DNA of 64,000 nt from Halanaerobium saccharolyticum subsp. saccharolyticum DSM 6643. Lineage in GTDB: Bacteria > Bacillota > Halanaerobiia > Halanaerobiales > Halanaerobiaceae. The position numbers were made by a program, and so were the translations under genes. Location of the stretch: assembly GCF_000350165.1 (NCBI RefSeq), contig NZ_CAUI01000019.1:62001-126000 (forward strand). The letters run 5' to 3'. Below, in pieces: positions 1 to 64,000 of the stretch. The stretch's first letter is position 1, and each line of letters starts with the position of its first letter. The notes under the pieces are model-generated. The model was not told where the DNA came from, ran no database searches, and worked only from the letters and a program-made list of their open reading frames with translations.

Positions 1-332
1 AGGAGATCGCGGAAAATTTACTTGCTGATGGGGTTCAGGCAGTTATATTAACTTCTACTTGAGGTACCTGTACACGTTGCGGTGCAACAATGGTGAAAGA
101 AATTGAAAGATCTGGTATTCCAGTTGTTCATGTGGCAACAGTAGTTCCAATTTCAATGACAGTAGGAGCAAATCGAATTGTTCCAGCTATTGCCATTCCA
201 TATCCTCTAGGGGATCCTGATTTAGGCAAAAAAGAAGAAAAAAAATTAAGAAGAGATATTGTGGAAAAAGCATTAGATGCTCTGCAGACTGATATTGATG
301 AGCAGACAGTTTTTTCTGTTAATGAAGAATAG
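1..332 (+). CDS. Glycine/betaine/sarcosine reductase selenoprotein subunit B, C-terminal part (GrdB/GrdF/GrdH)
   Basis: This is the 3' end of a substrate-specific protein B of a Stickland reductase, which binds glycine, betaine or sarcosine and passes a carboxymethyl group to selenoprotein A. The reading frame is open from base 3 and runs through an in-frame TGA at 60-62. With TGA read as selenocysteine the peptide is ILTST-U-GTCTRCGAT, the U-x2-C-x2-C redox motif of this family, and the frame then continues 90 codons to TAG at 330-332, ending in EEKKLRRDIVEKAL and DEQTVF as family members do. A conventional ORF call would begin at the internal ATG at 90 and miss the catalytic residue. Only about 110 residues are visible, so I cannot say which of the three substrates is used. 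Downstream grdC and grdD and the nearby selC-selA-selB fit this role. Confidence 0.9.
63..90 (+). promoter_or_regulatory. SECIS-like hairpin for selenocysteine insertion
   Basis: Directly after the in-frame TGA (60-62), GTTGC at 76-80 pairs perfectly with GCAAC at 84-88 around a GGT loop. The stem-loop begins 13 bases after the UGA and has G and U in the apical loop, as bacterial SECIS elements bound by SelB do. It lies inside coding sequence and is consistent with the selB gene 7 kb downstream. Confidence 0.75.
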
Positions 333-349
333 CTAAATAATATAAAGAT

Positions 350-383
350 GATACAGGCATAGCTCTATGCCTGTATCTTTTAA
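350..383 (+). terminator. Rho-independent terminator after the selenoprotein gene
   Basis: An 11-bp perfect stem (GATACAGGCAT at 350-360 with its complement at 367-377), a 6-base loop and a short T-rich tail follow the stop codon. It probably lowers transcription into the thioredoxin reductase and grdCD genes relative to the selenoprotein. Confidence 0.75.
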
Positions 384-418
384 TTCTAATAAATAAAAAT
401 ATCCATAGGAGGAAAAAT

Positions 419-1624
419 ATGAGTCAAGAATATGATCTGATTGTACTTGGTGGTGGACCAGCTGGAATGGCCTCAGCAATTTATGGTTCTCGTTCCAGAC
501 TAAACACCTTAGTTTTAGAAGCCAAGAGAAAAACTGGCGGTCAGCCAAGTACTTATCATGATATGGAAAATTATCCTGGAGTACCAGAAACCACTGCTTC
601 TGAATTGATGGAAAACTTCCGCAGTCATGCCGAAAAATTTGGTACTGAATTTAAGCGGGGGGAAGTTAAATCTCTAGAAGTTAATGGTTTCGAAAAAGTA
701 GTAAAATGTAAAAAGGGCGAAGAGTACAAAACAAAAAGTGTTGTAATTGCTACAGGTGCTGAACCCAGAAAGTTAGGAATTAAAGGTGAAGAAGAATTTA
801 AAGGTAAGGGAGTATCTTACTGTGCAACCTGTGATGCAGATCTTTTTACAGATTTAGATATAGTTGTAGTTGGTAATGGAAACTCAGCTGTTGAAGAATC
901 AATTTATCTGAGTAAATTTGTCAACAAGATTACAATGATAGTCATTCATGATGAAGGTGTAATGGATGCTGAAAAGATTCTGCAGGAAAAAGCAATGGAA
1001 AATGAAAAAATTGATTTTGTCTGGAATTCTGTTCTAGAAGAAATCAAGGGGGATGGACTGGTAGAAAAGGCTGTTGTTAAAAATATTAAAAATGGTGAAA
1101 AATCTGAGCTTGACTGTTCAGGCGTCTTCTTTTTTGTAGGAAGAGTTCCCAGCACTGACTTTTTAGAAGGTGTTGTTGATTTAACAGAGCATGGTTATGT
1201 TGAAACAACAAAACAGATGGAAACAAACCAACCGGGAGTTTATGCAGTTGGTGATGTGAGAAATAAAGTTGTACGTCAGGTAATAACAGCAGCTGGTGAT
1301 GGAGCGACTGCAGCTGTAATGGCTCAGGGCTATATTGAAGAAGAAGAATACTGGCAGAATCATGTTGTTGAGGCTGATAAACCAGCTTTAGTAGCTTTCT
1401 GGAGTGTTACCGATCAAGAAAGCATGGATCTGGTGAGTCAATTAGAAAATATGGAACTTGAAGACAAGGGCTATAAGTTCTTAAAGATTGATACTTATAA
1501 AAATAGACTTATTTCTGGTCGATATGATATTGAAGAAATACCAACAATATTAAAACTTGAAGATGGTAAAGTTGCTGAAAAGCTAGTTGCGCCAACTGAA
1601 AAAGAATTAAAGAATATATTTTAA
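419..1624 (+). CDS. Thioredoxin reductase-like flavoprotein fused to a thioredoxin-fold domain without CXXC
   Basis: This 401-residue protein would feed electrons to the Stickland reductase. Residues 1 to about 315 form a TrxB-like FAD oxidoreductase: the FAD motif GGGPAG at 11-16, the redox pair CATC at 135-138, a second dinucleotide motif GNGNSA near 153, and the FAD-binding YAVGDVR. The arginine-rich HRRxxxR motif that binds NADPH is absent; the equivalent region reads VIHDEGVMDAEK, so NADH or ferredoxin may be the donor. Residues about 325-401 look like a thioredoxin fold (VAFWSVTD, the PTI cis-proline loop, LEDGKVAEK), but the WCGPC position is WSVTD and contains no cysteine. The start has a strong AGGAGG site. 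Position between the selenoprotein and grdC supports the role; the electron donor is inferred. Confidence 0.85.
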   Translation: MSQEYDLIVLGGGPAGMASAIYGSRSRLNTLVLEAKRKTGGQPSTYHDMENYPGVPETTASELMENFRSHAEKFGTEFKRGEVKSLEVNGFEKVVKCKKGEEYKTKSVVIATGAEPRKLGIKGEEEFKGKGVSYCATCDADLFTDLDIVVVGNGNSAVEESIYLSKFVNKITMIVIHDEGVMDAEKILQEKAMENEKIDFVWNSVLEEIKGDGLVEKAVVKNIKNGEKSELDCSGVFFFVGRVPSTDFLEGVVDLTEHGYVETTKQMETNQPGVYAVGDVRNKVVRQVITAAGDGATAAVMAQGYIEEEEYWQNHVVEADKPALVAFWSVTDQESMDLVSQLENMELEDKGYKFLKIDTYKNRLISGRYDIEEIPTILKLEDGKVAEKLVAPTEKELKNIF

Positions 1625-1656
1625 AGAGTATTTCTAAATTTTGTGGAGGTGGGAAA

Positions 1657-3198
1657 ATGGATTTTCCAGTAATTAAAGGTTCAGGTTATGTTTTAGTACA
1701 TACACCAAACATCTTAAAGGAGGGCGGCTCTACCCAGACAACAACCAGAGCTAAAAATCCTGATGATGAGTATTTAAAGAAGTTGGATGACTATCTAAGA
1801 ACTTTTGCAGAAGTGGTTTCTTATGCGCCTAATCAGGCTTATATAGGTAATATTTTACCTGATGAGCTAAAAGATATTGAAACACCCTGGTATGAAAAAG
1901 AAAACTTTGTTGAAAGCGGCAGGTATGGCGATTTTGGTGAAATAATGCCCGAAGATGAGTTTTATGCTTTAATCAAACATGTTGACGTTTTTGATTTAGT
2001 AAAGTTAAGCACAGACTTTATTGCAGAGATTGAGCCTAAGCTTGCAGAACACCCTATTTTAAAAGAAATGGAGATTGAACTGGGTGAAGGCGAAGATGTC
2101 TCTGAGTTAGAAGCTCTATTAGAAAATCATGCAGAACCACTTTATTTAGATAATAAATTGGTTGGCTGTGTAAAAAGAGCTCATGAAAGTGATGTCAACC
2201 TTAATGCACATACTATTTTAGAGAACTTAGTCGCTAAAGCATCTGCAGTTTTATCAGTGAAAAATCTAGCTGCAAAAAACGATATTGACTTAAATGATGT
2301 TGATTATGTACTTGAATGTTCTGAAGAGGCATGTGGAGATATTAATCAGCGTGGTGGAGGCAACTTTGCTAAAGCTATAGCAGAAATGGCAGGCTGTGAA
2401 AATGCTAATGGTTCAGATGTTAGAAGTTTCTGTGCAGCACCTGCTCATGCTGTTGTTAATGCGGCTGCTTTAGTTCAGTCAGGAATTTATGATAATGTTG
2501 TAGTTGCAGCCGGTGGATCTGTAGCAAAACTAGGGATGAACGGTAAAGATCACATCAAAAAAGAGATGCCTGTTTTAGAAGATACTCTAGGTGGATTTGC
2601 AATCTTAATCTCTAAAAATGATGGAGCCAGTCCAGTTATTAGAACTGATATTATCGGTCGTCATAAAGTTGGAACAGGATCTTCACCACAGGCCGTAATT
2701 AGTTCTTTGGTAACTGATCCTTTAGATGAAAATGATTTAAATATTAAAGATATCGATAAATATTCTGTAGAAATGCAGAATCCAGAAGTTACAAAACCTG
2801 CTGGTGCAGGAGATGTTCCAGAATCTAATTACAAAATGATTGCTGCTTTAGGAGTTAAACGCGGTGATTTAGAAAGAAAAGAACTGATGAGCTTTGTTAA
2901 AGAACACGGAATGCCAGGATTTGCGCCAACTCAGGGCCATATCCCCTCAGGAGTTCCATTCGTTGGACCAGCAGCCAAAATGATGAAGGCTGGCCAGATT
3001 GAAAAAGCAATGATTATTGGTAAAGGAAGTCTTTTCTTAGGTAGAATGACTAACCAGTTTGATGGAGTTTCTTTTGTAATTGAAAAGAATTCGGGAGCAA
3101 AAAAGGAAGAAAACAGTGTAAGTGATAAAGAAATCAAAAATATGATCGCCGGTGCTATGCGCCAGATGGCAGATAATCTTCTCGGCGAAACCGAGTGA
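1657..3198 (+). CDS. grdC: Glycine/sarcosine/betaine reductase complex component C, beta subunit (GrdC)
   Basis: GrdC works with GrdD as protein C of the Stickland reductases, which turns the carboxymethyl-selenoether on protein A into an enzyme-bound acetyl thioester and then acetyl phosphate. The 513-residue sequence has the family's thiolase/FabH-like features: DVDYVLECSEEACGDINQRGGGNFAK around residues 210-235 with conserved cysteines, VRSFCAAPAHAVV, and a C-terminal GHIPSGVPFVGPAAKMM segment. GTGGAGGTGG precedes the ATG. The gene is followed after 10 bases by grdD, so the two are translated together. Length matches the family. Which B-type protein it partners is not decided by this gene, because protein C is shared. 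Confidence 0.93.
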   Translation: MDFPVIKGSGYVLVHTPNILKEGGSTQTTTRAKNPDDEYLKKLDDYLRTFAEVVSYAPNQAYIGNILPDELKDIETPWYEKENFVESGRYGDFGEIMPEDEFYALIKHVDVFDLVKLSTDFIAEIEPKLAEHPILKEMEIELGEGEDVSELEALLENHAEPLYLDNKLVGCVKRAHESDVNLNAHTILENLVAKASAVLSVKNLAAKNDIDLNDVDYVLECSEEACGDINQRGGGNFAKAIAEMAGCENANGSDVRSFCAAPAHAVVNAAALVQSGIYDNVVVAAGGSVAKLGMNGKDHIKKEMPVLEDTLGGFAILISKNDGASPVIRTDIIGRHKVGTGSSPQAVISSLVTDPLDENDLNIKDIDKYSVEMQNPEVTKPAGAGDVPESNYKMIAALGVKRGDLERKELMSFVKEHGMPGFAPTQGHIPSGVPFVGPAAKMMKAGQIEKAMIIGKGSLFLGRMTNQFDGVSFVIEKNSGAKKEENSVSDKEIKNMIAGAMRQMADNLLGETE

Positions 3199-3208
3199 GG
3201 TGGATAAA

Positions 3209-4348
3209 ATGACAGAAAATGTAAAGAAAAGAGTTGCCGGAGTGTTTAATGAGGTTGCAGCAGCTATTGAATCAGGTGAGTTTGGTGATAAAAAGAAAAT
3301 TGGCCTGACTTTACTTGATAGTGAACATGGAGTTGATGAACTAAAAAAGGCTGCAGAAATCGCTGAAAATAATTATAATGATTTAGAGGTAGACTTAATT
3401 GGCTGTGAGGAAGAAAAATGCAGCTGTCTGGCAGATGCACATTCTATAATGGATCAAAAATTAGATAATAATGAGCTGGATGCTGCAGTTACCTTGCATT
3501 ATAGTTTTCCTTTAGGTGTATCAACAGTAGGTAGAGTTGTAACTCCTGGTCAGGGAAAAGAGATGTTGATTGCTACTACTACAGGAACTACTGATACAAA
3601 TCGAGTTCCCTCAATGCTTAAAAATACTATTTATGGGATAGCAGCTGCAAAATCTTTAGGGATTGAAAAACCAACAGTAGGGATTTTAAATGTAGAAGGA
3701 GCAAGACTTGTAGAAAAAAATCTGCAGAAGTTAAAAGAAAATGGTTATGAGTTTGAATTTGCAACTTCTGTAAGAGCAGATGGTGGTTCTGTGATGAGAG
3801 GAAATGATCTGCTTTTAGGAGTACCCGATGTAATGGTAACCGATACTCTAACCGGGAATATGCTGATGAAAGTATTTTCTGCCTTTAATACAGGTGGACA
3901 GTACGAAGCAGTTGGTTATGGTTATGGTCCTGGAGTTGGAGACAATTTTGATAAATTAATCGGAATTATCTCACGTGCTTCTGGAGCCCCAGTAATTGCT
4001 AATGCGATTAAATTTATGGCAGAAGTAAGTAAGGGTAATTTATTAGAGATTACTAAAGCTGAGCTTAAAGCAGCTAATAATGCTGGTTTAAAAGATATAA
4101 TATCTGAACTTAAGAGCAGCAGTTCAGCGGCAGAAGCTGAAGCAGTAAAAGAACCAAGCAAAAAAGTAACTGATGAAGAGATATCAGGTATTGATATTCT
4201 AGAAATAGAGGCTGCCAAAGAAAGTCTCTGGAAAAAAGATATATATGCAGAAACAGGAATGGGATGTACAGGACCAGTAATCTTAATTGCTGAAGCAGAT
4301 GAAGAAAAAGCAAGAGCAGAGCTAAAAAAGGCAGGTTTTATTGAGTAA
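3209..4348 (+). CDS. grdD: Glycine/sarcosine/betaine reductase complex component C, alpha subunit (GrdD)
   Basis: GrdD releases the acetyl group as acetyl phosphate, giving the cell an ATP-yielding step. I start it at ATG 3209, which has GAGGTGG at 3196-3202 overlapping the grdC stop; a longer in-frame start at 3152 would lie inside grdC and has no ribosome site. The 379-residue protein carries a PlsX-like body with GSVMRGNDLLLGVPDV and TGGQYEAVGYGYGPGVGDNF. Its C-terminal ETGMGCTGPVIL places a cysteine at residue 353, matching the catalytic Cys359 described for the Eubacterium acidaminophilum enzyme. It is the last gene of the cluster and a terminator follows. Confidence 0.94.
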   Translation: MTENVKKRVAGVFNEVAAAIESGEFGDKKKIGLTLLDSEHGVDELKKAAEIAENNYNDLEVDLIGCEEEKCSCLADAHSIMDQKLDNNELDAAVTLHYSFPLGVSTVGRVVTPGQGKEMLIATTTGTTDTNRVPSMLKNTIYGIAAAKSLGIEKPTVGILNVEGARLVEKNLQKLKENGYEFEFATSVRADGGSVMRGNDLLLGVPDVMVTDTLTGNMLMKVFSAFNTGGQYEAVGYGYGPGVGDNFDKLIGIISRASGAPVIANAIKFMAEVSKGNLLEITKAELKAANNAGLKDIISELKSSSSAAEAEAVKEPSKKVTDEEISGIDILEIEAAKESLWKKDIYAETGMGCTGPVILIAEADEEKARAELKKAGFIE

Positions 4349-4410
4349 ATCATTCTTAAAAAGTGATTTTGCTAAGTTTTATTAATAATTATTAATAAAA
4401 CTGAATATAA

Positions 4411-4450
4411 AAGAGCCTATTCCCCAAAATGATGGGATAGGCTCTTAATA
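4411..4450 (+). terminator. Terminator after grdD
   Basis: AAGAGCCTAT-T-CCC (4411-4424) pairs with GGGATAGGCTCTT (4433-4445) with one bulged T and an 8-base loop. The T-tract is weak (TTAATAATATTT). Confidence 0.65.
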
Positions 4451-4504
4451 ATATTTATCAGCCATTGTAGATCAATTCAAACTATAATTAGAAGTGTGAT
4501 AAAA

Positions 4505-5407
4505 ATGTTTATTTGGAATCTATGTGCTTTTATGGGGACTTCAATATTTGCCTTAAACTTTATTTCTATGAAAATATTAACTAAGTTTCTGCCTACAATG
4601 TTAATTGTCTTTTTGAGATTTGGCTTAGCTGGAATATTTCTATTTTTATTTCTCATCATTAAAAAGAAGAATGTTCTTGTTAATAATAAACCAGATTTAT
4701 TAAAGTTGTTTATTTCTGCTTTATTTGGCATGAGTCTTTATTATTATTTTTTTACCAGCTCTCTGCAGTATATTTCTCCAGCTTTAGCTTCTTTAATTTG
4801 TTCAATAATTCCTATTTTAACCTTATTATTTGATTGTATTATTAATAAAACAAAAGCTAAAAAAATAACTGTATTTTTATTTTTACTTTCAATTTTTGGA
4901 GTTTGTTTAGTTATAGATGTAAAAGGGGTTATTAATATTTTTGCTACTGCTAAAGGTTTTCTATTGATGCTTTTAGGAGTGATCTCTTGGATAATCTATA
5001 CTATAAAAGTAGAATATTTGTTAGAAAAATATAATGGCATTTTAGTTTTGGCTTATCAGTGTATTTTTGGTTCCTTAATAACGGCTGTTTTTGCTTTTAA
5101 AGATATGAGTGATTTAATAGTTGTTTTAAATTCTAACGATTTTATTTTAATAATTTCAAATATAATATTTGTAAGTCTAATTGCAACAGCTTTGGGCTAT
5201 TTACTGTATAATTTGAGCATAAAAAATTTGGGAGTTGCTTTACCTTCATTGTATATGAATACAATGCCGATAATAACTCTTGTTGCTTCATATTTTTTAT
5301 TGAATTCAACTATTACTTATAAAAAAACAATTGGAATTATGATAGTAATTATTTCAGCGATGATTGTTACAGTTAAAGAAAATAGCAGCCTTAATTTTAC
5401 AAAATAA
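4505..5407 (+). CDS. EamA/DMT-family transporter, about ten membrane segments
   Basis: A roughly 300-residue integral membrane protein of the drug/metabolite transporter superfamily. Ten hydrophobic segments can be counted, in two repeated halves, with typical EamA wording: TSIFALNFISMKIL in the first helix, LRFGLAGIFLF in the second, SPALASLICSIIPILT in the first half and GVALPSLYMNTMPIITLVASYFLL in the second. The substrate cannot be read from sequence; amino acid or metabolite export is common. ATG 4505 is chosen although a GTG at 4496 is in frame; neither has a good ribosome site. It is flanked by terminators upstream and the tRNA-Sec promoter downstream, so it seems a single-gene unit. 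Its coding sequence is noticeably more AT-rich than the neighbouring grd genes. Confidence 0.85.
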   Translation: MFIWNLCAFMGTSIFALNFISMKILTKFLPTMLIVFLRFGLAGIFLFLFLIIKKKNVLVNNKPDLLKLFISALFGMSLYYYFFTSSLQYISPALASLICSIIPILTLLFDCIINKTKAKKITVFLFLLSIFGVCLVIDVKGVINIFATAKGFLLMLLGVISWIIYTIKVEYLLEKYNGILVLAYQCIFGSLITAVFAFKDMSDLIVVLNSNDFILIISNIIFVSLIATALGYLLYNLSIKNLGVALPSLYMNTMPIITLVASYFLLNSTITYKKTIGIMIVIISAMIVTVKENSSLNFTK

Positions 5408-5410
5408 AGC

Positions 5411-5439
5411 TTGTAAAATAAATAACATAATGCTATAAT
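5411..5439 (+). promoter_or_regulatory. Promoter of selC
   Basis: TTGTAA at 5411-5416, a 17-base spacer and a perfect TATAAT at 5434-5439 preceded by TG (extended -10). Predicted start is about 15 bases before the tRNA. Confidence 0.75.
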
Positions 5440-5460
5440 TATATTGATCATAAGATATAT

Positions 5461-5559
5461 GGGAGTGTTTATGTTCAAGGTGAACATCCTGGACTTCAAA
5501 TCCAGCGGCAGGCAGGCGGACCTGTCTGCGGTGGGTTCGATTCCCACACATTCCCGCCA
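5461..5559 (+). tRNA. selC: Selenocysteine tRNA (tRNA-Sec, anticodon UCA)
   Basis: A 99-base tRNA with encoded CCA (5557-5559). The acceptor stem is 8 bp (5461-5468 with 5548-5555, one G-T pair) and the T stem is 5 bp (GTGGG/CCCAC around TTCGATT), the 8+5 pattern special to bacterial tRNA-Sec. The D stem GTTCA/TGAAC has a tiny loop. The anticodon arm is CTGGA-CTTCAAA-TCCAG, giving anticodon TCA, which reads UGA. The long variable arm GGCAGGCAGGCGGACCTG is typical. selA follows directly. Confidence 0.97.
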
Positions 5560-5580
5560 TATAAATATTTAAATTTTTAG

Positions 5581-5623
5581 GCATCTATTTAGATTATATA
5601 ATCTTGGTAGGTGTATTTTTTTT
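5581..5623 (+). terminator. Terminator after selC
   Basis: An inner 14-bp palindrome (AGATTATATAATCT, 5591-5604) is enclosed by a GCATCTA/TAGGTGT stem, followed by a run of eight T. It ends the short tRNA transcript before selA. Confidence 0.75.
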
Positions 5624-5669
5624 AATCATTTTTAAGTGATAAGGCTATTAATCTTAGGGGGAAGAATCC

Positions 5670-7085
5670 ATGGGGAAACAAGAACTATTAAAGTCAATAC
5701 CTGCTGTAAATGATATATTAGCTGAAAAAAAATCAGAAAAAATAAAGAATGAATATTCTAGAAATGATTTATTAGAAGGAATAAGATATGTAACTGATAA
5801 ATTGCGGAGTAAAATTTTAGCTGATGATTTTTCGCAGACTAATTTTGACCAGGATTTATTAAAAACAGATAATATTTTAGATTCGGTAAATAATTATTTA
5901 AAAAATATCTACCAGCCTGAAATGTCATCGGCTATCAATGCTACAGGTGTTGTTATACATACCAATCTTGGTCGATCACTGCTTGCTGACAGTGCGGCAG
6001 AAGCTGTTAATAATGTGGCCAAACATTATTCAACTTTAGAAATTGATAAAGATAGTGGTGAACGGGGTGACCGCTATTCTTCAGTTCAAAATATAATTAA
6101 AAAACTAACTGGAGCCGAAGCTGCTCTGGTAGTAAATAATAACGCAGCAGCAGTTACATTAGTTTTAGCTGCAATAGCTGAAGATAAAGAGGTTGTAATT
6201 TCTCGCGGCGAACTTGTTGAAATTGGAGGTTCATTTAGAGTTCCAGAGGTTATGGAACAAAGTGGAGCAAAATTAGTAGAAGTTGGTTCAACCAATAAAG
6301 TTTATCTAAAAGATTATTTGAATGCAGTTACTGAAGAAACAGGAGCTTTTTTAAAAGTTCATACCAGCAATTATAGAATTAAAGGCTTTACAGCGACTGT
6401 TGATGCAGAAGAGCTGGTTAATGATGCTCATCAAAGAGATATTCCAGTTATAGAAGATTTAGGCAGTGGTATAATTTTCGATCTACAGTCTTATGGGCTT
6501 CCGTATGAACCTACAGTTAAAGAAAGTATAGATGCAGGTATTGATTTAGTAACCTTTAGTGGAGATAAATTGCTTGGTGGACCTCAGGCTGGAATAATTG
6601 TCGGCAAGAAAAAATATATTGAAAAATTAGAATACCATCCTTTATTAAGAGCTTTGAGAGTTGATAAGTTTACTCTAGCAGCACTGGAAGCTACGCTTAA
6701 ACTTTATCGTAACTTTGATGAAGCTGTAGATAAAATACCAACTCTTAAAATGCTGACAGAAACAGATCTAAAAGTTAAAAAGAGGGCTGAAAAACTTCTT
6801 TCTTACATAGATAAAAATGATAAGTTTATTCTTGAAATTGAAAAAGATACAGCTCGAATAGGTGGGGGTAGTTATCCTCTAACTGAAATAAAAACTTATG
6901 TTTTGACAATTGAATCGAAATTAATTTCTTCAGAAAAAATGGCTTATAAATTGAGACAGACTGAGATGCCTATTTTTAGTAGAATTAAAAATCAGAAATT
7001 AATAATTGATCTTAAAACTGTACAGGAAAGTGAAATCGAACTATTAGCTGGAGAGATCAATCAGGTGCTGAGGGAGGAACTTTGA
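5670..7085 (+). CDS. selA: L-seryl-tRNA(Sec) selenium transferase
   Basis: SelA converts seryl-tRNA-Sec to selenocysteyl-tRNA-Sec using selenophosphate and PLP. The 471-residue protein matches bacterial SelA throughout: an N-terminal tRNA-binding region (LLKSIPAVNDIL), INATGVVIHTNLGRSLL near residue 90, GERGDRYSSVQNI, and the PLP-lysine motif TFSGDKLLGGPQAG with the lysine at about residue 300. ATG 5670 is preceded by TTAGGGGGAAG. The stop overlaps the selB start by one base (TGATG), so the two are translationally coupled. The upstream tRNA gene and the nearby selenoprotein give the expected context; selD is not in the window. Confidence 0.97.
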   Translation: MGKQELLKSIPAVNDILAEKKSEKIKNEYSRNDLLEGIRYVTDKLRSKILADDFSQTNFDQDLLKTDNILDSVNNYLKNIYQPEMSSAINATGVVIHTNLGRSLLADSAAEAVNNVAKHYSTLEIDKDSGERGDRYSSVQNIIKKLTGAEAALVVNNNAAAVTLVLAAIAEDKEVVISRGELVEIGGSFRVPEVMEQSGAKLVEVGSTNKVYLKDYLNAVTEETGAFLKVHTSNYRIKGFTATVDAEELVNDAHQRDIPVIEDLGSGIIFDLQSYGLPYEPTVKESIDAGIDLVTFSGDKLLGGPQAGIIVGKKKYIEKLEYHPLLRALRVDKFTLAALEATLKLYRNFDEAVDKIPTLKMLTETDLKVKKRAEKLLSYIDKNDKFILEIEKDTARIGGGSYPLTEIKTYVLTIESKLISSEKMAYKLRQTEMPIFSRIKNQKLIIDLKTVQESEIELLAGEINQVLREEL

Positions 7086-9010
7086 TGAGCGAAAAAAATA
7101 TTATTATTGGCACAGCAGGTCACATTGACCATGGGAAAACAACTTTAATTAAGGCCCTTACCGGTGCAGATACAGATCGATTAAAACAGGAAAAAGAACG
7201 TGGAATTTCAATTGAGCTTGGTTTTACTTCTTTTGAACTTTCAAATCAGAATCAGGTAGGTATTATTGATGTACCAGGACATGAAAAATTTATAAAAAAT
7301 ATGCTGGCGGGAGCGGCTGGTGTTGATTTGGCACTTTTAGTTGTTGCTGCAGATGAAGGTATGATGCCTCAATCTAAAGAACATCTTGCAATTCTTGATT
7401 TGCTTGATGTAAAACATGGTGTTGTGGCTTTAACTAAAACTGATAAGGTAGATGAGGAATGGAAAAAACTTGTTATCGAAGATACACGTGAAAAACTAGC
7501 AGGTTCATTTTTAGAAGATGCAGCAATTATTCCTGTTTCTGCAGTAGAAAAAAAAGGAATAGCTGATTTAAAGACTGAAATTAACAATATAGTTGATAAA
7601 ATTAGTGGTAAAGAAACTGAAAGTAATACCTACTTTCCAATTGATAGAGTTTTTACTCTTAAGGGATTTGGAACAATAGTAACCGGAACTCTTTTTCGAG
7701 GAGTCATCGAGGTTGAGGACGAACTTGAGCTTTATCCAGAGTCTAAAAAATTACGGGTTAGAAGTTTACAGGTTCATAACAATCAGGTTCAGAAAGTATA
7801 TCCTGGTCAGAGAGTAGGTATTAATCTTTCGGGTATTGATAAAGACGAGCTGCAGAGAGGTGATGTTCTGGCCAAAGTTGATTCTCTATTTAAAACAAAA
7901 TATTTTGAGGCAAATTTAAAGATGTTAAAAGATTTAAGCTTTGTTTTAAAAAATGGTGATCAAATTAGATTTCATATCGGATCTAAAGAAATTATTGGTA
8001 GGGTTTATCTTTATGATAAAAAAGAGCTTTTTCCTGGGGAAGAAGCTTATGTGCAGTTTAGCTTAGAAGAAGAGATTGCGGCTTATTTAGGTGAGAAATT
8101 TGTTATTAGGCGATATTCTCCAATGAATTTAATAGGTGGCGGGAAAGTTATAATTGTTGATCCACCTCCAAGAAAAAGAAATGAGAATCAGGTAATTGAG
8201 CTGCTTAAAAAAATAGAAAATGGTGATTGGAAAAAAAGAATAGAAATATTTATTAATTCTAAAAAATTTGAATCTGCTTCTATAAAATATTTACTTAAAA
8301 AATCATCACTGCAGGAAGATGAATTAATTAATATTTTGCAAGATCTAAAAGAAGATAAAAAAATCCTTCGTTTAAAAAAGGGTAATAATAGTTTGTGGAT
8401 TCATATAGATAAATTTAAAGAAGTAAAAGAACAAATAATTGACTGTATAGCTTCTTATCATCAGAATAATCACCTGGAAACAGGGATTAGTAAAGAAGAA
8501 TTAAGATCAAAAATTAAATTTAATTTTGACAATCAGGAATTTAATACAATAATTAAAATTTTAACAGACAAAAATTTAATCAAAGAGAAAGAAAATGCTG
8601 TAGCTCTTTTTGATTTTACAATTTCTTTTACTGAAAAAGAAAAAGAAATAAAAAATAAAATTATTGATGAATTCCTAAATGATTTATATTATCCGCCAGC
8701 TTTATCAGAACTTAAAGATAAATTAAAGATAGCTAAGCAGGAAGAAAAAAAATTTAATTCAATAATTAATTATTTGATTTCTGAGCAGACTATAATCAGA
8801 TTAAACAATGAAATACTTATTCATAAGGATGCTGTAGAAAGATCCCGAAAATTATTAGAAGACTATTTAAATAAAAATTATGAGATTGAACTTGGAGAAT
8901 TTAGAGATTTAATTGAAAGCAGCAGAAAATATGCCCTGGCACTACTAAAGAAATTTGAAAAGGACAGATTAGTTAAAAAGAATGGAGATAAAAGAGTACT
9001 ATATAATTAA
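7085..9010 (+). CDS. selB: Selenocysteine-specific translation elongation factor
   Basis: SelB carries Sec-tRNA to ribosomes stalled at UGA next to a SECIS hairpin. The 641-residue protein has an EF-Tu-like GTPase domain with [13 protein letters not shown] near the N terminus, the switch segment [22 protein letters not shown] and [11 protein letters not shown]. It continues through beta-barrel domains ([14 protein letters not shown]) to a long lysine-rich C-terminal half of winged-helix repeats that bind the SECIS RNA. I use ATG 7085, which overlaps the selA stop and follows AGGGAGGA; an in-frame TTG at 7082 is less likely. The C-terminal half is strikingly rich in K, N and I, as the DNA is very AT-rich there. 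Confidence 0.96.
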
Positions 9011-9024
9011 GATTATCCAAAAAT

Positions 9025-9092
9025 GGACTCGGGGTGATAGAGTGAAAGTCTGCTCGCAAACCTCGTGGGCTTGCACCGAGGAGGGTCAAATT
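9025..9092 (+). promoter_or_regulatory. GC-rich structured leader before the DUF3841 pair (candidate regulatory RNA)
   Basis: Between selB and the next ORF lies a GC-rich island in AT-rich DNA. Visible pairings are GGACT (9025-9029) with AGTCT (9047-9051); CTCGG (9028-9032) with CCGAG (9076-9080); and a hairpin GCAAaCC/GGcTTGC (9056-9062 with 9068-9074) with loop TCGTG. The first two share bases and exclude each other. CCGAG directly abuts and overlaps the GAGGAGGG ribosome site (9079-9086), so a folded state could mask translation of the DUF3841 gene. I do not recognise it as a known riboswitch class. Confidence 0.45.
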
Positions 9093-9683
9093 ATGGATAA
9101 AGTTCTTCATAATAATAGTGATTCTAAAGTTAAAGTTTGGACCAGACAACATAAAAATGTACTAAAAACACTTAAAGAAAAAGGAGTTTATCGAGTCAAG
9201 GAAAGATATATCAGAAAAAAACTTGATGATTGTGCCGATATTTATCTTGATGTCTATAGATGGCTGAGAAATGAAGCCGCTAAAAGAATGGAAATTTCAG
9301 AAGAATTGAAATATCCTATTTGGCTTAGCGTAGAGGAAGAACTTAAACTTCCCGAAGCTGAGGGAATGGTCTTTTTTGAACTTGAGATCCCAAGAGATCA
9401 AATAATGATCTTTGATATGATGAAATGGGATTATATTGTTAATTATCTCTATCTACCAAAAAATAGAGAGGACAGAAAAAGATTTAAGCAAAAACTTGAA
9501 AAGTATAATATTAATGTTGAATCTGATATTTATCTTCAGGATTTTTATCCAAGGTTGAAAAGAGAAATGACTTCAAGTTGGAAAAGACTATTTGACCCAG
9601 AGATTGAGCTTTCAGATCAGAAAGTTGCAGTAAGTTGGGAACTGAAAGAGGAGTGGGTGGTTGATTATGAGTACAAAAATTGA
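9093..9683 (+). CDS. DUF3841 family protein, copy 1
   Basis: A soluble 196-residue protein of unknown function. The pattern KVWTRQHKNVLKTLKEKGVYR at the start, then KYPIWLSVEEEL, an EGMVFFELEIPRDQIMIFD segment and WDYIVNYLYLP, matches my memory of the DUF3841 family; no catalytic motif stands out. ATG 9093 follows GAGGAGGG at 9079-9086. The frame is also open further upstream, across the end of selB, but without a ribosome site. The last 17 bases overlap the next gene, which is a diverged copy, so the two are co-translated. Whether the pair is linked to selenium biology is unknown; adjacency to selB is the only hint. Confidence 0.75.
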   Translation: MDKVLHNNSDSKVKVWTRQHKNVLKTLKEKGVYRVKERYIRKKLDDCADIYLDVYRWLRNEAAKRMEISEELKYPIWLSVEEELKLPEAEGMVFFELEIPRDQIMIFDMMKWDYIVNYLYLPKNREDRKRFKQKLEKYNINVESDIYLQDFYPRLKREMTSSWKRLFDPEIELSDQKVAVSWELKEEWVVDYEYKN

Positions 9684-10251
9684 GATTTGGACTCAGCAGA
9701 GTAAAAAAGTCAAAGATTTACTTGTTAAGCAGCAGCGGTTGACAGTAAAAAAAAGTTATATTGAACAAAAATATGGTTCAGAAGCTAAAATATTCTTAAC
9801 GGCATATAATTTTTTTGTTAAAGAAGCTAAAAAAATAGTTGAAAAACCTAAAGATGCTGAATATCCATTTTGGGCTGCAGCTGATCCCCAGACTGCCTTA
9901 AGTGGCGGTAAGGGAGTTTTGATCAAACTGAAAGTTCCGCAAAATAAAGTTGTTTTTTTTGATAAAAAGAAGTGGAATAAAATCTTAAATCTTAGTTACA
10001 TTGCTGATGACCAGGAAGATTTAAAAAAACATAAAGAAACTTTGGAAAAGTATGGGATTAATGATGATTCAGAGATTATTCTTTCACCACATTATCCAGT
10101 TTTAAAAAATAAAATTAAAAAAAGCTGGAAAAAGCTTTTCGAAGGCAAAAATGATGGTTTTAATTCTGAGAAAAAAGGGGCAGCAATTTGGGAACTTCGA
10201 TCTGAATGGGTCAAAGAGTTTGTTGAAAGTAATTTAAATAATTTTTTATAA
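9667..10251 (+). CDS. DUF3841 family protein, copy 2
   Basis: A 194-residue paralogue of the preceding gene. The two align end to end: IEIWTQQSKKVKDLL matches VKVWTRQHKNVLKTL, EYPFWAAADPQ matches KYPIWLSVEEE, KKSWKKLFEG matches TSSWKRLFDP, and AAIWELRSEWVKEF matches AVSWELKEEWVVDY. They share perhaps a third of residues, so the duplication is old. ATG 9667 lies inside the upstream gene and has GAGGAGTGGGTGG just before it. The protein is lysine-rich. Its 3' end overlaps the convergent PTS IIA gene by 6 bases. Function is unknown. Confidence 0.75.
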   Translation: MSTKIEIWTQQSKKVKDLLVKQQRLTVKKSYIEQKYGSEAKIFLTAYNFFVKEAKKIVEKPKDAEYPFWAAADPQTALSGGKGVLIKLKVPQNKVVFFDKKKWNKILNLSYIADDQEDLKKHKETLEKYGINDDSEIILSPHYPVLKNKIKKSWKKLFEGKNDGFNSEKKGAAIWELRSEWVKEFVESNLNNFL

Positions 10252-10707
10252 ACTTTCTTCTTTTTTTCGAAAAAGTTCAAAGAATTCAGATTTATTTTCT
10301 GCAGAAAGTAGATCTTCTCTAAATTCATTGTCTCTCAACCAGCTTACAAGTTTAGATACTAGCTTTAAATATTCAGGCGAATATCCTTGGTAATCTGCTA
10401 CCATGAATATTAAATTAACTTTTCTACCATCCATGCTGTGATATTCAATACCTTTATTTAATCTAACAATGGCTAAAGATAATTCATTTACTGTTTCACT
10501 TTTACCATGAGGAACTGCAATTCCTCTTCCAAAACCAGTACTTCCTTCTCTTTCCCGTTCAATAATTTTTGCTAAAAATTTATCTTCTGATTTAATTTTA
10601 TCTTCTTTTTTTAATAGGTGAACAATTTTGCTTAAAGCATCAGTTTTGTTATCGATATTTAAATCAAGATCAATTAAATTTTTATCTATCATTTCAGTTA
10701 TTTTCAT
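10246..10707 (-). CDS. PTS EIIA domain protein, fructose/nitrogen (mannitol-fructose) type
   Basis: A stand-alone phosphotransferase IIA protein of 153 residues. It contains the phosphorylated-histidine motif GRGIAVPHGKS around residue 67 and the conserved STGFGRG before it. Members either pass phosphate from HPr to a sugar-specific IIB or act in the regulatory Ntr branch. No IIB or IIC component is nearby, so partner and substrate are not known. GGAGGTAAAAT precedes the ATG at 10707. It is convergent with the second DUF3841 gene. Confidence 0.88.
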   Translation of the reverse strand: MKITEMIDKNLIDLDLNIDNKTDALSKIVHLLKKEDKIKSEDKFLAKIIEREREGSTGFGRGIAVPHGKSETVNELSLAIVRLNKGIEYHSMDGRKVNLIFMVADYQGYSPEYLKLVSKLVSWLRDNEFREDLLSAENKSEFFELFRKKEESL

Positions 10708-10764
10708 ATTTTACCTCCATTCGTATTATAAAAATTATATAATAATTGTTCTACTTAAGTCAAT

Positions 10765-10832
10765 TAATAAAAAACCCCCTTTCTGGTTGGAACAGATTTT
10801 ATTATATTATCTGTTGACCATAAGGGGGGTTA
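10765..10832 (-). terminator. Long hairpin terminator of the pdxST operon
   Basis: Inverted repeat arms AACCCCCTT and AAGGGGGGTT, extended inward by TGGT/ACCA and AACAGAT/ATCTGTT, enclose an AT loop. Read on the minus strand the stem is followed by TTTTTTATT, as a rho-independent terminator downstream of pdxT should be. Confidence 0.8.
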
Positions 10833-10863
10833 TATTATTATATTTATTTATGCAAAATATAGT

Positions 10864-11451
10864 CTAATTGCTTAAGCTTTTAACTTTTTCAATGAAATAT
10901 TGATGAAAAATTGTACTGTCAGTAAGTTCGGGATGAAATGAAGTAGCAATTATATATTCGCTTTCAACAGCTGCAATTTGATCTTCTTTTTGATAAAGAA
11001 TTTCTACATTTTCAGCAACTTCTGTAATCAGCGGTGCCCGGATAAAAACTAGTTCTTGAGGATCAGTAGAAACTTTTGGAATTATATCTTTTTCAATAAA
11101 ACTATCCAACTGGCTTCCAAAAGCATTTCTTTTAACTTTAATATCTAAAAGTGCCAGTTGTTCTTCATTTTCTCCTTCAATTTCAGCTGCCAGCAGAATT
11201 AAGCCGGCACAGCTACCCCAGATGACTTTTTGCTGTTGATTAAAATCTTTAATTGCTTTTTTGAAATCGTAATCTTTAATTAGTTTTCTCATTGTTGTAC
11301 TTTCACCACCAGGGATAATTAATCCTAAACAGCTATTTAATTCTTCAGGTTTTTTAACAGCTACAGCCCGAACATTTTCAATTTGATTTAGATGATTTAA
11401 ATGTTCAGCCACTCCCCCTTGGAGAGCAAGAACACCTATTTTGGTTTCCAT
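10864..11451 (-). CDS. pdxT: Pyridoxal 5'-phosphate synthase glutaminase subunit
   Basis: PdxT hydrolyses glutamine and channels ammonia to PdxS for PLP synthesis. The 195-residue class I amidotransferase starts IGVLALQGGVAEH and contains LIIPGGESTTM, the nucleophile in WGSCAGLILLA and the catalytic His-Glu in SFHPEL. I start at ATG 11451, one base past the pdxS stop. An upstream in-frame ATG at 11496 would add 15 residues that overlap pdxS and do not belong to the family. It is co-transcribed with pdxS. Confidence 0.95.
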   Translation of the reverse strand: METKIGVLALQGGVAEHLNHLNQIENVRAVAVKKPEELNSCLGLIIPGGESTTMRKLIKDYDFKKAIKDFNQQQKVIWGSCAGLILLAAEIEGENEEQLALLDIKVKRNAFGSQLDSFIEKDIIPKVSTDPQELVFIRAPLITEVAENVEILYQKEDQIAAVESEYIIATSFHPELTDSTIFHQYFIEKVKSLSN

Positions 11452-11452
11452 T

Positions 11453-12331
11453 TTACCAGCCCCGATCAGCCATTTTTTCTGAATCTGTAAGGCCATTAAT
11501 ATCGATTCCAGACATTGCTTTACCTAAATTTTCTGATACCTCGGCAATGATTTGTGGATTCTGATAGTGAGTTGTTGCTCTGACAATTGCTTCAGCTCTT
11601 TTGGCCGGATTGCCAGAACGGAAAATTCCAGAACCAACAAAAATACCATCGCAGCCCAGCTGCATCATTAAAGCTGCATCCGCAGGGGTCGCAATTCCAC
11701 CTGCTGCAAAATTAACTACTGGAAGTTTACCATGTTTTGCTATGTATTCTACAAGTTCAAAAGGAGCCTGCATCTCTTTAGCAGCAGTCATTAACTCTTG
11801 GCTACTTAAAGTTGTTAAATTATTAATTTGTGAACTAATTTTTCTCATGTGGCGAACTGCTTCAACTACATTACCAGTTCCAGCTTCACCTTTAGTTCTT
11901 ATCATAGCTGCACCTTCACCAATTCTACGCAAAGCTTCACCAAGATTAGTGGCACCACAGACAAAAGGTATTTCAAACTTTCTTTTATCAATATGGTAAG
12001 CTTCGTCAGCAGGTGTTAAAACTTCACTTTCATCGATATAGTCTATTTCTAAAGACTCTAAAATTTGTGCTTCTACAAAATGTCCAATTCTAACTTTAGC
12101 CATTACTGGTATAGAAACAGTATTAACAATTTCTTTAATCATTTCTGGGTCTGACATTCTAGCAATTCCGCCATCTTTTCTAATATCAGCTGGAACTTTT
12201 TCTAAGGCCATAACTGCTACTGCACCAGCTTCTTCAGCTATTTTTGCCTCTTCAGCAGTCGTAACATCCATAATGACTCCACCTTTTAACATTTGAGCTA
12301 AGTTTTTGTTTAAACGATATTTTTCTGACAT
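11453..12331 (-). CDS. pdxS: Pyridoxal 5'-phosphate synthase lyase subunit
   Basis: PdxS condenses ribose 5-phosphate, glyceraldehyde 3-phosphate and ammonia into PLP. The 292-residue TIM-barrel protein is highly conserved: [20 protein letters not shown] near the N terminus, [16 protein letters not shown] with the catalytic lysine, [17 protein letters not shown] with the second lysine, and [20 protein letters not shown] binding the phosphate. AGGAGG lies upstream of ATG 12331. It is divergent from a MocR/PdxR-type regulator, the standard arrangement for PLP-responsive control. Confidence 0.97.
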
Positions 12332-12370
12332 AAAATTTGTTCCTCCTAATTGATTAATTATAATTGTAAT

Positions 12371-12460
12371 GATACAATAAACCTAAATAAGCTTGTATTT
12401 GGTCAAACAACAATACAATTATAAACTAAAGTAATACAAAATGTCAAATGATTAATACAA
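12371..12460. promoter_or_regulatory. PdxR-type operator: AATACAA direct repeats at 21-bp spacing
   Basis: In the divergent pdxS-regulator interval, AATACAA occurs at 12412-12418, 12433-12439 and 12454-12460, exactly 21 bp apart (two helical turns). A variant GATACAA lies at 12371-12377 and an inverted TTGTATT at 12393-12399. MocR/PdxR regulators are known to bind direct repeats. The spacing on one helix face fits an operator controlling both genes. Confidence 0.65.
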
Positions 12461-12505
12461 TAAATTTTAAAAAACTTTGTACCAACACAATTTAGGGGTG
12501 AGAAT

Positions 12506-13942
12506 ATGTTAAATATTAATTTAAAAGAGGACAGCAGCTCTGCTCTTTATCTTCAGCTTTATAAAGAGTTAAAAGATAAAATAAAAAGTGAGCTTGAAGT
12601 TGACACTAAACTACCGCCGATTAGAAAACTGGCAGCGGCTGTGGGAGTTAATCCGGCTACAGTTGTCCGAGCCTATGATATGCTTGCTGATGAAGAATTA
12701 ATTTATAAAAAAGTAGGTAGCGGTAGTTTTGTAGCACCAGACAGAAAAATAATTCAGTCTAAAAACAGAGAGGATATGTTAAAACACGGACAGATAAAAC
12801 TTGCAGAAAGTATTAATTTTGCTAGTGCTGCTCCGAGTACAGATTTATTTCCAGTTGAAGATTTTAAATATGCGATTAATCAAGTTTTAGAACGTGATCA
12901 AGGGGAAGCTTTTAGTTATCAAAAAAGTCAAGGCTTTTTGCCTTTACGAAAATCAATCAGAAAATATTTCACAAAACGAGGAATCAATTCTTCTTTAAAT
13001 CAAATTCAAGTTGTATCAGGTGCTCAACAGGCAATAGATATTATAAGTAAAATTCTTTTAGATTACAAAGATCAAATTATAGTTGAAGATCCAACTTATT
13101 TTGGTGCCCTGCAGGCCTTCAATTCTCGTAAGGCAGATATAAAAAGTGTCAAGATGGAGCAGGATGGAGCTGATTTGGAAGAAATGGAGTCGTATCTTAA
13201 AAAAAATGAAATAAAGTTTTTCTTTACTATGCAAAATTTTCAAAATCCGACAGGTATTAATTGGAGTCGAAAAAAACAAATTAAACTGCTAGAACTAGCA
13301 GCTAAATATGATTTTTACATTATAGAAGATGATATTTTATCTGATCTTTATTATGACCAGAAAAGAGTTAATAATTTGAAGGAATATGATGAGCAGGGAA
13401 GGGTAATTTATATTAAAAGTTTTTCAAAAGTCTTTATGCCTGGCTTACGACTTGCTTTTATAGTTTTGCCTGAAACACTTTTGCCTGAGATGCTGGAAGC
13501 TAAATATGCTACTGATATTTCCAGTGGAGGTCTGACTCAGCGTGCTTTTGATTATTATCTAAGAGAAGGATTATTAGATAAACATATTAGTTTACAAAGA
13601 GATCTATTTCAAAAAAGGTATAAACTTATGAAAAATCAAATAACAGAACACTTGCCGAAGGAGATAAAAATAACATTTGAAATAACAGGCGGACTCTATT
13701 TTTGGATCAAATTACCAGAAAATAGAGATGCTCAAGAAATATATGAAAAAGCCGCTCAAAAAGGTGTAGTATTTTCTCCAGGTTATCTTTTTAGTATTAA
13801 TAAAAAGTATTCTAATTATTTTCGTCTTAGTTTTGCAGCGGTAGATGATCAGCAAATAAAAAGAGGAATAGTAATTTTAAGAGATGTTTATAATGATTTT
13901 AGAGGAACAGCTGATAATTATGATTATAGTCCTCTGCTTTAA
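12506..13942 (+). CDS. pdxR: MocR-family regulator (PdxR-like), GntR HTH plus aminotransferase domain
   Basis: This 478-residue protein is a winged-helix repressor/activator joined to a fold-type-I aminotransferase domain that senses PLP. Residues about 10-78 are the GntR helix-turn-helix (LYLQLYKELKDKI, LPPIRKLAAAVGVNPATVVRAYDML, GSGSFV). The remainder is aminotransferase-like: QVVSGAQQAIDII, DPTYFGALQAF, TMQNFQNPTG, IIEDDILSDLYY and the PLP lysine K308 in SFSKVFMPGLRLAF. It is divergent from pdxS with repeat operators between, so control of PLP synthesis is the likely job; this is inference from context. GGGGTGAG precedes ATG 12506. Confidence 0.9.
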   Translation: MLNINLKEDSSSALYLQLYKELKDKIKSELEVDTKLPPIRKLAAAVGVNPATVVRAYDMLADEELIYKKVGSGSFVAPDRKIIQSKNREDMLKHGQIKLAESINFASAAPSTDLFPVEDFKYAINQVLERDQGEAFSYQKSQGFLPLRKSIRKYFTKRGINSSLNQIQVVSGAQQAIDIISKILLDYKDQIIVEDPTYFGALQAFNSRKADIKSVKMEQDGADLEEMESYLKKNEIKFFFTMQNFQNPTGINWSRKKQIKLLELAAKYDFYIIEDDILSDLYYDQKRVNNLKEYDEQGRVIYIKSFSKVFMPGLRLAFIVLPETLLPEMLEAKYATDISSGGLTQRAFDYYLREGLLDKHISLQRDLFQKRYKLMKNQITEHLPKEIKITFEITGGLYFWIKLPENRDAQEIYEKAAQKGVVFSPGYLFSINKKYSNYFRLSFAAVDDQQIKRGIVILRDVYNDFRGTADNYDYSPLL

Positions 13943-13996
13943 ATAATAAAAAATGCTTGAAAAGAAAGATATGGTGATCTTTTGACAATTATTATC

Positions 13997-14039
13997 CCTG
14001 TATACAAGGATAATTCTGAAAAATATTATTGTATACAGG
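13997..14039. promoter_or_regulatory. Paired TGTATACA palindromes upstream of the liv promoter
   Basis: CCTGTATACAA (13997-14007) and its exact complement TTGTATACAGG (14029-14039) form an 11-bp inverted repeat. Each half also holds the perfect palindrome TGTATACA; the centres are 31 bp apart, about three helical turns. TTGTATACAA-like sites are typical operators of FadR-subfamily GntR regulators. They sit 30-72 bases upstream of the -35 box of the liv operon. Confidence 0.55.
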
Positions 14040-14068
14040 AATTAAGCTCTTCATTGTAAATAGAATAC

Positions 14069-14097
14069 TTGACACCTCTCAGAAAAAGGATTAAGAT
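14069..14097 (+). promoter_or_regulatory. Promoter of the liv operon
   Basis: A perfect TTGACA at 14069-14074, a 17-base spacer and TAAGAT at 14092-14097. The same TAAGAT -10 is used before the purine operon. Confidence 0.65.
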
Positions 14098-14151
14098 TAA
14101 TACAACTTAACATGAAGCTAAAAAGAATTGAGTAGAAAGGAGTGAGCTTTT

Positions 14152-14910
14152 ATGTTAAAAGTAAAAAGTGTAGTAAAGGAGTTTAGTGGGTTTAGGGCAG
14201 TTGATGAATGTTCTTTTGAGGTGGAAAAAAATACAATCACAGGTTTGATTGGCCCCAATGGAGCTGGGAAAACAACGATGTTTAATTTAATTGCCGGTTC
14301 TTTAAAATTGGATCAGGGTGAAGTATATTTTTCAGAGCAAAAAGTAAATAATTTTGCGCCTCATCAGATTGCACGACTTGGTCTGGCAAGGACCTTTCAG
14401 ATTCCTAAAACTTTAAGGAAAATGACCGTACTTGAGAATTTGATGCTTGTGCCTTCCGGCCAGAGTGGTGAAAATATCTGGAACAGCTGGTTTAGAGGTG
14501 CCAAGGTAGAAAACGAAGAAAAGGTAAATGCAGCAAAGGCTTATGAAACTCTTGAATTTTTGGAGATGGAACATCTTGCAGATGAGATGGCCGTTAACTT
14601 ATCAGGTGGGCAGAAAAAACTGCTTGAACTGGGTAGGGCCTTGATGGCAGAACCAGAATTAATTTTACTTGATGAACCTGGTGCTGGTGTTAACCCGACC
14701 TTATTAAATAAAATTGCCGAAAATATTCTAAAATTGAAAGAAAGAGGAAAGACCATTCTTTTAATTGAACACAATATGGATCTGATAATGAATATCTGTG
14801 ATCGAGTAATTGTAATGAATGATGGTAAGCATCTAGTTGAAGGAACACCTGCTGAAATTAAAACTAATCCTCAGGTGTTAGAAGCTTATCTGGGAGAGAA
14901 AACGGCTTAA
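14152..14910 (+). CDS. livG: Branched-chain amino acid-type ABC transporter ATP-binding protein LivG
   Basis: One of two cytoplasmic ATPases of a LIV-type importer. The 252-residue protein has Walker A GPNGAGKTTM, the ABC signature NLSGGQKKLLELGRAL and Walker B LILLDEPGAGVNP; the GVNPTL wording after Walker B and the YLG near the C terminus are LivG-typical. It leads the operon livG-livF-livH-livM-binding protein, an order with the ATPases first. AAAGGAGTGAG precedes the ATG. LIV-type systems also move urea, amides or other amino acids, so the substrate is not certain. Confidence 0.92.
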   Translation: MLKVKSVVKEFSGFRAVDECSFEVEKNTITGLIGPNGAGKTTMFNLIAGSLKLDQGEVYFSEQKVNNFAPHQIARLGLARTFQIPKTLRKMTVLENLMLVPSGQSGENIWNSWFRGAKVENEEKVNAAKAYETLEFLEMEHLADEMAVNLSGGQKKLLELGRALMAEPELILLDEPGAGVNPTLLNKIAENILKLKERGKTILLIEHNMDLIMNICDRVIVMNDGKHLVEGTPAEIKTNPQVLEAYLGEKTA

Positions 14911-14922
14911 GGAGTGGTCTTA

Positions 14923-15621
14923 TTGTTAAGTATTAAGGAAGTCTATGCAGGCTATGGTGAGATAGAAATTATCCACGGTATTTCTCTAGAAGTTAATGAA
15001 GGAGAGATTGTTTCAATTGTGGGTCCAAATGGTTCTGGAAAGTCTACTCTTTTAAAATCTATTTTTTCTCTTGTTGATATTATGGGCGGGGAAATCAACT
15101 ATCTAAATAGTAATCTAAGTCAGGTTAATACTGATCAGATGATAAAAAAAGGTTTATCCTTTGTACCGCAAACTGATAATATTTTTCCGACCCTGACTGT
15201 GGAAGAAAATTTGGAGCTTGGTGCCTATGTATCAAAGAAAAAACTTAAAGATAGATTTGATTTGATTTATAATCTTTTTCCACCATTAGTAGAGAAAAGG
15301 AAGAAGAAGGCAGGTACTTTAAGTGGTGGGCAGCGTCAGATGGTGGCTTTTGGTCGGGCTTTAGTAATTGAACCTAAGCTTTTGCTTTTGGATGAACCGA
15401 CAGCCGGTTTGGCCCCAATGTATATTGATCTTATTTTAGAGAAGGTAGCAGAGATAAATAAAACTGGTGTTTCAATTTTGATGGTGGAGCAGAATGCTAA
15501 AAAAGCACTTGCTATGTCAGATCGAGGTTATGTACTGGCAGCAGGTGAAAAAAAATATGAGGATAGTGGGAGAGGCTTACTTGAGAATGAAGAAGTAGCG
15601 CAGCTATTTTTGGGAGGATAA
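14923..15621 (+). CDS. livF: Branched-chain amino acid-type ABC transporter ATP-binding protein LivF
   Basis: The second ATPase of the LIV-type importer, 232 residues. It contains Walker A GPNGSGKSTL, FVPQTDNIFPTLTVEENLELG, the signature LSGGQRQMVAFGRAL and Walker B LLLLDEPTAGLAP; the ending EVAQLFLGG is a LivF hallmark. I choose TTG 14923, eight bases after AAGGAG (14909-14914), over the in-frame GTG at 14914, which lies inside that ribosome site. It begins 12 bases after livG stops. Confidence 0.91.
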   Translation: MLSIKEVYAGYGEIEIIHGISLEVNEGEIVSIVGPNGSGKSTLLKSIFSLVDIMGGEINYLNSNLSQVNTDQMIKKGLSFVPQTDNIFPTLTVEENLELGAYVSKKKLKDRFDLIYNLFPPLVEKRKKKAGTLSGGQRQMVAFGRALVIEPKLLLLDEPTAGLAPMYIDLILEKVAEINKTGVSILMVEQNAKKALAMSDRGYVLAAGEKKYEDSGRGLLENEEVAQLFLGG

Positions 15622-15625
15622 GTCT

Positions 15626-16486
15626 ATGGCCTTACAGCTTTTTTTGAATGGAGTAATACTGGGATCGATTATTGCCCTGGGTGCAATTGGATTGTCATTA
15701 ATTTATGGGATTTTGAAATTCGGACATTTTGCCCATGGTGATTTAATGACACTTGGTGCTTATTTTGCTTTTTTATTTAAGGTACAATTAGGCCTGCCAT
15801 TTTGGCTGGCTTTTGTTTTAGCTGCAGCTTTAACTGCCGGAACAGCAGTGCTGTTAAATCTTATTTTATACAGACACTTAAAGAAAAGAGACTCTGTTAT
15901 TGTAATGATTTCTTCTGTTGGAGCTGCCTTAATAATTAGAAATTTTGTCCTTTTATTTTGGGGGCCACAGAATAAATTTTATGAAAAAGCTATTCAAATG
16001 CCAATTGTCTTAGGTGATGGATTACTGAGGATCAAAGAAAATCAGATTATAATTTTAGTTTTAGCTTTATCACTGGTAGTTGCAGTTCATTTGTTTTTAA
16101 GCTGGACTAAATTAGGTAAGGCAATGCGGGCGATGGCTGATAACATTGATCTGGCTCAGATAACAGGTATTAATACAGAAAGAGTAATTATCTGGACCTG
16201 GGCAATGAGTGGTGTGCTGACAGCAGCTGCTGGGATATTACTTGCCTTTGATACTCACCTGACACCTGTAATGGGCTGGAACCTTTTACTTCCACTTTTT
16301 GCAGCTGTTATTCTGGGAGGAATAGGAAGTCCCTATGGGGCAATGTTTGGTGGTCTGGTAATTGGTATTTCTCAGGAAATGTCAACTTTGATTATTTCTG
16401 CAGCCTATAAACCTGCAGTAGCTTTTACAATTATGATTTTAATGTTAATAATTAGACCTTCTGGTTTAATGGGAAAGAAGGTGTAA
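15626..16486 (+). CDS. livH: LIV-type ABC transporter permease LivH
   Basis: A 286-residue inner-membrane permease with about eight hydrophobic helices. The N terminus FLNGVILGSIIALGAIGLSLIYGILKFGHFAHGDLMTLGAY and the C-terminal PLFAAVILGGIGSPYGAMFGGLVIG are diagnostic of LivH. GGGAGG precedes ATG 15626, five bases after the livF stop. It pairs with LivM to form the pore for a branched-chain-type amino acid or related small polar substrate. Confidence 0.93.
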   Translation: MALQLFLNGVILGSIIALGAIGLSLIYGILKFGHFAHGDLMTLGAYFAFLFKVQLGLPFWLAFVLAAALTAGTAVLLNLILYRHLKKRDSVIVMISSVGAALIIRNFVLLFWGPQNKFYEKAIQMPIVLGDGLLRIKENQIIILVLALSLVVAVHLFLSWTKLGKAMRAMADNIDLAQITGINTERVIIWTWAMSGVLTAAAGILLAFDTHLTPVMGWNLLLPLFAAVILGGIGSPYGAMFGGLVIGISQEMSTLIISAAYKPAVAFTIMILMLIIRPSGLMGKKV

Positions 16487-16490
16487 ATAG

Positions 16491-17444
16491 ATGACTTTTG
16501 CTGGTGTTTTTTCATATCTGGTTTTCTTTTTAATCTTTGTTGGTATTTATGCAATCATGACTCTTGCTTTAAATATTCAGCGTGGTTTTGCTGGACTTTT
16601 TAATATAGGAATTGCTGGTTTTTGGGCAGTTGGAGCTTATACTTCTGCAATTGTGACCAAAGGACCTACTCCGGACCATCTGGGGGGCTTTGGAATGCCC
16701 TTTATTGTAGGTTTGCTGACTGCAGGTTTAGTGGCTTCTGTTCTGGCTCTGTTGGTGGGGATTCCAACAATTCGACTGCGGGAAGATTATTTGGGAATTG
16801 CAACAATTGGTATTGCTGAAATAATTAGGCTGGTAGTTAAAAATGAAGCCTGGTTAACTAATGGAGTTAGAGGTGTTTCGGCTATTCCAAAACCGCTGGC
16901 AGGTATTTTTGGCTCAAATTACAACCTGTTTTTTCTATTAATTGTGATTACAGTTATTGTTATTTTTTATTATTTAAGTGAAAAAGGAATCAATTCTCCC
17001 TGGGGTAGAGTTTTACGAGCAATTAGAGAAGACGAAGAAGTAGTTAAAGCTGCAGGGAAAAATGTGGTTCGGTATCGGATGGAGGCCTTTATTTTAGGTG
17101 CTTTTATGATGGGGGTTGGAGGGGCACTTTATGCTCATTTTACTTCCTTTATTTCACCTGAAGCTTTTAGGCCAATGCAGGCTACATTTTTAGTCTGGAT
17201 AATGCTGATCATTGGTGGTAGTGCTAATAACTTTGGTTCTATTGTTGGAGCTTTTTTAACCTGGGGAATCTGGACTGGGACTGAGTTTTTAACAGGAATG
17301 CTGCCTGCTGCCTATACAACCCAGGCTGCTGCTGTCCGTGTAATTTTAATCGGTATCTTTTTGGAAATAATTTTACTGAGCAGACCTCAGGGTCTATTTG
17401 GCGAAAAGAAGTACAGCAGTAAAAAAACAGCAGCTGAGAATTAA
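16491..17444 (+). CDS. livM: LIV-type ABC transporter permease LivM
   Basis: The partner permease of LivH, 317 residues with about nine hydrophobic helices. Diagnostic stretches are ALNIQRGFAGLFNIGIAGFWAVGAYTSA, REDYLGIATIGIAEIIRL, WGRVLRAIREDEEVVKAAGKNV (the cytoplasmic coupling loop to the ATPases) and the ending LLSRPQGLFGEKK. It starts 5 bases after livH with a weak ribosome site, suggesting coupled translation. Confidence 0.92.
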   Translation: MTFAGVFSYLVFFLIFVGIYAIMTLALNIQRGFAGLFNIGIAGFWAVGAYTSAIVTKGPTPDHLGGFGMPFIVGLLTAGLVASVLALLVGIPTIRLREDYLGIATIGIAEIIRLVVKNEAWLTNGVRGVSAIPKPLAGIFGSNYNLFFLLIVITVIVIFYYLSEKGINSPWGRVLRAIREDEEVVKAAGKNVVRYRMEAFILGAFMMGVGGALYAHFTSFISPEAFRPMQATFLVWIMLIIGGSANNFGSIVGAFLTWGIWTGTEFLTGMLPAAYTTQAAAVRVILIGIFLEIILLSRPQGLFGEKKYSSKKTAAEN

Positions 17445-17510
17445 ATAATTTTACTCTTAGTTGAGTATTTTAAATACGAAAAAGTAGCGAGAATAAGAGG
17501 AGGAAAAGTA

Positions 17511-18728
17511 ATGTTTAAAAAGAAAATATTTGTTATTATGCTGGTGATGTTGTTCCTGTCTTTGACTGTTAGTGCTGTTTTTGCTCAAGAAACTGTAAAA
17601 ATTGGAACTTTAATGCCACTTACCGGTGGGCTGGCGTCTTATGGTCAGTTTACCCGGAATGGTACTCTGCTGGCTCAGAAAATAATTAACGAGCAGGGAG
17701 GCCTCTTAGGAGGTAGAGAACTGGAGTTAGTAAATGTTGATACCCAGACAAATCCGCAGGCAGGAGTAGATGGAGCCCAAAAGCTAGTTTCTGTAAATGG
17801 AATTAATGCAATCGTGGGAGCTTTATCAAGTGGTGTTACAATCCCGGTTGCTGAAAGTGTTACAGTTCCTGGAGAAGCAGTTTTGATCTCTCCGTCGTCG
17901 ACCTCTCCGGTACTGACTACTTTAGATGATAATGGTTATGTATTTAGAACAGTACCATCTGATAGTCTGCAGGGAGTAGTTGCCGGAAACCTGGCAGCTG
18001 ACTTAGACCATGAGTCACTGGCAATAATCTATGTTAATAATGATTACGGCCAGGGTTTAAATGATGCAGTAATCGAGCAGTTCGAAAAAAGAGGTGGAGA
18101 AGTAACCGCATCTATTGCTTTTGAACCTAATAAAGTATCCTATAGAAGTGAGCTGATGGATGCTGCTTCTGAAAATCCTGATGCTTTATTATTAATTGCT
18201 TATACTGATGATGGAGGAATTACAATTATCAGACAGGCTTTAGAAAATGGTTATTTTGATCAATTTATCTTTACTGACGGCTTAAAGGCTCCGGAAATTA
18301 CAGAAGGTGTTGAACAGTATTTAGAAGGAATGCGAGGTACAGCGCCAACTTCAATGCCGGGAGGAAAAGGTCCGGAATTGTTTACAGAGCTGTATGAAGA
18401 AGAATTTGGAGAAATTCCTCCTAAGCCATATATTGATACCAGTTTTGATGCTACCTTTGTTTTGGCCTTAGCTATTGAGAAGGCTGGCAGCACAGAGGGT
18501 CCAGCTATCAGAGATGCAATTAATGAAGTATTGGCTGAAGATGGAATGTTGGTTAATATTAATGAATGGGATAAGGCTAAAGAGTTAATTGCAGCCGGAG
18601 AAAAAATCCGCTATGAAGGCGCTTCTGGTCCAGTATTATTTAATGATGTTGGAGATAGCATGGGAGCAATTGGTATCTGGAAGATTGAAGATGGAGATAT
18701 TGTAAATGAAAGTGTAGAAGTACAGTAG
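17511..18728 (+). CDS. LIV-type ABC transporter periplasmic substrate-binding protein
   Basis: A 405-residue secreted receptor of the type I periplasmic-binding fold (LivK/leucine-binding family). The first about 26 residues are a signal peptide (MFKKKIF, hydrophobic core, SAVFA-QE) cut by signal peptidase I; there is no lipobox cysteine. The mature protein begins KIGTLMPLTGGLASYGQ and has GGRELELVNVDTQTNP, ISPSSTSPVLT and AIIYVNNDYGQGLNDA, all family hallmarks. AGAGGAGG precedes ATG. It is last in the operon, 66 bases behind livM, and a strong terminator follows. The ligand may be branched-chain amino acids but this is not proven by sequence. Confidence 0.9.
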   Translation: MFKKKIFVIMLVMLFLSLTVSAVFAQETVKIGTLMPLTGGLASYGQFTRNGTLLAQKIINEQGGLLGGRELELVNVDTQTNPQAGVDGAQKLVSVNGINAIVGALSSGVTIPVAESVTVPGEAVLISPSSTSPVLTTLDDNGYVFRTVPSDSLQGVVAGNLAADLDHESLAIIYVNNDYGQGLNDAVIEQFEKRGGEVTASIAFEPNKVSYRSELMDAASENPDALLLIAYTDDGGITIIRQALENGYFDQFIFTDGLKAPEITEGVEQYLEGMRGTAPTSMPGGKGPELFTELYEEEFGEIPPKPYIDTSFDATFVLALAIEKAGSTEGPAIRDAINEVLAEDGMLVNINEWDKAKELIAAGEKIRYEGASGPVLFNDVGDSMGAIGIWKIEDGDIVNESVEVQ

Positions 18729-18773
18729 CTAATTGTAAATATGCTAATAGCATAAATTAGATGAAATTACTAT

Positions 18774-18812
18774 AAGTCTCGGGTTTAGATTTTAAACTCG
18801 GGGCTTTTTTTG
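18774..18812 (+). terminator. Terminator of the liv operon
   Basis: A hairpin whose arms are about GTCTCGGGTTTA and TAAACTCGGGGC (with G-T pairs) around GATTT, followed by seven T. Confidence 0.85.
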
Positions 18813-18961
18813 CTTTAAAGTATATTTTAATAGGATCTAAATTATATAGTTTCAAATTTAAAAAATATTTTAAATTATAATTTGATGGTTTTCTGATTAT
18901 TTCATATAATGGTAATGTAGAAAGTTCGTCGTTAGTTAACTATCCTAACAGGAGGGATATT

Positions 18962-19453
18962 ATGTGTGCAGAAAGAGCAGATTTAAAGATTATTTCTGAT
19001 TTTAGTTATGATAATCAGGTGGATTCTCGTTACACTGCTATTGGCGAAAATATTTCACCTCCATTAAGAATAGAAAACCTTGATGAAGATGCTGACACTC
19101 TAGCTATTGTTTTAAATGATGCAGATGCAGAAATTGAAAGAACTACGCACTGGTTAATCTGGAATATTCCAGCTGTGATAGATAATATTCAGGGAAATAT
19201 TCCGATGAATCTTAAAAAGGTTCCAGAATTAGATGGGGCTTATCAAGGGAAAAATGATTTTGGAGATATTGGTTATCGAGGTCCTGCTTTAGCAAGCAGC
19301 ACTTTTGAAAAACCGCACACTTATCGGTTGATTGTTTATGTTCTTGATCAGGCTATAGAATTGGAACCGGGTGCAGGTGAGAAAGAACTTTTAGAGGCTA
19401 TGAAAGGCAAGATTATTCAAAAAGGTTTTTTGAGTGGGAACTATCAACCATAA
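18962..19453 (+). CDS. YbhB/YbcL-type PEBP (Raf kinase inhibitor-like) protein
   Basis: A 163-residue protein of the phosphatidylethanolamine-binding family. It shows the family's ligand-pocket motifs: YTAIGENISPPL near residue 25, LAIVLNDADAEIERTTHWLIWNIP in the centre, and GDIGYRGPALASSTFEKPHTYRLIVYVLD. Bacterial members have no settled function. The N terminus MCAERADLK lacks a signal peptide, so it is cytoplasmic. AGGAGGGATATT precedes ATG 18962 and terminators lie on both sides, making it monocistronic. Confidence 0.9.
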   Translation: MCAERADLKIISDFSYDNQVDSRYTAIGENISPPLRIENLDEDADTLAIVLNDADAEIERTTHWLIWNIPAVIDNIQGNIPMNLKKVPELDGAYQGKNDFGDIGYRGPALASSTFEKPHTYRLIVYVLDQAIELEPGAGEKELLEAMKGKIIQKGFLSGNYQP

Positions 19454-19469
19454 AAATATATTTAGAACC

Positions 19470-19503
19470 AAGAGAGGCTGGAGTTTTATTCCAGTCTCTT
19501 TCT
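19470..19503 (+). terminator. Terminator after the PEBP gene
   Basis: AGAGAGGCTGGA and TCCAGTCTCT pair with one bulge around GTTTTAT, followed by TT-rich sequence. Confidence 0.65.
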
Positions 19504-19528
19504 GAATAATAAGACAACTAAATCATGC

Positions 19529-19557
19529 TTGACTTTAAAATTTGCATCTGTTAAGAT
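19529..19557 (+). promoter_or_regulatory. Promoter of the purine operon
   Basis: TTGACT at 19529-19534, a 17-base spacer and TAAGAT at 19552-19557. The predicted start is about 24 bases before the guanine aptamer. Confidence 0.65.
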
Positions 19558-19587
19558 TAAATTGTAAAATTAAAAACTAAATTTGTA

Positions 19588-19655
19588 CCTCATATAATAG
19601 TGGGAATATGGCCCACAAGTCTCTACCGAGCACCGTAAATTGTTCGACTATGAGG
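19588..19655 (+). promoter_or_regulatory. Guanine-class purine riboswitch aptamer
   Basis: The 68-base element has all purine-aptamer landmarks: P1 CCTCATA/TATGAGG, the junction ATATAAT, the P2 hairpin with GGGAATATGGCCC, the J2/3 AAGTCTCTACC, and the P3 loop ACCGTAAAT. The specificity base in GACTATG (19648) is C, which pairs with guanine or hypoxanthine; adenine aptamers have T here. Loop bases for the kissing contact (GGAATATGG and CCGTAAA) are intact. It precedes purD. Confidence 0.93.
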
Positions 19656-19656
19656 G

Positions 19657-19800
19657 AAGTGTACCTAGGTTTCCGCAGTATTCAGGAGATAATTATGTTT
19701 ATTTAGATTTAATTAGATTATATCTCACTAATTGCTGGCTGGTCCGAGCGGTACAGATATTAATATATCACACCGAAGGGATAAAAGCCCAGGCGGGGAG
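19657..19800 (+). promoter_or_regulatory. ykkC-family aptamer, probable PRPP riboswitch, in tandem with the guanine aptamer
   Basis: One base after the guanine aptamer begins a ykkC-type RNA: CCTAGGTTTCCG at 19664-19675, CTGGTCCGAGCGG at 19738-19750, ACACCGAAGGGATAAAAGCC at 19770-19789. These match the conserved blocks of the ykkC family (guanidine, ppGpp and PRPP classes). Position in front of purine genes and behind a guanine aptamer fits the PRPP subtype, known to occur in such tandems. Between the blocks lies a long AT-rich arm. The 3' AGCCCAGG is also the 5' arm of the terminator, so ligand binding should favour read-through. Confidence 0.8.
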
Positions 19801-19850
19801 GTTCTACTCATTGAATGTAGAGTCTTCCTACCTGGGCTATTTTTATTTTT
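19786..19850 (+). terminator. Expression-platform terminator of the purine riboswitches
   Basis: A 22-base arm (19786-19807, starting AGCCCAGGCGGGGAGG) pairs with 19817-19838 (ending CTACCTGGGCT), followed by ATTTTTATTTTT. Its 5' arm overlaps the conserved 3' end of the ykkC-type aptamer, giving mutually exclusive structures. Confidence 0.88.
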
Positions 19851-19939
19851 GGAGAAATTTACTTATTTTTACGTTCAGGTTCCTGGTTCAAAAAAATTTA
19901 TGGGCCTGGTACCAATAAATTAAAGTGGGAGTGGATAGC

Positions 19940-21211
19940 ATGAACATTCTTCTCATCGGAAGTGGTGGAAGAGAAAATGCACTGGCCTGGAAATTAGCTC
20001 AGAGCAGCAGAGTAGAAGAATTATATATAGCAGCAGGTAATCCGGGAACTGCAGCATATGGTGAAAATCTTGAATTTGATGAAAGTAATCAGGAAGCACT
20101 ATTAGAATTTGCTTTAAAAGAAAAAATTGATATCACATTAGTGGGGCCGGAGGCACCACTGGCAGCAGGAATTGTTGATCTTTTTGAAGAGCATGGACTG
20201 AAGGTTTTTGGCCCAAATCAGAGTGCTGCCCGGCTCGAGAGTTCAAAAGCTTTTTCCAAAGAGTTAATGCAAAAATATAAAATTTCAACTGCAGCCTATC
20301 AGAGCTTTACAGACGCCAAAAACGCAGCAGAGTATATCAGAAGTAAGGGAGCGCCGATTGTTGTTAAGGCTTCAGGTCTGGCAGCAGGTAAAGGAGTTAT
20401 TGTGGCTCAGACAGAGGCGGAAGCATTAGCAGCAGTTGAAACAATCATGAAAGATGAAAAATTTGGTGATGCAGGAGAAAAAGTTGTTATCGAAGAATTT
20501 TTAGAAGGAGAAGAAGCTACAATTCTTGCCTTCTGTGATGGAAAAACAATAGTACCGATGATAGCTTCGCAGGACCACAAAGCTGCCTATGATGGTGGTA
20601 AGGGTCCAAATACAGGCGGAATGGGCGCTTATGCACCAGCCCCGGTTGTAACTGAGCAGATCGAAGAAGATTTTAAAACTGAAATCATGGAACCAACACT
20701 TAAGGCACTGCAGAGTGAAGGCCTTGATTTTAAAGGGATTATTTATTTTGGGCTGATGATTAAAGATCAAAAAGCAAAGGTTTTAGAATATAATGTTCGT
20801 TTTGGTGACCCGGAAGCACAGGTTGTACTCCCGCTTTTAGAAACAGATCTGATAGATATTATGGAAGCTGTGGTTGATGAAAAATTAGATCAGCTTAAAA
20901 TTAAGTGGAAAAATCAGAAAGCTCTTTGCGTGGTAATGGCGTCTGGAGGTTATCCAGTAGAATATGAAAAAGGAAAAGAAATTACTGGAATCAAGGAAGC
21001 AGAAGCAGCTGAAGAAATAATTGTTTTTCAGGCAGGAACCAGGCTAGAAGGAGATAAATTGCTGACTGATGGAGGTAGGGTACTTGCTGTAACTGCTTTA
21101 GGAAACAGTTTTAGCGAAGTAATTGAGAAGGCTTACAGTGGTGTAGAAAAAATAAATTTTGAAGATTTTCAGATTCGAAATGATATTGGTCAGAAAGCAC
21201 TTAAAAAATAA
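19940..21211 (+). CDS. purD: Phosphoribosylamine-glycine ligase (GARS)
   Basis: Step 2 of purine synthesis: phosphoribosylamine plus glycine and ATP to GAR. The 423-residue ATP-grasp enzyme begins MNILLIGSGGRENALAWKL and contains GPEAPLAAGIVD, PIVVKASGLAAGKGVIVA, DHKAAYDGGKGPNTGGMGAYAP and YNVRFGDPEAQVVLPLL. I use ATG 19940, with GGGAGTGG before it; a GTG at 19925 would add five residues. purD leads the operon here, unlike Bacillus subtilis where it is last, and stands directly behind the tandem riboswitch. Confidence 0.97.
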   Translation: MNILLIGSGGRENALAWKLAQSSRVEELYIAAGNPGTAAYGENLEFDESNQEALLEFALKEKIDITLVGPEAPLAAGIVDLFEEHGLKVFGPNQSAARLESSKAFSKELMQKYKISTAAYQSFTDAKNAAEYIRSKGAPIVVKASGLAAGKGVIVAQTEAEALAAVETIMKDEKFGDAGEKVVIEEFLEGEEATILAFCDGKTIVPMIASQDHKAAYDGGKGPNTGGMGAYAPAPVVTEQIEEDFKTEIMEPTLKALQSEGLDFKGIIYFGLMIKDQKAKVLEYNVRFGDPEAQVVLPLLETDLIDIMEAVVDEKLDQLKIKWKNQKALCVVMASGGYPVEYEKGKEITGIKEAEAAEEIIVFQAGTRLEGDKLLTDGGRVLAVTALGNSFSEVIEKAYSGVEKINFEDFQIRNDIGQKALKK

Positions 21212-21232
21212 ATTTAACCGGGAGGTTATAAT

Positions 21233-22396
21233 TTGAAATTTAAAGATAAGACCAAACAGAAAATTGGTATTATTGGTGGAGGTCAGCTGGGGAAAATGAT
21301 GATTTTAGAGGCCAAGAAAATGGGTTTTTATGTTAGCATTTTAGACCCTACAAAAAAATGCCCGGCCCACAGTATAGCAGATCAGCACCTTGTGGCTGAT
21401 TTTGATGACAAAAATGCAATAAAAAAACTGGCCCAAAAATCTGATTTAATAACCTATGAATTTGAACATATAGATGTTGAAGTTTTAAAAGAGTTAGAGG
21501 CTGAGGATTATAAGATATATCCAACCGGCCGCAGTCTGGAGATTATTCAAAATAAATATCATCAAAAAAATGTTTTAAAACAGGATCAGATAGCTGTTCC
21601 GGATTTCAAAAAAGTTTCTAATCCTAATGATATTAAAGAGGCGGCTGATGATTTTGGATATCCTCTGATGTTAAAGAGCTGTACAGGTGGTTATGATGGT
21701 AAGGGAAATGCCTTAATTGACAATAAATCGGAAGTAGAGAGTGCTTTTCAGGAACTGGGATCAGGAAAAACTCCGCTGATGGTAGAAAGATATATTCCTT
21801 TTAAAAAAGAAATATCAATTATTGCAGCTCGGGGCCTCAATGGCAAGATGAAGGTTTATCCAGTTGGAGAAAATGAGCACCAAAACAATATATTATATGA
21901 GACAAAAGTGCCAGCTGAAATTTCAGAGGAGCTGAAAAAAGAAGCTGAAGAGCTTGCCAGAGAAGTACTCAAAGTTTTTGAGGGGATAGGAATTTTTTGT
22001 GTGGAAATGTTTGTGACAGAAGAGGATGAACTGCTGGTTAACGAAATCGCACCTCGTCCTCATAATTCAGGCCACTATACAATTGAAGGCTGTGTAACTT
22101 CTCAGTATGAACAGCATGTTAGAGCGATAACTGGTCTTCCGCTTGGAGATAGCAGTTTAGTTAGGCCTTCGGTAATGCGCAATATCTTAGGTAGTGGAAA
22201 AGAAGGTAAAGCTCAGATAATAGGATTGGAGCCGGCACTTGCGATTGAAGGAGTCAAGGTTCATATTTATCAGAAGACTATTGCCAGACCTGGTCGTAAA
22301 ATGGGCCACCTGACAGTGACAGCCGATAGTCTGAAACTGGCTGTAGAAAGAGCTCTGGAGGCCAGTCAATTAATTGAGATAAAAGGAGAAGTTTAA
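21233..22396 (+). CDS. purK: N5-carboxyaminoimidazole ribonucleotide synthase
   Basis: PurK uses ATP and bicarbonate to carboxylate AIR to N5-CAIR. The 387-residue ATP-grasp protein shows IGIIGGGQLGKMMILEAKKMG, AHSIADQHLVADF, YPLMLKSCTGGYDGKGN, VERYIPFKKEISIIAARG and EIAPRPHNSGHYTIEGC. TTG 21233 is the start, with GGGAGG 12 bases upstream. It sits 21 bases behind purD and 102 bases before purE, which finishes the two-step carboxylation. Confidence 0.95.
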   Translation: MKFKDKTKQKIGIIGGGQLGKMMILEAKKMGFYVSILDPTKKCPAHSIADQHLVADFDDKNAIKKLAQKSDLITYEFEHIDVEVLKELEAEDYKIYPTGRSLEIIQNKYHQKNVLKQDQIAVPDFKKVSNPNDIKEAADDFGYPLMLKSCTGGYDGKGNALIDNKSEVESAFQELGSGKTPLMVERYIPFKKEISIIAARGLNGKMKVYPVGENEHQNNILYETKVPAEISEELKKEAEELAREVLKVFEGIGIFCVEMFVTEEDELLVNEIAPRPHNSGHYTIEGCVTSQYEQHVRAITGLPLGDSSLVRPSVMRNILGSGKEGKAQIIGLEPALAIEGVKVHIYQKTIARPGRKMGHLTVTADSLKLAVERALEASQLIEIKGEV

Positions 22397-22498
22397 TTTT
22401 CTTTTAACGCTAATTTGATTAAATAAACTTAGATATAAGAAAAAATATATTTCAAAAAAATTTAAGTTAAGCAAGTAAAGTTAGGGAGGTAAAATTTT

Positions 22499-23029
22499 AT
22501 GAAGCCTAAAGTAGGAGTTATTATGGGCAGTGATTCTGATCTGCCGGTAATGAAAGAGGCAGCAGAAATTTTAGATAAGTTTGAAGTGGAATATGAGCTG
22601 ACAGTTGTTTCAGCCCACCGTACACCTGATAGATTATATAATTATGCAGAGACTGCAGAAGAAAAAGGTTTAGATGTGATAATAGCAGGCGCCGGAGGTG
22701 CAGCGCATCTACCAGGAATGGTAGCAGCAGTAACAACTGTACCTGTAGTTGGAGTACCTGTTAAAACTTCAAAATTAAGTGGACTTGATTCACTTTATTC
22801 TATAGTTCAGATGCCGCCTGGAGTTCCAGTGGCCACAGTTGCGATTAATGGAGCCAAAAATGCAGCCCTGTTGGCAGTACAAATTTTAGCACGCAGTGAC
22901 GAAGAGTTAAATCAAAAACAGAAAGAATATCGCAGAGAAATGAAAGAAAAAGTACTAGATACAGCAGAAAAATTGGAAGAACAAGGATATCAGGAATACT
23001 TTGAGAGGAGCGAAAAATTTGCAGACTAG
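22499..23029 (+). CDS. purE: N5-carboxyaminoimidazole ribonucleotide mutase, class I
   Basis: PurE moves the carboxyl group from N5 to C4 of the imidazole, giving CAIR. The 176-residue protein starts [14 protein letters not shown] and has the class I signatures SAHRTPDRL and [14 protein letters not shown] with [24 protein letters not shown]. The presence of purK shows it is the N5-CAIR mutase type. GGGAGG precedes the ATG. Its last 11 bases overlap the purB start. Confidence 0.97.
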
Positions 23030-24431
23030 AGATATTTTTGCTAATATAAGCCCCCTTGATCACCGTTATTCAAGGCGGAAAAAGAGTTTTGAGGAGATTG
23101 GGAAATACCTTTCAGAGAATGCGACTATTAAGTTTCAGGCAGAGGTTGAGCTGGCCTTAGTTAAGGTGCTGGCCAGCAGAGGAATGGCACCGGAGAAGGC
23201 GCCAGCTGAAGTTGAAAAAGCGATTGATAAATTAACTACTGAAGAGGTTTATGATGAGGAAGCAAAAACCAAACATAATATTAGAGCCTTAGTTAATTGT
23301 ATTCAAAAAAAGGTAAGTAAAGAAACCCGCCCCTATATTCACTTTACAGCCACTTCATATGATATTGTAGATACAGCAAATTCACTTCGCTATCAGAAGG
23401 CAGCTTCAGAATTAATCATACCGAAATTAAAAAAACTACATAAAAGCTGGGCAGAGATTGCCTTAAGAGAAAAAGATAGAGTTCAGATTGGAAGAACTCA
23501 CGGCCAGCATGCAGTACCAGTGACTTTTGGTTTTACTATTGCTGAATATGTTGCCCGCCTGGGAGAAAGAATAGAAGAAATCGAAGCAAAGGCAGCCAAA
23601 CTTATTGGTAAATTTGCTGGAGCAGTTGGTGCCTATAATGCCAGCGGTATCTTTTTTGAAGACCCGGAAGAGTTTGAAAAAGAAGTTTTAGCTGAGCTTG
23701 GTTTAAAGCCGGGTGAGCATTCAACTCAGATTGTGCAGGCTGAGCCGATGACAGATTTTATCCACTCTTTAGTTTCAACTTTTAGTGTGCTGGCAGCCTT
23801 TGCTGATGATATGCGTCAGCTGCAGCGATCGGAAATTGCAGAAATTGGTGAGCATTTTGGCAAAGATCAGGTTGGATCTTCAACCATGCCCCACAAGCGG
23901 AATCCGATTAATTATGAAAATGTAAAGAGCTTATGGAAGGCTTTTATGCCCCAGATGACCACAATTTATATGGATCAGTTATCAGAACATCAGAGAGATC
24001 TTACAAATTCAGCTTCTTCTCGCTTTATTCCTGAACTGATAACAGCTTTGCTTTCAGCAGCAGCCCGTTTAACCAGAGTCAGCTCTAAGATGGCAGTTGA
24101 TCAGGAAAATATTAAGAAAAATTTTGAACAGAATAAAAAGATGATTGTAGCTGAGCCTTTATATATTCTTTTAGCAGCATCAGGTCATCCAGATGCACAT
24201 GAGGCAGTAAGAAAGCTAACCTTAAGAGCTCAGGAGACAGATCTTTCCTTAAGAGAGCTGGTTGACCAAAGTCAGGAACTGCAGGGTTATTGGGAAAGTT
24301 TTGCTGAGCGACAGAAAGAATTAATTTTAAAACCAGAAAAGTATACAGGAATAGCAGCTCAGAAAACTGAAAAGATAGTTAAAAACTGGCAGCATAAATT
24401 TGAATATGAGTTAAAAACGGAGGTTTTATAA
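23019..24431 (+). CDS. purB: Adenylosuccinate lyase
   Basis: PurB cleaves fumarate from SAICAR and from adenylosuccinate. I start at TTG 23019, which follows GAGAGGAG at 23003-23010 and overlaps the end of purE; a TTG at 23001 in the same frame lies inside that ribosome site. The 470-residue protein begins [14 protein letters not shown] and carries [14 protein letters not shown] and the superfamily loop [17 protein letters not shown]. The sequence resembles the longer bacterial/eukaryote-like PurB rather than the 430-residue B. subtilis type. Confidence 0.93.
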
Positions 24432-24434
24432 AAG

Positions 24435-25154
24435 ATGGAAAAAAATGAAATGCTCTATGAAGGTAAGGCCAAACAAATTTTTAGTACAAATAAAGAGGAC
24501 CAGGTAATTGTTCATTTTAAAGATGATGCTACTGCCTTTGATGGTCAGAAAAAAGGTCAGATTGCAGAAAAAGGTATGATCAATAATAAGATTAGCAATT
24601 TCTTTTTTAAACTTTTAGAAGCAAAGGGGATTAAAACTCACTTAATTGAGGAACTGAACGAGCGTGATTCTCTAGTTAAAAAAGTAGAAATTATTCCTTT
24701 AGAAGTTGTAATGCGAAATGTTGCGGCAGGAAGCTTGGCCAAAAGAATCGGCATGGAAGAGGGAGAACCACTAAAGCAGCCGGTAATCGAATTTTACTAT
24801 AAGGATGATGATTTAGGAGATCCTTTAATTAATGTTTCCCATATTGAACTTTTAGGATTAGCAGGAAGGGAAGAATTAGAAAGATTAATTGCACTTGGTC
24901 ATAAGATAAATGATATTTTAGTTAAATTTTTAAAAGAGCGGAATGTAGATTTAGTTGATTTTAAACTTGAATTTGGAAAGACATCAGCGGGAGAAATTAT
25001 TCTTGCCGATGAAATTACTCCTGATACCTGTCGTTTCTGGGATAGTGAGACAAAAGAAAAATTGGATAAAGATCGCTTTCGTCGAGATCTTGGTAATGTA
25101 GAAGAAGCTTATCATGAAATGTATAAGCGGATTACCGGCCAGGACTGGAAATAA
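24435..25154 (+). CDS. purC: SAICAR synthetase
   Basis: PurC joins CAIR with aspartate. The 239-residue enzyme has the usual start [12 protein letters not shown], the ATP-site segment [40 protein letters not shown] and [14 protein letters not shown]. It begins three bases after purB. It is followed by a 209-base gap before purF, the largest gap inside the operon, at the point where purS-purQ-purL stand in B. subtilis. Confidence 0.97.
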
Positions 25155-25366
25155 GCTAATCAGCTAATAATAAATAAGGATTCTATTTTATTAAAACAGA
25201 TCTCATTTAATAATATTTCTACCTGATTAGCTTATTCCAGCCTGAATAGAAGCTTATTTCCAGTCTGGCGGTAGTTGGATTAGGGATGACAGTAATTTTT
25301 AGCGGAGGTTAGATTAGGAAAAAATTTAATTTTAAATTATGGTTTATCATTAAGGGAGGAAAATTG
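25144..25366 (+). other. purC-purF gap with mutually exclusive inverted repeats
   Basis: This non-coding stretch could fold in two ways. Bases 25150-25163 (ending AAGCTAATCAG) pair perfectly with 25223-25236, while 25144-25157 (ACTGGAAATAAGCT) pair perfectly with 25251-25264. The two 14-bp stems share 25150-25157. No T-run follows, so it is not an ordinary terminator; it may be an RNA switch, an mRNA-processing site or the scar of lost genes. No ORF is seen. Confidence 0.4.
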
Positions 25367-26842
25367 ATGAGAGAAAGTTGTAATTTCTCTAAGCAAAAAA
25401 ATAAAGTTAAGCAGATTTCAGCTGATTTAAAGTTAACTCAGTCTGAGCTGAATGAAGATAAAATGAGTGAAGAATGTGGAGTTTTTGGTATTTTTAATGC
25501 TGATGGTGATAGCAGTGCAGCAGAATTAACATATCTTGGGTTAATTGCCCTGCAGCATAGAGGCCAGGAAAGTGCAGGCATTTGTGCCAATCATCAAGGG
25601 GATTTTAATCTCCATAAGAGTATGGGCCTGGTAGAAAGTGCCTTTGAAAAAGAAGATATTAGGAATTTAAAAGGTGAGATGGCTATTGGTCATGTCCGTT
25701 ATTCAACTAGCGGTTCCAGTAAGCTGGCCAATGCTCAGCCAATTTTAATTAACAGTATGAAAGGTGATTTAGCCTTAGCTCATAATGGTAATCTGGCTAA
25801 TGGAGCAGAACTCAGAAACAATTTAGAGAGTAATGGTTCAATTTTTCATTCTACTTTAGATACCGAAGTAATTGCTCATCTGGTGGCCCGCTCTTTTGAA
25901 GATGATATTGTTGAAGCTTTAATTCAGAGCCTGCATCAGCTTAAAGGTGGTTTTTCACTGGTGGCAATGACCAAAGATCAGTTGGTTGCAATTCGTGATC
26001 CGCGTGGATTTCGACCACTTTCAATTGGAAAACTGGACAATAGCTATATCGTTGCTTCAGAAAGCTGTGCCTTTGATATCATTGGGGCTGAATTTGTGCG
26101 TGATGTGGCCCCGGGTGAGGTTGTAGTAATTGATGAAGATGGAATAAAAAGCAGACGCTATACCGGTGAAAATGGAACCAGCCTCTGTGTGTTTGAATAT
26201 ATCTACTTTGCCCGTCCTGACAGCAACATAGCAGGTCAAAACGTTTTACTAGCCCGTAAAGAAATGGGTAAACAGCTGGCCCGAGAGATGGATATTGAGG
26301 CAGATATTGTAGTGCCGGTACCGGATTCAGGAATTGCAGCAGCTTTAGGATTTGCTGAAGAATCGGGAATTCCCTATGCTCAGGGAATTTTAAGGAACCG
26401 TTACATGGGTCGTACCTTTATTCAGCCGACTCAGGAGATTAGGGATTTAAAAGTTAGGCTTAAATTATCTCCAATTAAAGAAATTATAAAGGATAAAAAA
26501 GTTATTTTAATAGATGATTCAATTGTTAGAGGAACAACAAGCAAACAAATTATTGGTAGAATCAAAGAAGCCGGAGCCAAAGAAGTTCATATGGCGATTT
26601 CCTCACCACCTGTTGAACATCCATGTTATTTTGGACTTGATACTTCACGGAGACAGGAACTAATTGCCAGCCGTAGTACAGTAGAAGAAATTAGTGAGAG
26701 CATTGGCGCAGATAGTCTTCATTATCTATCTCAGGCAGGGATGCTTAAATCAATTAAAACTGATGTTGAATTGGGCTTTTGTACTGCCTGTTTTGATGGA
26801 GATTATCCGATAGACAGCCGTTATTTAAGTGAGGAGGATTAA
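25367..26842 (+). CDS. purF: Amidophosphoribosyltransferase, Fe-S type
   Basis: PurF makes phosphoribosylamine from PRPP and glutamine, the first committed purine step. ATG 25367 follows AAGGGAGGA. The catalytic cysteine CGVFGIF is residue 37, so 36 residues must be removed to expose it, a longer propeptide than the 11 residues of B. subtilis; an internal ATG at 25463 would give four residues before it but has no clear ribosome site. The glutaminase domain has LQHRGQESAGI and HVRYSTSG, the PRPP loop is VILIDDSIVRGTTS, and the C-terminal GFCTACFDGDYP gives cysteines of the 4Fe-4S site. Confidence 0.95.
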   Translation: MRESCNFSKQKNKVKQISADLKLTQSELNEDKMSEECGVFGIFNADGDSSAAELTYLGLIALQHRGQESAGICANHQGDFNLHKSMGLVESAFEKEDIRNLKGEMAIGHVRYSTSGSSKLANAQPILINSMKGDLALAHNGNLANGAELRNNLESNGSIFHSTLDTEVIAHLVARSFEDDIVEALIQSLHQLKGGFSLVAMTKDQLVAIRDPRGFRPLSIGKLDNSYIVASESCAFDIIGAEFVRDVAPGEVVVIDEDGIKSRRYTGENGTSLCVFEYIYFARPDSNIAGQNVLLARKEMGKQLAREMDIEADIVVPVPDSGIAAALGFAEESGIPYAQGILRNRYMGRTFIQPTQEIRDLKVRLKLSPIKEIIKDKKVILIDDSIVRGTTSKQIIGRIKEAGAKEVHMAISSPPVEHPCYFGLDTSRRQELIASRSTVEEISESIGADSLHYLSQAGMLKSIKTDVELGFCTACFDGDYPIDSRYLSEED

Positions 26843-26844
26843 TA

Positions 26845-27879
26845 GTGGGTTTAGATTACAAAAAGGCTGGTGTTGATATCGATGCTGGCAATCAAGCAGT
26901 TGAATTAATAAAAAAAGATGTACAGTCGACCTTTGGGCCGGAAGTAATGACTGGACTGGGAGGCTTTGGTGGACTTTTTAAACCTGATTTAAGCAAATAC
27001 AAAAATCCTGTTTTAGTATCAGGAACAGATGGAGTTGGCACAAAACTTAAACTGGCCTTTAAACTTGATCTTCACAATACAATTGGGATAGATTTAGTAG
27101 CAATGTCAGTTAATGATATTTTAGCACAGGGGGCAGAACCCTTATTTTTTCTAGACTATCTGGCAACAGGCAAACTGGAGCCGGAAAAGACTGCTGAGAT
27201 TGTAAAAGGTATTGCAGCTGGCTGTAAGGAAGCCGGAGCGGCCTTAATCGGTGGAGAAACTGCCGAGATGGCAGGTTTTTATCAGCCGGGAGAATATGAT
27301 CTGGCAGGTTTTGCAGTTGGGATTGTAGACCAAGATCAGATTATCACAGGTGAAAATATTAAAGCAGGTGATTTAGTGATTGGTCTTAAATCAGAGGGTC
27401 TGCACAGCAATGGTTTTACTCTAGCCCGAGCAGCACTTTTTGATAAAGCCGGTTTTGACTATACTGCAGAAATCGAGGATCTGGAAAAGAATCTGGGAGA
27501 AGAATTACTCAGACCAACTAAAATTTATGTTAAAACTGTAATGGCTCTGCTGGAGAAATTCAAGCTAAAAGGAATTGCTCATATCACAGGTGGAGGCTTA
27601 ATCGAAAATCTGCCCAGAATTCTGCCGGATGGCTTAAAAGCTGAAATAAAAAAAGACAGCTGGCAGCCGCAAAATATTTTTGAGCTGATTCAGGAAGCTG
27701 GAGAAATTGCAAAAGAGGAAATGTACAGAACCTTTAATATGGGGATTGGAATGTGTTTAGTTATAAATAAAGATGATAAAACTCAAATACTTAAAGAACT
27801 TGAGTTAATGGGGGAAAAAGCCTGTCTGATTGGCAAAATAAAAGCAGGAGCTGGGGACACATCTCTCGAAATAAAATAA
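26845..27879 (+). CDS. purM: Phosphoribosylformylglycinamidine cyclo-ligase (AIR synthetase)
   Basis: PurM closes the imidazole ring, FGAM to AIR. The 344-residue protein has DYKKAGVDIDAGNQAVELIK, VSGTDGVGTKLKLAF, DLVAMSVNDILAQGAEPLFFLDY, GGETAEMAGFY and GLHSNGFTLAR. GTG 26845 is the start, with GAGGAGG 9 to 15 bases upstream and only two bases after the purF stop. Its substrate FGAM must come from a synthase encoded elsewhere. Confidence 0.96.
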   Translation: MGLDYKKAGVDIDAGNQAVELIKKDVQSTFGPEVMTGLGGFGGLFKPDLSKYKNPVLVSGTDGVGTKLKLAFKLDLHNTIGIDLVAMSVNDILAQGAEPLFFLDYLATGKLEPEKTAEIVKGIAAGCKEAGAALIGGETAEMAGFYQPGEYDLAGFAVGIVDQDQIITGENIKAGDLVIGLKSEGLHSNGFTLARAALFDKAGFDYTAEIEDLEKNLGEELLRPTKIYVKTVMALLEKFKLKGIAHITGGGLIENLPRILPDGLKAEIKKDSWQPQNIFELIQEAGEIAKEEMYRTFNMGIGMCLVINKDDKTQILKELELMGEKACLIGKIKAGAGDTSLEIK

Positions 27880-27892
27880 AGAAGGTGTAAAA

Positions 27893-28507
27893 ATGCTAAA
27901 AATAGCTGTTTTCGCCTCAGGTCGAGGCTCGAATTTTCAATCAATTATTGATCACATAAAAAGTGGTGAGATATCAGCAGAAGTTAAACTTTTAATTAGT
28001 GATCGTCAGCAAGCTGGCGCTTTAAAGCGAGCAGAGCATGAAAATGTAGAGCATGTATTTATTGATCCTGCTCATTTTGAAACAAAAGCAGATTATGAAA
28101 AAGAATTAATTGGACTTTTAAAAAATGCTGGAGTGGAACTTATTGTTCTGGCCGGTTATATGCGGATTTTATCCCCAGTTTTTGTGAAAGAGTTTAAAAA
28201 TCAGATTATCAATATTCATCCTTCACTCTTACCTGCCTTTAAGGGGCTTGATGCTCAAAAACAGGCTGTTGATTATGGGGTTAAATTCAGCGGCTGTACT
28301 GTTCATTTTGTAGATCAGGGTATGGATACTGGCCCAATTATCAAACAGGCAGTGGTGGAAGTTAAAGCTGATGACAGCCCAGATGACCTGGCAGCAAGAA
28401 TTTTAAAACAAGAACATAAAATTTATCCTGAGGCAGTGAAATTGATTGCAGAAGATAAAATTGAAATTGAAGGACGGAAAGTTAAAATTCTAAAGGAGGA
28501 AAAATAA
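27893..28507 (+). CDS. purN: Phosphoribosylglycinamide formyltransferase
   Basis: PurN formylates GAR with 10-formyl-THF. The 204-residue protein opens KIAVFASGRGSNFQSII and has the catalytic pattern VLAGYMRILSPVFV, INIHPSLLPAFKGLDAQKQA and GCTVHFVDQGMDTGPII with the conserved Asn-His-Asp. It starts 13 bases after purM with AAGGTG upstream and ends in AAAGGAGGAAAAATAA, whose ribosome site serves purH. Confidence 0.96.
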   Translation: MLKIAVFASGRGSNFQSIIDHIKSGEISAEVKLLISDRQQAGALKRAEHENVEHVFIDPAHFETKADYEKELIGLLKNAGVELIVLAGYMRILSPVFVKEFKNQIINIHPSLLPAFKGLDAQKQAVDYGVKFSGCTVHFVDQGMDTGPIIKQAVVEVKADDSPDDLAARILKQEHKIYPEAVKLIAEDKIEIEGRKVKILKEEK

Positions 28508-28509
28508 CT

Positions 28510-30084
28510 TTGTCTAAAATTAAAAGAGCATTAATCAGTGTTTCAAACAAGGAAGGTATTGTGGAGTTTGCAAAAGCTTTAAAAGAATTTGGAGTAGAAA
28601 TAATTTCAACTGGTGGTACAGGCCGGATATTAAAAGATAATGACATTGACGTTATTGACATTGATCAGGTAACCAATTTTCCGGAAATGATGGATGGACG
28701 AGTAAAGACTCTTCATCCTGCAGTTCACGGTGGCATTTTAGCAGTTAGAGATGATGAGCAGCACTTAAAAGAAATCGCAGCTCAGGATATTGAGCCAATT
28801 GACCTTGTTGTCTGTAATTTATATCCTTTTGCTGAAACAATTGCTAAAGATGATGTGACATTAGAAGAAGCAATAGAAAATATTGATATCGGTGGTCCAA
28901 CAATGATTCGCTCAGCTGCCAAAAATAGCAACGATGTTGCAGTAGTAGTTGATCCAGCTGATTATGATAATCTTTTAGCTGAAATGAAAGTGGGTGATGG
29001 CGGTTTAACTAAAACTCAAAAGTTGAAACTTGCTTATAAAGCCTTCCATCACACTGCTGAATATGATCAGAGAATCCAGAATTATCTAGGCGAAATTGTG
29101 TTGGCTGATGAAAAAAAAGAACTGCCTGAAACAATGCTTGCTCGTTATGATAAAAGAGAAGATCTCCGCTATGGAGAAAATCCTCATCAAAAAGCAGCTT
29201 TCTACTTAGAAGATGAGCAGAATGAACCATCAATTTCTACTGCTGAACAGCTGCATGGTAAGGGAATGTCTTACAATAATATTAATGATACAGATGGAGC
29301 TTTAGAGTTAGTTAAAGAATTTGAAGCTAAGCCAACAGCAGCAGTAATCAAACATGCTAATCCCTGTGGAATGGCAACAGCTGATAGTTTAAAACAGGCT
29401 TTTATTAATGCACATGCAGGTGACCCATTATCTGCCTTTGGTTCAATTGTAGCTGCTAATAGAACAATTGATGCAGCAACAGCCAGAGAAATTGCCGATC
29501 AGGATAAATTTATAGAAGTTGTAATTGCACCTGATTATGAGCCAGAAGCTTTAGAAATTTTAAAAGAGCGTTCTGATAAGATGCGTATTTTAAAAACAGG
29601 GGAACTTTCCATTAATAAAAATAAGCCGGGTTACAGTATGAAAAAGGTAACAGGTGGGCTTTTAGTTCAGGATAGAGATTTAGCTCAAACGACTGCAGAA
29701 GAATTGGAAGTAGTAACTGAAAAAGAGCCAACTAAAGAGCAGATTAAAGATTTACTATTTTCCTGGAAAGTAGTAAAACATGTTAAATCAAATGCGATTG
29801 TAATGGCTAAAGATGAGATGGTAGTTGGAGTTGGTGCAGGTCAGATGAGTAGAGTTGATTCAATGATTATTGCTGGACGTAAAGCTGAAGGACGTCAGGA
29901 AGGTGGAGTTGTAGCATCAGATGCATTTTTTCCTTTCCCGGATGCTGTAGAGAAAGCAGCTGAACTAGGGGTTAAAGCAATTATTCAGCCAGGAGGCTCA
30001 ATTCGTGATGACCAAGTTATAGCAGCCTGCAATAAACTTGGAATTGCAATGGTCTTTACCGGCAAGAGACATTTTAGACATTAA
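28510..30084 (+). CDS. purH: Bifunctional AICAR transformylase/IMP cyclohydrolase
   Basis: PurH carries out the last two steps to IMP. TTG 28510 is the start, with AAAGGAGG at the end of purN as ribosome site. The 524-residue protein shows the cyclohydrolase domain (ALISVSNKEGIVEFAKAL, STGGTGRIL, GRVKTLHPAVHGGIL, IDIGGPTMIRSAAKN) and the transformylase domain (LRYGENPHQKAAFY, AVIKHANPCGMA, SAFGSIVAANR, SRVDS, GGSIRDDQVI, TGKRHFRH). It ends the purine operon and a terminator follows about 100 bases on. Confidence 0.97.
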   Translation: MSKIKRALISVSNKEGIVEFAKALKEFGVEIISTGGTGRILKDNDIDVIDIDQVTNFPEMMDGRVKTLHPAVHGGILAVRDDEQHLKEIAAQDIEPIDLVVCNLYPFAETIAKDDVTLEEAIENIDIGGPTMIRSAAKNSNDVAVVVDPADYDNLLAEMKVGDGGLTKTQKLKLAYKAFHHTAEYDQRIQNYLGEIVLADEKKELPETMLARYDKREDLRYGENPHQKAAFYLEDEQNEPSISTAEQLHGKGMSYNNINDTDGALELVKEFEAKPTAAVIKHANPCGMATADSLKQAFINAHAGDPLSAFGSIVAANRTIDAATAREIADQDKFIEVVIAPDYEPEALEILKERSDKMRILKTGELSINKNKPGYSMKKVTGGLLVQDRDLAQTTAEELEVVTEKEPTKEQIKDLLFSWKVVKHVKSNAIVMAKDEMVVGVGAGQMSRVDSMIIAGRKAEGRQEGGVVASDAFFPFPDAVEKAAELGVKAIIQPGGSIRDDQVIAACNKLGIAMVFTGKRHFRH

Positions 30085-30188
30085 ATATCACGACAAGTAA
30101 AATTTTTAATAAAAAACTTATTATTATAATTAATTAAGTTTAAAAATAAAATTCAGTCTGACTGGATTGATATAAATTTTCCTAATCA

Positions 30189-30249
30189 ATTCTCCATTCT
30201 TTATTAATGGACTCTACTCAGCCATTAATATCAGAATGGAGAATTTTTA
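30189..30249 (+). terminator. Terminator of the purine operon
   Basis: ATTCTCCATTCT (30189-30200) pairs with AGAATGGAGAAT (30233-30244) and TATTAATGG with CCATTAATA inside it; five T follow. The 104 bases between purH and this hairpin hold nothing I recognise, and neither do the 150 bases after it. Confidence 0.88.
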
Positions 30250-30405
30250 TTATAAAATAATTTGAGAAAAAATGTATAAAACATTTAAGGAATGACATAT
30301 TTCATAAAGGAATCTAAGTATTAACAAAGAATATTATCTAATAGGTAGTAAGTTTAAATACTTATTTATGTTAATTTAATCGTCAAAAAAATGGAGATGC
30401 TAAAG

Positions 30406-31602
30406 ATGGAAAATATAATGGTGGGTCGACAACCTATATTAGATAAAAAAGAAAATTTATTTGCTTACGAATTGTTGTTTAGATCACCCAAAAATAATGA
30501 AATTTTTGATGGCGAGAAGGCTACTGCAGAAGTTATAATGAATAGTTTAGAATCAATTGGTCTCCCTAATTTAACTCAAAACAAGCCAGCTTTTATTAAT
30601 TTTAATACAAAAATGATTAAAAACAAAATATTTGATATATTATCAAGTGATTCTATTTATATTGAAATACTAGAAACTGTTGAAGTTGATGAAGAAATTT
30701 TATCAATTTGTAAAGAATTGAAAAGTCAAGGGTTTAAAATAGTGTTAGATGATTTTGAATTCAAAGAATCACTAATAGAACTTGTTAAAATTGCTGATAT
30801 TATTAAAATTGATTTTTTGAACACGACTAAAAAAGTTAGAAAAGAAACTCTATATTTAATTAAAAGTAAATATAACAAAGATGTAAAATTTTTGGCTGAA
30901 AAAATAGAAAATTATTCACACCTAAAAGAAGCGAAAAAATTTGATTATGATTATTACCAAGGTTTTTATTTTACTAAGCCAGATATCATATCTGGTAGAA
31001 AAGTAGAACCTTTTAAACAAAGTTATGTTAATATATTAGAAGAGTTAAATAAAGAATATCCAGATTTTAGACAAATAGAAAATTATATAAAACAAGACTT
31101 ATCTATGTCTTATAGTCTTTTAAGACTTGTAAATTCAGCTGCGTATGGATATGACATTAACTCAATTAGACAGGGAATAGTGCTTTTAGGGGTGGATAAG
31201 TTAAAAAAATGGAGTCTCCTATATTCTTTTAAAAGTTTAAACAGTAAAAAACCAGATATTTTATTAATTACATCGTTAACAAGAGCTTATTTTGCTGAAT
31301 CACTTAAGCAGCATTTAGATATAGATGAAGATTTATTTATACTTGGAATGTTTTCTCTAATAAATGCATATTTAGATAGAGATTTAAAAGATGTTCTTCC
31401 TCTGATATCAATGAAATCAAAGTTTAAAGATGCTTTAATTTCCAAAGAAGGTAAATTAGGCGAGGTTATAAAAATAATTGAGATTTACGAAAAGTCGAAT
31501 TGGCAAGATTTAAATAAATATTCTTTAGATAAAAAAGCAGTTTCTAATGATTATCTCGAGGCAATAGAAAATGCTGAAGAAATTTTTGAGATTACTTATT
31601 AA
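30406..31602 (+). CDS. EAL-HDOD (YuxH/CdgJ-type) signalling protein with a degenerate EAL domain
   Basis: A 398-residue protein: an EAL-like domain (residues 1 to about 195) followed by an HDOD domain (about 200-395). It begins VGRQPILDKKENLFAYELLFR, the fixed opening of YuxH proteins. The catalytic EAL signature is AYELLF and the metal-binding positions are altered (EILETVEVDEE, VLDDFEF), so c-di-GMP hydrolysis is unlikely; binding or scaffolding is more likely. The HDOD part has SYSLLRLVNSAAYG, RQGIVLLGVDKLKKW. ATG 30406 has GGAG nine bases upstream; ATGs at 30391 and 30397 are alternatives. It stands alone between terminators. Target is unknown. Confidence 0.85.
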   Translation: MENIMVGRQPILDKKENLFAYELLFRSPKNNEIFDGEKATAEVIMNSLESIGLPNLTQNKPAFINFNTKMIKNKIFDILSSDSIYIEILETVEVDEEILSICKELKSQGFKIVLDDFEFKESLIELVKIADIIKIDFLNTTKKVRKETLYLIKSKYNKDVKFLAEKIENYSHLKEAKKFDYDYYQGFYFTKPDIISGRKVEPFKQSYVNILEELNKEYPDFRQIENYIKQDLSMSYSLLRLVNSAAYGYDINSIRQGIVLLGVDKLKKWSLLYSFKSLNSKKPDILLITSLTRAYFAESLKQHLDIDEDLFILGMFSLINAYLDRDLKDVLPLISMKSKFKDALISKEGKLGEVIKIIEIYEKSNWQDLNKYSLDKKAVSNDYLEAIENAEEIFEITY

Positions 31603-31625
31603 TTAAAGATTATTTAGATTATAAA

Positions 31626-31763
31626 ATAAAAAAACCGCCTCGGGAAAAAGGCGGTTAAAACAAGGAGAAAAGTATCTATTACTTTTATCTATGCTTAAAG
31701 CTGTCCTCTGCAACAGCTTTTAAAAAGGGGATAACAAATTTCTATCTCTTTGCTACAATTATA
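31626..31763 (-). ncRNA. Candidate small RNA on the minus strand
   Basis: A minus-strand TATAAT at 31763-31758 is followed by three hairpins: AAAGCTGT/ACAGCTTT (31694-31720 region), AAAGTA/TACTTT (31667-31686 region), and AACCGCCT/AGGCGGTT (31633-31640 with 31649-31656). On the minus strand the last is followed by seven T, a good terminator. This would give an RNA of roughly 125 bases. The -35 region is poor. No coding frame with a ribosome site is evident. The last hairpin could instead serve as a weak terminator for the EAL-HDOD gene on the plus strand. Confidence 0.4.
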
Positions 31764-31897
31764 GAATATCAATATATTATTAAAAGAACTTTAAATAAAG
31801 ATTAGAAAAAGATTAAAAAGATAACAATCTTAAGATTTTTGGATAATAAATTAGTTCATGTAAAGTATAAGATTTAAATTTGATTGCTCTCATTTCA

Positions 31898-31936
31898 TTA
31901 TCAGTAATGATTACCAATTACTGATATATCAAGCCT
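31898..31936 (+). promoter_or_regulatory. Upstream element A, shared with the feo promoter
   Basis: A 39-base element starting TTATCAGTAATGATTACC matches 33 of 39 bases of 35496-35534 and stands at the same distance (27 bases) from a perfect -35 box. It contains the inverted repeat ATCAGTAAT/ATTACTGAT. Probably a binding site for an unidentified activator, or a promoter duplication. Confidence 0.6.
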
Positions 31937-31963
31937 TACACCAATATTTTTTTGATTATAATC

Positions 31964-31992
31964 TTGACAAAACAAATAGGTTTAGTTATAAT
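31964..31992 (+). promoter_or_regulatory. Consensus promoter of the Fe3+ ABC transporter operon
   Basis: TTGACA at 31964-31969, exactly 17 bases, TATAAT at 31987-31992: a full sigma-A consensus. Confidence 0.9.
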
Positions 31993-32008
31993 TAGAATCG
32001 TCTGAAGT

Positions 32009-32023
32009 TGAGAATCATTTTCA
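32009..32023 (+). promoter_or_regulatory. Fur box of the Fe3+ ABC transporter operon
   Basis: TGAGAATCATTTTCA fits the 7-1-7 Fur pattern TGAnAATnATTnTCA and lies just downstream of the predicted transcription start, where bound repressor would block initiation. Confidence 0.85.
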
Positions 32024-32051
32024 AATAAAATAAAATCTAGGAGGAATTTAG

Positions 32052-33071
32052 ATGAAAAAATTAATTATAATTACCATTTTATTTAGTTTAGTTGTTGGTC
32101 TGGGGACAGCTGCGCTTGCAGCAGAAGAGGTAAATTTATATACAAATCGTCATTATGATACTGATGAGGAAATTTTGAACCGTTTTACTGAAGAAACAGG
32201 GATTGAAGTTAATGTTCTCAAGGGTGATTCTGACCAGTTAATCGAAAGAATTGCCAGAGAAGGGAAAAACTCCCCTGCTGATCTTTTAATCACTGCAGAT
32301 GCAGGTAGATTACATAGAGCAAAGGAAAGAGATATTTTACAGTCAGTAAGTACCAAAAAGCTTGCTCAAAATGTACCTGACAATTTAAAAGATACATCTA
32401 ATCATTGGTATGGATTAACAATGAGAGGAAGAGTTATAGTTTATGCCAAAGATCGGGTTGATCCCGCTGAACTGGGTGGATATGCAGATTTAACTTCAGC
32501 TAAATGGAAAAATGAAATTTTGGTTAGGTCATCTGCAAATATTTATAATCAGTCTCTCTTAGCTTCTTTAGTTGCAATTTATGGAGAAGATTGGGCTGAA
32601 GAATGGGCCGCTGGAGTTGTTGATAATATGGCCAGAAAACCACAGGGTAATGATCGAGCCCAGGCCACAGCAGTAGCAGCTGGTGAAGGTGATCTGGCAA
32701 TTATGAACACCTATTATTTAGGTAAAATGATTAATTCTGATAACCCAGCTGAGGTTGAGGTAGCTAAAAATGTAGGTATCCACTTTCCAGATGGTGAAAA
32801 TGGGACCCATATTAATGTAAGTGGAGCTGGTGTTGTTAAGAATGCACCAAACAAAGAGAATGCTGTTAAGCTTTTAGAATATCTGAGTTCAGCTTCAGCA
32901 CAGGAATTTTTTGCTTCAGCTAATTATGAATATCCAGTTAACCCAAAAGTTGAGGCTTCTGAGCTGCTGCAGTCCTGGGGAGATTTCGAACCACAGAATA
33001 TTAACTTAACTGAGCTAGGGATTCACAACCAGACAGCAGTTAGAATTTTTAATAGAGTTGGCTGGCAGTAA
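32052..33071 (+). CDS. Fe3+ ABC transporter periplasmic binding protein (FbpA/FutA family)
   Basis: A 339-residue secreted ferric-iron receptor. The first 23 residues are a signal peptide ending AALA-AEE with no lipobox. The mature N terminus NLYTNRHYDTDEEIL is the FbpA/FutA iron-site opening (Tyr in RHYDTD), followed by VLKGDSDQLIERI, PADLLITADAGRLHRA and the C-terminal INLTELG. The tandem-tyrosine segment is likely AIMNTYYLGKM. AGGAGG precedes ATG. The perfect promoter and Fur box upstream support iron-repressed expression. It is followed by its permease and ATPase genes. Confidence 0.9.
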   Translation: MKKLIIITILFSLVVGLGTAALAAEEVNLYTNRHYDTDEEILNRFTEETGIEVNVLKGDSDQLIERIAREGKNSPADLLITADAGRLHRAKERDILQSVSTKKLAQNVPDNLKDTSNHWYGLTMRGRVIVYAKDRVDPAELGGYADLTSAKWKNEILVRSSANIYNQSLLASLVAIYGEDWAEEWAAGVVDNMARKPQGNDRAQATAVAAGEGDLAIMNTYYLGKMINSDNPAEVEVAKNVGIHFPDGENGTHINVSGAGVVKNAPNKENAVKLLEYLSSASAQEFFASANYEYPVNPKVEASELLQSWGDFEPQNINLTELGIHNQTAVRIFNRVGWQ

Positions 33072-33144
33072 ATTTAAAGTATAAGTTTAATTTTAAGTAT
33101 GAAATATATAATTAAGATATTTTTTTGATAAGGGTGGTGTGAAA

Positions 33145-34782
33145 ATGCAGCTGTTAAAAAAGTTAAAAAAAGCTTCGCCTGGTTGGTTTCTGCTGACAGC
33201 GATAATTATAACCATGTTATTGATTCCAAACCTTAATATTATTGTTAATTTATTTGGAGCAGCAGGTGAAAACTGGGAGCATGTAAGAGATTATTTACTG
33301 ATTAATTACTTTCAAAACTCTCTAATATTAGTTCTTGCTACCGGTTTACTTGCAGCATTTTTAGGAGCGGGCTTAGCTTGGTTAATAGCTGCTTATGATT
33401 TTCCAGGTAGGGATTTCTTGAGCTGGGGGTTAATTTTACCTCTAGCCATTCCACCTTATATTGGCGCCTATGTTTACCAGGGAATGTTTAGCTACACTGG
33501 ACCTCTACAGACATTTTTGCGCAATAACTTTCAGATTAATTTAAATCAAAAATATTTTGATTTTATGAACTTAAAAGGTGCTATCTTTATCTATACAATT
33601 TTTCTTTTTCCTTATGTTTTTTTAATGACTAAAGCCTTTCTGGCAAAACAATCAGCTTCTTTACTGGAAAGTTCAAGGCTTTTAGGCAAAAGAGACAGCA
33701 CTATCTTTTTTAAAATCATTCTACCTCTTTCTAGAGGAGCAGTAGTTGCCGGCAGCAGTCTGGTGATGATGGAGGTTTTAAATGATTATGGTGTTGTTAA
33801 ATATTTTGGTATCAGCACTTTTACCACAGCAATTTTCAAAAGCTGGTTTGGAATGGGAGATCTACCAACTTCTGTCAGACTGGCAGTAATGGCGATGCTG
33901 GTGATTTTTGTTCTTCTCTTTTTAGAAAAGCTGCTGCGGGGAGGCAGAAAATACAGCTATTCCACTTCAAATATTAGACCTTTAAGCAGAAGAAAACTGG
34001 AAGGCAGCAAAAAAATAATGGCTCAATTTTTTACTTATGGGATTTTCTTTTTTGGTTTTTTACTTCCAACTGCTCAGCTTTTATACTGGAGCTTTTTAAG
34101 CAGAGGTGGAGAATTGATTGAAACTTTTAATTTTGCCTTTACTTCAATTTTAACTGGTAGTGGTGCAGCAGTTTTAATTCTGATCGGAGCGATTATAATT
34201 GCAACAACAGCTCGCATGAGTTCTAATTTTATATCCAATATTTTAGCAAGGATTACAATTCTGGGTTATTCAATTCCCGGTGCTGTAATTGCTGTAGGAA
34301 TTTTACTTTTTATGTTGAAGCTTGATGAGCTTTTAATTTTTCTTCAGACAGGATTTGGCATAGGAACGAATATTATTTTAAGCAGTACTTTAGTTATGTT
34401 GATTTTTGCTTATGCAGTGCGCTTTATGGGGATTGCTTTTAATTCAGTTAACAGTGGTTATGAAAAAATAGGTGAAAGTTATTTTGAAGCTTCGAGAACA
34501 CTGGGCAAAGGGGTAACCGAAACATTTTTCAAAATTGATTTACCAATGCTGAAACCAGCTTTGATGAGTGGATTCTTACTTGTTTTTATAGAAATAATGA
34601 AGGAATTACCGCTGACTATGATTTTAAGACCCTTTAATTTTGACACTCTAGCTACTAAGGCCTTTGAATATGCTTCTGATGAGATGATTTATCGTGCAGC
34701 TGATTTATCACTTGTTTTAATTTTCTTTTCAGCAGCAGCTATTTATTTAATTACTCATCGAAGTAAAAGGAGGAAAAAATAA
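33145..34782 (+). CDS. Fe3+ ABC transporter permease (FbpB family)
   Basis: A two-half permease of 545 residues with about twelve hydrophobic helices. Each half carries a coupling loop: EASRLLGKR-like ESSRLLGKRDSTIFFKIILPLSRGAV in the first half and YFEASRTLGKGVTETFFKIDLPMLKPAL in the second, the EAA motifs that touch the ATPase. LPLAIPPYIGAYVYQG and KELPLTMILRPFNFDTLATKAFEYASDE are FbpB wording. ATG 33145 has AGGGTGG seven bases upstream; GTG 33139 is in frame. Its stop overlaps the ATPase start by one base. Confidence 0.92.
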   Translation: MQLLKKLKKASPGWFLLTAIIITMLLIPNLNIIVNLFGAAGENWEHVRDYLLINYFQNSLILVLATGLLAAFLGAGLAWLIAAYDFPGRDFLSWGLILPLAIPPYIGAYVYQGMFSYTGPLQTFLRNNFQINLNQKYFDFMNLKGAIFIYTIFLFPYVFLMTKAFLAKQSASLLESSRLLGKRDSTIFFKIILPLSRGAVVAGSSLVMMEVLNDYGVVKYFGISTFTTAIFKSWFGMGDLPTSVRLAVMAMLVIFVLLFLEKLLRGGRKYSYSTSNIRPLSRRKLEGSKKIMAQFFTYGIFFFGFLLPTAQLLYWSFLSRGGELIETFNFAFTSILTGSGAAVLILIGAIIIATTARMSSNFISNILARITILGYSIPGAVIAVGILLFMLKLDELLIFLQTGFGIGTNIILSSTLVMLIFAYAVRFMGIAFNSVNSGYEKIGESYFEASRTLGKGVTETFFKIDLPMLKPALMSGFLLVFIEIMKELPLTMILRPFNFDTLATKAFEYASDEMIYRAADLSLVLIFFSAAAIYLITHRSKRRKK

Positions 34783-35417
34783 TGCAGTTAAAAATTAATG
34801 ATTTAACTTTTGCTTACAATAAAAAAGAAGAAAAAATAATTGAAAATTTTAACTTAGAGGTTCAAAAAGGAGAAGTTGTAGCTTTGGTGGGTGTCAGTGG
34901 TAGTGGGAAAAGTACAGTTCTTCGTCTGACTGCCGGTCTTGAAATACCTGACAGTGGTCAAATTATAATTGCGGGTCAGTCTGTAGCTGATGAGCATAAG
35001 TTTATAGCAGCAGAAAAAAGAGAAGTGGGGATGGTTTTTCAGGATTATGCCCTTTTTCCTCATTTGAGCGTAGAAAAAAATATTGCTTTTGGTATTGATC
35101 ATTTAAGTAAAAGTAAAAGAAAAACTAGAGTCAAGGAGCTTTTAAAGCTTGTAAACTTAGCAGGTTTTGAAAAAAGATACCCTCATCAATTGTCAGGAGG
35201 ACAGCAGCAGCGAATTGCTCTGGCAAGAACCCTTGCTCCTGGTCCAGAAATTCTACTTTTAGATGAACCCTTTAGTAATCTGGATGCTGAATTGAAGGAT
35301 AAAATTAGAAAAGAATTAAATGAAATAATTAAAAAAATTGGAATTACAACTATTCTTGTTTCTCACGATAGAGAAGATGCAGAATTTATGAAGGCTAGAG
35401 AAATTTTAATGAATTAG
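34782..35417 (+). CDS. Fe3+ ABC transporter ATP-binding protein, short form
   Basis: The ATPase of the iron importer. It has Walker A VGVSGSGKSTVLR, the Q-loop MVFQDYALFPHLSVEKNIAFG, the signature HQLSGGQQQRIALARTLA, Walker B EILLLDEPFSNLDAELK and the switch His in LVSHDREDAEF. At 211 residues it is only the nucleotide-binding domain: the C-terminal regulatory (TOBE-like) domain that brings FbpC to about 350 residues is absent. The start overlaps the permease stop, with AGGAGG just upstream. Confidence 0.9.
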   Translation: MQLKINDLTFAYNKKEEKIIENFNLEVQKGEVVALVGVSGSGKSTVLRLTAGLEIPDSGQIIIAGQSVADEHKFIAAEKREVGMVFQDYALFPHLSVEKNIAFGIDHLSKSKRKTRVKELLKLVNLAGFEKRYPHQLSGGQQQRIALARTLAPGPEILLLDEPFSNLDAELKDKIRKELNEIIKKIGITTILVSHDREDAEFMKAREILMN

Positions 35418-35495
35418 TCTTTGCTAGATATAACTATTAAGCCAGCTAAATGGAAAAGAAAAATAACTAGTGAGCAGATTATATTTAATATCCAC

Positions 35496-35534
35496 TTATC
35501 AGGAATAATTACTAATTACTGCTATAACAGGCCT
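35496..35534 (+). promoter_or_regulatory. Upstream element B, partner of element A
   Basis: This 39-base element (starting TTATCAGGAATAATTACTAA) matches element A at 33 of 39 positions and lies 27 bases before TTGACA as element A does. Sequence between element and promoter is much less alike, so the match looks selected. Confidence 0.6.
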
Positions 35535-35561
35535 GATGGTTAATTTTTTTGCAAAAATATC

Positions 35562-35590
35562 TTGACAAAAGCAATTAAGTTATATATAAT
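35562..35590 (+). promoter_or_regulatory. Consensus promoter of the feo operon
   Basis: TTGACA at 35562-35567, 17 bases, TATAAT at 35585-35590. Confidence 0.9.
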
Positions 35591-35602
35591 TTTACTTGAA
35601 GT

Positions 35603-35617
35603 TGAGAATCGTTTTCA
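35603..35617 (+). promoter_or_regulatory. Fur box of the feo operon
   Basis: TGAGAATCGTTTTCA fits the 7-1-7 Fur pattern and is nearly identical to the box of the Fe3+ ABC operon; the match extends to TGAAGT on its left side in both. Confidence 0.83.
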
Positions 35618-35651
35618 ATTCAATTAGTGCTAATTTATTTTTTTATAATAG

Positions 35652-35669
35652 TTTTAGGTTAGCCTAAAA
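35652..35669 (+). promoter_or_regulatory. DtxR/IdeR-type operator
   Basis: TTTTAGG-TTAG-CCTAAAA is a 7-4-7 inverted repeat containing TTAGGTTAGCCTAA, which matches the left two thirds of the DtxR/IdeR consensus. It lies between the Fur box and the ribosome site of a DtxR-family gene, so autoregulation is likely. Confidence 0.65.
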
Positions 35670-35679
35670 AACGGGGGAA

Positions 35680-36363
35680 ATGAAAGTGGAAACAAAAATT
35701 AATTTATCAGAATCTATGGAAGATTATTTAGAAGCTATTTTTAATTTAATTAAGAAAAATGGTTCAGCTCGGGTAACAGGTATTGCAAATTATCTTGGGA
35801 TTGCAGCCTCTTCTGTTAATCAAGGGTTAAAAAAGTTAAATCAACAGGGATTAATTAAGCAGCAAAAATATGGCCCAATTAAATTAACAAGAGATGGTAT
35901 TCAAGCAGCTGAAAAAATAAACTGCAAACATCAAATTCTTTATCTTTTTCTGCATGAAATAATTGGGGTTAATTCAGAGATTGCTGATAAGGATGCTTGT
36001 AGTCTTGAACACGCCTTAAGCCAAGAAAGTTTTGAAAAAATGGTTAAGTACCTCATAGTAAATGATTATTTAGATAAGCAAAATTGTGCTTTTAAATTTA
36101 TAGATAACAGGGAGGAAGCCAAAATGGATATAAATGAAATTAAATTAAATGAAATAAATATTGGCTCAAAAGCAGACGTTGTAAAAATTATGTCAAAAGG
36201 CCGTTTGAAGAGAAAGTTAATGGATATGGGATTAAATAGAGGAGCTAGAGTTGAAGTTAAAGGTAAGGCTCCAATGGGTGATCCAATAGAAGTTAAGGTT
36301 AGAGGTTATAGCCTTAGTTTGCGCCGGGATGAAGCAGCAGAAATCCTGGTAAAGGAGGTTTAA
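35680..36363 (+). CDS. DtxR-family metalloregulator fused to a FeoA domain
   Basis: A 227-residue protein. Residues 1 to about 75 are the winged helix (SMEDYLEAIFNLIK, IANYLGIAASSVNQGLKKL); 80-130 are the dimerisation/metal region with CSLEH at 107-111 inside KDACSLEHALS, the DtxR primary metal-site pattern. Residues about 150-227 are an SH3-like FeoA domain (MSKGRLKRKLMDMGLNRGARVEVKGKAPMGDPIEVKVRGYSLSLRRDEAAEI). GGGAGGAAG at 36109-36117 precedes an in-frame ATG at 36124, so the FeoA part might also be made alone. It heads the feo operon with Fur and DtxR sites upstream and probably senses Fe2+ to regulate it. Confidence 0.9.
   Translation: MKVETKINLSESMEDYLEAIFNLIKKNGSARVTGIANYLGIAASSVNQGLKKLNQQGLIKQQKYGPIKLTRDGIQAAEKINCKHQILYLFLHEIIGVNSEIADKDACSLEHALSQESFEKMVKYLIVNDYLDKQNCAFKFIDNREEAKMDINEIKLNEINIGSKADVVKIMSKGRLKRKLMDMGLNRGARVEVKGKAPMGDPIEVKVRGYSLSLRRDEAAEILVKEV
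36124..36363 (+). other. Possible internal translation product: stand-alone FeoA domain
   Basis: Inside the dtxR-feoA frame, GGGAGGAAG lies seven bases before ATG 36124, a ribosome site as good as any in the operon. Starting there gives a 79-residue protein MDINEIKLNEINIG, the size and opening of a free FeoA. The full-length fusion is unbroken, so two products from one frame are possible. Confidence 0.45.
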
Positions 36364-36368
36364 ATTTG

Positions 36369-36599
36369 ATGCCTTTAGCGATGTTAAGGCCGGGTGAAAC
36401 AGCCTGCATTAAAGAAATTATTGGTGGAAGAACAGCCAAGGGAAAACTTACTGACCTTGGATTTGTTAATGGCAAGACAGTTAAAGTTCACAGCAGTTCT
36501 GGTGGCCCTTTAATTATCGGGCTTGGAGATAATAGAATTGCAATAGGTAGAGGAATGGCTCATAAAGTGTTAGTCGATCAAAAAGGATGTGAAAATTAA
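36369..36599 (+). CDS. feoA: Ferrous iron transport protein A
   Basis: A 76-residue SH3-like protein that assists FeoB. It has LRPGETACIKEIIGG, TDLGFVNGKTVKVHSSSGGPLIIGLGDNRIAIGRGMAHKVLV, the usual FeoA pattern. ATG 36369 follows AAAGGAGG; TTG 36366 is also in frame. The stop overlaps the feoB start by one base. With the FeoA domain of the upstream fusion, the operon carries two FeoA units. Confidence 0.92.
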   Translation: MPLAMLRPGETACIKEIIGGRTAKGKLTDLGFVNGKTVKVHSSSGGPLIIGLGDNRIAIGRGMAHKVLVDQKGCEN

Positions 36600-38647
36600 T
36601 GGCTTTAAATAAAAAAGAAAGAAAAAATACAGAGTTAAAAGTTGCTTTAGCCGGAAATCCGAACTCTGGTAAAACAACAATGTTTAATGAACTAACAGGA
36701 TCCAGACAACATGTTGGAAACTGGCCTGGAGTTACTGTTGAAAAGAAAACAGGTAGTGCATTTTACCAGGATTATTCTTTAGAAGTAATTGACCTTCCGG
36801 GTACATATTCTCTTGGAGCATATTCTGAAGATGAGGTAGTTGCCCGTGATTTTTTAACAGCTGGTGATTATGATATAGTTTTAAATATTATAAACTCGGC
36901 TAATCTTGATAGAAATCTTTATTTTACAGTTCAACTTTTAGAAATGGGAGTAGATTTAATTGCAGTCTTAAATATGGCAGACGAGGCTGAAAAAAAGGGA
37001 ATCAAAATTGATAAAAAGAAATTGAGTCAGCTGCTAGGAATATCTGTAGTTGAAACAGTAGCCAGTCGCGGTAAAGGAATAGACAGGCTTTTAGAACAAA
37101 CTGTTAAAAATAGAGATTTGTCCGAAACAGCCCTAAAAATTGATTATGGTCAAGAAGTAGAAAATTTAATTTCTGAAACAATAAAAATGCTTAAAGAATA
37201 TGATTTTTCTAAGCAAATTAATCAACGCTGGGCAGCAATTAAATTGATTGAACATGATCCAGAAGCTGTAAAACTTTTAGAAAGAGAAATAGGAGTTTCT
37301 AAGGCTAAAAAAATCAAGAGTTTAATTGCTGAGAGAGAACTTAAGGCAGAAGATGATTTTGATAATATTATAATTGATAGAAAATATGAGTTTATAAATA
37401 AAGTTATAGCAGAAAGTGTACAGCGTCCTAAAGCAGAAGATGAGCCAGAAAATATTTCTGATAAAATAGATGCAGTAGTAACCAATAAATATTTAGGAAT
37501 TCCAATTTTCATGGTGGTAATGTGGTCCATTTTTAAATTTACATTTACTATTGGTGATCCACTGATTGGTTATATAGAGGCCTTTTTCGAAGCAGCAGGT
37601 GGTTGGATTGGAGGTCTGTTAGTTGGGGCAGGAGTTTCACCATTAATTACTTCTTTTATTACTGATGGTATAATTGGTGGTGTAGGTTCAGTACTAGTTT
37701 TCATTCCAAATATTTTCTTATTATTTTTGGCGATTGGTATTTTAGAGGACAGCGGTTACATGTCCAGAGCAGCTTATGTAATGGATAAAGTAATGAGTAA
37801 GCTCGGACTGCATGGGAAATCATTTATTCCTATGATTGTTGGCTTTGGTTGTAATGTTCCCGGAGTAATGGCTACTAGGACTTTAGACAGTAAGCGGGAT
37901 CGCATAATTTCTATTTTAATCAATCCGCTGATGTCCTGTTCGGCTAGATTACCTGTTTATGTGGTTTTTGCTGGTGCTTTATTTTCCAATCATGCGAGCA
38001 CAGTGGTTTTCTCACTTTATGCCTTAGGTATTATAATGGCAGTAATTATGGCAGGTATTTTCAATAAGCTATTATTTAAAGGTGAGCGTTCTCATTTTGT
38101 AATGGAATTACCTCCTTACAGATTTCCAACTTTAAAAGGTGTTTTTATTCATATGTGGGAAAAAGTTGGAGCTTTTATCAAAAAAGCAGGAACAATTATT
38201 TTTTCAGTTGTAGTTTTAATCTGGGTTTTAGCTAACTTACCACTTGGAGTAGAATATGCATCTGCAGAAAGTTTGATTGGTCAATTTGGGCAGCTGGTAG
38301 CTCCAATTTTTGAACCATTAGGATTTGGCAGCTGGCAGGCAGCATCATCACTTGTTTTTGGTATTTTAGCAAAAGAGGTAGTTGTTGGTACATTAGGAGT
38401 TGTTTATGCAGCAGGTGAAGGAGGTCTGAGAACAGCCTTAACAGCAAATTTCAGCCCACTGGCGGCATATTCTTTCTTAACTATGGTTCTGATTTATACT
38501 CCATGTATAGCAACACTTGGTGCAATAAAATCTGAAACTCAGAGCTGGAAATGGCCCTTAATTACAGCCTCATACTTATTCGTTTTAGCCTGGATAGTAT
38601 CCTTTTTAATCTATCAGGGTGGTATGCTGATTGGAATTGGGATTTAA
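36599..38647 (+). CDS. feoB: Ferrous iron transporter B
   Basis: FeoB imports Fe2+. The 682-residue protein has an N-terminal G domain (G1 GNPNSGKTTMFNELTG, G3 DLPGTYSLGAYS, G4 LNMADEAEKKG), a helical linker to about residue 290, and a membrane domain with about eight to ten helices containing the conserved IPMIVGFGCNVPGVMATRTL and MSCSARLPVYVVFAGALF (gate motifs with cysteine) and LAKEVVVGTLGVVY. It is somewhat shorter than E. coli FeoB because no FeoC-like tail is present. It is translationally coupled to feoA. Confidence 0.97.
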   Translation: MALNKKERKNTELKVALAGNPNSGKTTMFNELTGSRQHVGNWPGVTVEKKTGSAFYQDYSLEVIDLPGTYSLGAYSEDEVVARDFLTAGDYDIVLNIINSANLDRNLYFTVQLLEMGVDLIAVLNMADEAEKKGIKIDKKKLSQLLGISVVETVASRGKGIDRLLEQTVKNRDLSETALKIDYGQEVENLISETIKMLKEYDFSKQINQRWAAIKLIEHDPEAVKLLEREIGVSKAKKIKSLIAERELKAEDDFDNIIIDRKYEFINKVIAESVQRPKAEDEPENISDKIDAVVTNKYLGIPIFMVVMWSIFKFTFTIGDPLIGYIEAFFEAAGGWIGGLLVGAGVSPLITSFITDGIIGGVGSVLVFIPNIFLLFLAIGILEDSGYMSRAAYVMDKVMSKLGLHGKSFIPMIVGFGCNVPGVMATRTLDSKRDRIISILINPLMSCSARLPVYVVFAGALFSNHASTVVFSLYALGIIMAVIMAGIFNKLLFKGERSHFVMELPPYRFPTLKGVFIHMWEKVGAFIKKAGTIIFSVVVLIWVLANLPLGVEYASAESLIGQFGQLVAPIFEPLGFGSWQAASSLVFGILAKEVVVGTLGVVYAAGEGGLRTALTANFSPLAAYSFLTMVLIYTPCIATLGAIKSETQSWKWPLITASYLFVLAWIVSFLIYQGGMLIGIGI

Positions 38648-38656
38648 ATAATATTA

Positions 38657-38698
38657 AGCAGGCAGTTTTATTTGATTTATTAAAATTGCCTGCTCTTT
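38657..38698 (+). terminator. Hairpin after feoB
   Basis: AGCAGGCAGTTTTA (38657-38670) pairs with TAAAATTGCCTGCT (38681-38694), one G-T pair, followed by only CTTT. It may be a partial terminator or an mRNA-stabilising end of the feoB message. Confidence 0.6.
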
Positions 38699-38742
38699 AA
38701 AACTGGATTTATGTTTTTTAGTTTAAGGAGGTTAAGCCAATT

Positions 38743-38916
38743 ATGGAATATTTATTTTTAGGAATTTTAGGCTTTGGTAGTCTTTACTATATAGGAAAGA
38801 AAGTTTATGGTGGAATTAAAGGAACAGACAGTCCTTGTGCCGGTTGTAGTGATCAGAGCTGTCCGATTGCAGGTGGTAAGGAATATAACTTTGATGAAAT
38901 AGTTATTGATGATTAA
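38743..38916 (+). CDS. FeoB-associated Cys-rich membrane protein
   Basis: A 57-residue protein, too short for most gene callers. Residues 1-17 form one membrane helix (YLFLGILGFGSLYYIG), followed by the basic KKVYGGIK and a cysteine cluster PCAGCSDQSCPI, then an acidic tail DEIVIDD. This is the layout of the FeoB-associated Cys-rich family found behind feoB in many Firmicutes, thought to handle iron at the membrane. TTAAGGAGG precedes the ATG. It follows feoB by 95 bases with a hairpin between. Confidence 0.85.
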   Translation: MEYLFLGILGFGSLYYIGKKVYGGIKGTDSPCAGCSDQSCPIAGGKEYNFDEIVIDD

Positions 38917-38941
38917 CTAAAAATAATTGAGGAGGATTATA

Positions 38942-39094
38942 ATGATATTACAGATAAGTGTTTTGATATTAATGATAAGTGTTTTATATGCAGGAACTTC
39001 TCTCAGGCATTTTGCTGTCGAGGGATGTCCGGACTGTGATTGTGGTAGTGAAAATTGTTGTGAAGAGCAGGAGAAGGAAGAAAAAAATCAATAG
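38942..39094 (+). CDS. Second small Cys-rich membrane protein
   Basis: A 50-residue ORF: a hydrophobic helix (residues about 2-18, ILQISVLILMISVLYAG), then SLRHFAVEGCPDCDCGSENCCEE and a charged tail. Five cysteines in CPDCDC and CC suggest metal or cluster binding on the cytoplasmic side. It has the same overall layout as the preceding gene but no clear sequence identity; the Cys spacing differs. TTGAGGAGG precedes ATG. I do not know the family. Position in the feo operon suggests a role in iron handling. Confidence 0.75.
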   Translation: MILQISVLILMISVLYAGTSLRHFAVEGCPDCDCGSENCCEEQEKEEKNQ

Positions 39095-39113
39095 AAAAAA
39101 ATTTAAAGCCAAT

Positions 39114-39128
39114 TGATAATGGTTTTCA
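39114..39128 (+). promoter_or_regulatory. Third Fur-like box
   Basis: TGATAATGGTTTTCA fits the 7-1-7 Fur pattern with one deviation, inside the larger inverted repeat AATTGA/TCAATT, 22 bases upstream of the DUF2325 start. No good promoter is visible just upstream. Confidence 0.6.
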
Positions 39129-39149
39129 ATTAAGCGAGGAGGAGAGAAA

Positions 39150-39443
39150 ATGTCTTTAATGATAGTTGGCGCAGATAGTTTAGGGTCGATAAAAGATAAT
39201 GTAAAAAGATTAGGTTTCGAAGAAATTACTCATCTTAATGGCCGCAAAAAATCTAAATTTAAAAATTTTGAAATTCCAGCTAAAACCGATTATGTACTAG
39301 TAATGACTGATTATATAAATCATGCTGTAATGAGAAAAGTGAAGAGAGCCGCTAAGGATCGAGGAGTCAGTGTTATTTATGCTCGGCGAAGCTGGGCTTC
39401 TATTTATAAGAAGCTGCAGAGAAGAGCAGCTTTTATTCAGTAA
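39150..39443 (+). CDS. DUF2325 domain protein
   Basis: A 97-residue soluble protein of the DUF2325 family: SLMIVGADSLGSIKDNVKRLGF, ITHLNGRKK, the TDYVLVMTDYINHAVMRKVKRAAKDRGVSVIYARRSWASIYKKL core. Function is not known; a dinucleotide-like beta-alpha-beta fold is suggested by IVGADSLG. GAGGAGGAG precedes ATG. It is the last gene of the iron region, with its own Fur-like box, and a terminator follows. It may be a regulatory or redox accessory of iron uptake, but that is inference from location. Confidence 0.85.
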   Translation: MSLMIVGADSLGSIKDNVKRLGFEEITHLNGRKKSKFKNFEIPAKTDYVLVMTDYINHAVMRKVKRAAKDRGVSVIYARRSWASIYKKLQRRAAFIQ

Positions 39444-39479
39444 ATATTTTTTTACTTTTAAACTTGAGTATTTTAATCA

Positions 39480-39521
39480 AAAAACGCAGAACCTGAAGAA
39501 TAAACTCAGTTTCTGCGTTTA
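39480..39521. terminator. Bidirectional terminator between DUF2325 and cstA
   Basis: AAACGCAGAA and TTCTGCGTTT pair, with a further CTGA/TCAG step inside; A and T tracts on both sides suit the two convergent genes. Confidence 0.82.
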
Positions 39522-39557
39522 TATTATTTCAAATATTTTCTAAGTAAACGGTACCTA

Positions 39558-40994
39558 CTAAACTGCCTCTTTAATCATTATTTCTTCTTCAAAGTGGGTG
39601 CTGCTGATCTTTTTAATATAGATTCCCATAGTCACAACTGCTATAATAATTCCGGCTGTAACTGAAAAAGAATAAGGTAATTGGAAGCCTTCAGGTGCAT
39701 AAAGAATATAAGTCGAAGAAACACCTGTCATAAAGAAGGCTGGAATTGAAGCTATCCAGTGGTTTTTACCTCGTTTGGCAAGCCACATTGCTCCGGCCCA
39801 TAAAACAACCATTGCTACTGTCTGATTTGACCAGGCAAAATAGCGCCAGAGAGCATCGAAGTTGATCTGAGATAAGGCTCCACCAACAATAAAAATTGGA
39901 ATAGCAAGCAACAATCTATTCTTTATAGATTTCTGCTCTAAACCAAAGATATCAGATAGAGTTAAACGCACACTTCTAAAAGCTGTATCTCCAGAAGTAA
40001 TTGGAGCAGCAATTACACCAAGCATGGCTAAAACTCCACCAACAACACCCATCATAGTTCCTGTAATTTCGTGAACAACACCGGCCGGTCCACCAAGAGT
40101 TGCCAGCGCTTCGTTTAAGCCTCCAGTTCCCTGGAAGAAGGTCATAGCTGCAGCAGCCCAGATTAAGGCTACAATACCTTCAGCAACCATCGCACCATAG
40201 AAAATTTTACGTCCTTCTTTTTCATTTGTAGTACAGCGGGCCATAATCGGTGACTGAGTTGAATGGAAACCACTGATTGCGCCACAGGCTATTGTTACAA
40301 ATAATAAAGGCCACATTGGTAGTTCGCCAGGATGAAGGTTGTTTAAAGCAATGTTTGGAATATTATAATCACCAAAAATTAAGCCTCCACCAACACCCAG
40401 TGCCATAATTAAAAGTGCCAGACCAAAGATTGGATATAGTTTACCTATTATTTTATCAACTGGTAAGAAGGTAGCAATGAAATAATAACCTAGAATAATA
40501 ACCAGCCAGATATTAACTCCCATAAATCCTGGAGTTAGATTAGCTAAGAGCATTGCAGGACCGGTCATAAATACTGTTCCTACAAGTACCAAAAGCACAA
40601 TACTAAAGACTCTCATAATCTGTCTGATTGTACCACCAAGATTTTCTCCTATAACTTCTGATATTGAAGCACCACCAGAACGAATAGAAAGCATTCCGGA
40701 AAGATAATCGTGAACACCACCAGCAAAAATTGTACCAAATACTATCCAGAGAAAAGCACTTGGCCCCCATAAAGCACCAGCAATTGCCCCAAAAATTGGT
40801 CCTAAACCTGCTATGTTCAAAAATTGAATTAAAAATGCCTTTTTCCAATCCATTGCCATGTAGTCTACTCCATCTTCCATTGAAATTGCAGGAGTTTCTC
40901 GCTCCGGCTGTGAATCGAAAATTCGGTCTACAATTTTTCCGTAAGTAAAATAACCAATAATTAATACAGCTAAAGAAATAAGAAAAGATGCCAT
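39558..40994 (-). CDS. cstA: CstA-family carbon starvation protein / pyruvate transporter
   Basis: A 478-residue inner-membrane protein with about 13 hydrophobic helices. It carries CstA hallmarks: DGVDYMAMDWKKAFLIQFLNIAGLGPIFGAIAGALWGP, FAGGVHDYLSGMLSIRSGGASISEVIGENLG, ISGFHSTQSPIMARCTTNEKEGRKIFYG and APITSGDTAFRSVRL. E. coli CstA and BtsT are pyruvate-proton symporters, and peptide uptake has also been reported. It is shorter than E. coli CstA (about 700), like many Gram-positive members. Its minus-strand leader has a TATAAT but a poor -35, as expected of an activated promoter; lytSR follow upstream in the same direction. Confidence 0.93.
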   Translation of the reverse strand: MASFLISLAVLIIGYFTYGKIVDRIFDSQPERETPAISMEDGVDYMAMDWKKAFLIQFLNIAGLGPIFGAIAGALWGPSAFLWIVFGTIFAGGVHDYLSGMLSIRSGGASISEVIGENLGGTIRQIMRVFSIVLLVLVGTVFMTGPAMLLANLTPGFMGVNIWLVIILGYYFIATFLPVDKIIGKLYPIFGLALLIMALGVGGGLIFGDYNIPNIALNNLHPGELPMWPLLFVTIACGAISGFHSTQSPIMARCTTNEKEGRKIFYGAMVAEGIVALIWAAAAMTFFQGTGGLNEALATLGGPAGVVHEITGTMMGVVGGVLAMLGVIAAPITSGDTAFRSVRLTLSDIFGLEQKSIKNRLLLAIPIFIVGGALSQINFDALWRYFAWSNQTVAMVVLWAGAMWLAKRGKNHWIASIPAFFMTGVSSTYILYAPEGFQLPYSFSVTAGIIIAVVTMGIYIKKISSTHFEEEIMIKEAV

Positions 40995-41100
40995 TTAATA
41001 TAACCCCCTAATAGTTTTTTATTACACTTTAATTATACTCCTATAGGGAATTAAGGAAAGGCATCTTGACTGAATTGTAAAAATATTATACTCAATTGCA

Positions 41101-41868
41101 TTATTTAAGATTTAAGAGTTTATTAATTTGATCAACCTTAGATCTGCTAACTGGAATTTTATGTTCTGAATAATCTTCCATTAAAACTTGATACTTACCT
41201 TTGAACCAAGGGATAACAGCTTTGATGTGTTTAAGATTAACAATATAACTCTTATGGATTCTAAAAAATTGTTCTGGCAGCATTTTTTCCAACTCTTTGA
41301 GCTGAAAACTTGTCATATAGGATTTTTTATGACAGTGAGCCCATACTTTTTTATCTTTGGTAGAAAAATAGTAGATATCTGCAAAATTTAGCATTAAATA
41401 ATAATCTTTTTCCATAACAGCAATTTTATTTAAACATTCTTTTTGTTTTGAGTCATTGAGATTTGCAAATAAATTATCCAACTTCTGATTAAAAGTGTGA
41501 TTAGCATAGATTTCTTTTTTTGCTCGGTCTAAACTTTCTGCTAGACGTTGATCACTAATTGGTTTTAAAAGATAATCAACTGCAGAAAGTTGGAACGCTT
41601 CAACTGCATATTCATCATAAGCGGTAGTAAATATAATATAGGGGGAATTTTTTTGCTTATTTAAAATTCTAGCTATTTCAATTCCACTAATAGCAGGGAT
41701 TTGAATATCTAAAAAAAGCAGATCAACAGTATTTTCTTTTAAAACTTTAAGTGCTTTTTCTCCATCTGCTATTTCATAAAGTACTTCCAAATCAGGATCT
41801 TTTTCAATTAAGAATTTCAATTCATCTCGCGCTAGTTTTTCATCTTCGACAATCATTGTTTTGATCAT
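41101..41868 (-). CDS. LytTR-family response regulator
   Basis: A 255-residue regulator. Residues 1-120 are a receiver domain (IVEDEKLARDEL, phosphoacceptor Asp in LLFLDIQIPAISG, TTAYDEYAVEAF, DYLLKPI). Residues about 145-255 are a LytTR DNA-binding domain (FRIHKSYIVNLKHIKAVIPWFKGKYQVLMED, IPVSRSKVDQINKLL). It overlaps the stop of the sensor kinase gene by one base and lies upstream of cstA in the same direction. The pair resembles BtsS/BtsR (YehU/YehT) and LytST, which respond to pyruvate and switch on pyruvate carriers, so cstA is its likely target. Confidence 0.9.
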   Translation of the reverse strand: MIKTMIVEDEKLARDELKFLIEKDPDLEVLYEIADGEKALKVLKENTVDLLFLDIQIPAISGIEIARILNKQKNSPYIIFTTAYDEYAVEAFQLSAVDYLLKPISDQRLAESLDRAKKEIYANHTFNQKLDNLFANLNDSKQKECLNKIAVMEKDYYLMLNFADIYYFSTKDKKVWAHCHKKSYMTSFQLKELEKMLPEQFFRIHKSYIVNLKHIKAVIPWFKGKYQVLMEDYSEHKIPVSRSKVDQINKLLNLK

Positions 41869-43574
41869 CAGTTTGCTTTTCTCCTCTCAAAAAGAAATTC
41901 GGAAGGAATGTTAATTATATTTTGTGTACCCATTCCCGCTTTAGATTTAATTTCAAAATCTGCATTATTACCATAGACAGAATTCAACCTATTTTTTATA
42001 TTGTTGATTCCTATCCGATCATTATTACCATTTTCAATTTCAGCAATTTTTTTATCTGTAATTCCAGGCCCATTATCTTCAATCTTGATCTGCAGTTTAT
42101 CACCTGATTTTTGAGCACTGATAATAATTTTACCACCTTTTTCTAGAGGATAAATTCCATGTTTAATAGAATTTTCAATTAAGGGCTGAATTATAAAGGG
42201 TGGAATAATAATTTGTTTTAACTTATTCGGTATTTTCCATTCTACCTGCAGTCTTTTATCAAGTCTTGCTTTTTCTATATCTAAATAATCCTGACAGAAT
42301 TGCATTTCTTCAGCCAGGGTAATCTGATAAACATCTCTTTTGAGAGTCCTTCTAAAAATCCCAGCAAGTTTAATCAGCAATTTTCTAGCTTCTTTCGGTT
42401 GAGTTCTGCAGGAAGCAGCAATTGCATTAAGAGAATTAAAAAGAAAATGAGGATTAATTTGAGCCTGGAGAGCCTTCAGTTCAGCTTCACTTTTAAGTTC
42501 AGCCTGTTTTGATAATTTAGCTAGTTTAATCTGGGTTGCTAGTAGATTAGAAATTCCTTCTGCCAGTTTAATATCCAGTACAGTTATTTTCTGGTTACAA
42601 CGATATAGTTTAAGCAGGCCATAAATACTATCCTCAATTTTCAGAGGTGTAATTACAGCATCTGTCAGCTTACAATCCGGATGGTTACAGTTGATATCCT
42701 TTTTACTGTCAATCAATATTGTCTTTTTTTCATTTATAGCTCTTTGGCTGGCTTCAGTTTTAATTTCTTCTCCGGTCAGATGATGATCTTCAGCAACTCC
42801 TGTAAAAGCTAGCACTTTTTCTTTATTGGTTATTGCAACCGCATCAACCTGGCTTTCTTTTTTAATCATTTTAATAATTTCTGCCGCTGAACTTTGATTT
42901 ATGCCATTTTGAAGCAGAGGTAAAGAACGGTCAGCAATCGAAAGAACTTTTTCTGCCTGTAAAGCTCTAATCTTTTGATTATCTTCTTTAACTTTATTTA
43001 AAATACTAATAAAAATTGCAATACCCATACTATTGCTTAAAATCATCGGAATCCCAATGATTTTAACTAGTTCTACCGCCTGAGCTAGTGGACGACTGAA
43101 AAGAACCACAATTATCATTTCAATTGTTAAAGCGAAAATCCCAATTAAAAACCCATTTTTAAAGTTTATTTCATCATTTTTATATTTTTTATAAAAAAAT
43201 CCACCAATTAAACCACTGCTAGTTGTACCAATTGCACAAGCTAGTGCAGTAAATCCTCCCAACGAAAAACGATGTAATCCTGCAATTAAACCTGCTGCAA
43301 CACCTACAAGTGGTCCTCCAATAATTCCTGCCATTACAGCGCCAATTGCTCTAATGTTGGCATAAGCATTCATAATTATGATACCCAAAAAAGTTCCGGT
43401 AACAGATAAGATAGCAAAAAAGATGCTGAGGAATATTTTTTCATATTTATTAAAATTATCATCAAAAATGTGTTTTACACTACTGAGACGACTTAAAATA
43501 TATGCAAAAGTAGCTATAACACTCATGCTTTTAAATAAAGTAAATAATAATTCTAAAATTCGATTATTAAACAT
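41868..43574 (-). CDS. LytS-type sensor histidine kinase
   Basis: A 568-residue membrane sensor. I start at ATG 43574, which follows AAAGGAGTGG; an upstream ATG at 43643 would add 23 unlikely residues. The first about 190 residues are the 5TM-LYT sensor region (IRAIGAVMAGIIGGPLVGVAAGLIAGLHRFSLGG, TSSGLIGGFFYKK). Next comes a GAF-like domain (about 210-340), a coiled linker, the phosphoacceptor AQINPHFLFNSLNAIAA, and a HATPase with PPFIIQPLIENSIKHG and GPGIT, GIGINNIKNRL. The 5TM-LYT region has been linked to pyruvate sensing in other species. It forms an operon with the LytTR regulator. Confidence 0.92.
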   Translation of the reverse strand: MFNNRILELLFTLFKSMSVIATFAYILSRLSSVKHIFDDNFNKYEKIFLSIFFAILSVTGTFLGIIIMNAYANIRAIGAVMAGIIGGPLVGVAAGLIAGLHRFSLGGFTALACAIGTTSSGLIGGFFYKKYKNDEINFKNGFLIGIFALTIEMIIVVLFSRPLAQAVELVKIIGIPMILSNSMGIAIFISILNKVKEDNQKIRALQAEKVLSIADRSLPLLQNGINQSSAAEIIKMIKKESQVDAVAITNKEKVLAFTGVAEDHHLTGEEIKTEASQRAINEKKTILIDSKKDINCNHPDCKLTDAVITPLKIEDSIYGLLKLYRCNQKITVLDIKLAEGISNLLATQIKLAKLSKQAELKSEAELKALQAQINPHFLFNSLNAIAASCRTQPKEARKLLIKLAGIFRRTLKRDVYQITLAEEMQFCQDYLDIEKARLDKRLQVEWKIPNKLKQIIIPPFIIQPLIENSIKHGIYPLEKGGKIIISAQKSGDKLQIKIEDNGPGITDKKIAEIENGNNDRIGINNIKNRLNSVYGNNADFEIKSKAGMGTQNIINIPSEFLFERRKAN

Positions 43575-43731
43575 GATCCACTCCTTTAAAAAGTCAAATT
43601 TAATATCTAATTCAATGATACTACAATCTGATTTTTTATTCAAATTTGATTGATTGCTATTATTTAGCTTAATTGATATACTAAAGGGTATAGTAGAGAA
43701 TAATAATATTAAAATAATTTAGGTGGTAAAA

Positions 43732-44619
43732 ATGGAAAAAGAAAATATGCGTTATCAACAGGGTAAAAAAATATCAATAATCAGCCTTTTAAGTAATACT
43801 TTACTCGCTTTACTAAAAATATCAATAGGATTTTTTGCCAATAGCAAAGCCTTAATTGCAGATGGTTTTCATTCAGTTTCAGATATGGCATCAACTATTA
43901 TTGTAATGGCTAGTATTAAATTTTCGGAAACACCAGCAGATAAAAATCATCCTTATGGCCATGAAAAAGCTGAGGCTCTTGGAACCAATATTTTAGCAGT
44001 TATTTTAATTTTAACTGCTGTTTTTCTAGGAAGAGATGCAATTTTAACAATTATGAGTGGTAATATTGCTGAGCCTGGGAGCTGGGCTTTGTTTGCCGCT
44101 TTTATTTCAATTATAGTAAAAGAATTACTATATAGATTTACTATAAAAATTGGAGAAGAAATTAACAGTCGAGGCTTGATCGCAGACGCTCATCATCATC
44201 GTTCAGATGCATTCTCATCAATTGCAGCTTTAATTGGAATTGGGGGAGCAAAATTGGGATTTAGATTTTTAGATCCGCTTGCTGGTTTAGTTGTAGCTTT
44301 TCTAATTTTAAAAGTTGGTTATGAAATTATGAGAGATACTTCTTATGAATTAATGGATGGTCGTCCAGCAAAAGGAAAAATTAATGAAATTCGAGAGTTG
44401 GCAGCAGCAATAAATGGAGTTATTGAAATTCATGATATTAAGCTGAGAAGTTATGGCCCAAATTATATTGTTGATTTAAAAATAGTTGTTGAGGATCAAC
44501 TTTCAGTAGTTGAGGGACACAATATAGCCTGTCGGGTAGAAAATGAAATTATAAATAACAGTGAAGATGTAAAGGATGTAATGGTACATGTAGATCCGCT
44601 TTCCATCCATCAAAATTAA
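43732..44619 (+). CDS. Cation diffusion facilitator family metal exporter
   Basis: A 295-residue exporter of divalent metals such as Fe2+, Zn2+ or Mn2+. Six membrane helices are followed by a cytoplasmic metal-sensing domain (about residue 205 onward, ELAAAINGVIEIHDIKLRSYGPNYIVDLKIVVE). The transport-site motifs are HSVSDM in ADGFHSVSDMAS and HHRSDAFSS, that is the HxxxD pair, and HPYGHEKAE in the second loop. The family cannot be assigned to one metal by these residues alone. ATG 43732 follows AGGTGG; GTG 43723 is in frame. It is divergent from lytS. Confidence 0.9.
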   Translation: MEKENMRYQQGKKISIISLLSNTLLALLKISIGFFANSKALIADGFHSVSDMASTIIVMASIKFSETPADKNHPYGHEKAEALGTNILAVILILTAVFLGRDAILTIMSGNIAEPGSWALFAAFISIIVKELLYRFTIKIGEEINSRGLIADAHHHRSDAFSSIAALIGIGGAKLGFRFLDPLAGLVVAFLILKVGYEIMRDTSYELMDGRPAKGKINEIRELAAAINGVIEIHDIKLRSYGPNYIVDLKIVVEDQLSVVEGHNIACRVENEIINNSEDVKDVMVHVDPLSIHQN

Positions 44620-44654
44620 GAATTTCACTATTTTCAATATAGGAGAGAAAAGCA

Positions 44655-46499
44655 TTGTTAAAAATAATTACTATAATAAAAGATGTAATAGAAAAAAATA
44701 AAATAAAAACTTATCTCAATCGTGCTAAAAGAAAGATTAAAAATATAGATTTTGAGCTAGTTAAAGAATTTGATGATAATCGGCAGGCAGTTAATTATCT
44801 TTATCAAAATGATGATATTGATATAATAATAGTTGAAAATAAGGCTGGAGAAATTTTTTCAGGGCTTGATTTATTAACTTTGGCAGAAAAAGAATTTACT
44901 AAATCAAGTATTATGCTTTTAAACGAGACTGACAATGAATTAGAGCTTAATTATGAAAACATTAATAATTTAACAGCTATTTTCAATAAAAATGAAAGCT
45001 ATTCATTATTTGCTAATCATTTATTGCTAACAATGCTTAAGCAGCAAAGAAAAAATGATAAATTGAAAAAAGAAGAAGATAAGTTAAATGATTATCGTAC
45101 AATTATTGACCATACACATGATGCGATATTTTTAGTTAAAGTTGACTGTGATAATAATTTTTATTATAAAAGAATTAATGGAACTCATCAACGTTTAACA
45201 GCACTAACTAATGAAGAGATAAGGGGTAAAAAAATTAAAGAAATTTTTGATAAAGAAGTTGCAGAAAAGTTAAAAGAAAATTACAGTAAATGCTTAAAGA
45301 AAAAAGGGAGAATTAATTATACTGAAAAATTAGATTTTCCTGCTGGGGAAAAAATATGGCAGACTACATTATATCCAGTTATGAAAAATGGCAGAGTTGA
45401 AGAAATTGTGGGAGCTTCTTATGATATCAGTGACTTAAAAGAAAAAGAGGAAAGATTAAATTATATAAAAAGATATGACAGGCTAACTGGCTTATATAAT
45501 AAAGAATATTTTAATCATCTATTTGAAGAGTTGAATAAAAGTAAAAAAGATAATTTAGCATTAATTTTAATTAATGTAGAAAACTTTCATTTAGTAAATA
45601 AATTTTTTGGTTATCAGCAGGGTAATGTACTTTTAAAAGAAATAGCTTCTATTCTTGTTAAAATCAGAGGAAAAGATAAAATTGCAGCTCATTTATCTAA
45701 TGATCACTTTGCTGTAATTTTGAAAAACAAAAATGATTCTGAAGTAGATCAAACACTAGATTTTATTAAAAACGAACTTGCAAAATTAAATATTAATGGA
45801 ATTTATATAGATACTGCTGCAGTTTCAATGTTTAAAAGTAATAATAAAACAACTGCTCAAGACTTTTTTTGTGATGGGATTTCAAAAATAAATTTTAATA
45901 GACATAAACAGAGCCAAGAAAGTAAATTTTACAATTCATTAATGAACTACATAGAAGACAATAATTATATAAATTTACGTAATGGTGGTGAGTTATTAAA
46001 AATATCAGAAAAGGCTGCAGATTATTTTAATTTAAATCAAAAAGAAAAGACTGATTTATTGCTTTTAGCAAGGCATTATGATCTGGGTAAATTAACTCTT
46101 AATAAAAATATTGTTAAAAAAGGTGAAAAATTAACAACAGAAGAATGGGATGAATATCAAAAATATGTAATAAATTCAACAAATTTTGTGGCTTATTATC
46201 ATGATTTAATTGGTATATGTAATCTTATTTATTCTCATCACGAGCATTATGATGGAAGTGGTTGGCCGGAAGCTTTAAATGGTGATCAAATACCTTATTT
46301 GAGCAGATTATTTGCTGTAATTAATTTTTACAGCAAGGTGAAATCAAATATTTACTTTCCTCTGCTTAAAGATAAATATTATTTTGGTGCTTTGGAGGAT
46401 CAAGAAATCATTAAAGAATTTAATCACTATAAATCAAAGATATTTGATCCAGAAATTGTGGATAGATTCATTGATTTTTTAAATAATGAAAATAAATAG
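44655..46499 (+). CDS. PAS-GGDEF-HD-GYP protein with both catalytic signatures degenerate
   Basis: A 614-residue cytoplasmic signalling protein. Residues 1-125 resemble a receiver fold; 150-275 are a PAS domain (DYRTIIDHTHDAIFLVKVD, EIVGASYDISDLKE); 280-425 a GGDEF-like domain opening RYDRLTGLYNKEYFNHLF but with LSNDHFAV in place of GGDEF; 445-610 an HD-GYP-like domain. There the HDIGK motif reads HYDLGK (histidine shifted, the paired position is tyrosine) and HHExxDGxGYP reads HHEHYDGSGWP. Neither c-di-GMP synthesis nor normal hydrolysis is assured, so a receptor or relay role is possible. TTG 44655 follows AGGAGAG. Confidence 0.83.
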   Translation: MLKIITIIKDVIEKNKIKTYLNRAKRKIKNIDFELVKEFDDNRQAVNYLYQNDDIDIIIVENKAGEIFSGLDLLTLAEKEFTKSSIMLLNETDNELELNYENINNLTAIFNKNESYSLFANHLLLTMLKQQRKNDKLKKEEDKLNDYRTIIDHTHDAIFLVKVDCDNNFYYKRINGTHQRLTALTNEEIRGKKIKEIFDKEVAEKLKENYSKCLKKKGRINYTEKLDFPAGEKIWQTTLYPVMKNGRVEEIVGASYDISDLKEKEERLNYIKRYDRLTGLYNKEYFNHLFEELNKSKKDNLALILINVENFHLVNKFFGYQQGNVLLKEIASILVKIRGKDKIAAHLSNDHFAVILKNKNDSEVDQTLDFIKNELAKLNINGIYIDTAAVSMFKSNNKTTAQDFFCDGISKINFNRHKQSQESKFYNSLMNYIEDNNYINLRNGGELLKISEKAADYFNLNQKEKTDLLLLARHYDLGKLTLNKNIVKKGEKLTTEEWDEYQKYVINSTNFVAYYHDLIGICNLIYSHHEHYDGSGWPEALNGDQIPYLSRLFAVINFYSKVKSNIYFPLLKDKYYFGALEDQEIIKEFNHYKSKIFDPEIVDRFIDFLNNENK

Positions 46500-46522
46500 A
46501 AAATAACGAATTTAATTTGATG

Positions 46523-46722
46523 TTATCCACAAGTTACTAACAAAACAGGTGTTTTATCCACAGTTGTTAACATTTAATTAACAAAAATTGTGGATAAATA
46601 TCAGCAGTTACCAACAACTTATCCACAATCTGTGGATATTAAAAATGATTATTACTTACAATAGGCAATAATTTGTAATAAATTACCATTTTATCAGGGT
46701 ATAAAAAAATAAATGTGGATAA
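46523..46722. other. Cluster of six DnaA boxes
   Basis: Perfect TTATCCACA boxes lie at 46523-46531, 46554-46562 and 46619-46627 on the plus strand and at 46589-46597 and 46714-46722 on the minus strand; a sixth at 46631-46639 has one mismatch. The remaining sequence is very AT-rich, particularly 46640-46713. dnaA, dnaN or other origin genes are not nearby, and neighbouring genes run in the same direction on both sides, so a DnaA-titration or regulatory locus is more likely than the main origin. Confidence 0.8.
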
Positions 46723-46740
46723 CTAATAGGGAGGTAAAAA

Positions 46741-47793
46741 ATGAGAAAATTTTCTCGAATTAAATCAAGTGAGATTGGTCATACACCGGGAACTTTACAT
46801 GGTATAGATAAAAAAATTGATGCAGAAATTGAATTAATTCAATTTAATGCTGATCAAGTAGAGAGAAAAATGATTGAAGAATTTTCTCTAGCTACTATTG
46901 AAAATGATAATTATATTAGTTGGATTAATATTACAGGTATCCATGATGTAGAATTAGTTAAAGAGATTGGCAATTTAATAAATCTACATCCGCTTACCTT
47001 AGAGGACATTACTAATACTAGACAGCGTCCCAAAAAGGAAGAATTTGATAATTATATTATAACTATTTTAGATATGTTGAGTTATCAAGGAGAATACATA
47101 AAGTCAGAACAAGTTAGTTTAATTTTATTAGAAAATACAGTTATTACCTTCCAGGAGGCTCATGGAGATGACTTTAATCCAGTTCGGACTAGACTTGAAG
47201 AAAATAAAGGGCAGATAAGAAAGAAGAAGGCTGATTACTTATTTTATGCTCTTTTAGATTCAATAGTGGATAATTATTTTCATATATTAGAACGAAATGA
47301 AGAGGTGCTGGAAGAATTAGATGATTTGGTTGTTGCAGCTAAAACCGGACCTGATACCTTAGAAAATATACAGGATTTAAAGCAGGAAATAGTATTTTTA
47401 CGTAAAACTATTTGGCCTTTAAATACTATTTTTGGTAATCTTTATCGGGTTGAATCACCTTTGTTATCTAAAGAAACAGACTATTATTTGCGTGATGTTT
47501 ATGATCATATAGGTCAGTTAATGGATGAAATTGATGTCAGTCGTGATATGCTATCCAGTATGCTGGATATTTATCTTTCTAATAAAAGTAATAAAATGAA
47601 TGAAGTAATGCAATTTTTAACAATAATTTCAACGATTTTTATTCCCCTTACTTTTATTGCTGGAGTGTATGGAATGAATTTTAGTTATATGCCAGAATTA
47701 GACTATAAAATTGCTTATCCAGTTGTAATGTTTCTGATGTTTGTAATTGCAATTATTCAACTTATTTATTTTAGGAAAAAGAAATGGCTCTAG
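46741..47793 (+). CDS. corA: CorA-type magnesium/cobalt channel
   Basis: A 350-residue divalent-cation channel. The N-terminal two thirds are the cytoplasmic sensor (WINITGIHDVELVKEIGNLINLHPLTLEDITNTRQRPKKEEFDNYIITILDML); two membrane helices end the protein. The selectivity motif GMN is at 311-313 in GVYGMNFSYMPELDY, followed by a basic C terminus FRKKKWL. GGGAGG precedes ATG; a DnaA box lies 19 bases upstream of the start. Its last 10 bases overlap the DUF445 gene, so the two are translationally coupled. Confidence 0.95.
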   Translation: MRKFSRIKSSEIGHTPGTLHGIDKKIDAEIELIQFNADQVERKMIEEFSLATIENDNYISWINITGIHDVELVKEIGNLINLHPLTLEDITNTRQRPKKEEFDNYIITILDMLSYQGEYIKSEQVSLILLENTVITFQEAHGDDFNPVRTRLEENKGQIRKKKADYLFYALLDSIVDNYFHILERNEEVLEELDDLVVAAKTGPDTLENIQDLKQEIVFLRKTIWPLNTIFGNLYRVESPLLSKETDYYLRDVYDHIGQLMDEIDVSRDMLSSMLDIYLSNKSNKMNEVMQFLTIISTIFIPLTFIAGVYGMNFSYMPELDYKIAYPVVMFLMFVIAIIQLIYFRKKKWL

Positions 47794-50700
47794 ATCTATT
47801 AGCAATTATTTCAGCAGCTGGTACAGGAGCAGTCACTGGTTATCTAACAAATAATCTGGCACTAAAGATGATTTTCAAAGAGTATGGACCACTTGGGGGA
47901 GTGGTTATTAAGACTAAAGAAGAATTTATTGATAGTATTTCTGACCTGGTAGAAAGGGATCTAATTAACCACCAGACTTTGAAGGAGGAATTTTCTCGTC
48001 CGGAGTTTAAAGAAAATTTTACTCGGAGCCTAAATGATTTTTTAAATATTTATTTAGATCAGAGAACTAAAGAAGTTATTTTAAGTGATCTTCCTGGCTG
48101 GGAAGAAAATTATGAACTTTTAGCATCTCTTCTTGGAAATAGTTCAGTTAAGGTTCTACAGGAAATTACAGAATATCTAACTAAGGAGAAACTTGATAAA
48201 ATAATTTCTCAGTCTGAACTACAGAGTCTGCTGCAGGAAATCTATCTCAAAACTATAGATGAGGCAGAGCAAAAAGGAAGCCTTGAAAACGTCAGCCTTG
48301 GTCTTTATCAGGAACTAAAAGATAAAAAGCTGGAGCAGCTATTAAGCAGTGAGCTTCAGTTTGAGTTAAAGAATTTTATGAAAGAGGGAATCAGTTTTTT
48401 TGCTGAAAACTATCAGAATCTAGATCAGCAAAGCAGAACTGAATTTAAAGATAAAATTAAGGAGCTTTTTAATCTAGAAAATCTAGCTGGTTCTTTAATG
48501 GAAGAGCTAAAAGAAATTAAAATTAGTGATTTATTTAAAACAGCTGCAGAACTGGATGAATTGAAGCAGAATAAAATTTTGCAGAAGACTTTGAGTGAGA
48601 TTTTGCTCAACTTAAAAATTGAAGTTGATAACTCTGACTTAAAAATTGAAAATTTATTAACTGAGAAGCTGGAAAAAAAGATAGTTGCAGATCTGACGGC
48701 TCTTATTAGTGAATCAGAAACTAAAATTTTAAGCTTCTTGGAGTCTGAAGCAGAAGATTTAAATAGACTTATTTTAGAATCAGTGGAGGCTGAGATTGAA
48801 GCCAGCACTGGTTTTAAGGCAATGAGCCGGCAGGGGATTTACAGTAAATACCAAGAAAACATAGAAGAATACGGTTTACCTGTAACCCATTTAAAAAAAT
48901 CGCTTTCAGAAAAATTGAATTCTGAGAGCCAAGAGCTGGCAGAGTCTCTTTTGGCCAAAATTAAAGATTTTAGTTTAAAGCAGCTGCTTAACGGGGTTGA
49001 TTTTAAAGCTCAGGCCGGTGAATTAGAAAATATTATTTGGGATTTTTATCAGCAAAATCAAGAAAAACAGCTGTTTGAGCTTTTCTCAGACGATGTTTTT
49101 CAACAGCAGCAGTTTGAAGAAAAAATAATTGAGTTTTTGTTTTCTCTGCTCAAGAAGTTGATTGGTAAAGAAGAATCAGTAGATTTAGTCGGTGACTATT
49201 TGGCTGAATTCAAACTGCAGGATGTGATTACTAAAGAAAATCTGATTGAAAAAAGCAGACAAAATTCAGATCAAATCTATCAGTATCTACGCCAAAATAA
49301 TTTTATTGCAGGCGAGCTGAGTCAGTATCTAAATAATGAATTTTTTGCTCTCGTTAATTCCGAATTAACTGCCAATCAGTCTCAGCTTAAGCAGGAAGCA
49401 GGAAATTATTTTAAAGGTATTGAACAGAATTTTGCTGACAGAGAGTTAAAAGAGCTTTATCAATTACTTAAAGGCGAAGGAACTGTTGTTAAGTTAACTG
49501 ATTCAATTACAACTTTCTTTTATAATAATCTACCTGAACTAATCGAAGGTCGGGTGGCCCAGGCAGCAGCAGCAAACTTACATCAGCTTTCTGATCAGGA
49601 AGTTCAGCAGGCGATTGAGGATTTTATGGGGAAAGAGTTAAAACCAATTACTTATTTAGGTGCACTTTTAGGTGCAGCAGCCGGTCTAATCTTTGCTTTT
49701 AGTGGGGCAGAGGCAGCAATCTTTAATTCCACCCCTCTTTGGTTGAATTATTTGAGTTCCGCTGTATTATATGGGGGTGTGGGCTGGTTAACCAATGTGC
49801 TGGCCATCTGGATGATTTTTCATCCCTATGCAGCAAAAAGAGTTGGAGGCTTAAAAATTCCATTTACGCCTGGAGTTGTAGCCAAAAACAGGAGTCGTTT
49901 TGCTGATTCAATGGGTAAATTTGTAGAAAAAGAACTGCTTAAAGCAGATTCAGCTGCAGAGATCATTGAAAAAAATCGCAGTCATATTAAAGAAACTATA
50001 TTAGAGTATTTTGAGCAGAATGATTATCAGCAGTTTTTTGATCTGCTCAAAGATAATAATAATTTTTTGGCTGCCGAAGTATTGGCGAAAATTGATAAGC
50101 TAATTTTGAATTTTGATGATGAAAATCTAGCAGAGATTAAAGAACCATTTAATCAAAAACTAAATAAATATCTAGATAAAAAGCTTTCAGGAATAAATTT
50201 TGCAGAAATGATTAATTCTTATCTTGTAAATAACGAACTTGATTTGACAAGACTGCAGGATCAGCTTATTTCAAAGTTTGATCTAGGAAAAATTACAGCA
50301 GCCTTGGGGGGAGAATATAATTTTAATCTTAATTCAGCTCAGTTAAAAAAATTGCTTAAGAATAAAGAACTTTATCCCTTTTTGAAATTCATTATGCCGG
50401 AACTTTTAAATACAGAAATTGATTATAATTTAAAAGGAAAGCTAATAGAAATTTTAGAAACAAATTCTGGGTATTATCTTGATCAGGGACTGAATTTTAT
50501 CAATCAGCAGCAGGAAAAAACAGCTCAGCTAATTAACTTCAAAAAAGATGAGATTATTGAGGCGGAAAAAGAGAAAAAAGGCGGGCTTTTAAAAAATACT
50601 ATGATTTCAGGTGCCGTTTATATGGCTGATCTGGATGAATTTGTTGATTCCGTTACAGCAAGGGTTTTTGAACGTTTAGAAACGGAGTATTTTGTAGAAA

Positions 50701-51533
50701 AAAGGTCTAAGTTAGAAAATATGTATTTTAAACTGCTTGCTGAGACAAATGAGAGTGAATTTTTGAGTAGTGAAAAGATTAATTTAAGCCAGCTTTTAAG
50801 TAATTTCTTTGCTTCCAGGCAGGGATCTGATTTATTGACAGAAGTTCTTTACTTAAGTGAAGCTGAGATAAATGAGCTGCTGGAAGCAGGCTTGAGGGAG
50901 GAAAAAGAGGATTTATTTATCTTTGAGCTGGAAATAGAAGCAGATAAGATTGAGTATTTTATCAATCATCATTTAAAAATTGAACAGAAATTACAGCTTC
51001 TGCTTAAATTGAAAAATCTGATGGCAGAGGATTTAATTGAAGGGGAAGTAGAACAGCTTTTAAGTGAGGTAGAACTTAAAAGTTTTAACAGTGAACTCAG
51101 TCAGCTTTTTAAGAATAAAGAACTTATTTCTTTTGCACTAATAGATGATCAGCAGTTAAAAGAAATTTTAAATAATATTTCAGAGTTAATTAAAGAACCT
51201 GAGCTAAATGAACTCATTTTATCTCAGTCAGCAGCAGATATTGCTGGAGGAACTGAGTTGCTGTTAGAAAAAATGGACAGAGCCAGCTTAGAATATCTGC
51301 TTGAATTATTTATAGAAAGCGGAGTTGATAGCTTTAAGGCTAATTCGGAAGCTCTGCTTAAAAGTTTGGAGTTAAAGAAGTTGACAGCCGAAGAAATAAG
51401 CAAAATGAATCCAGCAGAGATTGAAGAGGTTTTTGACAGTTTTGCTGGCCGCTATTTTGCCCATCTTAAACAGTACGGGTGGTTTGGCGGGATCTTTGGT
51501 CTGCTGCAGCTTTTAATTAGGTCTTTGATTTAA
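47784..51533 (+). CDS. Giant DUF445 membrane protein, two fused DUF445 units
   Basis: A 1249-residue protein; ordinary DUF445 (YheB-type) proteins have about 400 residues. A first unit starts at the N terminus (GTGAVTGYLTNNLALKMIF, then TKEEFIDSISDLVERDL) and a second at about residue 625, after two hydrophobic helices (LGALLGAAAGLIFAFSG, WLNYLSSAVLYGGVGWLTNVLAIWMIFHPY) and the same PFTPGVVAKNRSRFADSMGKFVEKELL pattern. Long acidic, leucine-rich helical stretches, probably coiled coils, fill the space between, and a last hydrophobic segment (WFGGIFGLLQLLIRSLI) ends it. Function is unknown. It lies between corA and znuABC with tiny gaps, hinting at a metal-ion or envelope role. Confidence 0.85.
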   Translation: MALDLLAIISAAGTGAVTGYLTNNLALKMIFKEYGPLGGVVIKTKEEFIDSISDLVERDLINHQTLKEEFSRPEFKENFTRSLNDFLNIYLDQRTKEVILSDLPGWEENYELLASLLGNSSVKVLQEITEYLTKEKLDKIISQSELQSLLQEIYLKTIDEAEQKGSLENVSLGLYQELKDKKLEQLLSSELQFELKNFMKEGISFFAENYQNLDQQSRTEFKDKIKELFNLENLAGSLMEELKEIKISDLFKTAAELDELKQNKILQKTLSEILLNLKIEVDNSDLKIENLLTEKLEKKIVADLTALISESETKILSFLESEAEDLNRLILESVEAEIEASTGFKAMSRQGIYSKYQENIEEYGLPVTHLKKSLSEKLNSESQELAESLLAKIKDFSLKQLLNGVDFKAQAGELENIIWDFYQQNQEKQLFELFSDDVFQQQQFEEKIIEFLFSLLKKLIGKEESVDLVGDYLAEFKLQDVITKENLIEKSRQNSDQIYQYLRQNNFIAGELSQYLNNEFFALVNSELTANQSQLKQEAGNYFKGIEQNFADRELKELYQLLKGEGTVVKLTDSITTFFYNNLPELIEGRVAQAAAANLHQLSDQEVQQAIEDFMGKELKPITYLGALLGAAAGLIFAFSGAEAAIFNSTPLWLNYLSSAVLYGGVGWLTNVLAIWMIFHPYAAKRVGGLKIPFTPGVVAKNRSRFADSMGKFVEKELLKADSAAEIIEKNRSHIKETILEYFEQNDYQQFFDLLKDNNNFLAAEVLAKIDKLILNFDDENLAEIKEPFNQKLNKYLDKKLSGINFAEMINSYLVNNELDLTRLQDQLISKFDLGKITAALGGEYNFNLNSAQLKKLLKNKELYPFLKFIMPELLNTEIDYNLKGKLIEILETNSGYYLDQGLNFINQQQEKTAQLINFKKDEIIEAEKEKKGGLLKNTMISGAVYMADLDEFVDSVTARVFERLETEYFVEKRSKLENMYFKLLAETNESEFLSSEKINLSQLLSNFFASRQGSDLLTEVLYLSEAEINELLEAGLREEKEDLFIFELEIEADKIEYFINHHLKIEQKLQLLLKLKNLMAEDLIEGEVEQLLSEVELKSFNSELSQLFKNKELISFALIDDQQLKEILNNISELIKEPELNELILSQSAADIAGGTELLLEKMDRASLEYLLELFIESGVDSFKANSEALLKSLELKKLTAEEISKMNPAEIEEVFDSFAGRYFAHLKQYGWFGGIFGLLQLLIRSLI

Positions 51534-51557
51534 ACTGATAATTGGGAGATGAAAAAA

Positions 51558-52454
51558 ATGAAAAATTTGAGTATAACAATCATTGCTTTTTTGTTATTAT
51601 TAATCTTAGTTAATCTAAGTGTTGGAGCAGCTGAAGCAACAATAGCTGTGACTATTGTACCTCAGATAGAAATGTTAGAGGCCATTGCTGGAGAAAGAGT
51701 AGAAGTTATAGAGATGATTCCCAAAGGATTTAGTCCGGCTAATTACTCTCCTTCTCCATCAAAAATGAGAGCTTTTAGTGAAGCCAGCATCTATTTTTCG
51801 ATTGGAGTCCCGGCAGATATGCAGAATATTTTACCACGGGCAGAAGAAAGATCTGATTTAGAAGTGGTAAAATTATTTGAAAGAATTGAAGCCAAATATC
51901 CCCACCGCTACTTTGGGGAAGAGGATGCTGATCATGGACACAGTCATGCTGGGGGCAGAGATCCTCACATCTGGTTATCTCCAGCCCGTACAAGTTATAT
52001 GGTAGAAATTATGAGAGATGAATTAATAGAGCTTTTACCAGAATATGAAGCTGAATTTAAAGAAAATACAGATCAGTATTTAGAAAAACTAGCTGCAGTT
52101 GATCGGAAAAATAAAGAATTATTATCTTCATACAAAGGAGAGGCAATCTTAGTTTATCATCCTTCTTTTGGTTATTTTACCGAGCATTATGGATTAAAAA
52201 TGCTGTCGATTGAAAAAGATGGTAAAGAACCTGGCCCACAGCATCTACAGGAAATTATAGAAAATGCTAAAGAACAGGGAATCCAAAATGTTTTTTATCA
52301 GGCGGAAATTGACAGTACTAAAACGAGGGCGGTAGCCGAAGAACTTGGTGGAGAAATTGTAAAACTTAATCCTTTAGCAGAAAATTATATTGAAAACTTA
52401 GAAAAAATGGCTGCAGAAATGGCCGCTGAGCTAGCAGGAAGAGATGGTCAGTAG
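51558..52454 (+). CDS. znuA: Zinc ABC transporter periplasmic binding protein
   Basis: A zinc-type cluster A-I receptor of about 298 residues. A signal peptide (about 24 residues, LLLILVNLSVGA-AEA) is followed by IAVTIVPQIEMLEAIAGERVEVIEMIPKGFSPANYSPSPSKMRAFSEASIYFSIG. The charged loop EEDADHGHSHAGGRDPHIWLSP has the histidine-rich zinc loop and the first ligand region; HPSFGYFTEHYGLKMLSIEKDGKEPGPQHLQ holds the others. No lipobox. GGGAG precedes; I prefer ATG 51558 over ATG 51549 because it is nine bases from that site. It overlaps znuC by one base. Confidence 0.9.
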   Translation: MKNLSITIIAFLLLLILVNLSVGAAEATIAVTIVPQIEMLEAIAGERVEVIEMIPKGFSPANYSPSPSKMRAFSEASIYFSIGVPADMQNILPRAEERSDLEVVKLFERIEAKYPHRYFGEEDADHGHSHAGGRDPHIWLSPARTSYMVEIMRDELIELLPEYEAEFKENTDQYLEKLAAVDRKNKELLSSYKGEAILVYHPSFGYFTEHYGLKMLSIEKDGKEPGPQHLQEIIENAKEQGIQNVFYQAEIDSTKTRAVAEELGGEIVKLNPLAENYIENLEKMAAEMAAELAGRDGQ

Positions 52455-53224
52455 TGGCTTATGCAGTTGAATTGAAAAATGTTTCAGTTAAATATGGTAA
52501 TTTAGATGCTTTAAAAGATGTCAGTATTCAGGTTGAAGAAGGTTCTTTTTTAGGTATTATTGGACCTAATGGTGCTGGTAAAACTACTCTTTTAAAGGTT
52601 ATTCTGGGTTTGATTAAGCCAGAGGGAGAGGTCAAGATTTTTGGCCGTCCTCTGAGTCAGGCAATTGATAAAATTGGTTATGTTCCACAGGTCTCTAATT
52701 TTGACCGCAGTTTTCCAATCAATGTTTTAGATGTTGTTTTAATGGCTAAACTTGGTGGGAAAGTTAGGTTTTTTCATCAATATCGAAAAGAGGATATTGA
52801 GCAGGCGGAATCTGTTTTGGATCAACTTAATCTATTGCATCTTAAGGAGAGGCAAATTGGTAAGCTTTCTGGAGGGCAGCTGCAGAGGGTTTTAATTGCC
52901 CGTGGATTGGCAGTTGAGCCAGAAATTTTGCTTTTAGATGAGCCAACAGCCAGTGTTGATGCTAGTTCAACCTCCCAAATTTATGAATTATTAAAAGAAT
53001 TAAATAAGGAAAAAACAATTATTGTGGTAACTCATGATATGGCAGCAGTTTCTTCTTATTTTGATAGTTTGGCCTGTCTAAATGAAAAATTATATCATCA
53101 TGGAGATAAACATCTGGACCAGGAAACAACTAAACAGGTTTTTGGCTGTCCGGTTGATTTAATTGCTCACGGTCATCCTCACCATGTATTTGCTCCTCAC
53201 GGAGAGGAGGAAAATAATGATTGA
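52454..53224 (+). CDS. znuC: Zinc ABC transporter ATP-binding protein
   Basis: The 256-residue ATPase of the zinc importer: Walker A GPNGAGKTTLLK, Q-loop GYVPQVSNFDRSFPINVLDVVLMA, signature GKLSGGQLQRVLIARGLA, Walker B LLLDEPTASVDASS and the switch His in VVTHDMAAVS. GTG 52454 shares a base with the znuA stop TAG. The C terminus is unusually histidine-rich (HHGDKH, HGHPHHVFAPHGEE), a possible zinc sensor or chaperone tail. It overlaps znuB by 8 bases. Confidence 0.94.
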   Translation: MAYAVELKNVSVKYGNLDALKDVSIQVEEGSFLGIIGPNGAGKTTLLKVILGLIKPEGEVKIFGRPLSQAIDKIGYVPQVSNFDRSFPINVLDVVLMAKLGGKVRFFHQYRKEDIEQAESVLDQLNLLHLKERQIGKLSGGQLQRVLIARGLAVEPEILLLDEPTASVDASSTSQIYELLKELNKEKTIIVVTHDMAAVSSYFDSLACLNEKLYHHGDKHLDQETTKQVFGCPVDLIAHGHPHHVFAPHGEEENND

Positions 53225-54023
53225 TGCAATTTTAAATTATCAATTTATGCAGAATGCTTTTTTTGCAGCGATACTGGCCAGTATTGTCTGTGGTTTGATT
53301 GGAACAATTATTGTAGAGAAGAAACTGGTGATGCTAAGTGGGGGTATTGCCCATACCTCATTTGGCGGAATTGGACTCGGCTATCTTTTGAATATTGAAC
53401 CGATTTATGGAGCACTTGGATTTGCAGTTACTGCAGCTTTAGCAATTACTTCTATTCGGCGTAAAATTGGAACCGGCTCAGATACTTTAGTTGGAATGTT
53501 CTGGTCTTTAGGGATGGCGCTTGGAGTCTTATTTATTGGTTTTACACCCGGTTACCCCCCTGACATTTCTTCTTATTTATTCGGTGATATTTTAACAGTT
53601 CGCAGAATGGATGTCTGGCTGATGGGAGCATTAACTATCTTTATCTCGCTGGCGATCATCAGTCTTTTTAATTATTGGAAGGCGTATTTATTTGATGAAG
53701 AATTTTTGCGAGTGCTTGGAATTAAATCAACTTTATTAGAAAATTTTCTTTTCATCATGATAGCACTGGCAATAGTTATTTTAATTAGGGTTGTTGGTAT
53801 AGTTCTTGTTATTGCTCTTTTAACAGCACCACCAGCAGCAGCAAGATTATATACTGATAACTTGAAGAAAATTATGGGACTGGCTATTATTTTTGGTCTA
53901 ATATTTTCTTTTAGCGGTTTAACTTTTTCTTATTATTATGATCTGCCATCAGGGGCAGTGATCATTATTACTGCTGCTCTATTTTATTTTGGTTCGGTAG
54001 TAGTTAAGGGCCCAAATAAGTAG
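53217..54023 (+). CDS. znuB: Zinc ABC transporter permease
   Basis: A 268-residue ABC-3 permease with about eight helices: FMQNAFFAAILASIVCGLIGTIIVEKKLVMLSGGIAHTSFGGIGLGYLL at the N terminus and VVGIVLVIALLTAPPAAARLYTDNLKKIMGLAIIFGLIFSFSGLTFSYYYDLPSGAVIIITAALFYFG at the C terminus are diagnostic. ATG 53217 follows GGAGAGGAGG; a longer in-frame start at 53163 would lie deep in znuC. It closes the corA-DUF445-znuACB run. Confidence 0.94.
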   Translation: MIDAILNYQFMQNAFFAAILASIVCGLIGTIIVEKKLVMLSGGIAHTSFGGIGLGYLLNIEPIYGALGFAVTAALAITSIRRKIGTGSDTLVGMFWSLGMALGVLFIGFTPGYPPDISSYLFGDILTVRRMDVWLMGALTIFISLAIISLFNYWKAYLFDEEFLRVLGIKSTLLENFLFIMIALAIVILIRVVGIVLVIALLTAPPAAARLYTDNLKKIMGLAIIFGLIFSFSGLTFSYYYDLPSGAVIIITAALFYFGSVVVKGPNK

Positions 54024-54245
54024 ATTAAGATTATATTCTGGATTAAAATAATCTAGAAAAAATATTCTTTGTTAATTTAAAATTTGAAAAAAACTTAAAA
54101 AACAAAAAGTGAGTATTTTAAAGAAAAATCGTCTGTAATTAAGGCTCAGCTTTAAATTAGTCTAGAGATTAAAAATGAAATATTTGTTATTTACTGACAG
54201 ATGTATTAAGATAAAAATAGTTAATTAAAAATTTAATAGTTTAAA

Positions 54246-54480
54246 TAAGGGTTTCAGTCATTATTTTGGCGTTAATAGCGAAAATGATTGGTTGGATTAA
54301 AACGGGAAAGAGGTGAAAAACCTCTGCGGTCCCGCCGCCGTAAGGTTTAAAGAGTAATCAAAATTGCCACTGGGAAACTGGGAAGGCTGTTTTTTAATTG
54401 AACCGAGCCGGAAGACCTGCCTTTATTTATAAACACCATAAACTCACGGGTCATGAGGGGGTGTTAGAGCAGAAGTTTAT
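54246..54480 (+). promoter_or_regulatory. Cobalamin (adenosylcobalamin) riboswitch
   Basis: The region contains the B12-riboswitch core: GGGAA..GAGGTG..CCTCTGCGGTCCCGCCGCCGTAA around 54303-54346, the loop GCCACTGGGAAACTGGGAAGGC at 54366-54387, and the B12 box GAGCCGGAAGACCTGCC at 54405-54421. A distal hairpin AAACACC/GGTGTT carries the kissing loop. Cobalamin should switch expression off. It controls the class III ribonucleotide reductase, as B12 riboswitches do when a B12-dependent class II enzyme is available; that gene is not in this window. The about 220 bases from znuB to the aptamer hold AT-rich sequence without a feature I recognise. Confidence 0.93.
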
Positions 54481-54539
54481 TTAGATTTAGGAGAAATTAT
54501 CTAATTTCAAATAAATTTTTGCAGCTAACTTATATTATT

Positions 54540-54577
54540 ATCCCTTTCGTGCAGAACCTGTGCGGAGGGGATTTTTT
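54540..54577 (+). terminator. Terminator of the cobalamin riboswitch
   Basis: A 14-bp stem, ATCCCTTTCGTGCA with TGTGCGGAGGGGAT (several G-T pairs), followed by six T. It stands between aptamer and gene, so control is by early termination. Confidence 0.82.
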
Positions 54578-54682
54578 AGTTTACATAGGTTTTGAAAATA
54601 AAGTCAGAAATAAGCAGGATAATTCAAATAAGCAGAGAAATAACTAAGTGCAAGGCGAACATAAGTTCGAAAAGGAGGAATT

Positions 54683-57600
54683 ATGAATTTAGATTATATA
54701 AAAAAACGTGATGGAAAAAAAGTAGAATTCAAATCGGGAAAGATTGAAAATGCTGTAGCAAAAGCAGCTGCAGCTGTTGATCAGGCTGATCCTCAAATTG
54801 CTGCCGAGATAACAGCTGAGGTATTATCTTATTTAAAGATATTTTTCAAAAATGGTGGTGCAGTAGAGGTAGAACAGATCCAGGATCTAGTGGAAAAAGT
54901 TTTGATCGAAAAGGGTTATGCCGAAATCGCAAAGGCCTATATTCTTTATCGGGAGCAGCACAGCAAGCTCAGGGACAGCAAAAAACTATTTGCAGATGCA
55001 GTTAACATTATGGATGATTATTTAGACCGCAGTGACTGGAAGGTAAATGAAAATTCTAATATGAGTTATTCGCTCCAGGGCCTTAATAATTATATTGCCT
55101 CTGAGATAACAGGTCAGTACTGGCTGCAGGAGATATATCCCAAAGAGACTGCAGCGCTGCACAGCAGTGGAGATTTACATATCCATGATCTTGGTAATTT
55201 GAGTGTTTACTGCTGTGGCTGGGATTTAGAGGAACTTTTGCGGACTGGTTTTAGAGGAGTTCCCACAAAAATTGAGAGCGCACCACCAAAGCATTTAAAG
55301 ACGGCTCTTGGACAAATTGTAAATTTTATGTATACATTACAAGGTGAATGTTATTCTGCAGACACTGAAGTTTTAACAGAAAAAGGCTGGAAATATTTTT
55401 ATGATTTGAATGAAAAAGATAAAGTTTGTACTATAAATCCTGAAACTGATAAAATTGAGTATCAAAAACCACTTCGTCATATTGCAAAAGATTATGATGG
55501 GAAAATGATTCATTTTAGTCAGCGCAGTTTAGATATGATGGTTACTCCAGATCATAAATTATTGGTTGAACAGTATGCTCCTCATATGGAAGATAATTAT
55601 TATAAAAAATTCGTTTTAGCTAAAAATTTTAACTCCAATAATAATTTTATTCCTAAACAGGGAAATTGGGAAGCAGAAAACAAGGAATACTTTATTCTGC
55701 CACCATTAAAAACAGAAGTTTATCAATTTTATGGAGATAATTATGTGGAAAAGATGTTGGAAGTTCCCAAAATTAAGATGAGTACCTGGCTTGCTTTTTT
55801 TGGCTTCTGGATTGCAGAAGGATCAGCTTATGAAAGAAAAAGAAAGATGGAGAATCGAAGTAATTACAGTGAATATATAATAACCATTACGCAGAATGAG
55901 AATCATAACGTAACTGAGCTAAAAAAGGTATTAGCAGAATTACCTTTTGAATATCATATCAGCAGATCTAGAAGGGTTAATGGCCCGGATAAACTGAATT
56001 ATAGAATTAACAGTAAACAGCTTTATAACTACTTAAAGAAATTTGGACATGCAGGTGATAAATATATTCCCGAAAAAATTAAAGCCCTGGATAAGAGTCA
56101 ACTAGAGATTCTATTTAATTGGATGATGAAGGGTGATGGGTATATTGGAAATGGTAATTATGAATATTATACAAAGAGCAAAAAGCTGGCTGATGATGTT
56201 CAAGAAATCATAACAAAGTTAGGTTATTGTGCAAATATCTATATAAAAACCAAGGGTGAATTTCAATGGTATGTTATCTCCCGAATCGCAACCAAAATGC
56301 ATAAAATAGCTTCTAAAAATATTAATGAAATTGAATATTCAGGTAAAGTTTATTGTGTAGAAGTCCCCAATCAAACCCTGTTAGTTCGCAGAAATGGAAA
56401 AAGTGTTTGGGGAGGGAATTGTGCGGGGGCCCAGGCTTTTTCTAACTTTGATACCTATCTGGCACCATTTATAGCCTATGATGACCTTAATTATGAGGAA
56501 GTTAAACAGGCAATGCAGGAATTTTTATTTAATATGAATGTGCCGACAAGGGTTGGATTTCAGAGTCCTTTTACAAATATTACTATGGATCTTGAGGTGC
56601 CCAATTATTTAAAAGATCAGGCAGTTATAATTGGCGGCCGGCATCAGGAAAAGTGTTATGGTGAATTTCAGCAGGAGATGGATATGCTCAATCGAGCCTT
56701 TGCTGAGCTGATGATGGAAGGTGATGCCAAGGGAAGAATGTTTTCTTTTCCAATTCCAACTTACAATATAACTGAGGACTTTGAGTGGGAAAATGAAAAA
56801 TTGGATCCTGTTTGGGAGATGACAGCTAAATTCGGGATACCATATTTTTCTAATTTTATCAATTCGGATATGGACCCTGAAGATGCAAGGAGTATGTGCT
56901 GCAGATTGAGGCTGGATAACAAAGAACTTCGCAAACGAGGCGGAGGCTTATTTGGTGCTAATCCTCTAACAGGAAGCATCGGTGTGGTAACTTTAAATAT
57001 GCCCCGTATCGGCTATCAGGCTGAGACTAAAGAAGAATTTATGAAGAGGGTCTATTATCTAATGGATCAGGCAAAAGAAAGCTTAGAGATAAAGAGGAAG
57101 GTTCTAGAAAATCTAACTGATCAAGGCTTATATCCCTATGCAAAATTTTATTTGCGCGATATTAAAAAACGTTTTGACCTGTATTGGAAAAATCATTTTA
57201 ATACAATTGGCTTAAATGGAATGAATGAGGCACTGCTTAATTTTATGGGCAAAGATATTTCAACTCCAGCTGGAAAGCGGTTTTCTGAAGAAGTAATGGA
57301 AAAAATGAGGAATCGGCTGCAGCAGTACCAGGAAGAAACAGATAATCTTTATAATTTGGAAGCAACACCAGCCGAAGGAACCGCTTATCGTTTTGCCCGC
57401 CTGGATAGAGAGAAATTTGGTAATCAAATAACTGCAGCTAATCAAGGGAGGGTGCTGGCAGAAAATGCAGATCCCTATTATACAAATTCAACTCAGCTGC
57501 CGGTAGATTTTACTAATGATATATTTACTGCTTTAGAACTGCAGGATAACCTTCAGTCAATGTATACAGGGGGTACGGTTTTTCATGGCTTCCTGGGAGA

Positions 57601-57799
57601 AAAAATAGATTCTATTACAGCTACAAAAAAACTGGTTAAAAGAATAGCAGAAAACTTTAAGCTTCCTTATTACACTTTAACTCCATCTTTTAGTATCTGT
57701 CCTGTTCACGGTTATCTACCAGGAGAACATAAATACTGTCCTAAATGTGAAGCAGAAGAGGAAGCAGAAGAGGCAGCTGCAGAAAGTGGGGAGAATTAA
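54683..57799 (+). CDS. nrdD: Anaerobic (class III) ribonucleotide reductase large chain, with intein and without glycyl-radical loop
   Basis: NrdD reduces ribonucleotides to deoxyribonucleotides under anoxia. The precursor has 1038 residues: an N-terminal ATP-cone (KKRDGKKVEFKSGKIENAVAKAA), catalytic core with SGDLHIHDLGNLSVYCCGW, then an intein from Cys223 to Asn579, then GAQAFSNFDTYLAPF, a cysteine pair (residues 739-740 of the precursor) as in the thiyl-radical region, and a C-terminal zinc site CPVH...CPKC. Spliced length is 681. After CPKC the chain ends in an acidic EAEEEAEEAAAESGEN tail; the normal YSRVVGY radical loop is missing and is encoded by a separate gene at 58588. AAAAGGAGG precedes ATG. 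nrdG follows at once. Confidence 0.93.
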   Translation: MNLDYIKKRDGKKVEFKSGKIENAVAKAAAAVDQADPQIAAEITAEVLSYLKIFFKNGGAVEVEQIQDLVEKVLIEKGYAEIAKAYILYREQHSKLRDSKKLFADAVNIMDDYLDRSDWKVNENSNMSYSLQGLNNYIASEITGQYWLQEIYPKETAALHSSGDLHIHDLGNLSVYCCGWDLEELLRTGFRGVPTKIESAPPKHLKTALGQIVNFMYTLQGECYSADTEVLTEKGWKYFYDLNEKDKVCTINPETDKIEYQKPLRHIAKDYDGKMIHFSQRSLDMMVTPDHKLLVEQYAPHMEDNYYKKFVLAKNFNSNNNFIPKQGNWEAENKEYFILPPLKTEVYQFYGDNYVEKMLEVPKIKMSTWLAFFGFWIAEGSAYERKRKMENRSNYSEYIITITQNENHNVTELKKVLAELPFEYHISRSRRVNGPDKLNYRINSKQLYNYLKKFGHAGDKYIPEKIKALDKSQLEILFNWMMKGDGYIGNGNYEYYTKSKKLADDVQEIITKLGYCANIYIKTKGEFQWYVISRIATKMHKIASKNINEIEYSGKVYCVEVPNQTLLVRRNGKSVWGGNCAGAQAFSNFDTYLAPFIAYDDLNYEEVKQAMQEFLFNMNVPTRVGFQSPFTNITMDLEVPNYLKDQAVIIGGRHQEKCYGEFQQEMDMLNRAFAELMMEGDAKGRMFSFPIPTYNITEDFEWENEKLDPVWEMTAKFGIPYFSNFINSDMDPEDARSMCCRLRLDNKELRKRGGGLFGANPLTGSIGVVTLNMPRIGYQAETKEEFMKRVYYLMDQAKESLEIKRKVLENLTDQGLYPYAKFYLRDIKKRFDLYWKNHFNTIGLNGMNEALLNFMGKDISTPAGKRFSEEVMEKMRNRLQQYQEETDNLYNLEATPAEGTAYRFARLDREKFGNQITAANQGRVLAENADPYYTNSTQLPVDFTNDIFTALELQDNLQSMYTGGTVFHGFLGEKIDSITATKKLVKRIAENFKLPYYTLTPSFSICPVHGYLPGEHKYCPKCEAEEEAEEAAAESGEN
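55349..56419 (+). mobile_element. In-frame intein with LAGLIDADG homing endonuclease inside nrdD
   Basis: A 357-residue protein insertion splits the NrdD sequence FMYTLQGE / CAGAQAFSNFD. It starts with Cys in CYSADTEVLTEKGWKYF (splicing block A), has TPDHKLLVE as block B (TxxH), and ends with VYCVEVPNQTLLVRR followed by WGGN before the extein Cys. The residue before the terminal Asn is Gly where most inteins have His. The middle holds two LAGLIDADG-like helices, LAFFGFWIAEGS and LFNWMMKGDGYIG, with an acidic residue each, so a homing endonuclease may be active. Splicing is required to rebuild NrdD. Confidence 0.93.
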
Positions 57800-58498
57800 A
57801 TGAAGCTGGCTGGATTGCAAAAAACTTCAGTTATTGATTTCCCTGATCAAATTTCTGCTGTTGTTTTTACTCAGGGCTGTAATTTTTATTGTCCTTACTG
57901 TCACAATAGTCAATTGATTCCGCTTAAGCTGCCTCCTGGAAAAGAATCAATGCCGGAAAAATATTTTTTTGATTTTTTAAAAACAAGAAAAAATCTATTA
58001 GATGGAGTTACAATTACAGGAGGAGAACCGCTGCTGCAGCCAGATTTGAAAGAATTTATGTTAAAAATAAAAAATGATTACGAGCTGCTGCTTAAACTTG
58101 ATTCTAATGCTGCAAACCCAAAAAAATTAAAAGAGTTAATTGAAGCTGATTTGATTGATTACCTTGCAGTTGACATAAAATTTAGCTGGGCTAATTACGG
58201 GAAGCTTGCCCCAAATGATTTGATTTCAAAAATCAAAAAATCAGCTGCACTAATAATAGATTCTGATTTAGACTATGAACTTAGGACTACTGTAGTCCCT
58301 GGTTTACATGATAAAGCAGAAATAGAAAAAATTGCTCAACAAATTGAAGGAGCAGATAAATTTTTCATCCAGAATTTTAGGCCAATTAATACCCTTGATC
58401 CTGACTTAAGAAAACAGCGATCATTTGCACCATCAGAATTAGAGGAATTCAAAATAACTGCAGAAAAATATCTTGAAAATGTTGAAATTAGAGACTGA
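57800..58498 (+). CDS. nrdG: Anaerobic ribonucleotide reductase activating protein (radical SAM)
   Basis: NrdG uses a 4Fe-4S cluster and S-adenosylmethionine to create the glycyl radical of NrdD. The 232-residue protein has the CX3CX2C cluster at residues 27, 31 and 34 (TQGCNFYCPYCHNSQ), a GGEP motif in GVTITGGEPLLQPDL, and KLDSNAANPKKL. It belongs to the longer (about 230-residue) archaeal/clostridial NrdG type that opens GLQKTSVIDFPDQISAVVF. It starts at the base after the nrdD stop. Here it must act on a radical loop carried by a separate small protein. Confidence 0.93.
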   Translation: MKLAGLQKTSVIDFPDQISAVVFTQGCNFYCPYCHNSQLIPLKLPPGKESMPEKYFFDFLKTRKNLLDGVTITGGEPLLQPDLKEFMLKIKNDYELLLKLDSNAANPKKLKELIEADLIDYLAVDIKFSWANYGKLAPNDLISKIKKSAALIIDSDLDYELRTTVVPGLHDKAEIEKIAQQIEGADKFFIQNFRPINTLDPDLRKQRSFAPSELEEFKITAEKYLENVEIRD

Positions 58499-58587
58499 TT
58501 TTATCGTGGTTGCTGATATTAGATTTAATTTAGCTTCAGTTTAGAAAATTGTATAACAAAATAAAGTAAAAAATGGAGGGATTAAAA

Positions 58588-58761
58588 ATGGCTAGAAAGC
58601 AAAAATGTGAAATTTATTCTCGAGTTGTCGGCTATCTATCTCCTGTTTCCGAATGGAATAAAGGAAAAAAGGAAGAATTTAAAGATCGAAAAACTTTTGA
58701 AAAAAATAATAAATATCTTTATCTTGGAATAAGTGAGTCTATTCCATTAGATCAGAAATAA
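58588..58761 (+). CDS. Stand-alone glycyl-radical domain of the class III ribonucleotide reductase
   Basis: A 57-residue protein: MARKQKCEIYSRVVGYLSPV, then WNKGKKEEFKDRKTF and a short tail. This is exactly the C-terminal radical loop of NrdD enzymes, with the radical glycine at residue 15 in RVVGY, here detached from the nrdD chain. ATG 58588 has GGAGGG seven bases upstream, inside which lies another ATG (58573). It is 89 bases after nrdG and most likely the same transcript. It should bind the nrdD-encoded core and be activated by NrdG. Without it the reductase has no radical site, so it is probably essential for anaerobic DNA synthesis by this enzyme. Confidence 0.9.
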   Translation: MARKQKCEIYSRVVGYLSPVSEWNKGKKEEFKDRKTFEKNNKYLYLGISESIPLDQK

Positions 58762-58830
58762 TATTTAAAATAAGATTTATTATATATTTTTTAAAAATGA
58801 CATTTAGGAAAAAACACTGAAAATATACCC

Positions 58831-58859
58831 TTGAAATGATTTTTTCCATGTGCTATAAT
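58831..58859 (+). promoter_or_regulatory. Promoter of the cold-shock gene
   Basis: TTGAAA at 58831-58836, 17 bases, TATAAT at 58854-58859 with TG before it (extended -10). The transcript would have a leader of about 65 bases. Confidence 0.85.
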
Positions 58860-58931
58860 TATCATCGATGGGTGAAGTTTTAACTGAACGAACCCCAAAT
58901 ATAGAATTATTCCTAGGGGGAATGAATTAAT

Positions 58932-59135
58932 ATGATTTACACAGGTAAAGTAAAATGGTTTGACGCGAAAAAAGGTTATGGTTTTATTGAAAGAGAAGAT
59001 GGCGACGATGTATTTGTACACTTCTCAGCTATTGAGGACGAAGGTTTTAAGACACTTGAAGACGAACAAGAAGTAGAATTCGAAATCGTTGAAGGCGACC
59101 GCGGTCCACAAGCTGAAAACGTTGTTAAGTTATAG
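58932..59135 (+). CDS. csp: Cold-shock protein (CspA family)
   Basis: A 67-residue nucleic-acid-binding OB-fold protein. RNP1 is KGYGFIE and RNP2 is VFVHFSAI, within [30 protein letters not shown], and the end is [10 protein letters not shown]. It acts as an RNA chaperone. TAGGGGGAATGAATTAAT precedes the ATG. The gene uses more GC-rich, constant codons than its neighbours, as strongly expressed genes do. It has its own promoter and a strong terminator. Confidence 0.96.
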
Positions 59136-59165
59136 AGTTTAAAACTGTATAAACTGAGACAACTT

Positions 59166-59196
59166 ACCCCGTCCAGGGTTCTGGGCGGGGTTTTTT
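59166..59196 (+). terminator. Terminator of the cold-shock gene
   Basis: An 11-bp stem ACCCCGTCCAG/CTGGGCGGGGT with a GGTT loop, followed by six T. Confidence 0.93.
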
Positions 59197-59345
59197 CATA
59201 TTTTGAACTGAATTTAATGTTAAAAACTATAATTTATGATAAAATAATTAACAAGATAAGAAATTTAGTCTTAATAATATCAATTTTAAAATTATTTAAA
59301 TTTAAAGTTGTTAAAATAAAATTTAAAATATTAGGAGGAATTATA

Positions 59346-60773
59346 GTGGAAAATCCTGTTATTTTACAGACTTTTTATTGGGAAATGAATACTGGAGAAT
59401 ATAAAGAGGAATATCCAGAAGAAGGTAATCTTTGGAAACTGCTGGCTGATCAAGCCTCAGAAATTTCGGAAGCTGGCTTTGATTTTCTCTGGTTACCACC
59501 GGCTAATAAAGGAGCAGGCGGCAGAGACGATGTAGGTTATGGGACTTATGATCTCTGGGATCTGGGTGAATTTAAGCAAAAAGGAACAAAAAGGACTAAA
59601 TATGGAACAAAAAAACAGCTGGAACAGGCAGTAAAAAAATTACATAAAAATGATTTAAAACTTCTTTATGATGCTGTTTTGAATCACAGATTAGGAGCAG
59701 ATGAAAAAGAAGAAGTTAAACTTAAAGATGAAGAAAAAGCAGAGGTCTGGACAGTCTTTAATTTTGAGGGCCGAGCTGGTAAATATAGTGATTTGAAACT
59801 TGATTGGACAGTTTTTGATGGTGTTGATTGGGATGAAAGAAGCCAACGAGCAGGAGAATTTCTTTTCAAATGTAAGGAATGGGATGATTCTTACGAAGAT
59901 GATTATCTGATGGGAGCAGATATAGATTACGAAAATCAGGAAATTAAAGAAGATGTTATTAATTGGGGTAAATGGATAATTAATGAGATTGATTTTGATG
60001 GCTTTCGTTTTGACGCCAGTAAACATGTAGATAATCAAATGGTCCATGATTTTATTGAAGAAGTTAATAATAGTACTGAAAAAGATCTGTTTTTTATTGG
60101 TGAAGCCTGGGTTAATAATGCAGATACTCTGGCAGATTATTTGAATACGGTTGGCCAAGATAAATTACATGTTTTTGATTTTCCCTTAAGAGAAAATTTT
60201 GTAAAAATGATGCAGGGGAATCTTGATATGCGTTGGCTTGGTGAAAAAGGTCTGGTAAATCAAGCAGATTTTAAAAGCCGAGCAATTACTTTTGTAGAAA
60301 ATCATGATACTGAGCGGGATGGTACAAATGAATATGGAACAGAGGCTATAGTGTATCGTAAAATGCAGGCTTATTGCTATATTTTAATGCGTAGAGATGG
60401 AGTTCCTGCAGTTTTTTGGAAAGATTATCACAGTCATGGTTTAAAAGAAAGAATTGATAATTTAATTGCAGCGCGCAAAAAATTTGCTTATGGTGAAGCA
60501 TATGAGAGTGATCAAAATGATGAAAACACTTATTCCTATATTCGTACAGGTGATAAAGAGCATCCTGGTAGTGGTTTAGTTATGATGATTACTCAACATG
60601 AAAATGGAGAAATAATAGAAAAGACCGTTAATTCAGGTAGGGCAGATACTTTATATTATGATTATACAGGTAATATAGATGAAAAAATAGAGACAGATTC
60701 TGAAGCAAATGGAGTTTTCAAAGTAAAAGGAAATGCTGAAGAAGGTTATTCAGTTTGGGTCCCTGTTGAATAG
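59346..60773 (+). CDS. Cytoplasmic GH13 alpha-amylase
   Basis: A 475-residue glycoside hydrolase that cuts alpha-1,4-glucans inside the cell; no signal peptide is present. GTG 59346 follows TTAGGAGG; the frame is open 43 codons further up but without a ribosome site. It matches the GH13 subfamily of bacterial liquefying/cytoplasmic amylases: VILQTFYWEMNTGEY, FLWLPPANKGAGG, DAVLNHRLGAD, nucleophile D223 in DGFRFDASKH, acid/base E253 in FIGEAW, and D321 in FVENHD. The sequence is rich in D and E, in keeping with a salt-adapted cytoplasm. No partner genes are adjacent. Confidence 0.92.
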   Translation: MENPVILQTFYWEMNTGEYKEEYPEEGNLWKLLADQASEISEAGFDFLWLPPANKGAGGRDDVGYGTYDLWDLGEFKQKGTKRTKYGTKKQLEQAVKKLHKNDLKLLYDAVLNHRLGADEKEEVKLKDEEKAEVWTVFNFEGRAGKYSDLKLDWTVFDGVDWDERSQRAGEFLFKCKEWDDSYEDDYLMGADIDYENQEIKEDVINWGKWIINEIDFDGFRFDASKHVDNQMVHDFIEEVNNSTEKDLFFIGEAWVNNADTLADYLNTVGQDKLHVFDFPLRENFVKMMQGNLDMRWLGEKGLVNQADFKSRAITFVENHDTERDGTNEYGTEAIVYRKMQAYCYILMRRDGVPAVFWKDYHSHGLKERIDNLIAARKKFAYGEAYESDQNDENTYSYIRTGDKEHPGSGLVMMITQHENGEIIEKTVNSGRADTLYYDYTGNIDEKIETDSEANGVFKVKGNAEEGYSVWVPVE

Positions 60774-60914
60774 GAATTGATAACTTATAAGAGATTTTTA
60801 TTATTAATGCAGGAAAAATAGTGACTAATGAAGAAAATATAATAAAGAGAGGGTTAAATTGATATTTAGTGAGAGTATCTAACTTAACGCTCTAATGTGA
60901 TAAAGTAGACAATG

Positions 60915-60943
60915 TTGACAGCAACACTAAAGATTGATATAAT
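60915..60943 (+). promoter_or_regulatory. Consensus promoter of the C26 hydrolase / peptide transporter operon
   Basis: TTGACA at 60915-60920, 17 bases, TATAAT at 60938-60943: full consensus. The rest of the 237-base gap after the amylase gene holds nothing else I recognise. Confidence 0.85.
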
Positions 60944-61010
60944 TTTTTAAAATATCTACTAAAAAAATAAGCAAATTCCTATTTTAAGAGGTTTTGGATG
61001 GAGGAAGAGT

Positions 61011-61775
61011 ATGTACCCTAAAATTTTGATTACATCTTTTAAAGTACCAACAGAAAAAATGGGAGAGCAGTATAGTTTAGAAGGAGTAGAATTTTCTCTA
61101 GTTACCCAAGATTATTCTGAAGCTTTGAGTCTGGCTGGTGCTATCCCGCTAATAATGCCCTATATTGAATCAAGACGTGAAGATGAGCAGTATATTAGAG
61201 AATTTCTTGATGAGGTTGATGGTTTAGTTATACCAGGGGGAAGTGATATTGATCCGGCATTATATGACTCTTATCCCCAAAAATATCTGGGTAATATTTC
61301 ACCAGAACGAGATCGTTGGGAATTAAAAATCTTACAAATTGCAATGGAAATGAATAAACCAATTTTAGGAATCTGCCGTGGTTTTCAGCTGATAAATATT
61401 AATTATGGTGGGTCTTTAAAAGTAGATGTTTGTGGTAATAATACTGACAGTAAAATACCACATATGGCTCTGATGGTACCTAAATATTATAGGACTCATC
61501 AACTGGAGATCAAAGAAAATACCCGTCTGGCTAAAATTTTTGAGGGGGATGAGGTAGCTGTTAATTCTTATCACCATCAGGCGGTAGATAAGGTTGGTGA
61601 AGGCTTAACAGTTTCGGCAGTAGCACCAGATGGTTTTGTAGAAGGTGTTGAAGATCTTAATTACCCCTATTTATTAGGTGTGCAGTGGCATCCAGAAATG
61701 ATGGCTGCTAAAGATCCAATTCAGTTAAAGTTATTTAAAGATTTTGTTGATTTTGTTGATCAGGTTAGAAAGTGA
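61011..61775 (+). CDS. Peptidase C26 / gamma-glutamyl-type hydrolase (class I glutamine amidotransferase fold)
   Basis: A 254-residue cytoplasmic hydrolase of the PuuD/gamma-glutamyl-GABA hydrolase group. Its features are GLVIPGGSDIDPALY, the nucleophile in ILGICRGFQLINI, and the His-Glu of GVQWHPEMM. Members cleave gamma-glutamyl bonds in small molecules. Located 35 bases before a peptide-type ABC binding protein with which it likely shares the promoter at 60915, it may process an imported gamma-glutamyl compound or peptide; that link is inference. GGAGGAAG precedes ATG. Confidence 0.9.
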   Translation: MYPKILITSFKVPTEKMGEQYSLEGVEFSLVTQDYSEALSLAGAIPLIMPYIESRREDEQYIREFLDEVDGLVIPGGSDIDPALYDSYPQKYLGNISPERDRWELKILQIAMEMNKPILGICRGFQLININYGGSLKVDVCGNNTDSKIPHMALMVPKYYRTHQLEIKENTRLAKIFEGDEVAVNSYHHQAVDKVGEGLTVSAVAPDGFVEGVEDLNYPYLLGVQWHPEMMAAKDPIQLKLFKDFVDFVDQVRK

Positions 61776-61810
61776 TTTAATATCAAAAGAGCATATAAGG
61801 AGGAAGTATA

Positions 61811-63358
61811 ATGAAAAATAAGTTTTTAGTCTTTGTATTAATTTTATTATTTATGGTATCGACTTTTGCTGCTGTTCAGGCACAGGAAACAGAAAGATTT
61901 GTAATGGGAATAGAAGATGAGGTAAGTAACCTAGATCCAGGTGAGACTACAATTTCTGTTAATGAAAGAGTTGCTTCTTTGATTTTTGATGGCCTAGTAG
62001 AATATGGTGAGGCTAATAAGATTGTTCCAGGTATTGCTAAAGACTGGACAATCTCAGAAGATGGTTTAGAATATACTTTTGAATTAAGAGAAGGGGTATT
62101 ATTTCACAATGGCCAGGAATTAACTGCTGAAGATGTAGAATATACCTACCAGCGTATTTTAAACCCTGATTATGGTTCAGGTCTCAGAGCGAAAATTGAA
62201 TCTGTAGAGAGTATTGAAGTTATTGATGATTACAGAATTAAATTCACTTTAAGTGAACCCTATTCTCCATTTATTTTAGCTATGACTTTTGGTATACTTC
62301 CAAAAGAATATGCTGAAGAAGTTGGAGATGAAGAACTTGGGAGAAACCCTATCGGTGCAGGTCCATTTAAAATGGAAGAATGGGATGCTGGTAATCAGAT
62401 AGTTTTATCTGCATTTGAAGACCACTGGAATAAGGTTCCTAATATTAAAGAGTTAGTTATTAGATCTATTCCGGAATCCGCGACTCAAGCTATGGAACTT
62501 CGCAGTGGCGGAATTGACTTTGGTGTAAATCTTGATGTAGGACAGCTGGATTCGTTTACTGATAATCCCGATTATCAGGTTAAATCAGCTGCAGGTGCTG
62601 GTATTAATTTCTTAGGTTTCAATTTTGAAATGGAGCCAACTCAGGAGCGTAAATTTAGAGAAGCTGTATTACAGGCAGTGCCTTTTGACCAAATTATACC
62701 TCAGATTTTTGGTATCTTAGGTGAAAGAGCATATTCAATGTTACCACCTACTCTCTGGCCGGAAGATAGAGAATTCTTAAAAGAAAATGCTGTTGGATTT
62801 GATCCAGAGGCAGCAGCTCAGAAATTTGAAGAATTAAAGGAAGATGGAGTAATTGCAGAAGATTATGTAGCCGAGGTTTATGTGTCTAATAGCCGTCCAA
62901 ATCAGGTTAAAACAGCCGAGGCAATGGTAACTGCTTTAAATCAGTCAGGACTCAAGGCTGAAGTTAAAGCGATGGAATTTGGAACAATGTGGGATATGCT
63001 GGGTCGAGGAGAAATTGGTATGTTCTTTTTAAGATTTGTTTCAGATCCTGATCCTGATTACTGGTTATATAGATTCTTTAAATCTCCTGATGAAGGTGGA
63101 GCTTTAAACAGAGCCTTTTATTCGGATGAAGAGGTAGATCAGTGGTTAGAAGAAGCTAGAGCAATTTCTGATCAGGCGGAAAGAGAAGAACTTTATAATA
63201 AGGTTTTAAGAAAAGTTTTAATTGAAGATCTTGTTTTTCATCCGCTTGCACACTCAACTCAGATTTATGTAATGCAGGATAATGTCAAAGAGCTTGAACC
63301 TGGTAATTCACTTTTAATTCCGTTAGTTACTCCAACAGCAAATGTTTATAAAGAATAG
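61811..63358 (+). CDS. Peptide-type ABC transporter periplasmic binding protein (DppA/OppA family)
   Basis: A 515-residue SBP family 5 protein. A signal peptide of about 24 residues (FVLILLFMVSTFAAVQA-QE) lacks a lipobox cysteine. The mature part has VSNLDPGETTISVNERVASLIFDGLVEYGEANKIVPGIAKDWTISEDGLEYTFELREGVLFHNGQELTAEDVEYTYQRIL, the family signature, and RNPIGAGPFKMEEW. The substrate may be di- or oligopeptides, but the family also binds nickel, sugars and others. AAGGAGGAAG precedes ATG. A strong hairpin follows before the permease gene, which should make this protein more abundant than the permease. Confidence 0.92.
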   Translation: MKNKFLVFVLILLFMVSTFAAVQAQETERFVMGIEDEVSNLDPGETTISVNERVASLIFDGLVEYGEANKIVPGIAKDWTISEDGLEYTFELREGVLFHNGQELTAEDVEYTYQRILNPDYGSGLRAKIESVESIEVIDDYRIKFTLSEPYSPFILAMTFGILPKEYAEEVGDEELGRNPIGAGPFKMEEWDAGNQIVLSAFEDHWNKVPNIKELVIRSIPESATQAMELRSGGIDFGVNLDVGQLDSFTDNPDYQVKSAAGAGINFLGFNFEMEPTQERKFREAVLQAVPFDQIIPQIFGILGERAYSMLPPTLWPEDREFLKENAVGFDPEAAAQKFEELKEDGVIAEDYVAEVYVSNSRPNQVKTAEAMVTALNQSGLKAEVKAMEFGTMWDMLGRGEIGMFFLRFVSDPDPDYWLYRFFKSPDEGGALNRAFYSDEEVDQWLEEARAISDQAEREELYNKVLRKVLIEDLVFHPLAHSTQIYVMQDNVKELEPGNSLLIPLVTPTANVYKE

Positions 63359-63425
63359 CTGTAGAATTAATTTTAAATTAAAAAGTAATTTTACCAGATA
63401 TATTAAAGATAAATTATCTTAAATT

Positions 63426-63462
63426 ACTATGCAGATAGTGACACTATCTGCATAGTCTTTTT
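63426..63462 (+). terminator. Hairpin between the binding-protein and permease genes
   Basis: ACTATGCAGATAGTG (63426-63440) and CACTATCTGCATAGT (63442-63456) are perfectly complementary around one base, so about a 13-bp stem, followed by CTTTTTA. It looks like a leaky terminator or mRNA-stabilising hairpin. Confidence 0.8.
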
Positions 63463-63479
63463 AGAAAGAGGTGAACAAT

Positions 63480-64000
63480 TTGTTTGCTTATATAGTTAAA
63501 AGACTACTCTGGTTAATACCGGTTGTGATTGGTGTTTCTTTAATTTTATTCGGAATTATGCAGTTAGTACCAGGTAATCCAGCAGCTATTATGCTCGGGA
63601 CTAATGCAACTCCAGAGGCGATAGAAGCCTTAAATGAAAAATTTGGTTTTAATGAGCCTTTTCATGTCAGATATTTTTTAATGCTCAAAAATTTCTTAAC
63701 AGGAGAACTTGATTCTATTTATTATGGAGATCAAGTAATAAATATTATTGGGCGTCGCTTGATAGCTACAATTGAATTGGGAGTACTTTCACTAATAATA
63801 GCCGTTCTAATTGCTATTCCAACCGGGGTAATAGCTGCAGTTAAAAAAAATTCTTTGTTTGATCTTTTGAGTATGTTTATTGCAACTATTGGTATTTCTG
63901 TCCCGGCATTTTTTACAGGTATTATTTTCATTTATATATTTTCTGTTTATTTTCCTTTTTTGCCTTCTTCAGGTTATGGAGGCAGGATTTGGACTTTAAG
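63480..64000 (+). CDS. Peptide-type ABC transporter permease (DppB/OppB family), 5' part
   Basis: The first about 173 codons of a permease that runs off the window. TTG 63480 is the start, with GAGGTG upstream. The opening FAYIVKRLLWLIPVVIGVSLILFGIMQLVPGNPAAIMLG is the standard DppB/OppB N terminus, followed by EALNEKFGFNEPFHVRYFLMLKNFLTGELDSIYYGDQV and RRLIATIELGVLSLIIAVLIAIPTGVIAAVKKNSLFDLLSMFIATIGISVPAFFTG. It forms one half of the pore for the preceding binding protein. The coupling loop and C terminus are not visible. Confidence 0.93.
   Translation, partial: MFAYIVKRLLWLIPVVIGVSLILFGIMQLVPGNPAAIMLGTNATPEAIEALNEKFGFNEPFHVRYFLMLKNFLTGELDSIYYGDQVINIIGRRLIATIELGVLSLIIAVLIAIPTGVIAAVKKNSLFDLLSMFIATIGISVPAFFTGIIFIYIFSVYFPFLPSSGYGGRIWTL

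Follow-up and report, generated by a model that had tools for sequence, protein, structure and literature searches.

How do two aptamers that lie end to end before a purine operon act on a single terminator, and which ligands do they sense? The window, i.e., the whole 64,000-nucleotide stretch of Halanaerobium DNA that was analysed, raises this question at the leader upstream of purD. Our answer is that the element is very probably a guanine-PRPP tandem riboswitch with one termination platform, behaving as an IMPLY gate through competition between the guanine P1 and PRPP P0 helices for one strand, with the logic taken from its relatives. The aptamers, marker residues, terminator overlap and shared strand come from the present analysis, and we infer ligand binding and logic from published tests on relatives. 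The features are as follows.

19529 to 19557, plus strand: candidate sigma-70 promoter, TTGACT-17-TAAGAT with an extended -10 TG (9/12 matches)
19588 to 19655, plus strand: guanine aptamer, P1 19588-19594/19649-19655, C74 at 19648
19651 to 19655, plus strand: shared strand UGAGG, both the 3' strand of guanine P1 and the 5' strand of PRPP P0 (from sequence and comparative test)
19651 to 19657, plus strand: predicted P0 5' strand of the PRPP aptamer, pairing with 19803-19810 with A19806 bulged (duplex prediction)
19658 to 19801, plus strand: PRPP (ykkC subtype 2b) aptamer core, by RF00442 (47.9 bits) and marker residues
19676 to 19735, plus strand: AT-rich arm, a peripheral hairpin that separates the two ykkC core halves (fold -7.6 kcal/mol)
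19786 to 19838, plus strand: intrinsic terminator, AGCCCAGG (19786-19793) with CCTGGGCT (19831-19838), -32.7 kcal/mol, then ATTTTTATTTTT
19803 to 19810, plus strand: predicted P0 3' strand, within the terminator hairpin (duplex prediction)
19925 to 30084, plus strand: purD-purK-purE-purB-purC-purF-purM-purN-purH (NCBIfam)

The first aptamer is a canonical guanine riboswitch domain. In the Rfam covariance-model search of the window, RF00167 matches 19570-19670 with 82.8 bits against a gathering score of 37 (E 2.2e-13), and the aptamer folds at -21.5 kcal/mol into the expected three-way junction. The ligand-pairing residue C74 is C19648, which lies within GACTA in both the sequence and the RF00167 alignment and specifies guanine rather than adenine. 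The earlier note had described a complete guanine aptamer with C at the specificity position and had proposed a purine covariance-model search as a check; the search bears it out, above the gathering score. The P1 stem, CCUCAUA/UAUGAGG, has a stability of -7.7 kcal/mol alone. One other guanine riboswitch is present in the 2.87 Mb genome (L002 1501-1600, minus strand); it precedes a Xan_ur_permease gene and has no PRPP half. A whole-genome RF00442 search found no further ykkC RNA.

Two P1 stems are usually 5-7 nt apart in such tandems, and the mechanism was left open in the first description (Sherlock et al. 2018, PMC5912903). Knappenberger et al. (PMC6031431) reported a P0 helix formed by the two tails of the PRPP aptamer and, on the basis of the T. 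mathranii sequence, suggested that this helix and the guanine P1 exclude each other; a 2022 review still stated that the structural changes of the tandem "have yet to be established" (PMC9481103). In the window, four unpaired nucleotides (19656-19659) separate P1 from P1. Duplex prediction, with strand-swap tests across relatives, pairs the 5' and 3' tails of the ykkC half as P0 (19651-19657/19803-19810), with the predicted helix UGAGGGA/UUCU(A)CUCA carrying a bulged A and amounting to -3.9 kcal/mol alone. The aptamers, taken earlier to lie one base apart, in fact overlap, with the P0 strand 19651-19657 located inside and just past the guanine P1.

The overlap recurs among relatives. Scanning one genome per GTDB species for the pattern yielded 102 stretches and, together with a class search, 102 distinct tandems with a readable guanine P1, in 101 of which the predicted P0 shares nucleotides with P1, most often 4-6 nt. 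Real P0 strands pair better than swapped ones: -7.20 versus -6.03 kcal/mol for 54 distinct pairs, -7.28 versus -5.73 kcal/mol for 23 clade representatives, and -3.51 versus -2.91 kcal/mol for the shared nucleotides only (0 of 5000 permutations in each comparison), figures from which shared ancestry is not fully removed. Fifteen held-out strand pairs, drawn from a separate genome search, gave -7.06 versus -5.53 kcal/mol (6 of 5000 permutations). Tandems L142-L145 are the clearest cases, with one strand changed and both partners following: CGUG replaces CGAG in the shared strand, CACG replaces CUCG in the P1 5' strand, and CACACG or GCACG replaces CACUCG in the P0 3' strand. As a whole, the comparative data lend modest support to a strand exchange between the guanine P1 and the PRPP P0.

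One of the two ideas put forward by Sherlock et al. 2018 was that the aptamers interfere by steric crowding only, which would suit the very short linker; the three-way covariation of the P1 5', shared and P0 3' strands, however, predicts real pairing on both sides and makes crowding without strand exchange an improbable account. We consider it likely that the three-strand exchange operates everywhere, with the P0 3' strand as a competing copy of the P1 5' strand for the shared strand, a design maintained through covariation in both Bacillota and Chloroflexota. If so, comparing the strengths of the two helices could allow the set point of the gate to be predicted.

The second overlap is with the terminator. 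The 3' side of the PRPP aptamer, AGCCCAGGCGGGGAGGUUCUAC (19786-19807), is also the terminator 5' arm, which pairs with 19817-19838 and is followed by the U run AUUUUUAUUUUU. Because this arm takes up the 3' strands of P3 and P0 together with G96, the terminator and the ligand-bound PRPP aptamer are mutually exclusive. As proposed from the first reading, AGCCC at the ykkC 3' side begins the 5' arm of a strong terminator (19786-19838, -32.7 kcal/mol, with U run), and this terminator is common to both aptamers, with none between them and one at the PRPP side. The absence of a sense-strand terminator between the aptamers comes from both a terminator scan and folding. The simple scan gave no sense-strand terminator, probably because it allows loops of 3-8 nucleotides and the loop here has 9; folding shows the terminator. 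Matches of Rfam FinP and Ncrwmel02 in the leader fall below gathering, overlap the terminator or the arm, and were put down to chance. Promoter-type sites number three, against 1.6 in shuffles, which is not significant alone.

The downstream operon is the purine operon that the earlier note had named, with purD, K, E, B, C, F, M, N and H in this order. The best purL match lies unlinked on another contig (L135), in an open frame of 1276 codons that does not reach the PurL cut-off score; searches of that contig for purine and ykkC riboswitches gave no match. The product of the gene after purH (window 30391-31602) has EAL and HDOD domains. Elsewhere in the window are a cobalamin riboswitch (54232-54438, 105.9 bits) and, near its start, a SECIS_4 element and a selenocysteine tRNA (63-100 and 5461-5555).

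These helices suggest how the switch would work. Guanine binding during synthesis of the leader would close P1 (19588-19594/19649-19655), and the closed P1 would lock UGAGG (19651-19655) away from P0 (19651-19657/19803-19810). Without P0, the PRPP aptamer would be weak and its 3' side, from 19786 onward, free, so that the terminator would form and purD-H would be off. Once PRPP binds, P0 and P3 would hold the 3' side, the terminator would be blocked and the guanine P1 opened, and transcription would go on even with guanine present. The output would be IMPLY, in which guanine without PRPP is the sole off condition. In isolation, P0 (-3.9 kcal/mol) is predicted to be weaker than P1 (-7.7 kcal/mol), and guanine should therefore win in the absence of PRPP, which must supply the energy to open P1. 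The calculated strengths agree with an IMPLY gate, and the PRPP override could be incomplete in this RNA.

The IMPLY truth table has been shown only for the B. megaterium codA tandem, which is ON with neither ligand and in which PRPP overrides guanine (PMC5912903). By analogy with this relative, the signs of the two inputs in the earlier note, PRPP opening expression and guanine opposing it, would be right. Its further statement that the operon runs only with high PRPP and low guanine describes an AND-NOT gate and departs from the tested IMPLY behaviour. That logic corresponds to two independent switches, guanine-OFF and PRPP-ON, which would indeed give both inputs their correct sign; yet the lone terminator stands at the PRPP side with none between the aptamers, the aptamers have a strand in common, and the tested relative is IMPLY, all of which leaves independent switches very unlikely. 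The layout found here is that of the tandem, with the guanine aptamer directly upstream, no intervening terminator and one shared terminator.

The identity of the second aptamer is defined by a small set of residues. RF00442 matches 19654-19797 with 47.9 bits (E 1.2e-7 for a search of 426 bases, 2.0e-7 for the whole genome), which supports a ykkC-family RNA after the guanine aptamer, as had been claimed, though at a score below the guanidine-I gathering score of 63. Such a score is expected for a subtype 2b RNA carrying a 50-nt insert; the AT-rich arm probably lowers it. RF00442 is the only family match, with no PRPP covariance model among the Rfam matches for the ykkC half, and it is therefore the marker residues, P0 and the gene context that carry the 2b assignment. 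The core markers are pyrimidine-49 (C19749), C75 (19771) and G96 (19792). In the RF00442 alignment, C19749 stands where guanidine-I RNAs have A, and a non-A residue (pyrimidine) at 49 in a ykkC RNA marks subtype 2 (PMC6031431); C or T occupies this position in 100 of the 101 tandem relatives read. Position 96 is G in all 102 tandems collected, in a numbering taken over from the residues named in PMC6031431 and not from a deposited sequence; C75, A76, C77, C78, G96, A103, G104 and G105 all match the window at 19696 + n. On the markers, P0 and the gene context, we assign the second aptamer to PRPP, subtype 2b, in keeping with the PRPP type first proposed, for which pyrimidine-49, G96 and the P0 helix all speak.

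The consensus sequences of subtypes 2a and 2b are nearly identical (PMC6031431), which speaks for a guanine-ppGpp tandem, with a second aptamer that senses ppGpp (ykkC 2a) and an operon that responds to starvation. The two subtypes are separated by position 96: PRPP aptamers have G there in >97% of cases, ppGpp aptamers have A, C or U or lack the base, and a G96A change shifted preference from PRPP to ppGpp by ~40,000-fold (PMC6031431). G19792, the G in all 102 tandems and the purine biosynthesis context of the operon speak against ppGpp sensing, which we regard as highly improbable. A guanidine-I riboswitch beside the guanine riboswitch, for which RF00442 as the sole family match would argue, has next to no probability given 47.9 bits against 63, C in place of the conserved A at 49, conserved P0 tails without counterpart in guanidine-I, and neighbouring purine genes rather than guanidine export or degradation.

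For the PRPP aptamer, the long AT-rich arm that the earlier note had thought unusual is not a meaningful oddity, as its length varies widely even within the genus. Among Halanaerobiaceae, CTAGG and AGCCC stand between 71 and 174 nt apart, and in several Halanaerobium species a loop of just a few nucleotides takes the place of the arm. The arm does form a predicted hairpin, but across five species only 2 of its 25 pairs show changes on both sides, covariation contributes a slightly unfavourable term, and the arm is absent in congeners; an extra functional domain was thus rejected. The arm is the tip of a peripheral hairpin and is regarded as a tolerated insertion of variable length.

Published counts of the tandem are 127 (2018) and 192 (2022), and the 2018 paper gave its range as Firmicutes. 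Of 398 genomes sampled across the phylum, 43 have the junction pattern and 2 match a reversed control pattern, and every class ykkC match inspected was the same guanine-PRPP tandem. Five Ktedonobacterales or other Chloroflexi contigs (L035, L053, L077, L097 and L110) also carry tandems; those of L035 and L110 precede Xan_ur_permease genes and that of L053 an NCS1 cytosine/purine permease, extending the range to Chloroflexota, before nucleobase permeases where the gene was read. Pattern matches in Acinetobacter, Candidimonas, Roseivirga and Mariniradius, which lack the rest of the tandem, were taken as chance. We note that four Halanaerobiales tandems (L014, L015, L025 and L023) have C or U, not A, just before C74 in J3-1 (GCCTA/GTCTA), and that loop L3 of L014 and L015 also contains CCTTAAA; these four may have an altered guanine response or none, with the PRPP half intact. 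The tandem of L125 (Limnochordia) precedes a PNP_UDP_1 phosphorylase gene, a purine salvage context.

The guanine-PRPP tandem is, to our knowledge, the only natural IMPLY gate among tandem riboswitches. The window holds the Halanaerobium copy of this tandem, a kind already known since its publication in 2018 as a gate for purine genes (eLife 33908), as the earlier note had stated. Like the B. megaterium codA tandem of Sherlock et al. 2018 (eLife 33908), it has guanine-then-PRPP order, a short junction, a single terminator over the PRPP aptamer and purine-related genes, and it differs in its host, the long AT-rich arm, the bulged P0 and an operon starting with purD. With the Thermoanaerobacter mathranii PRPP aptamer (Knappenberger et al. 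2018, eLife 36381) it shares the P0 helix, C49, C75, C77 and G96, and likewise a P0 that would be exclusive with guanine P1, here predicted from sequence; the arm and P0 sequences differ. The core architecture is that of guanidine-I (RF00442), from which the window departs by the pyrimidine at 49, the P0 tails and a score below gathering. The logic first proposed is corrected here, and what appears new is the comparative support for mutual exclusion of the aptamers; these data also give an exchange that a single crystal structure had suggested in 2018 the form of specific base pairs open to test.
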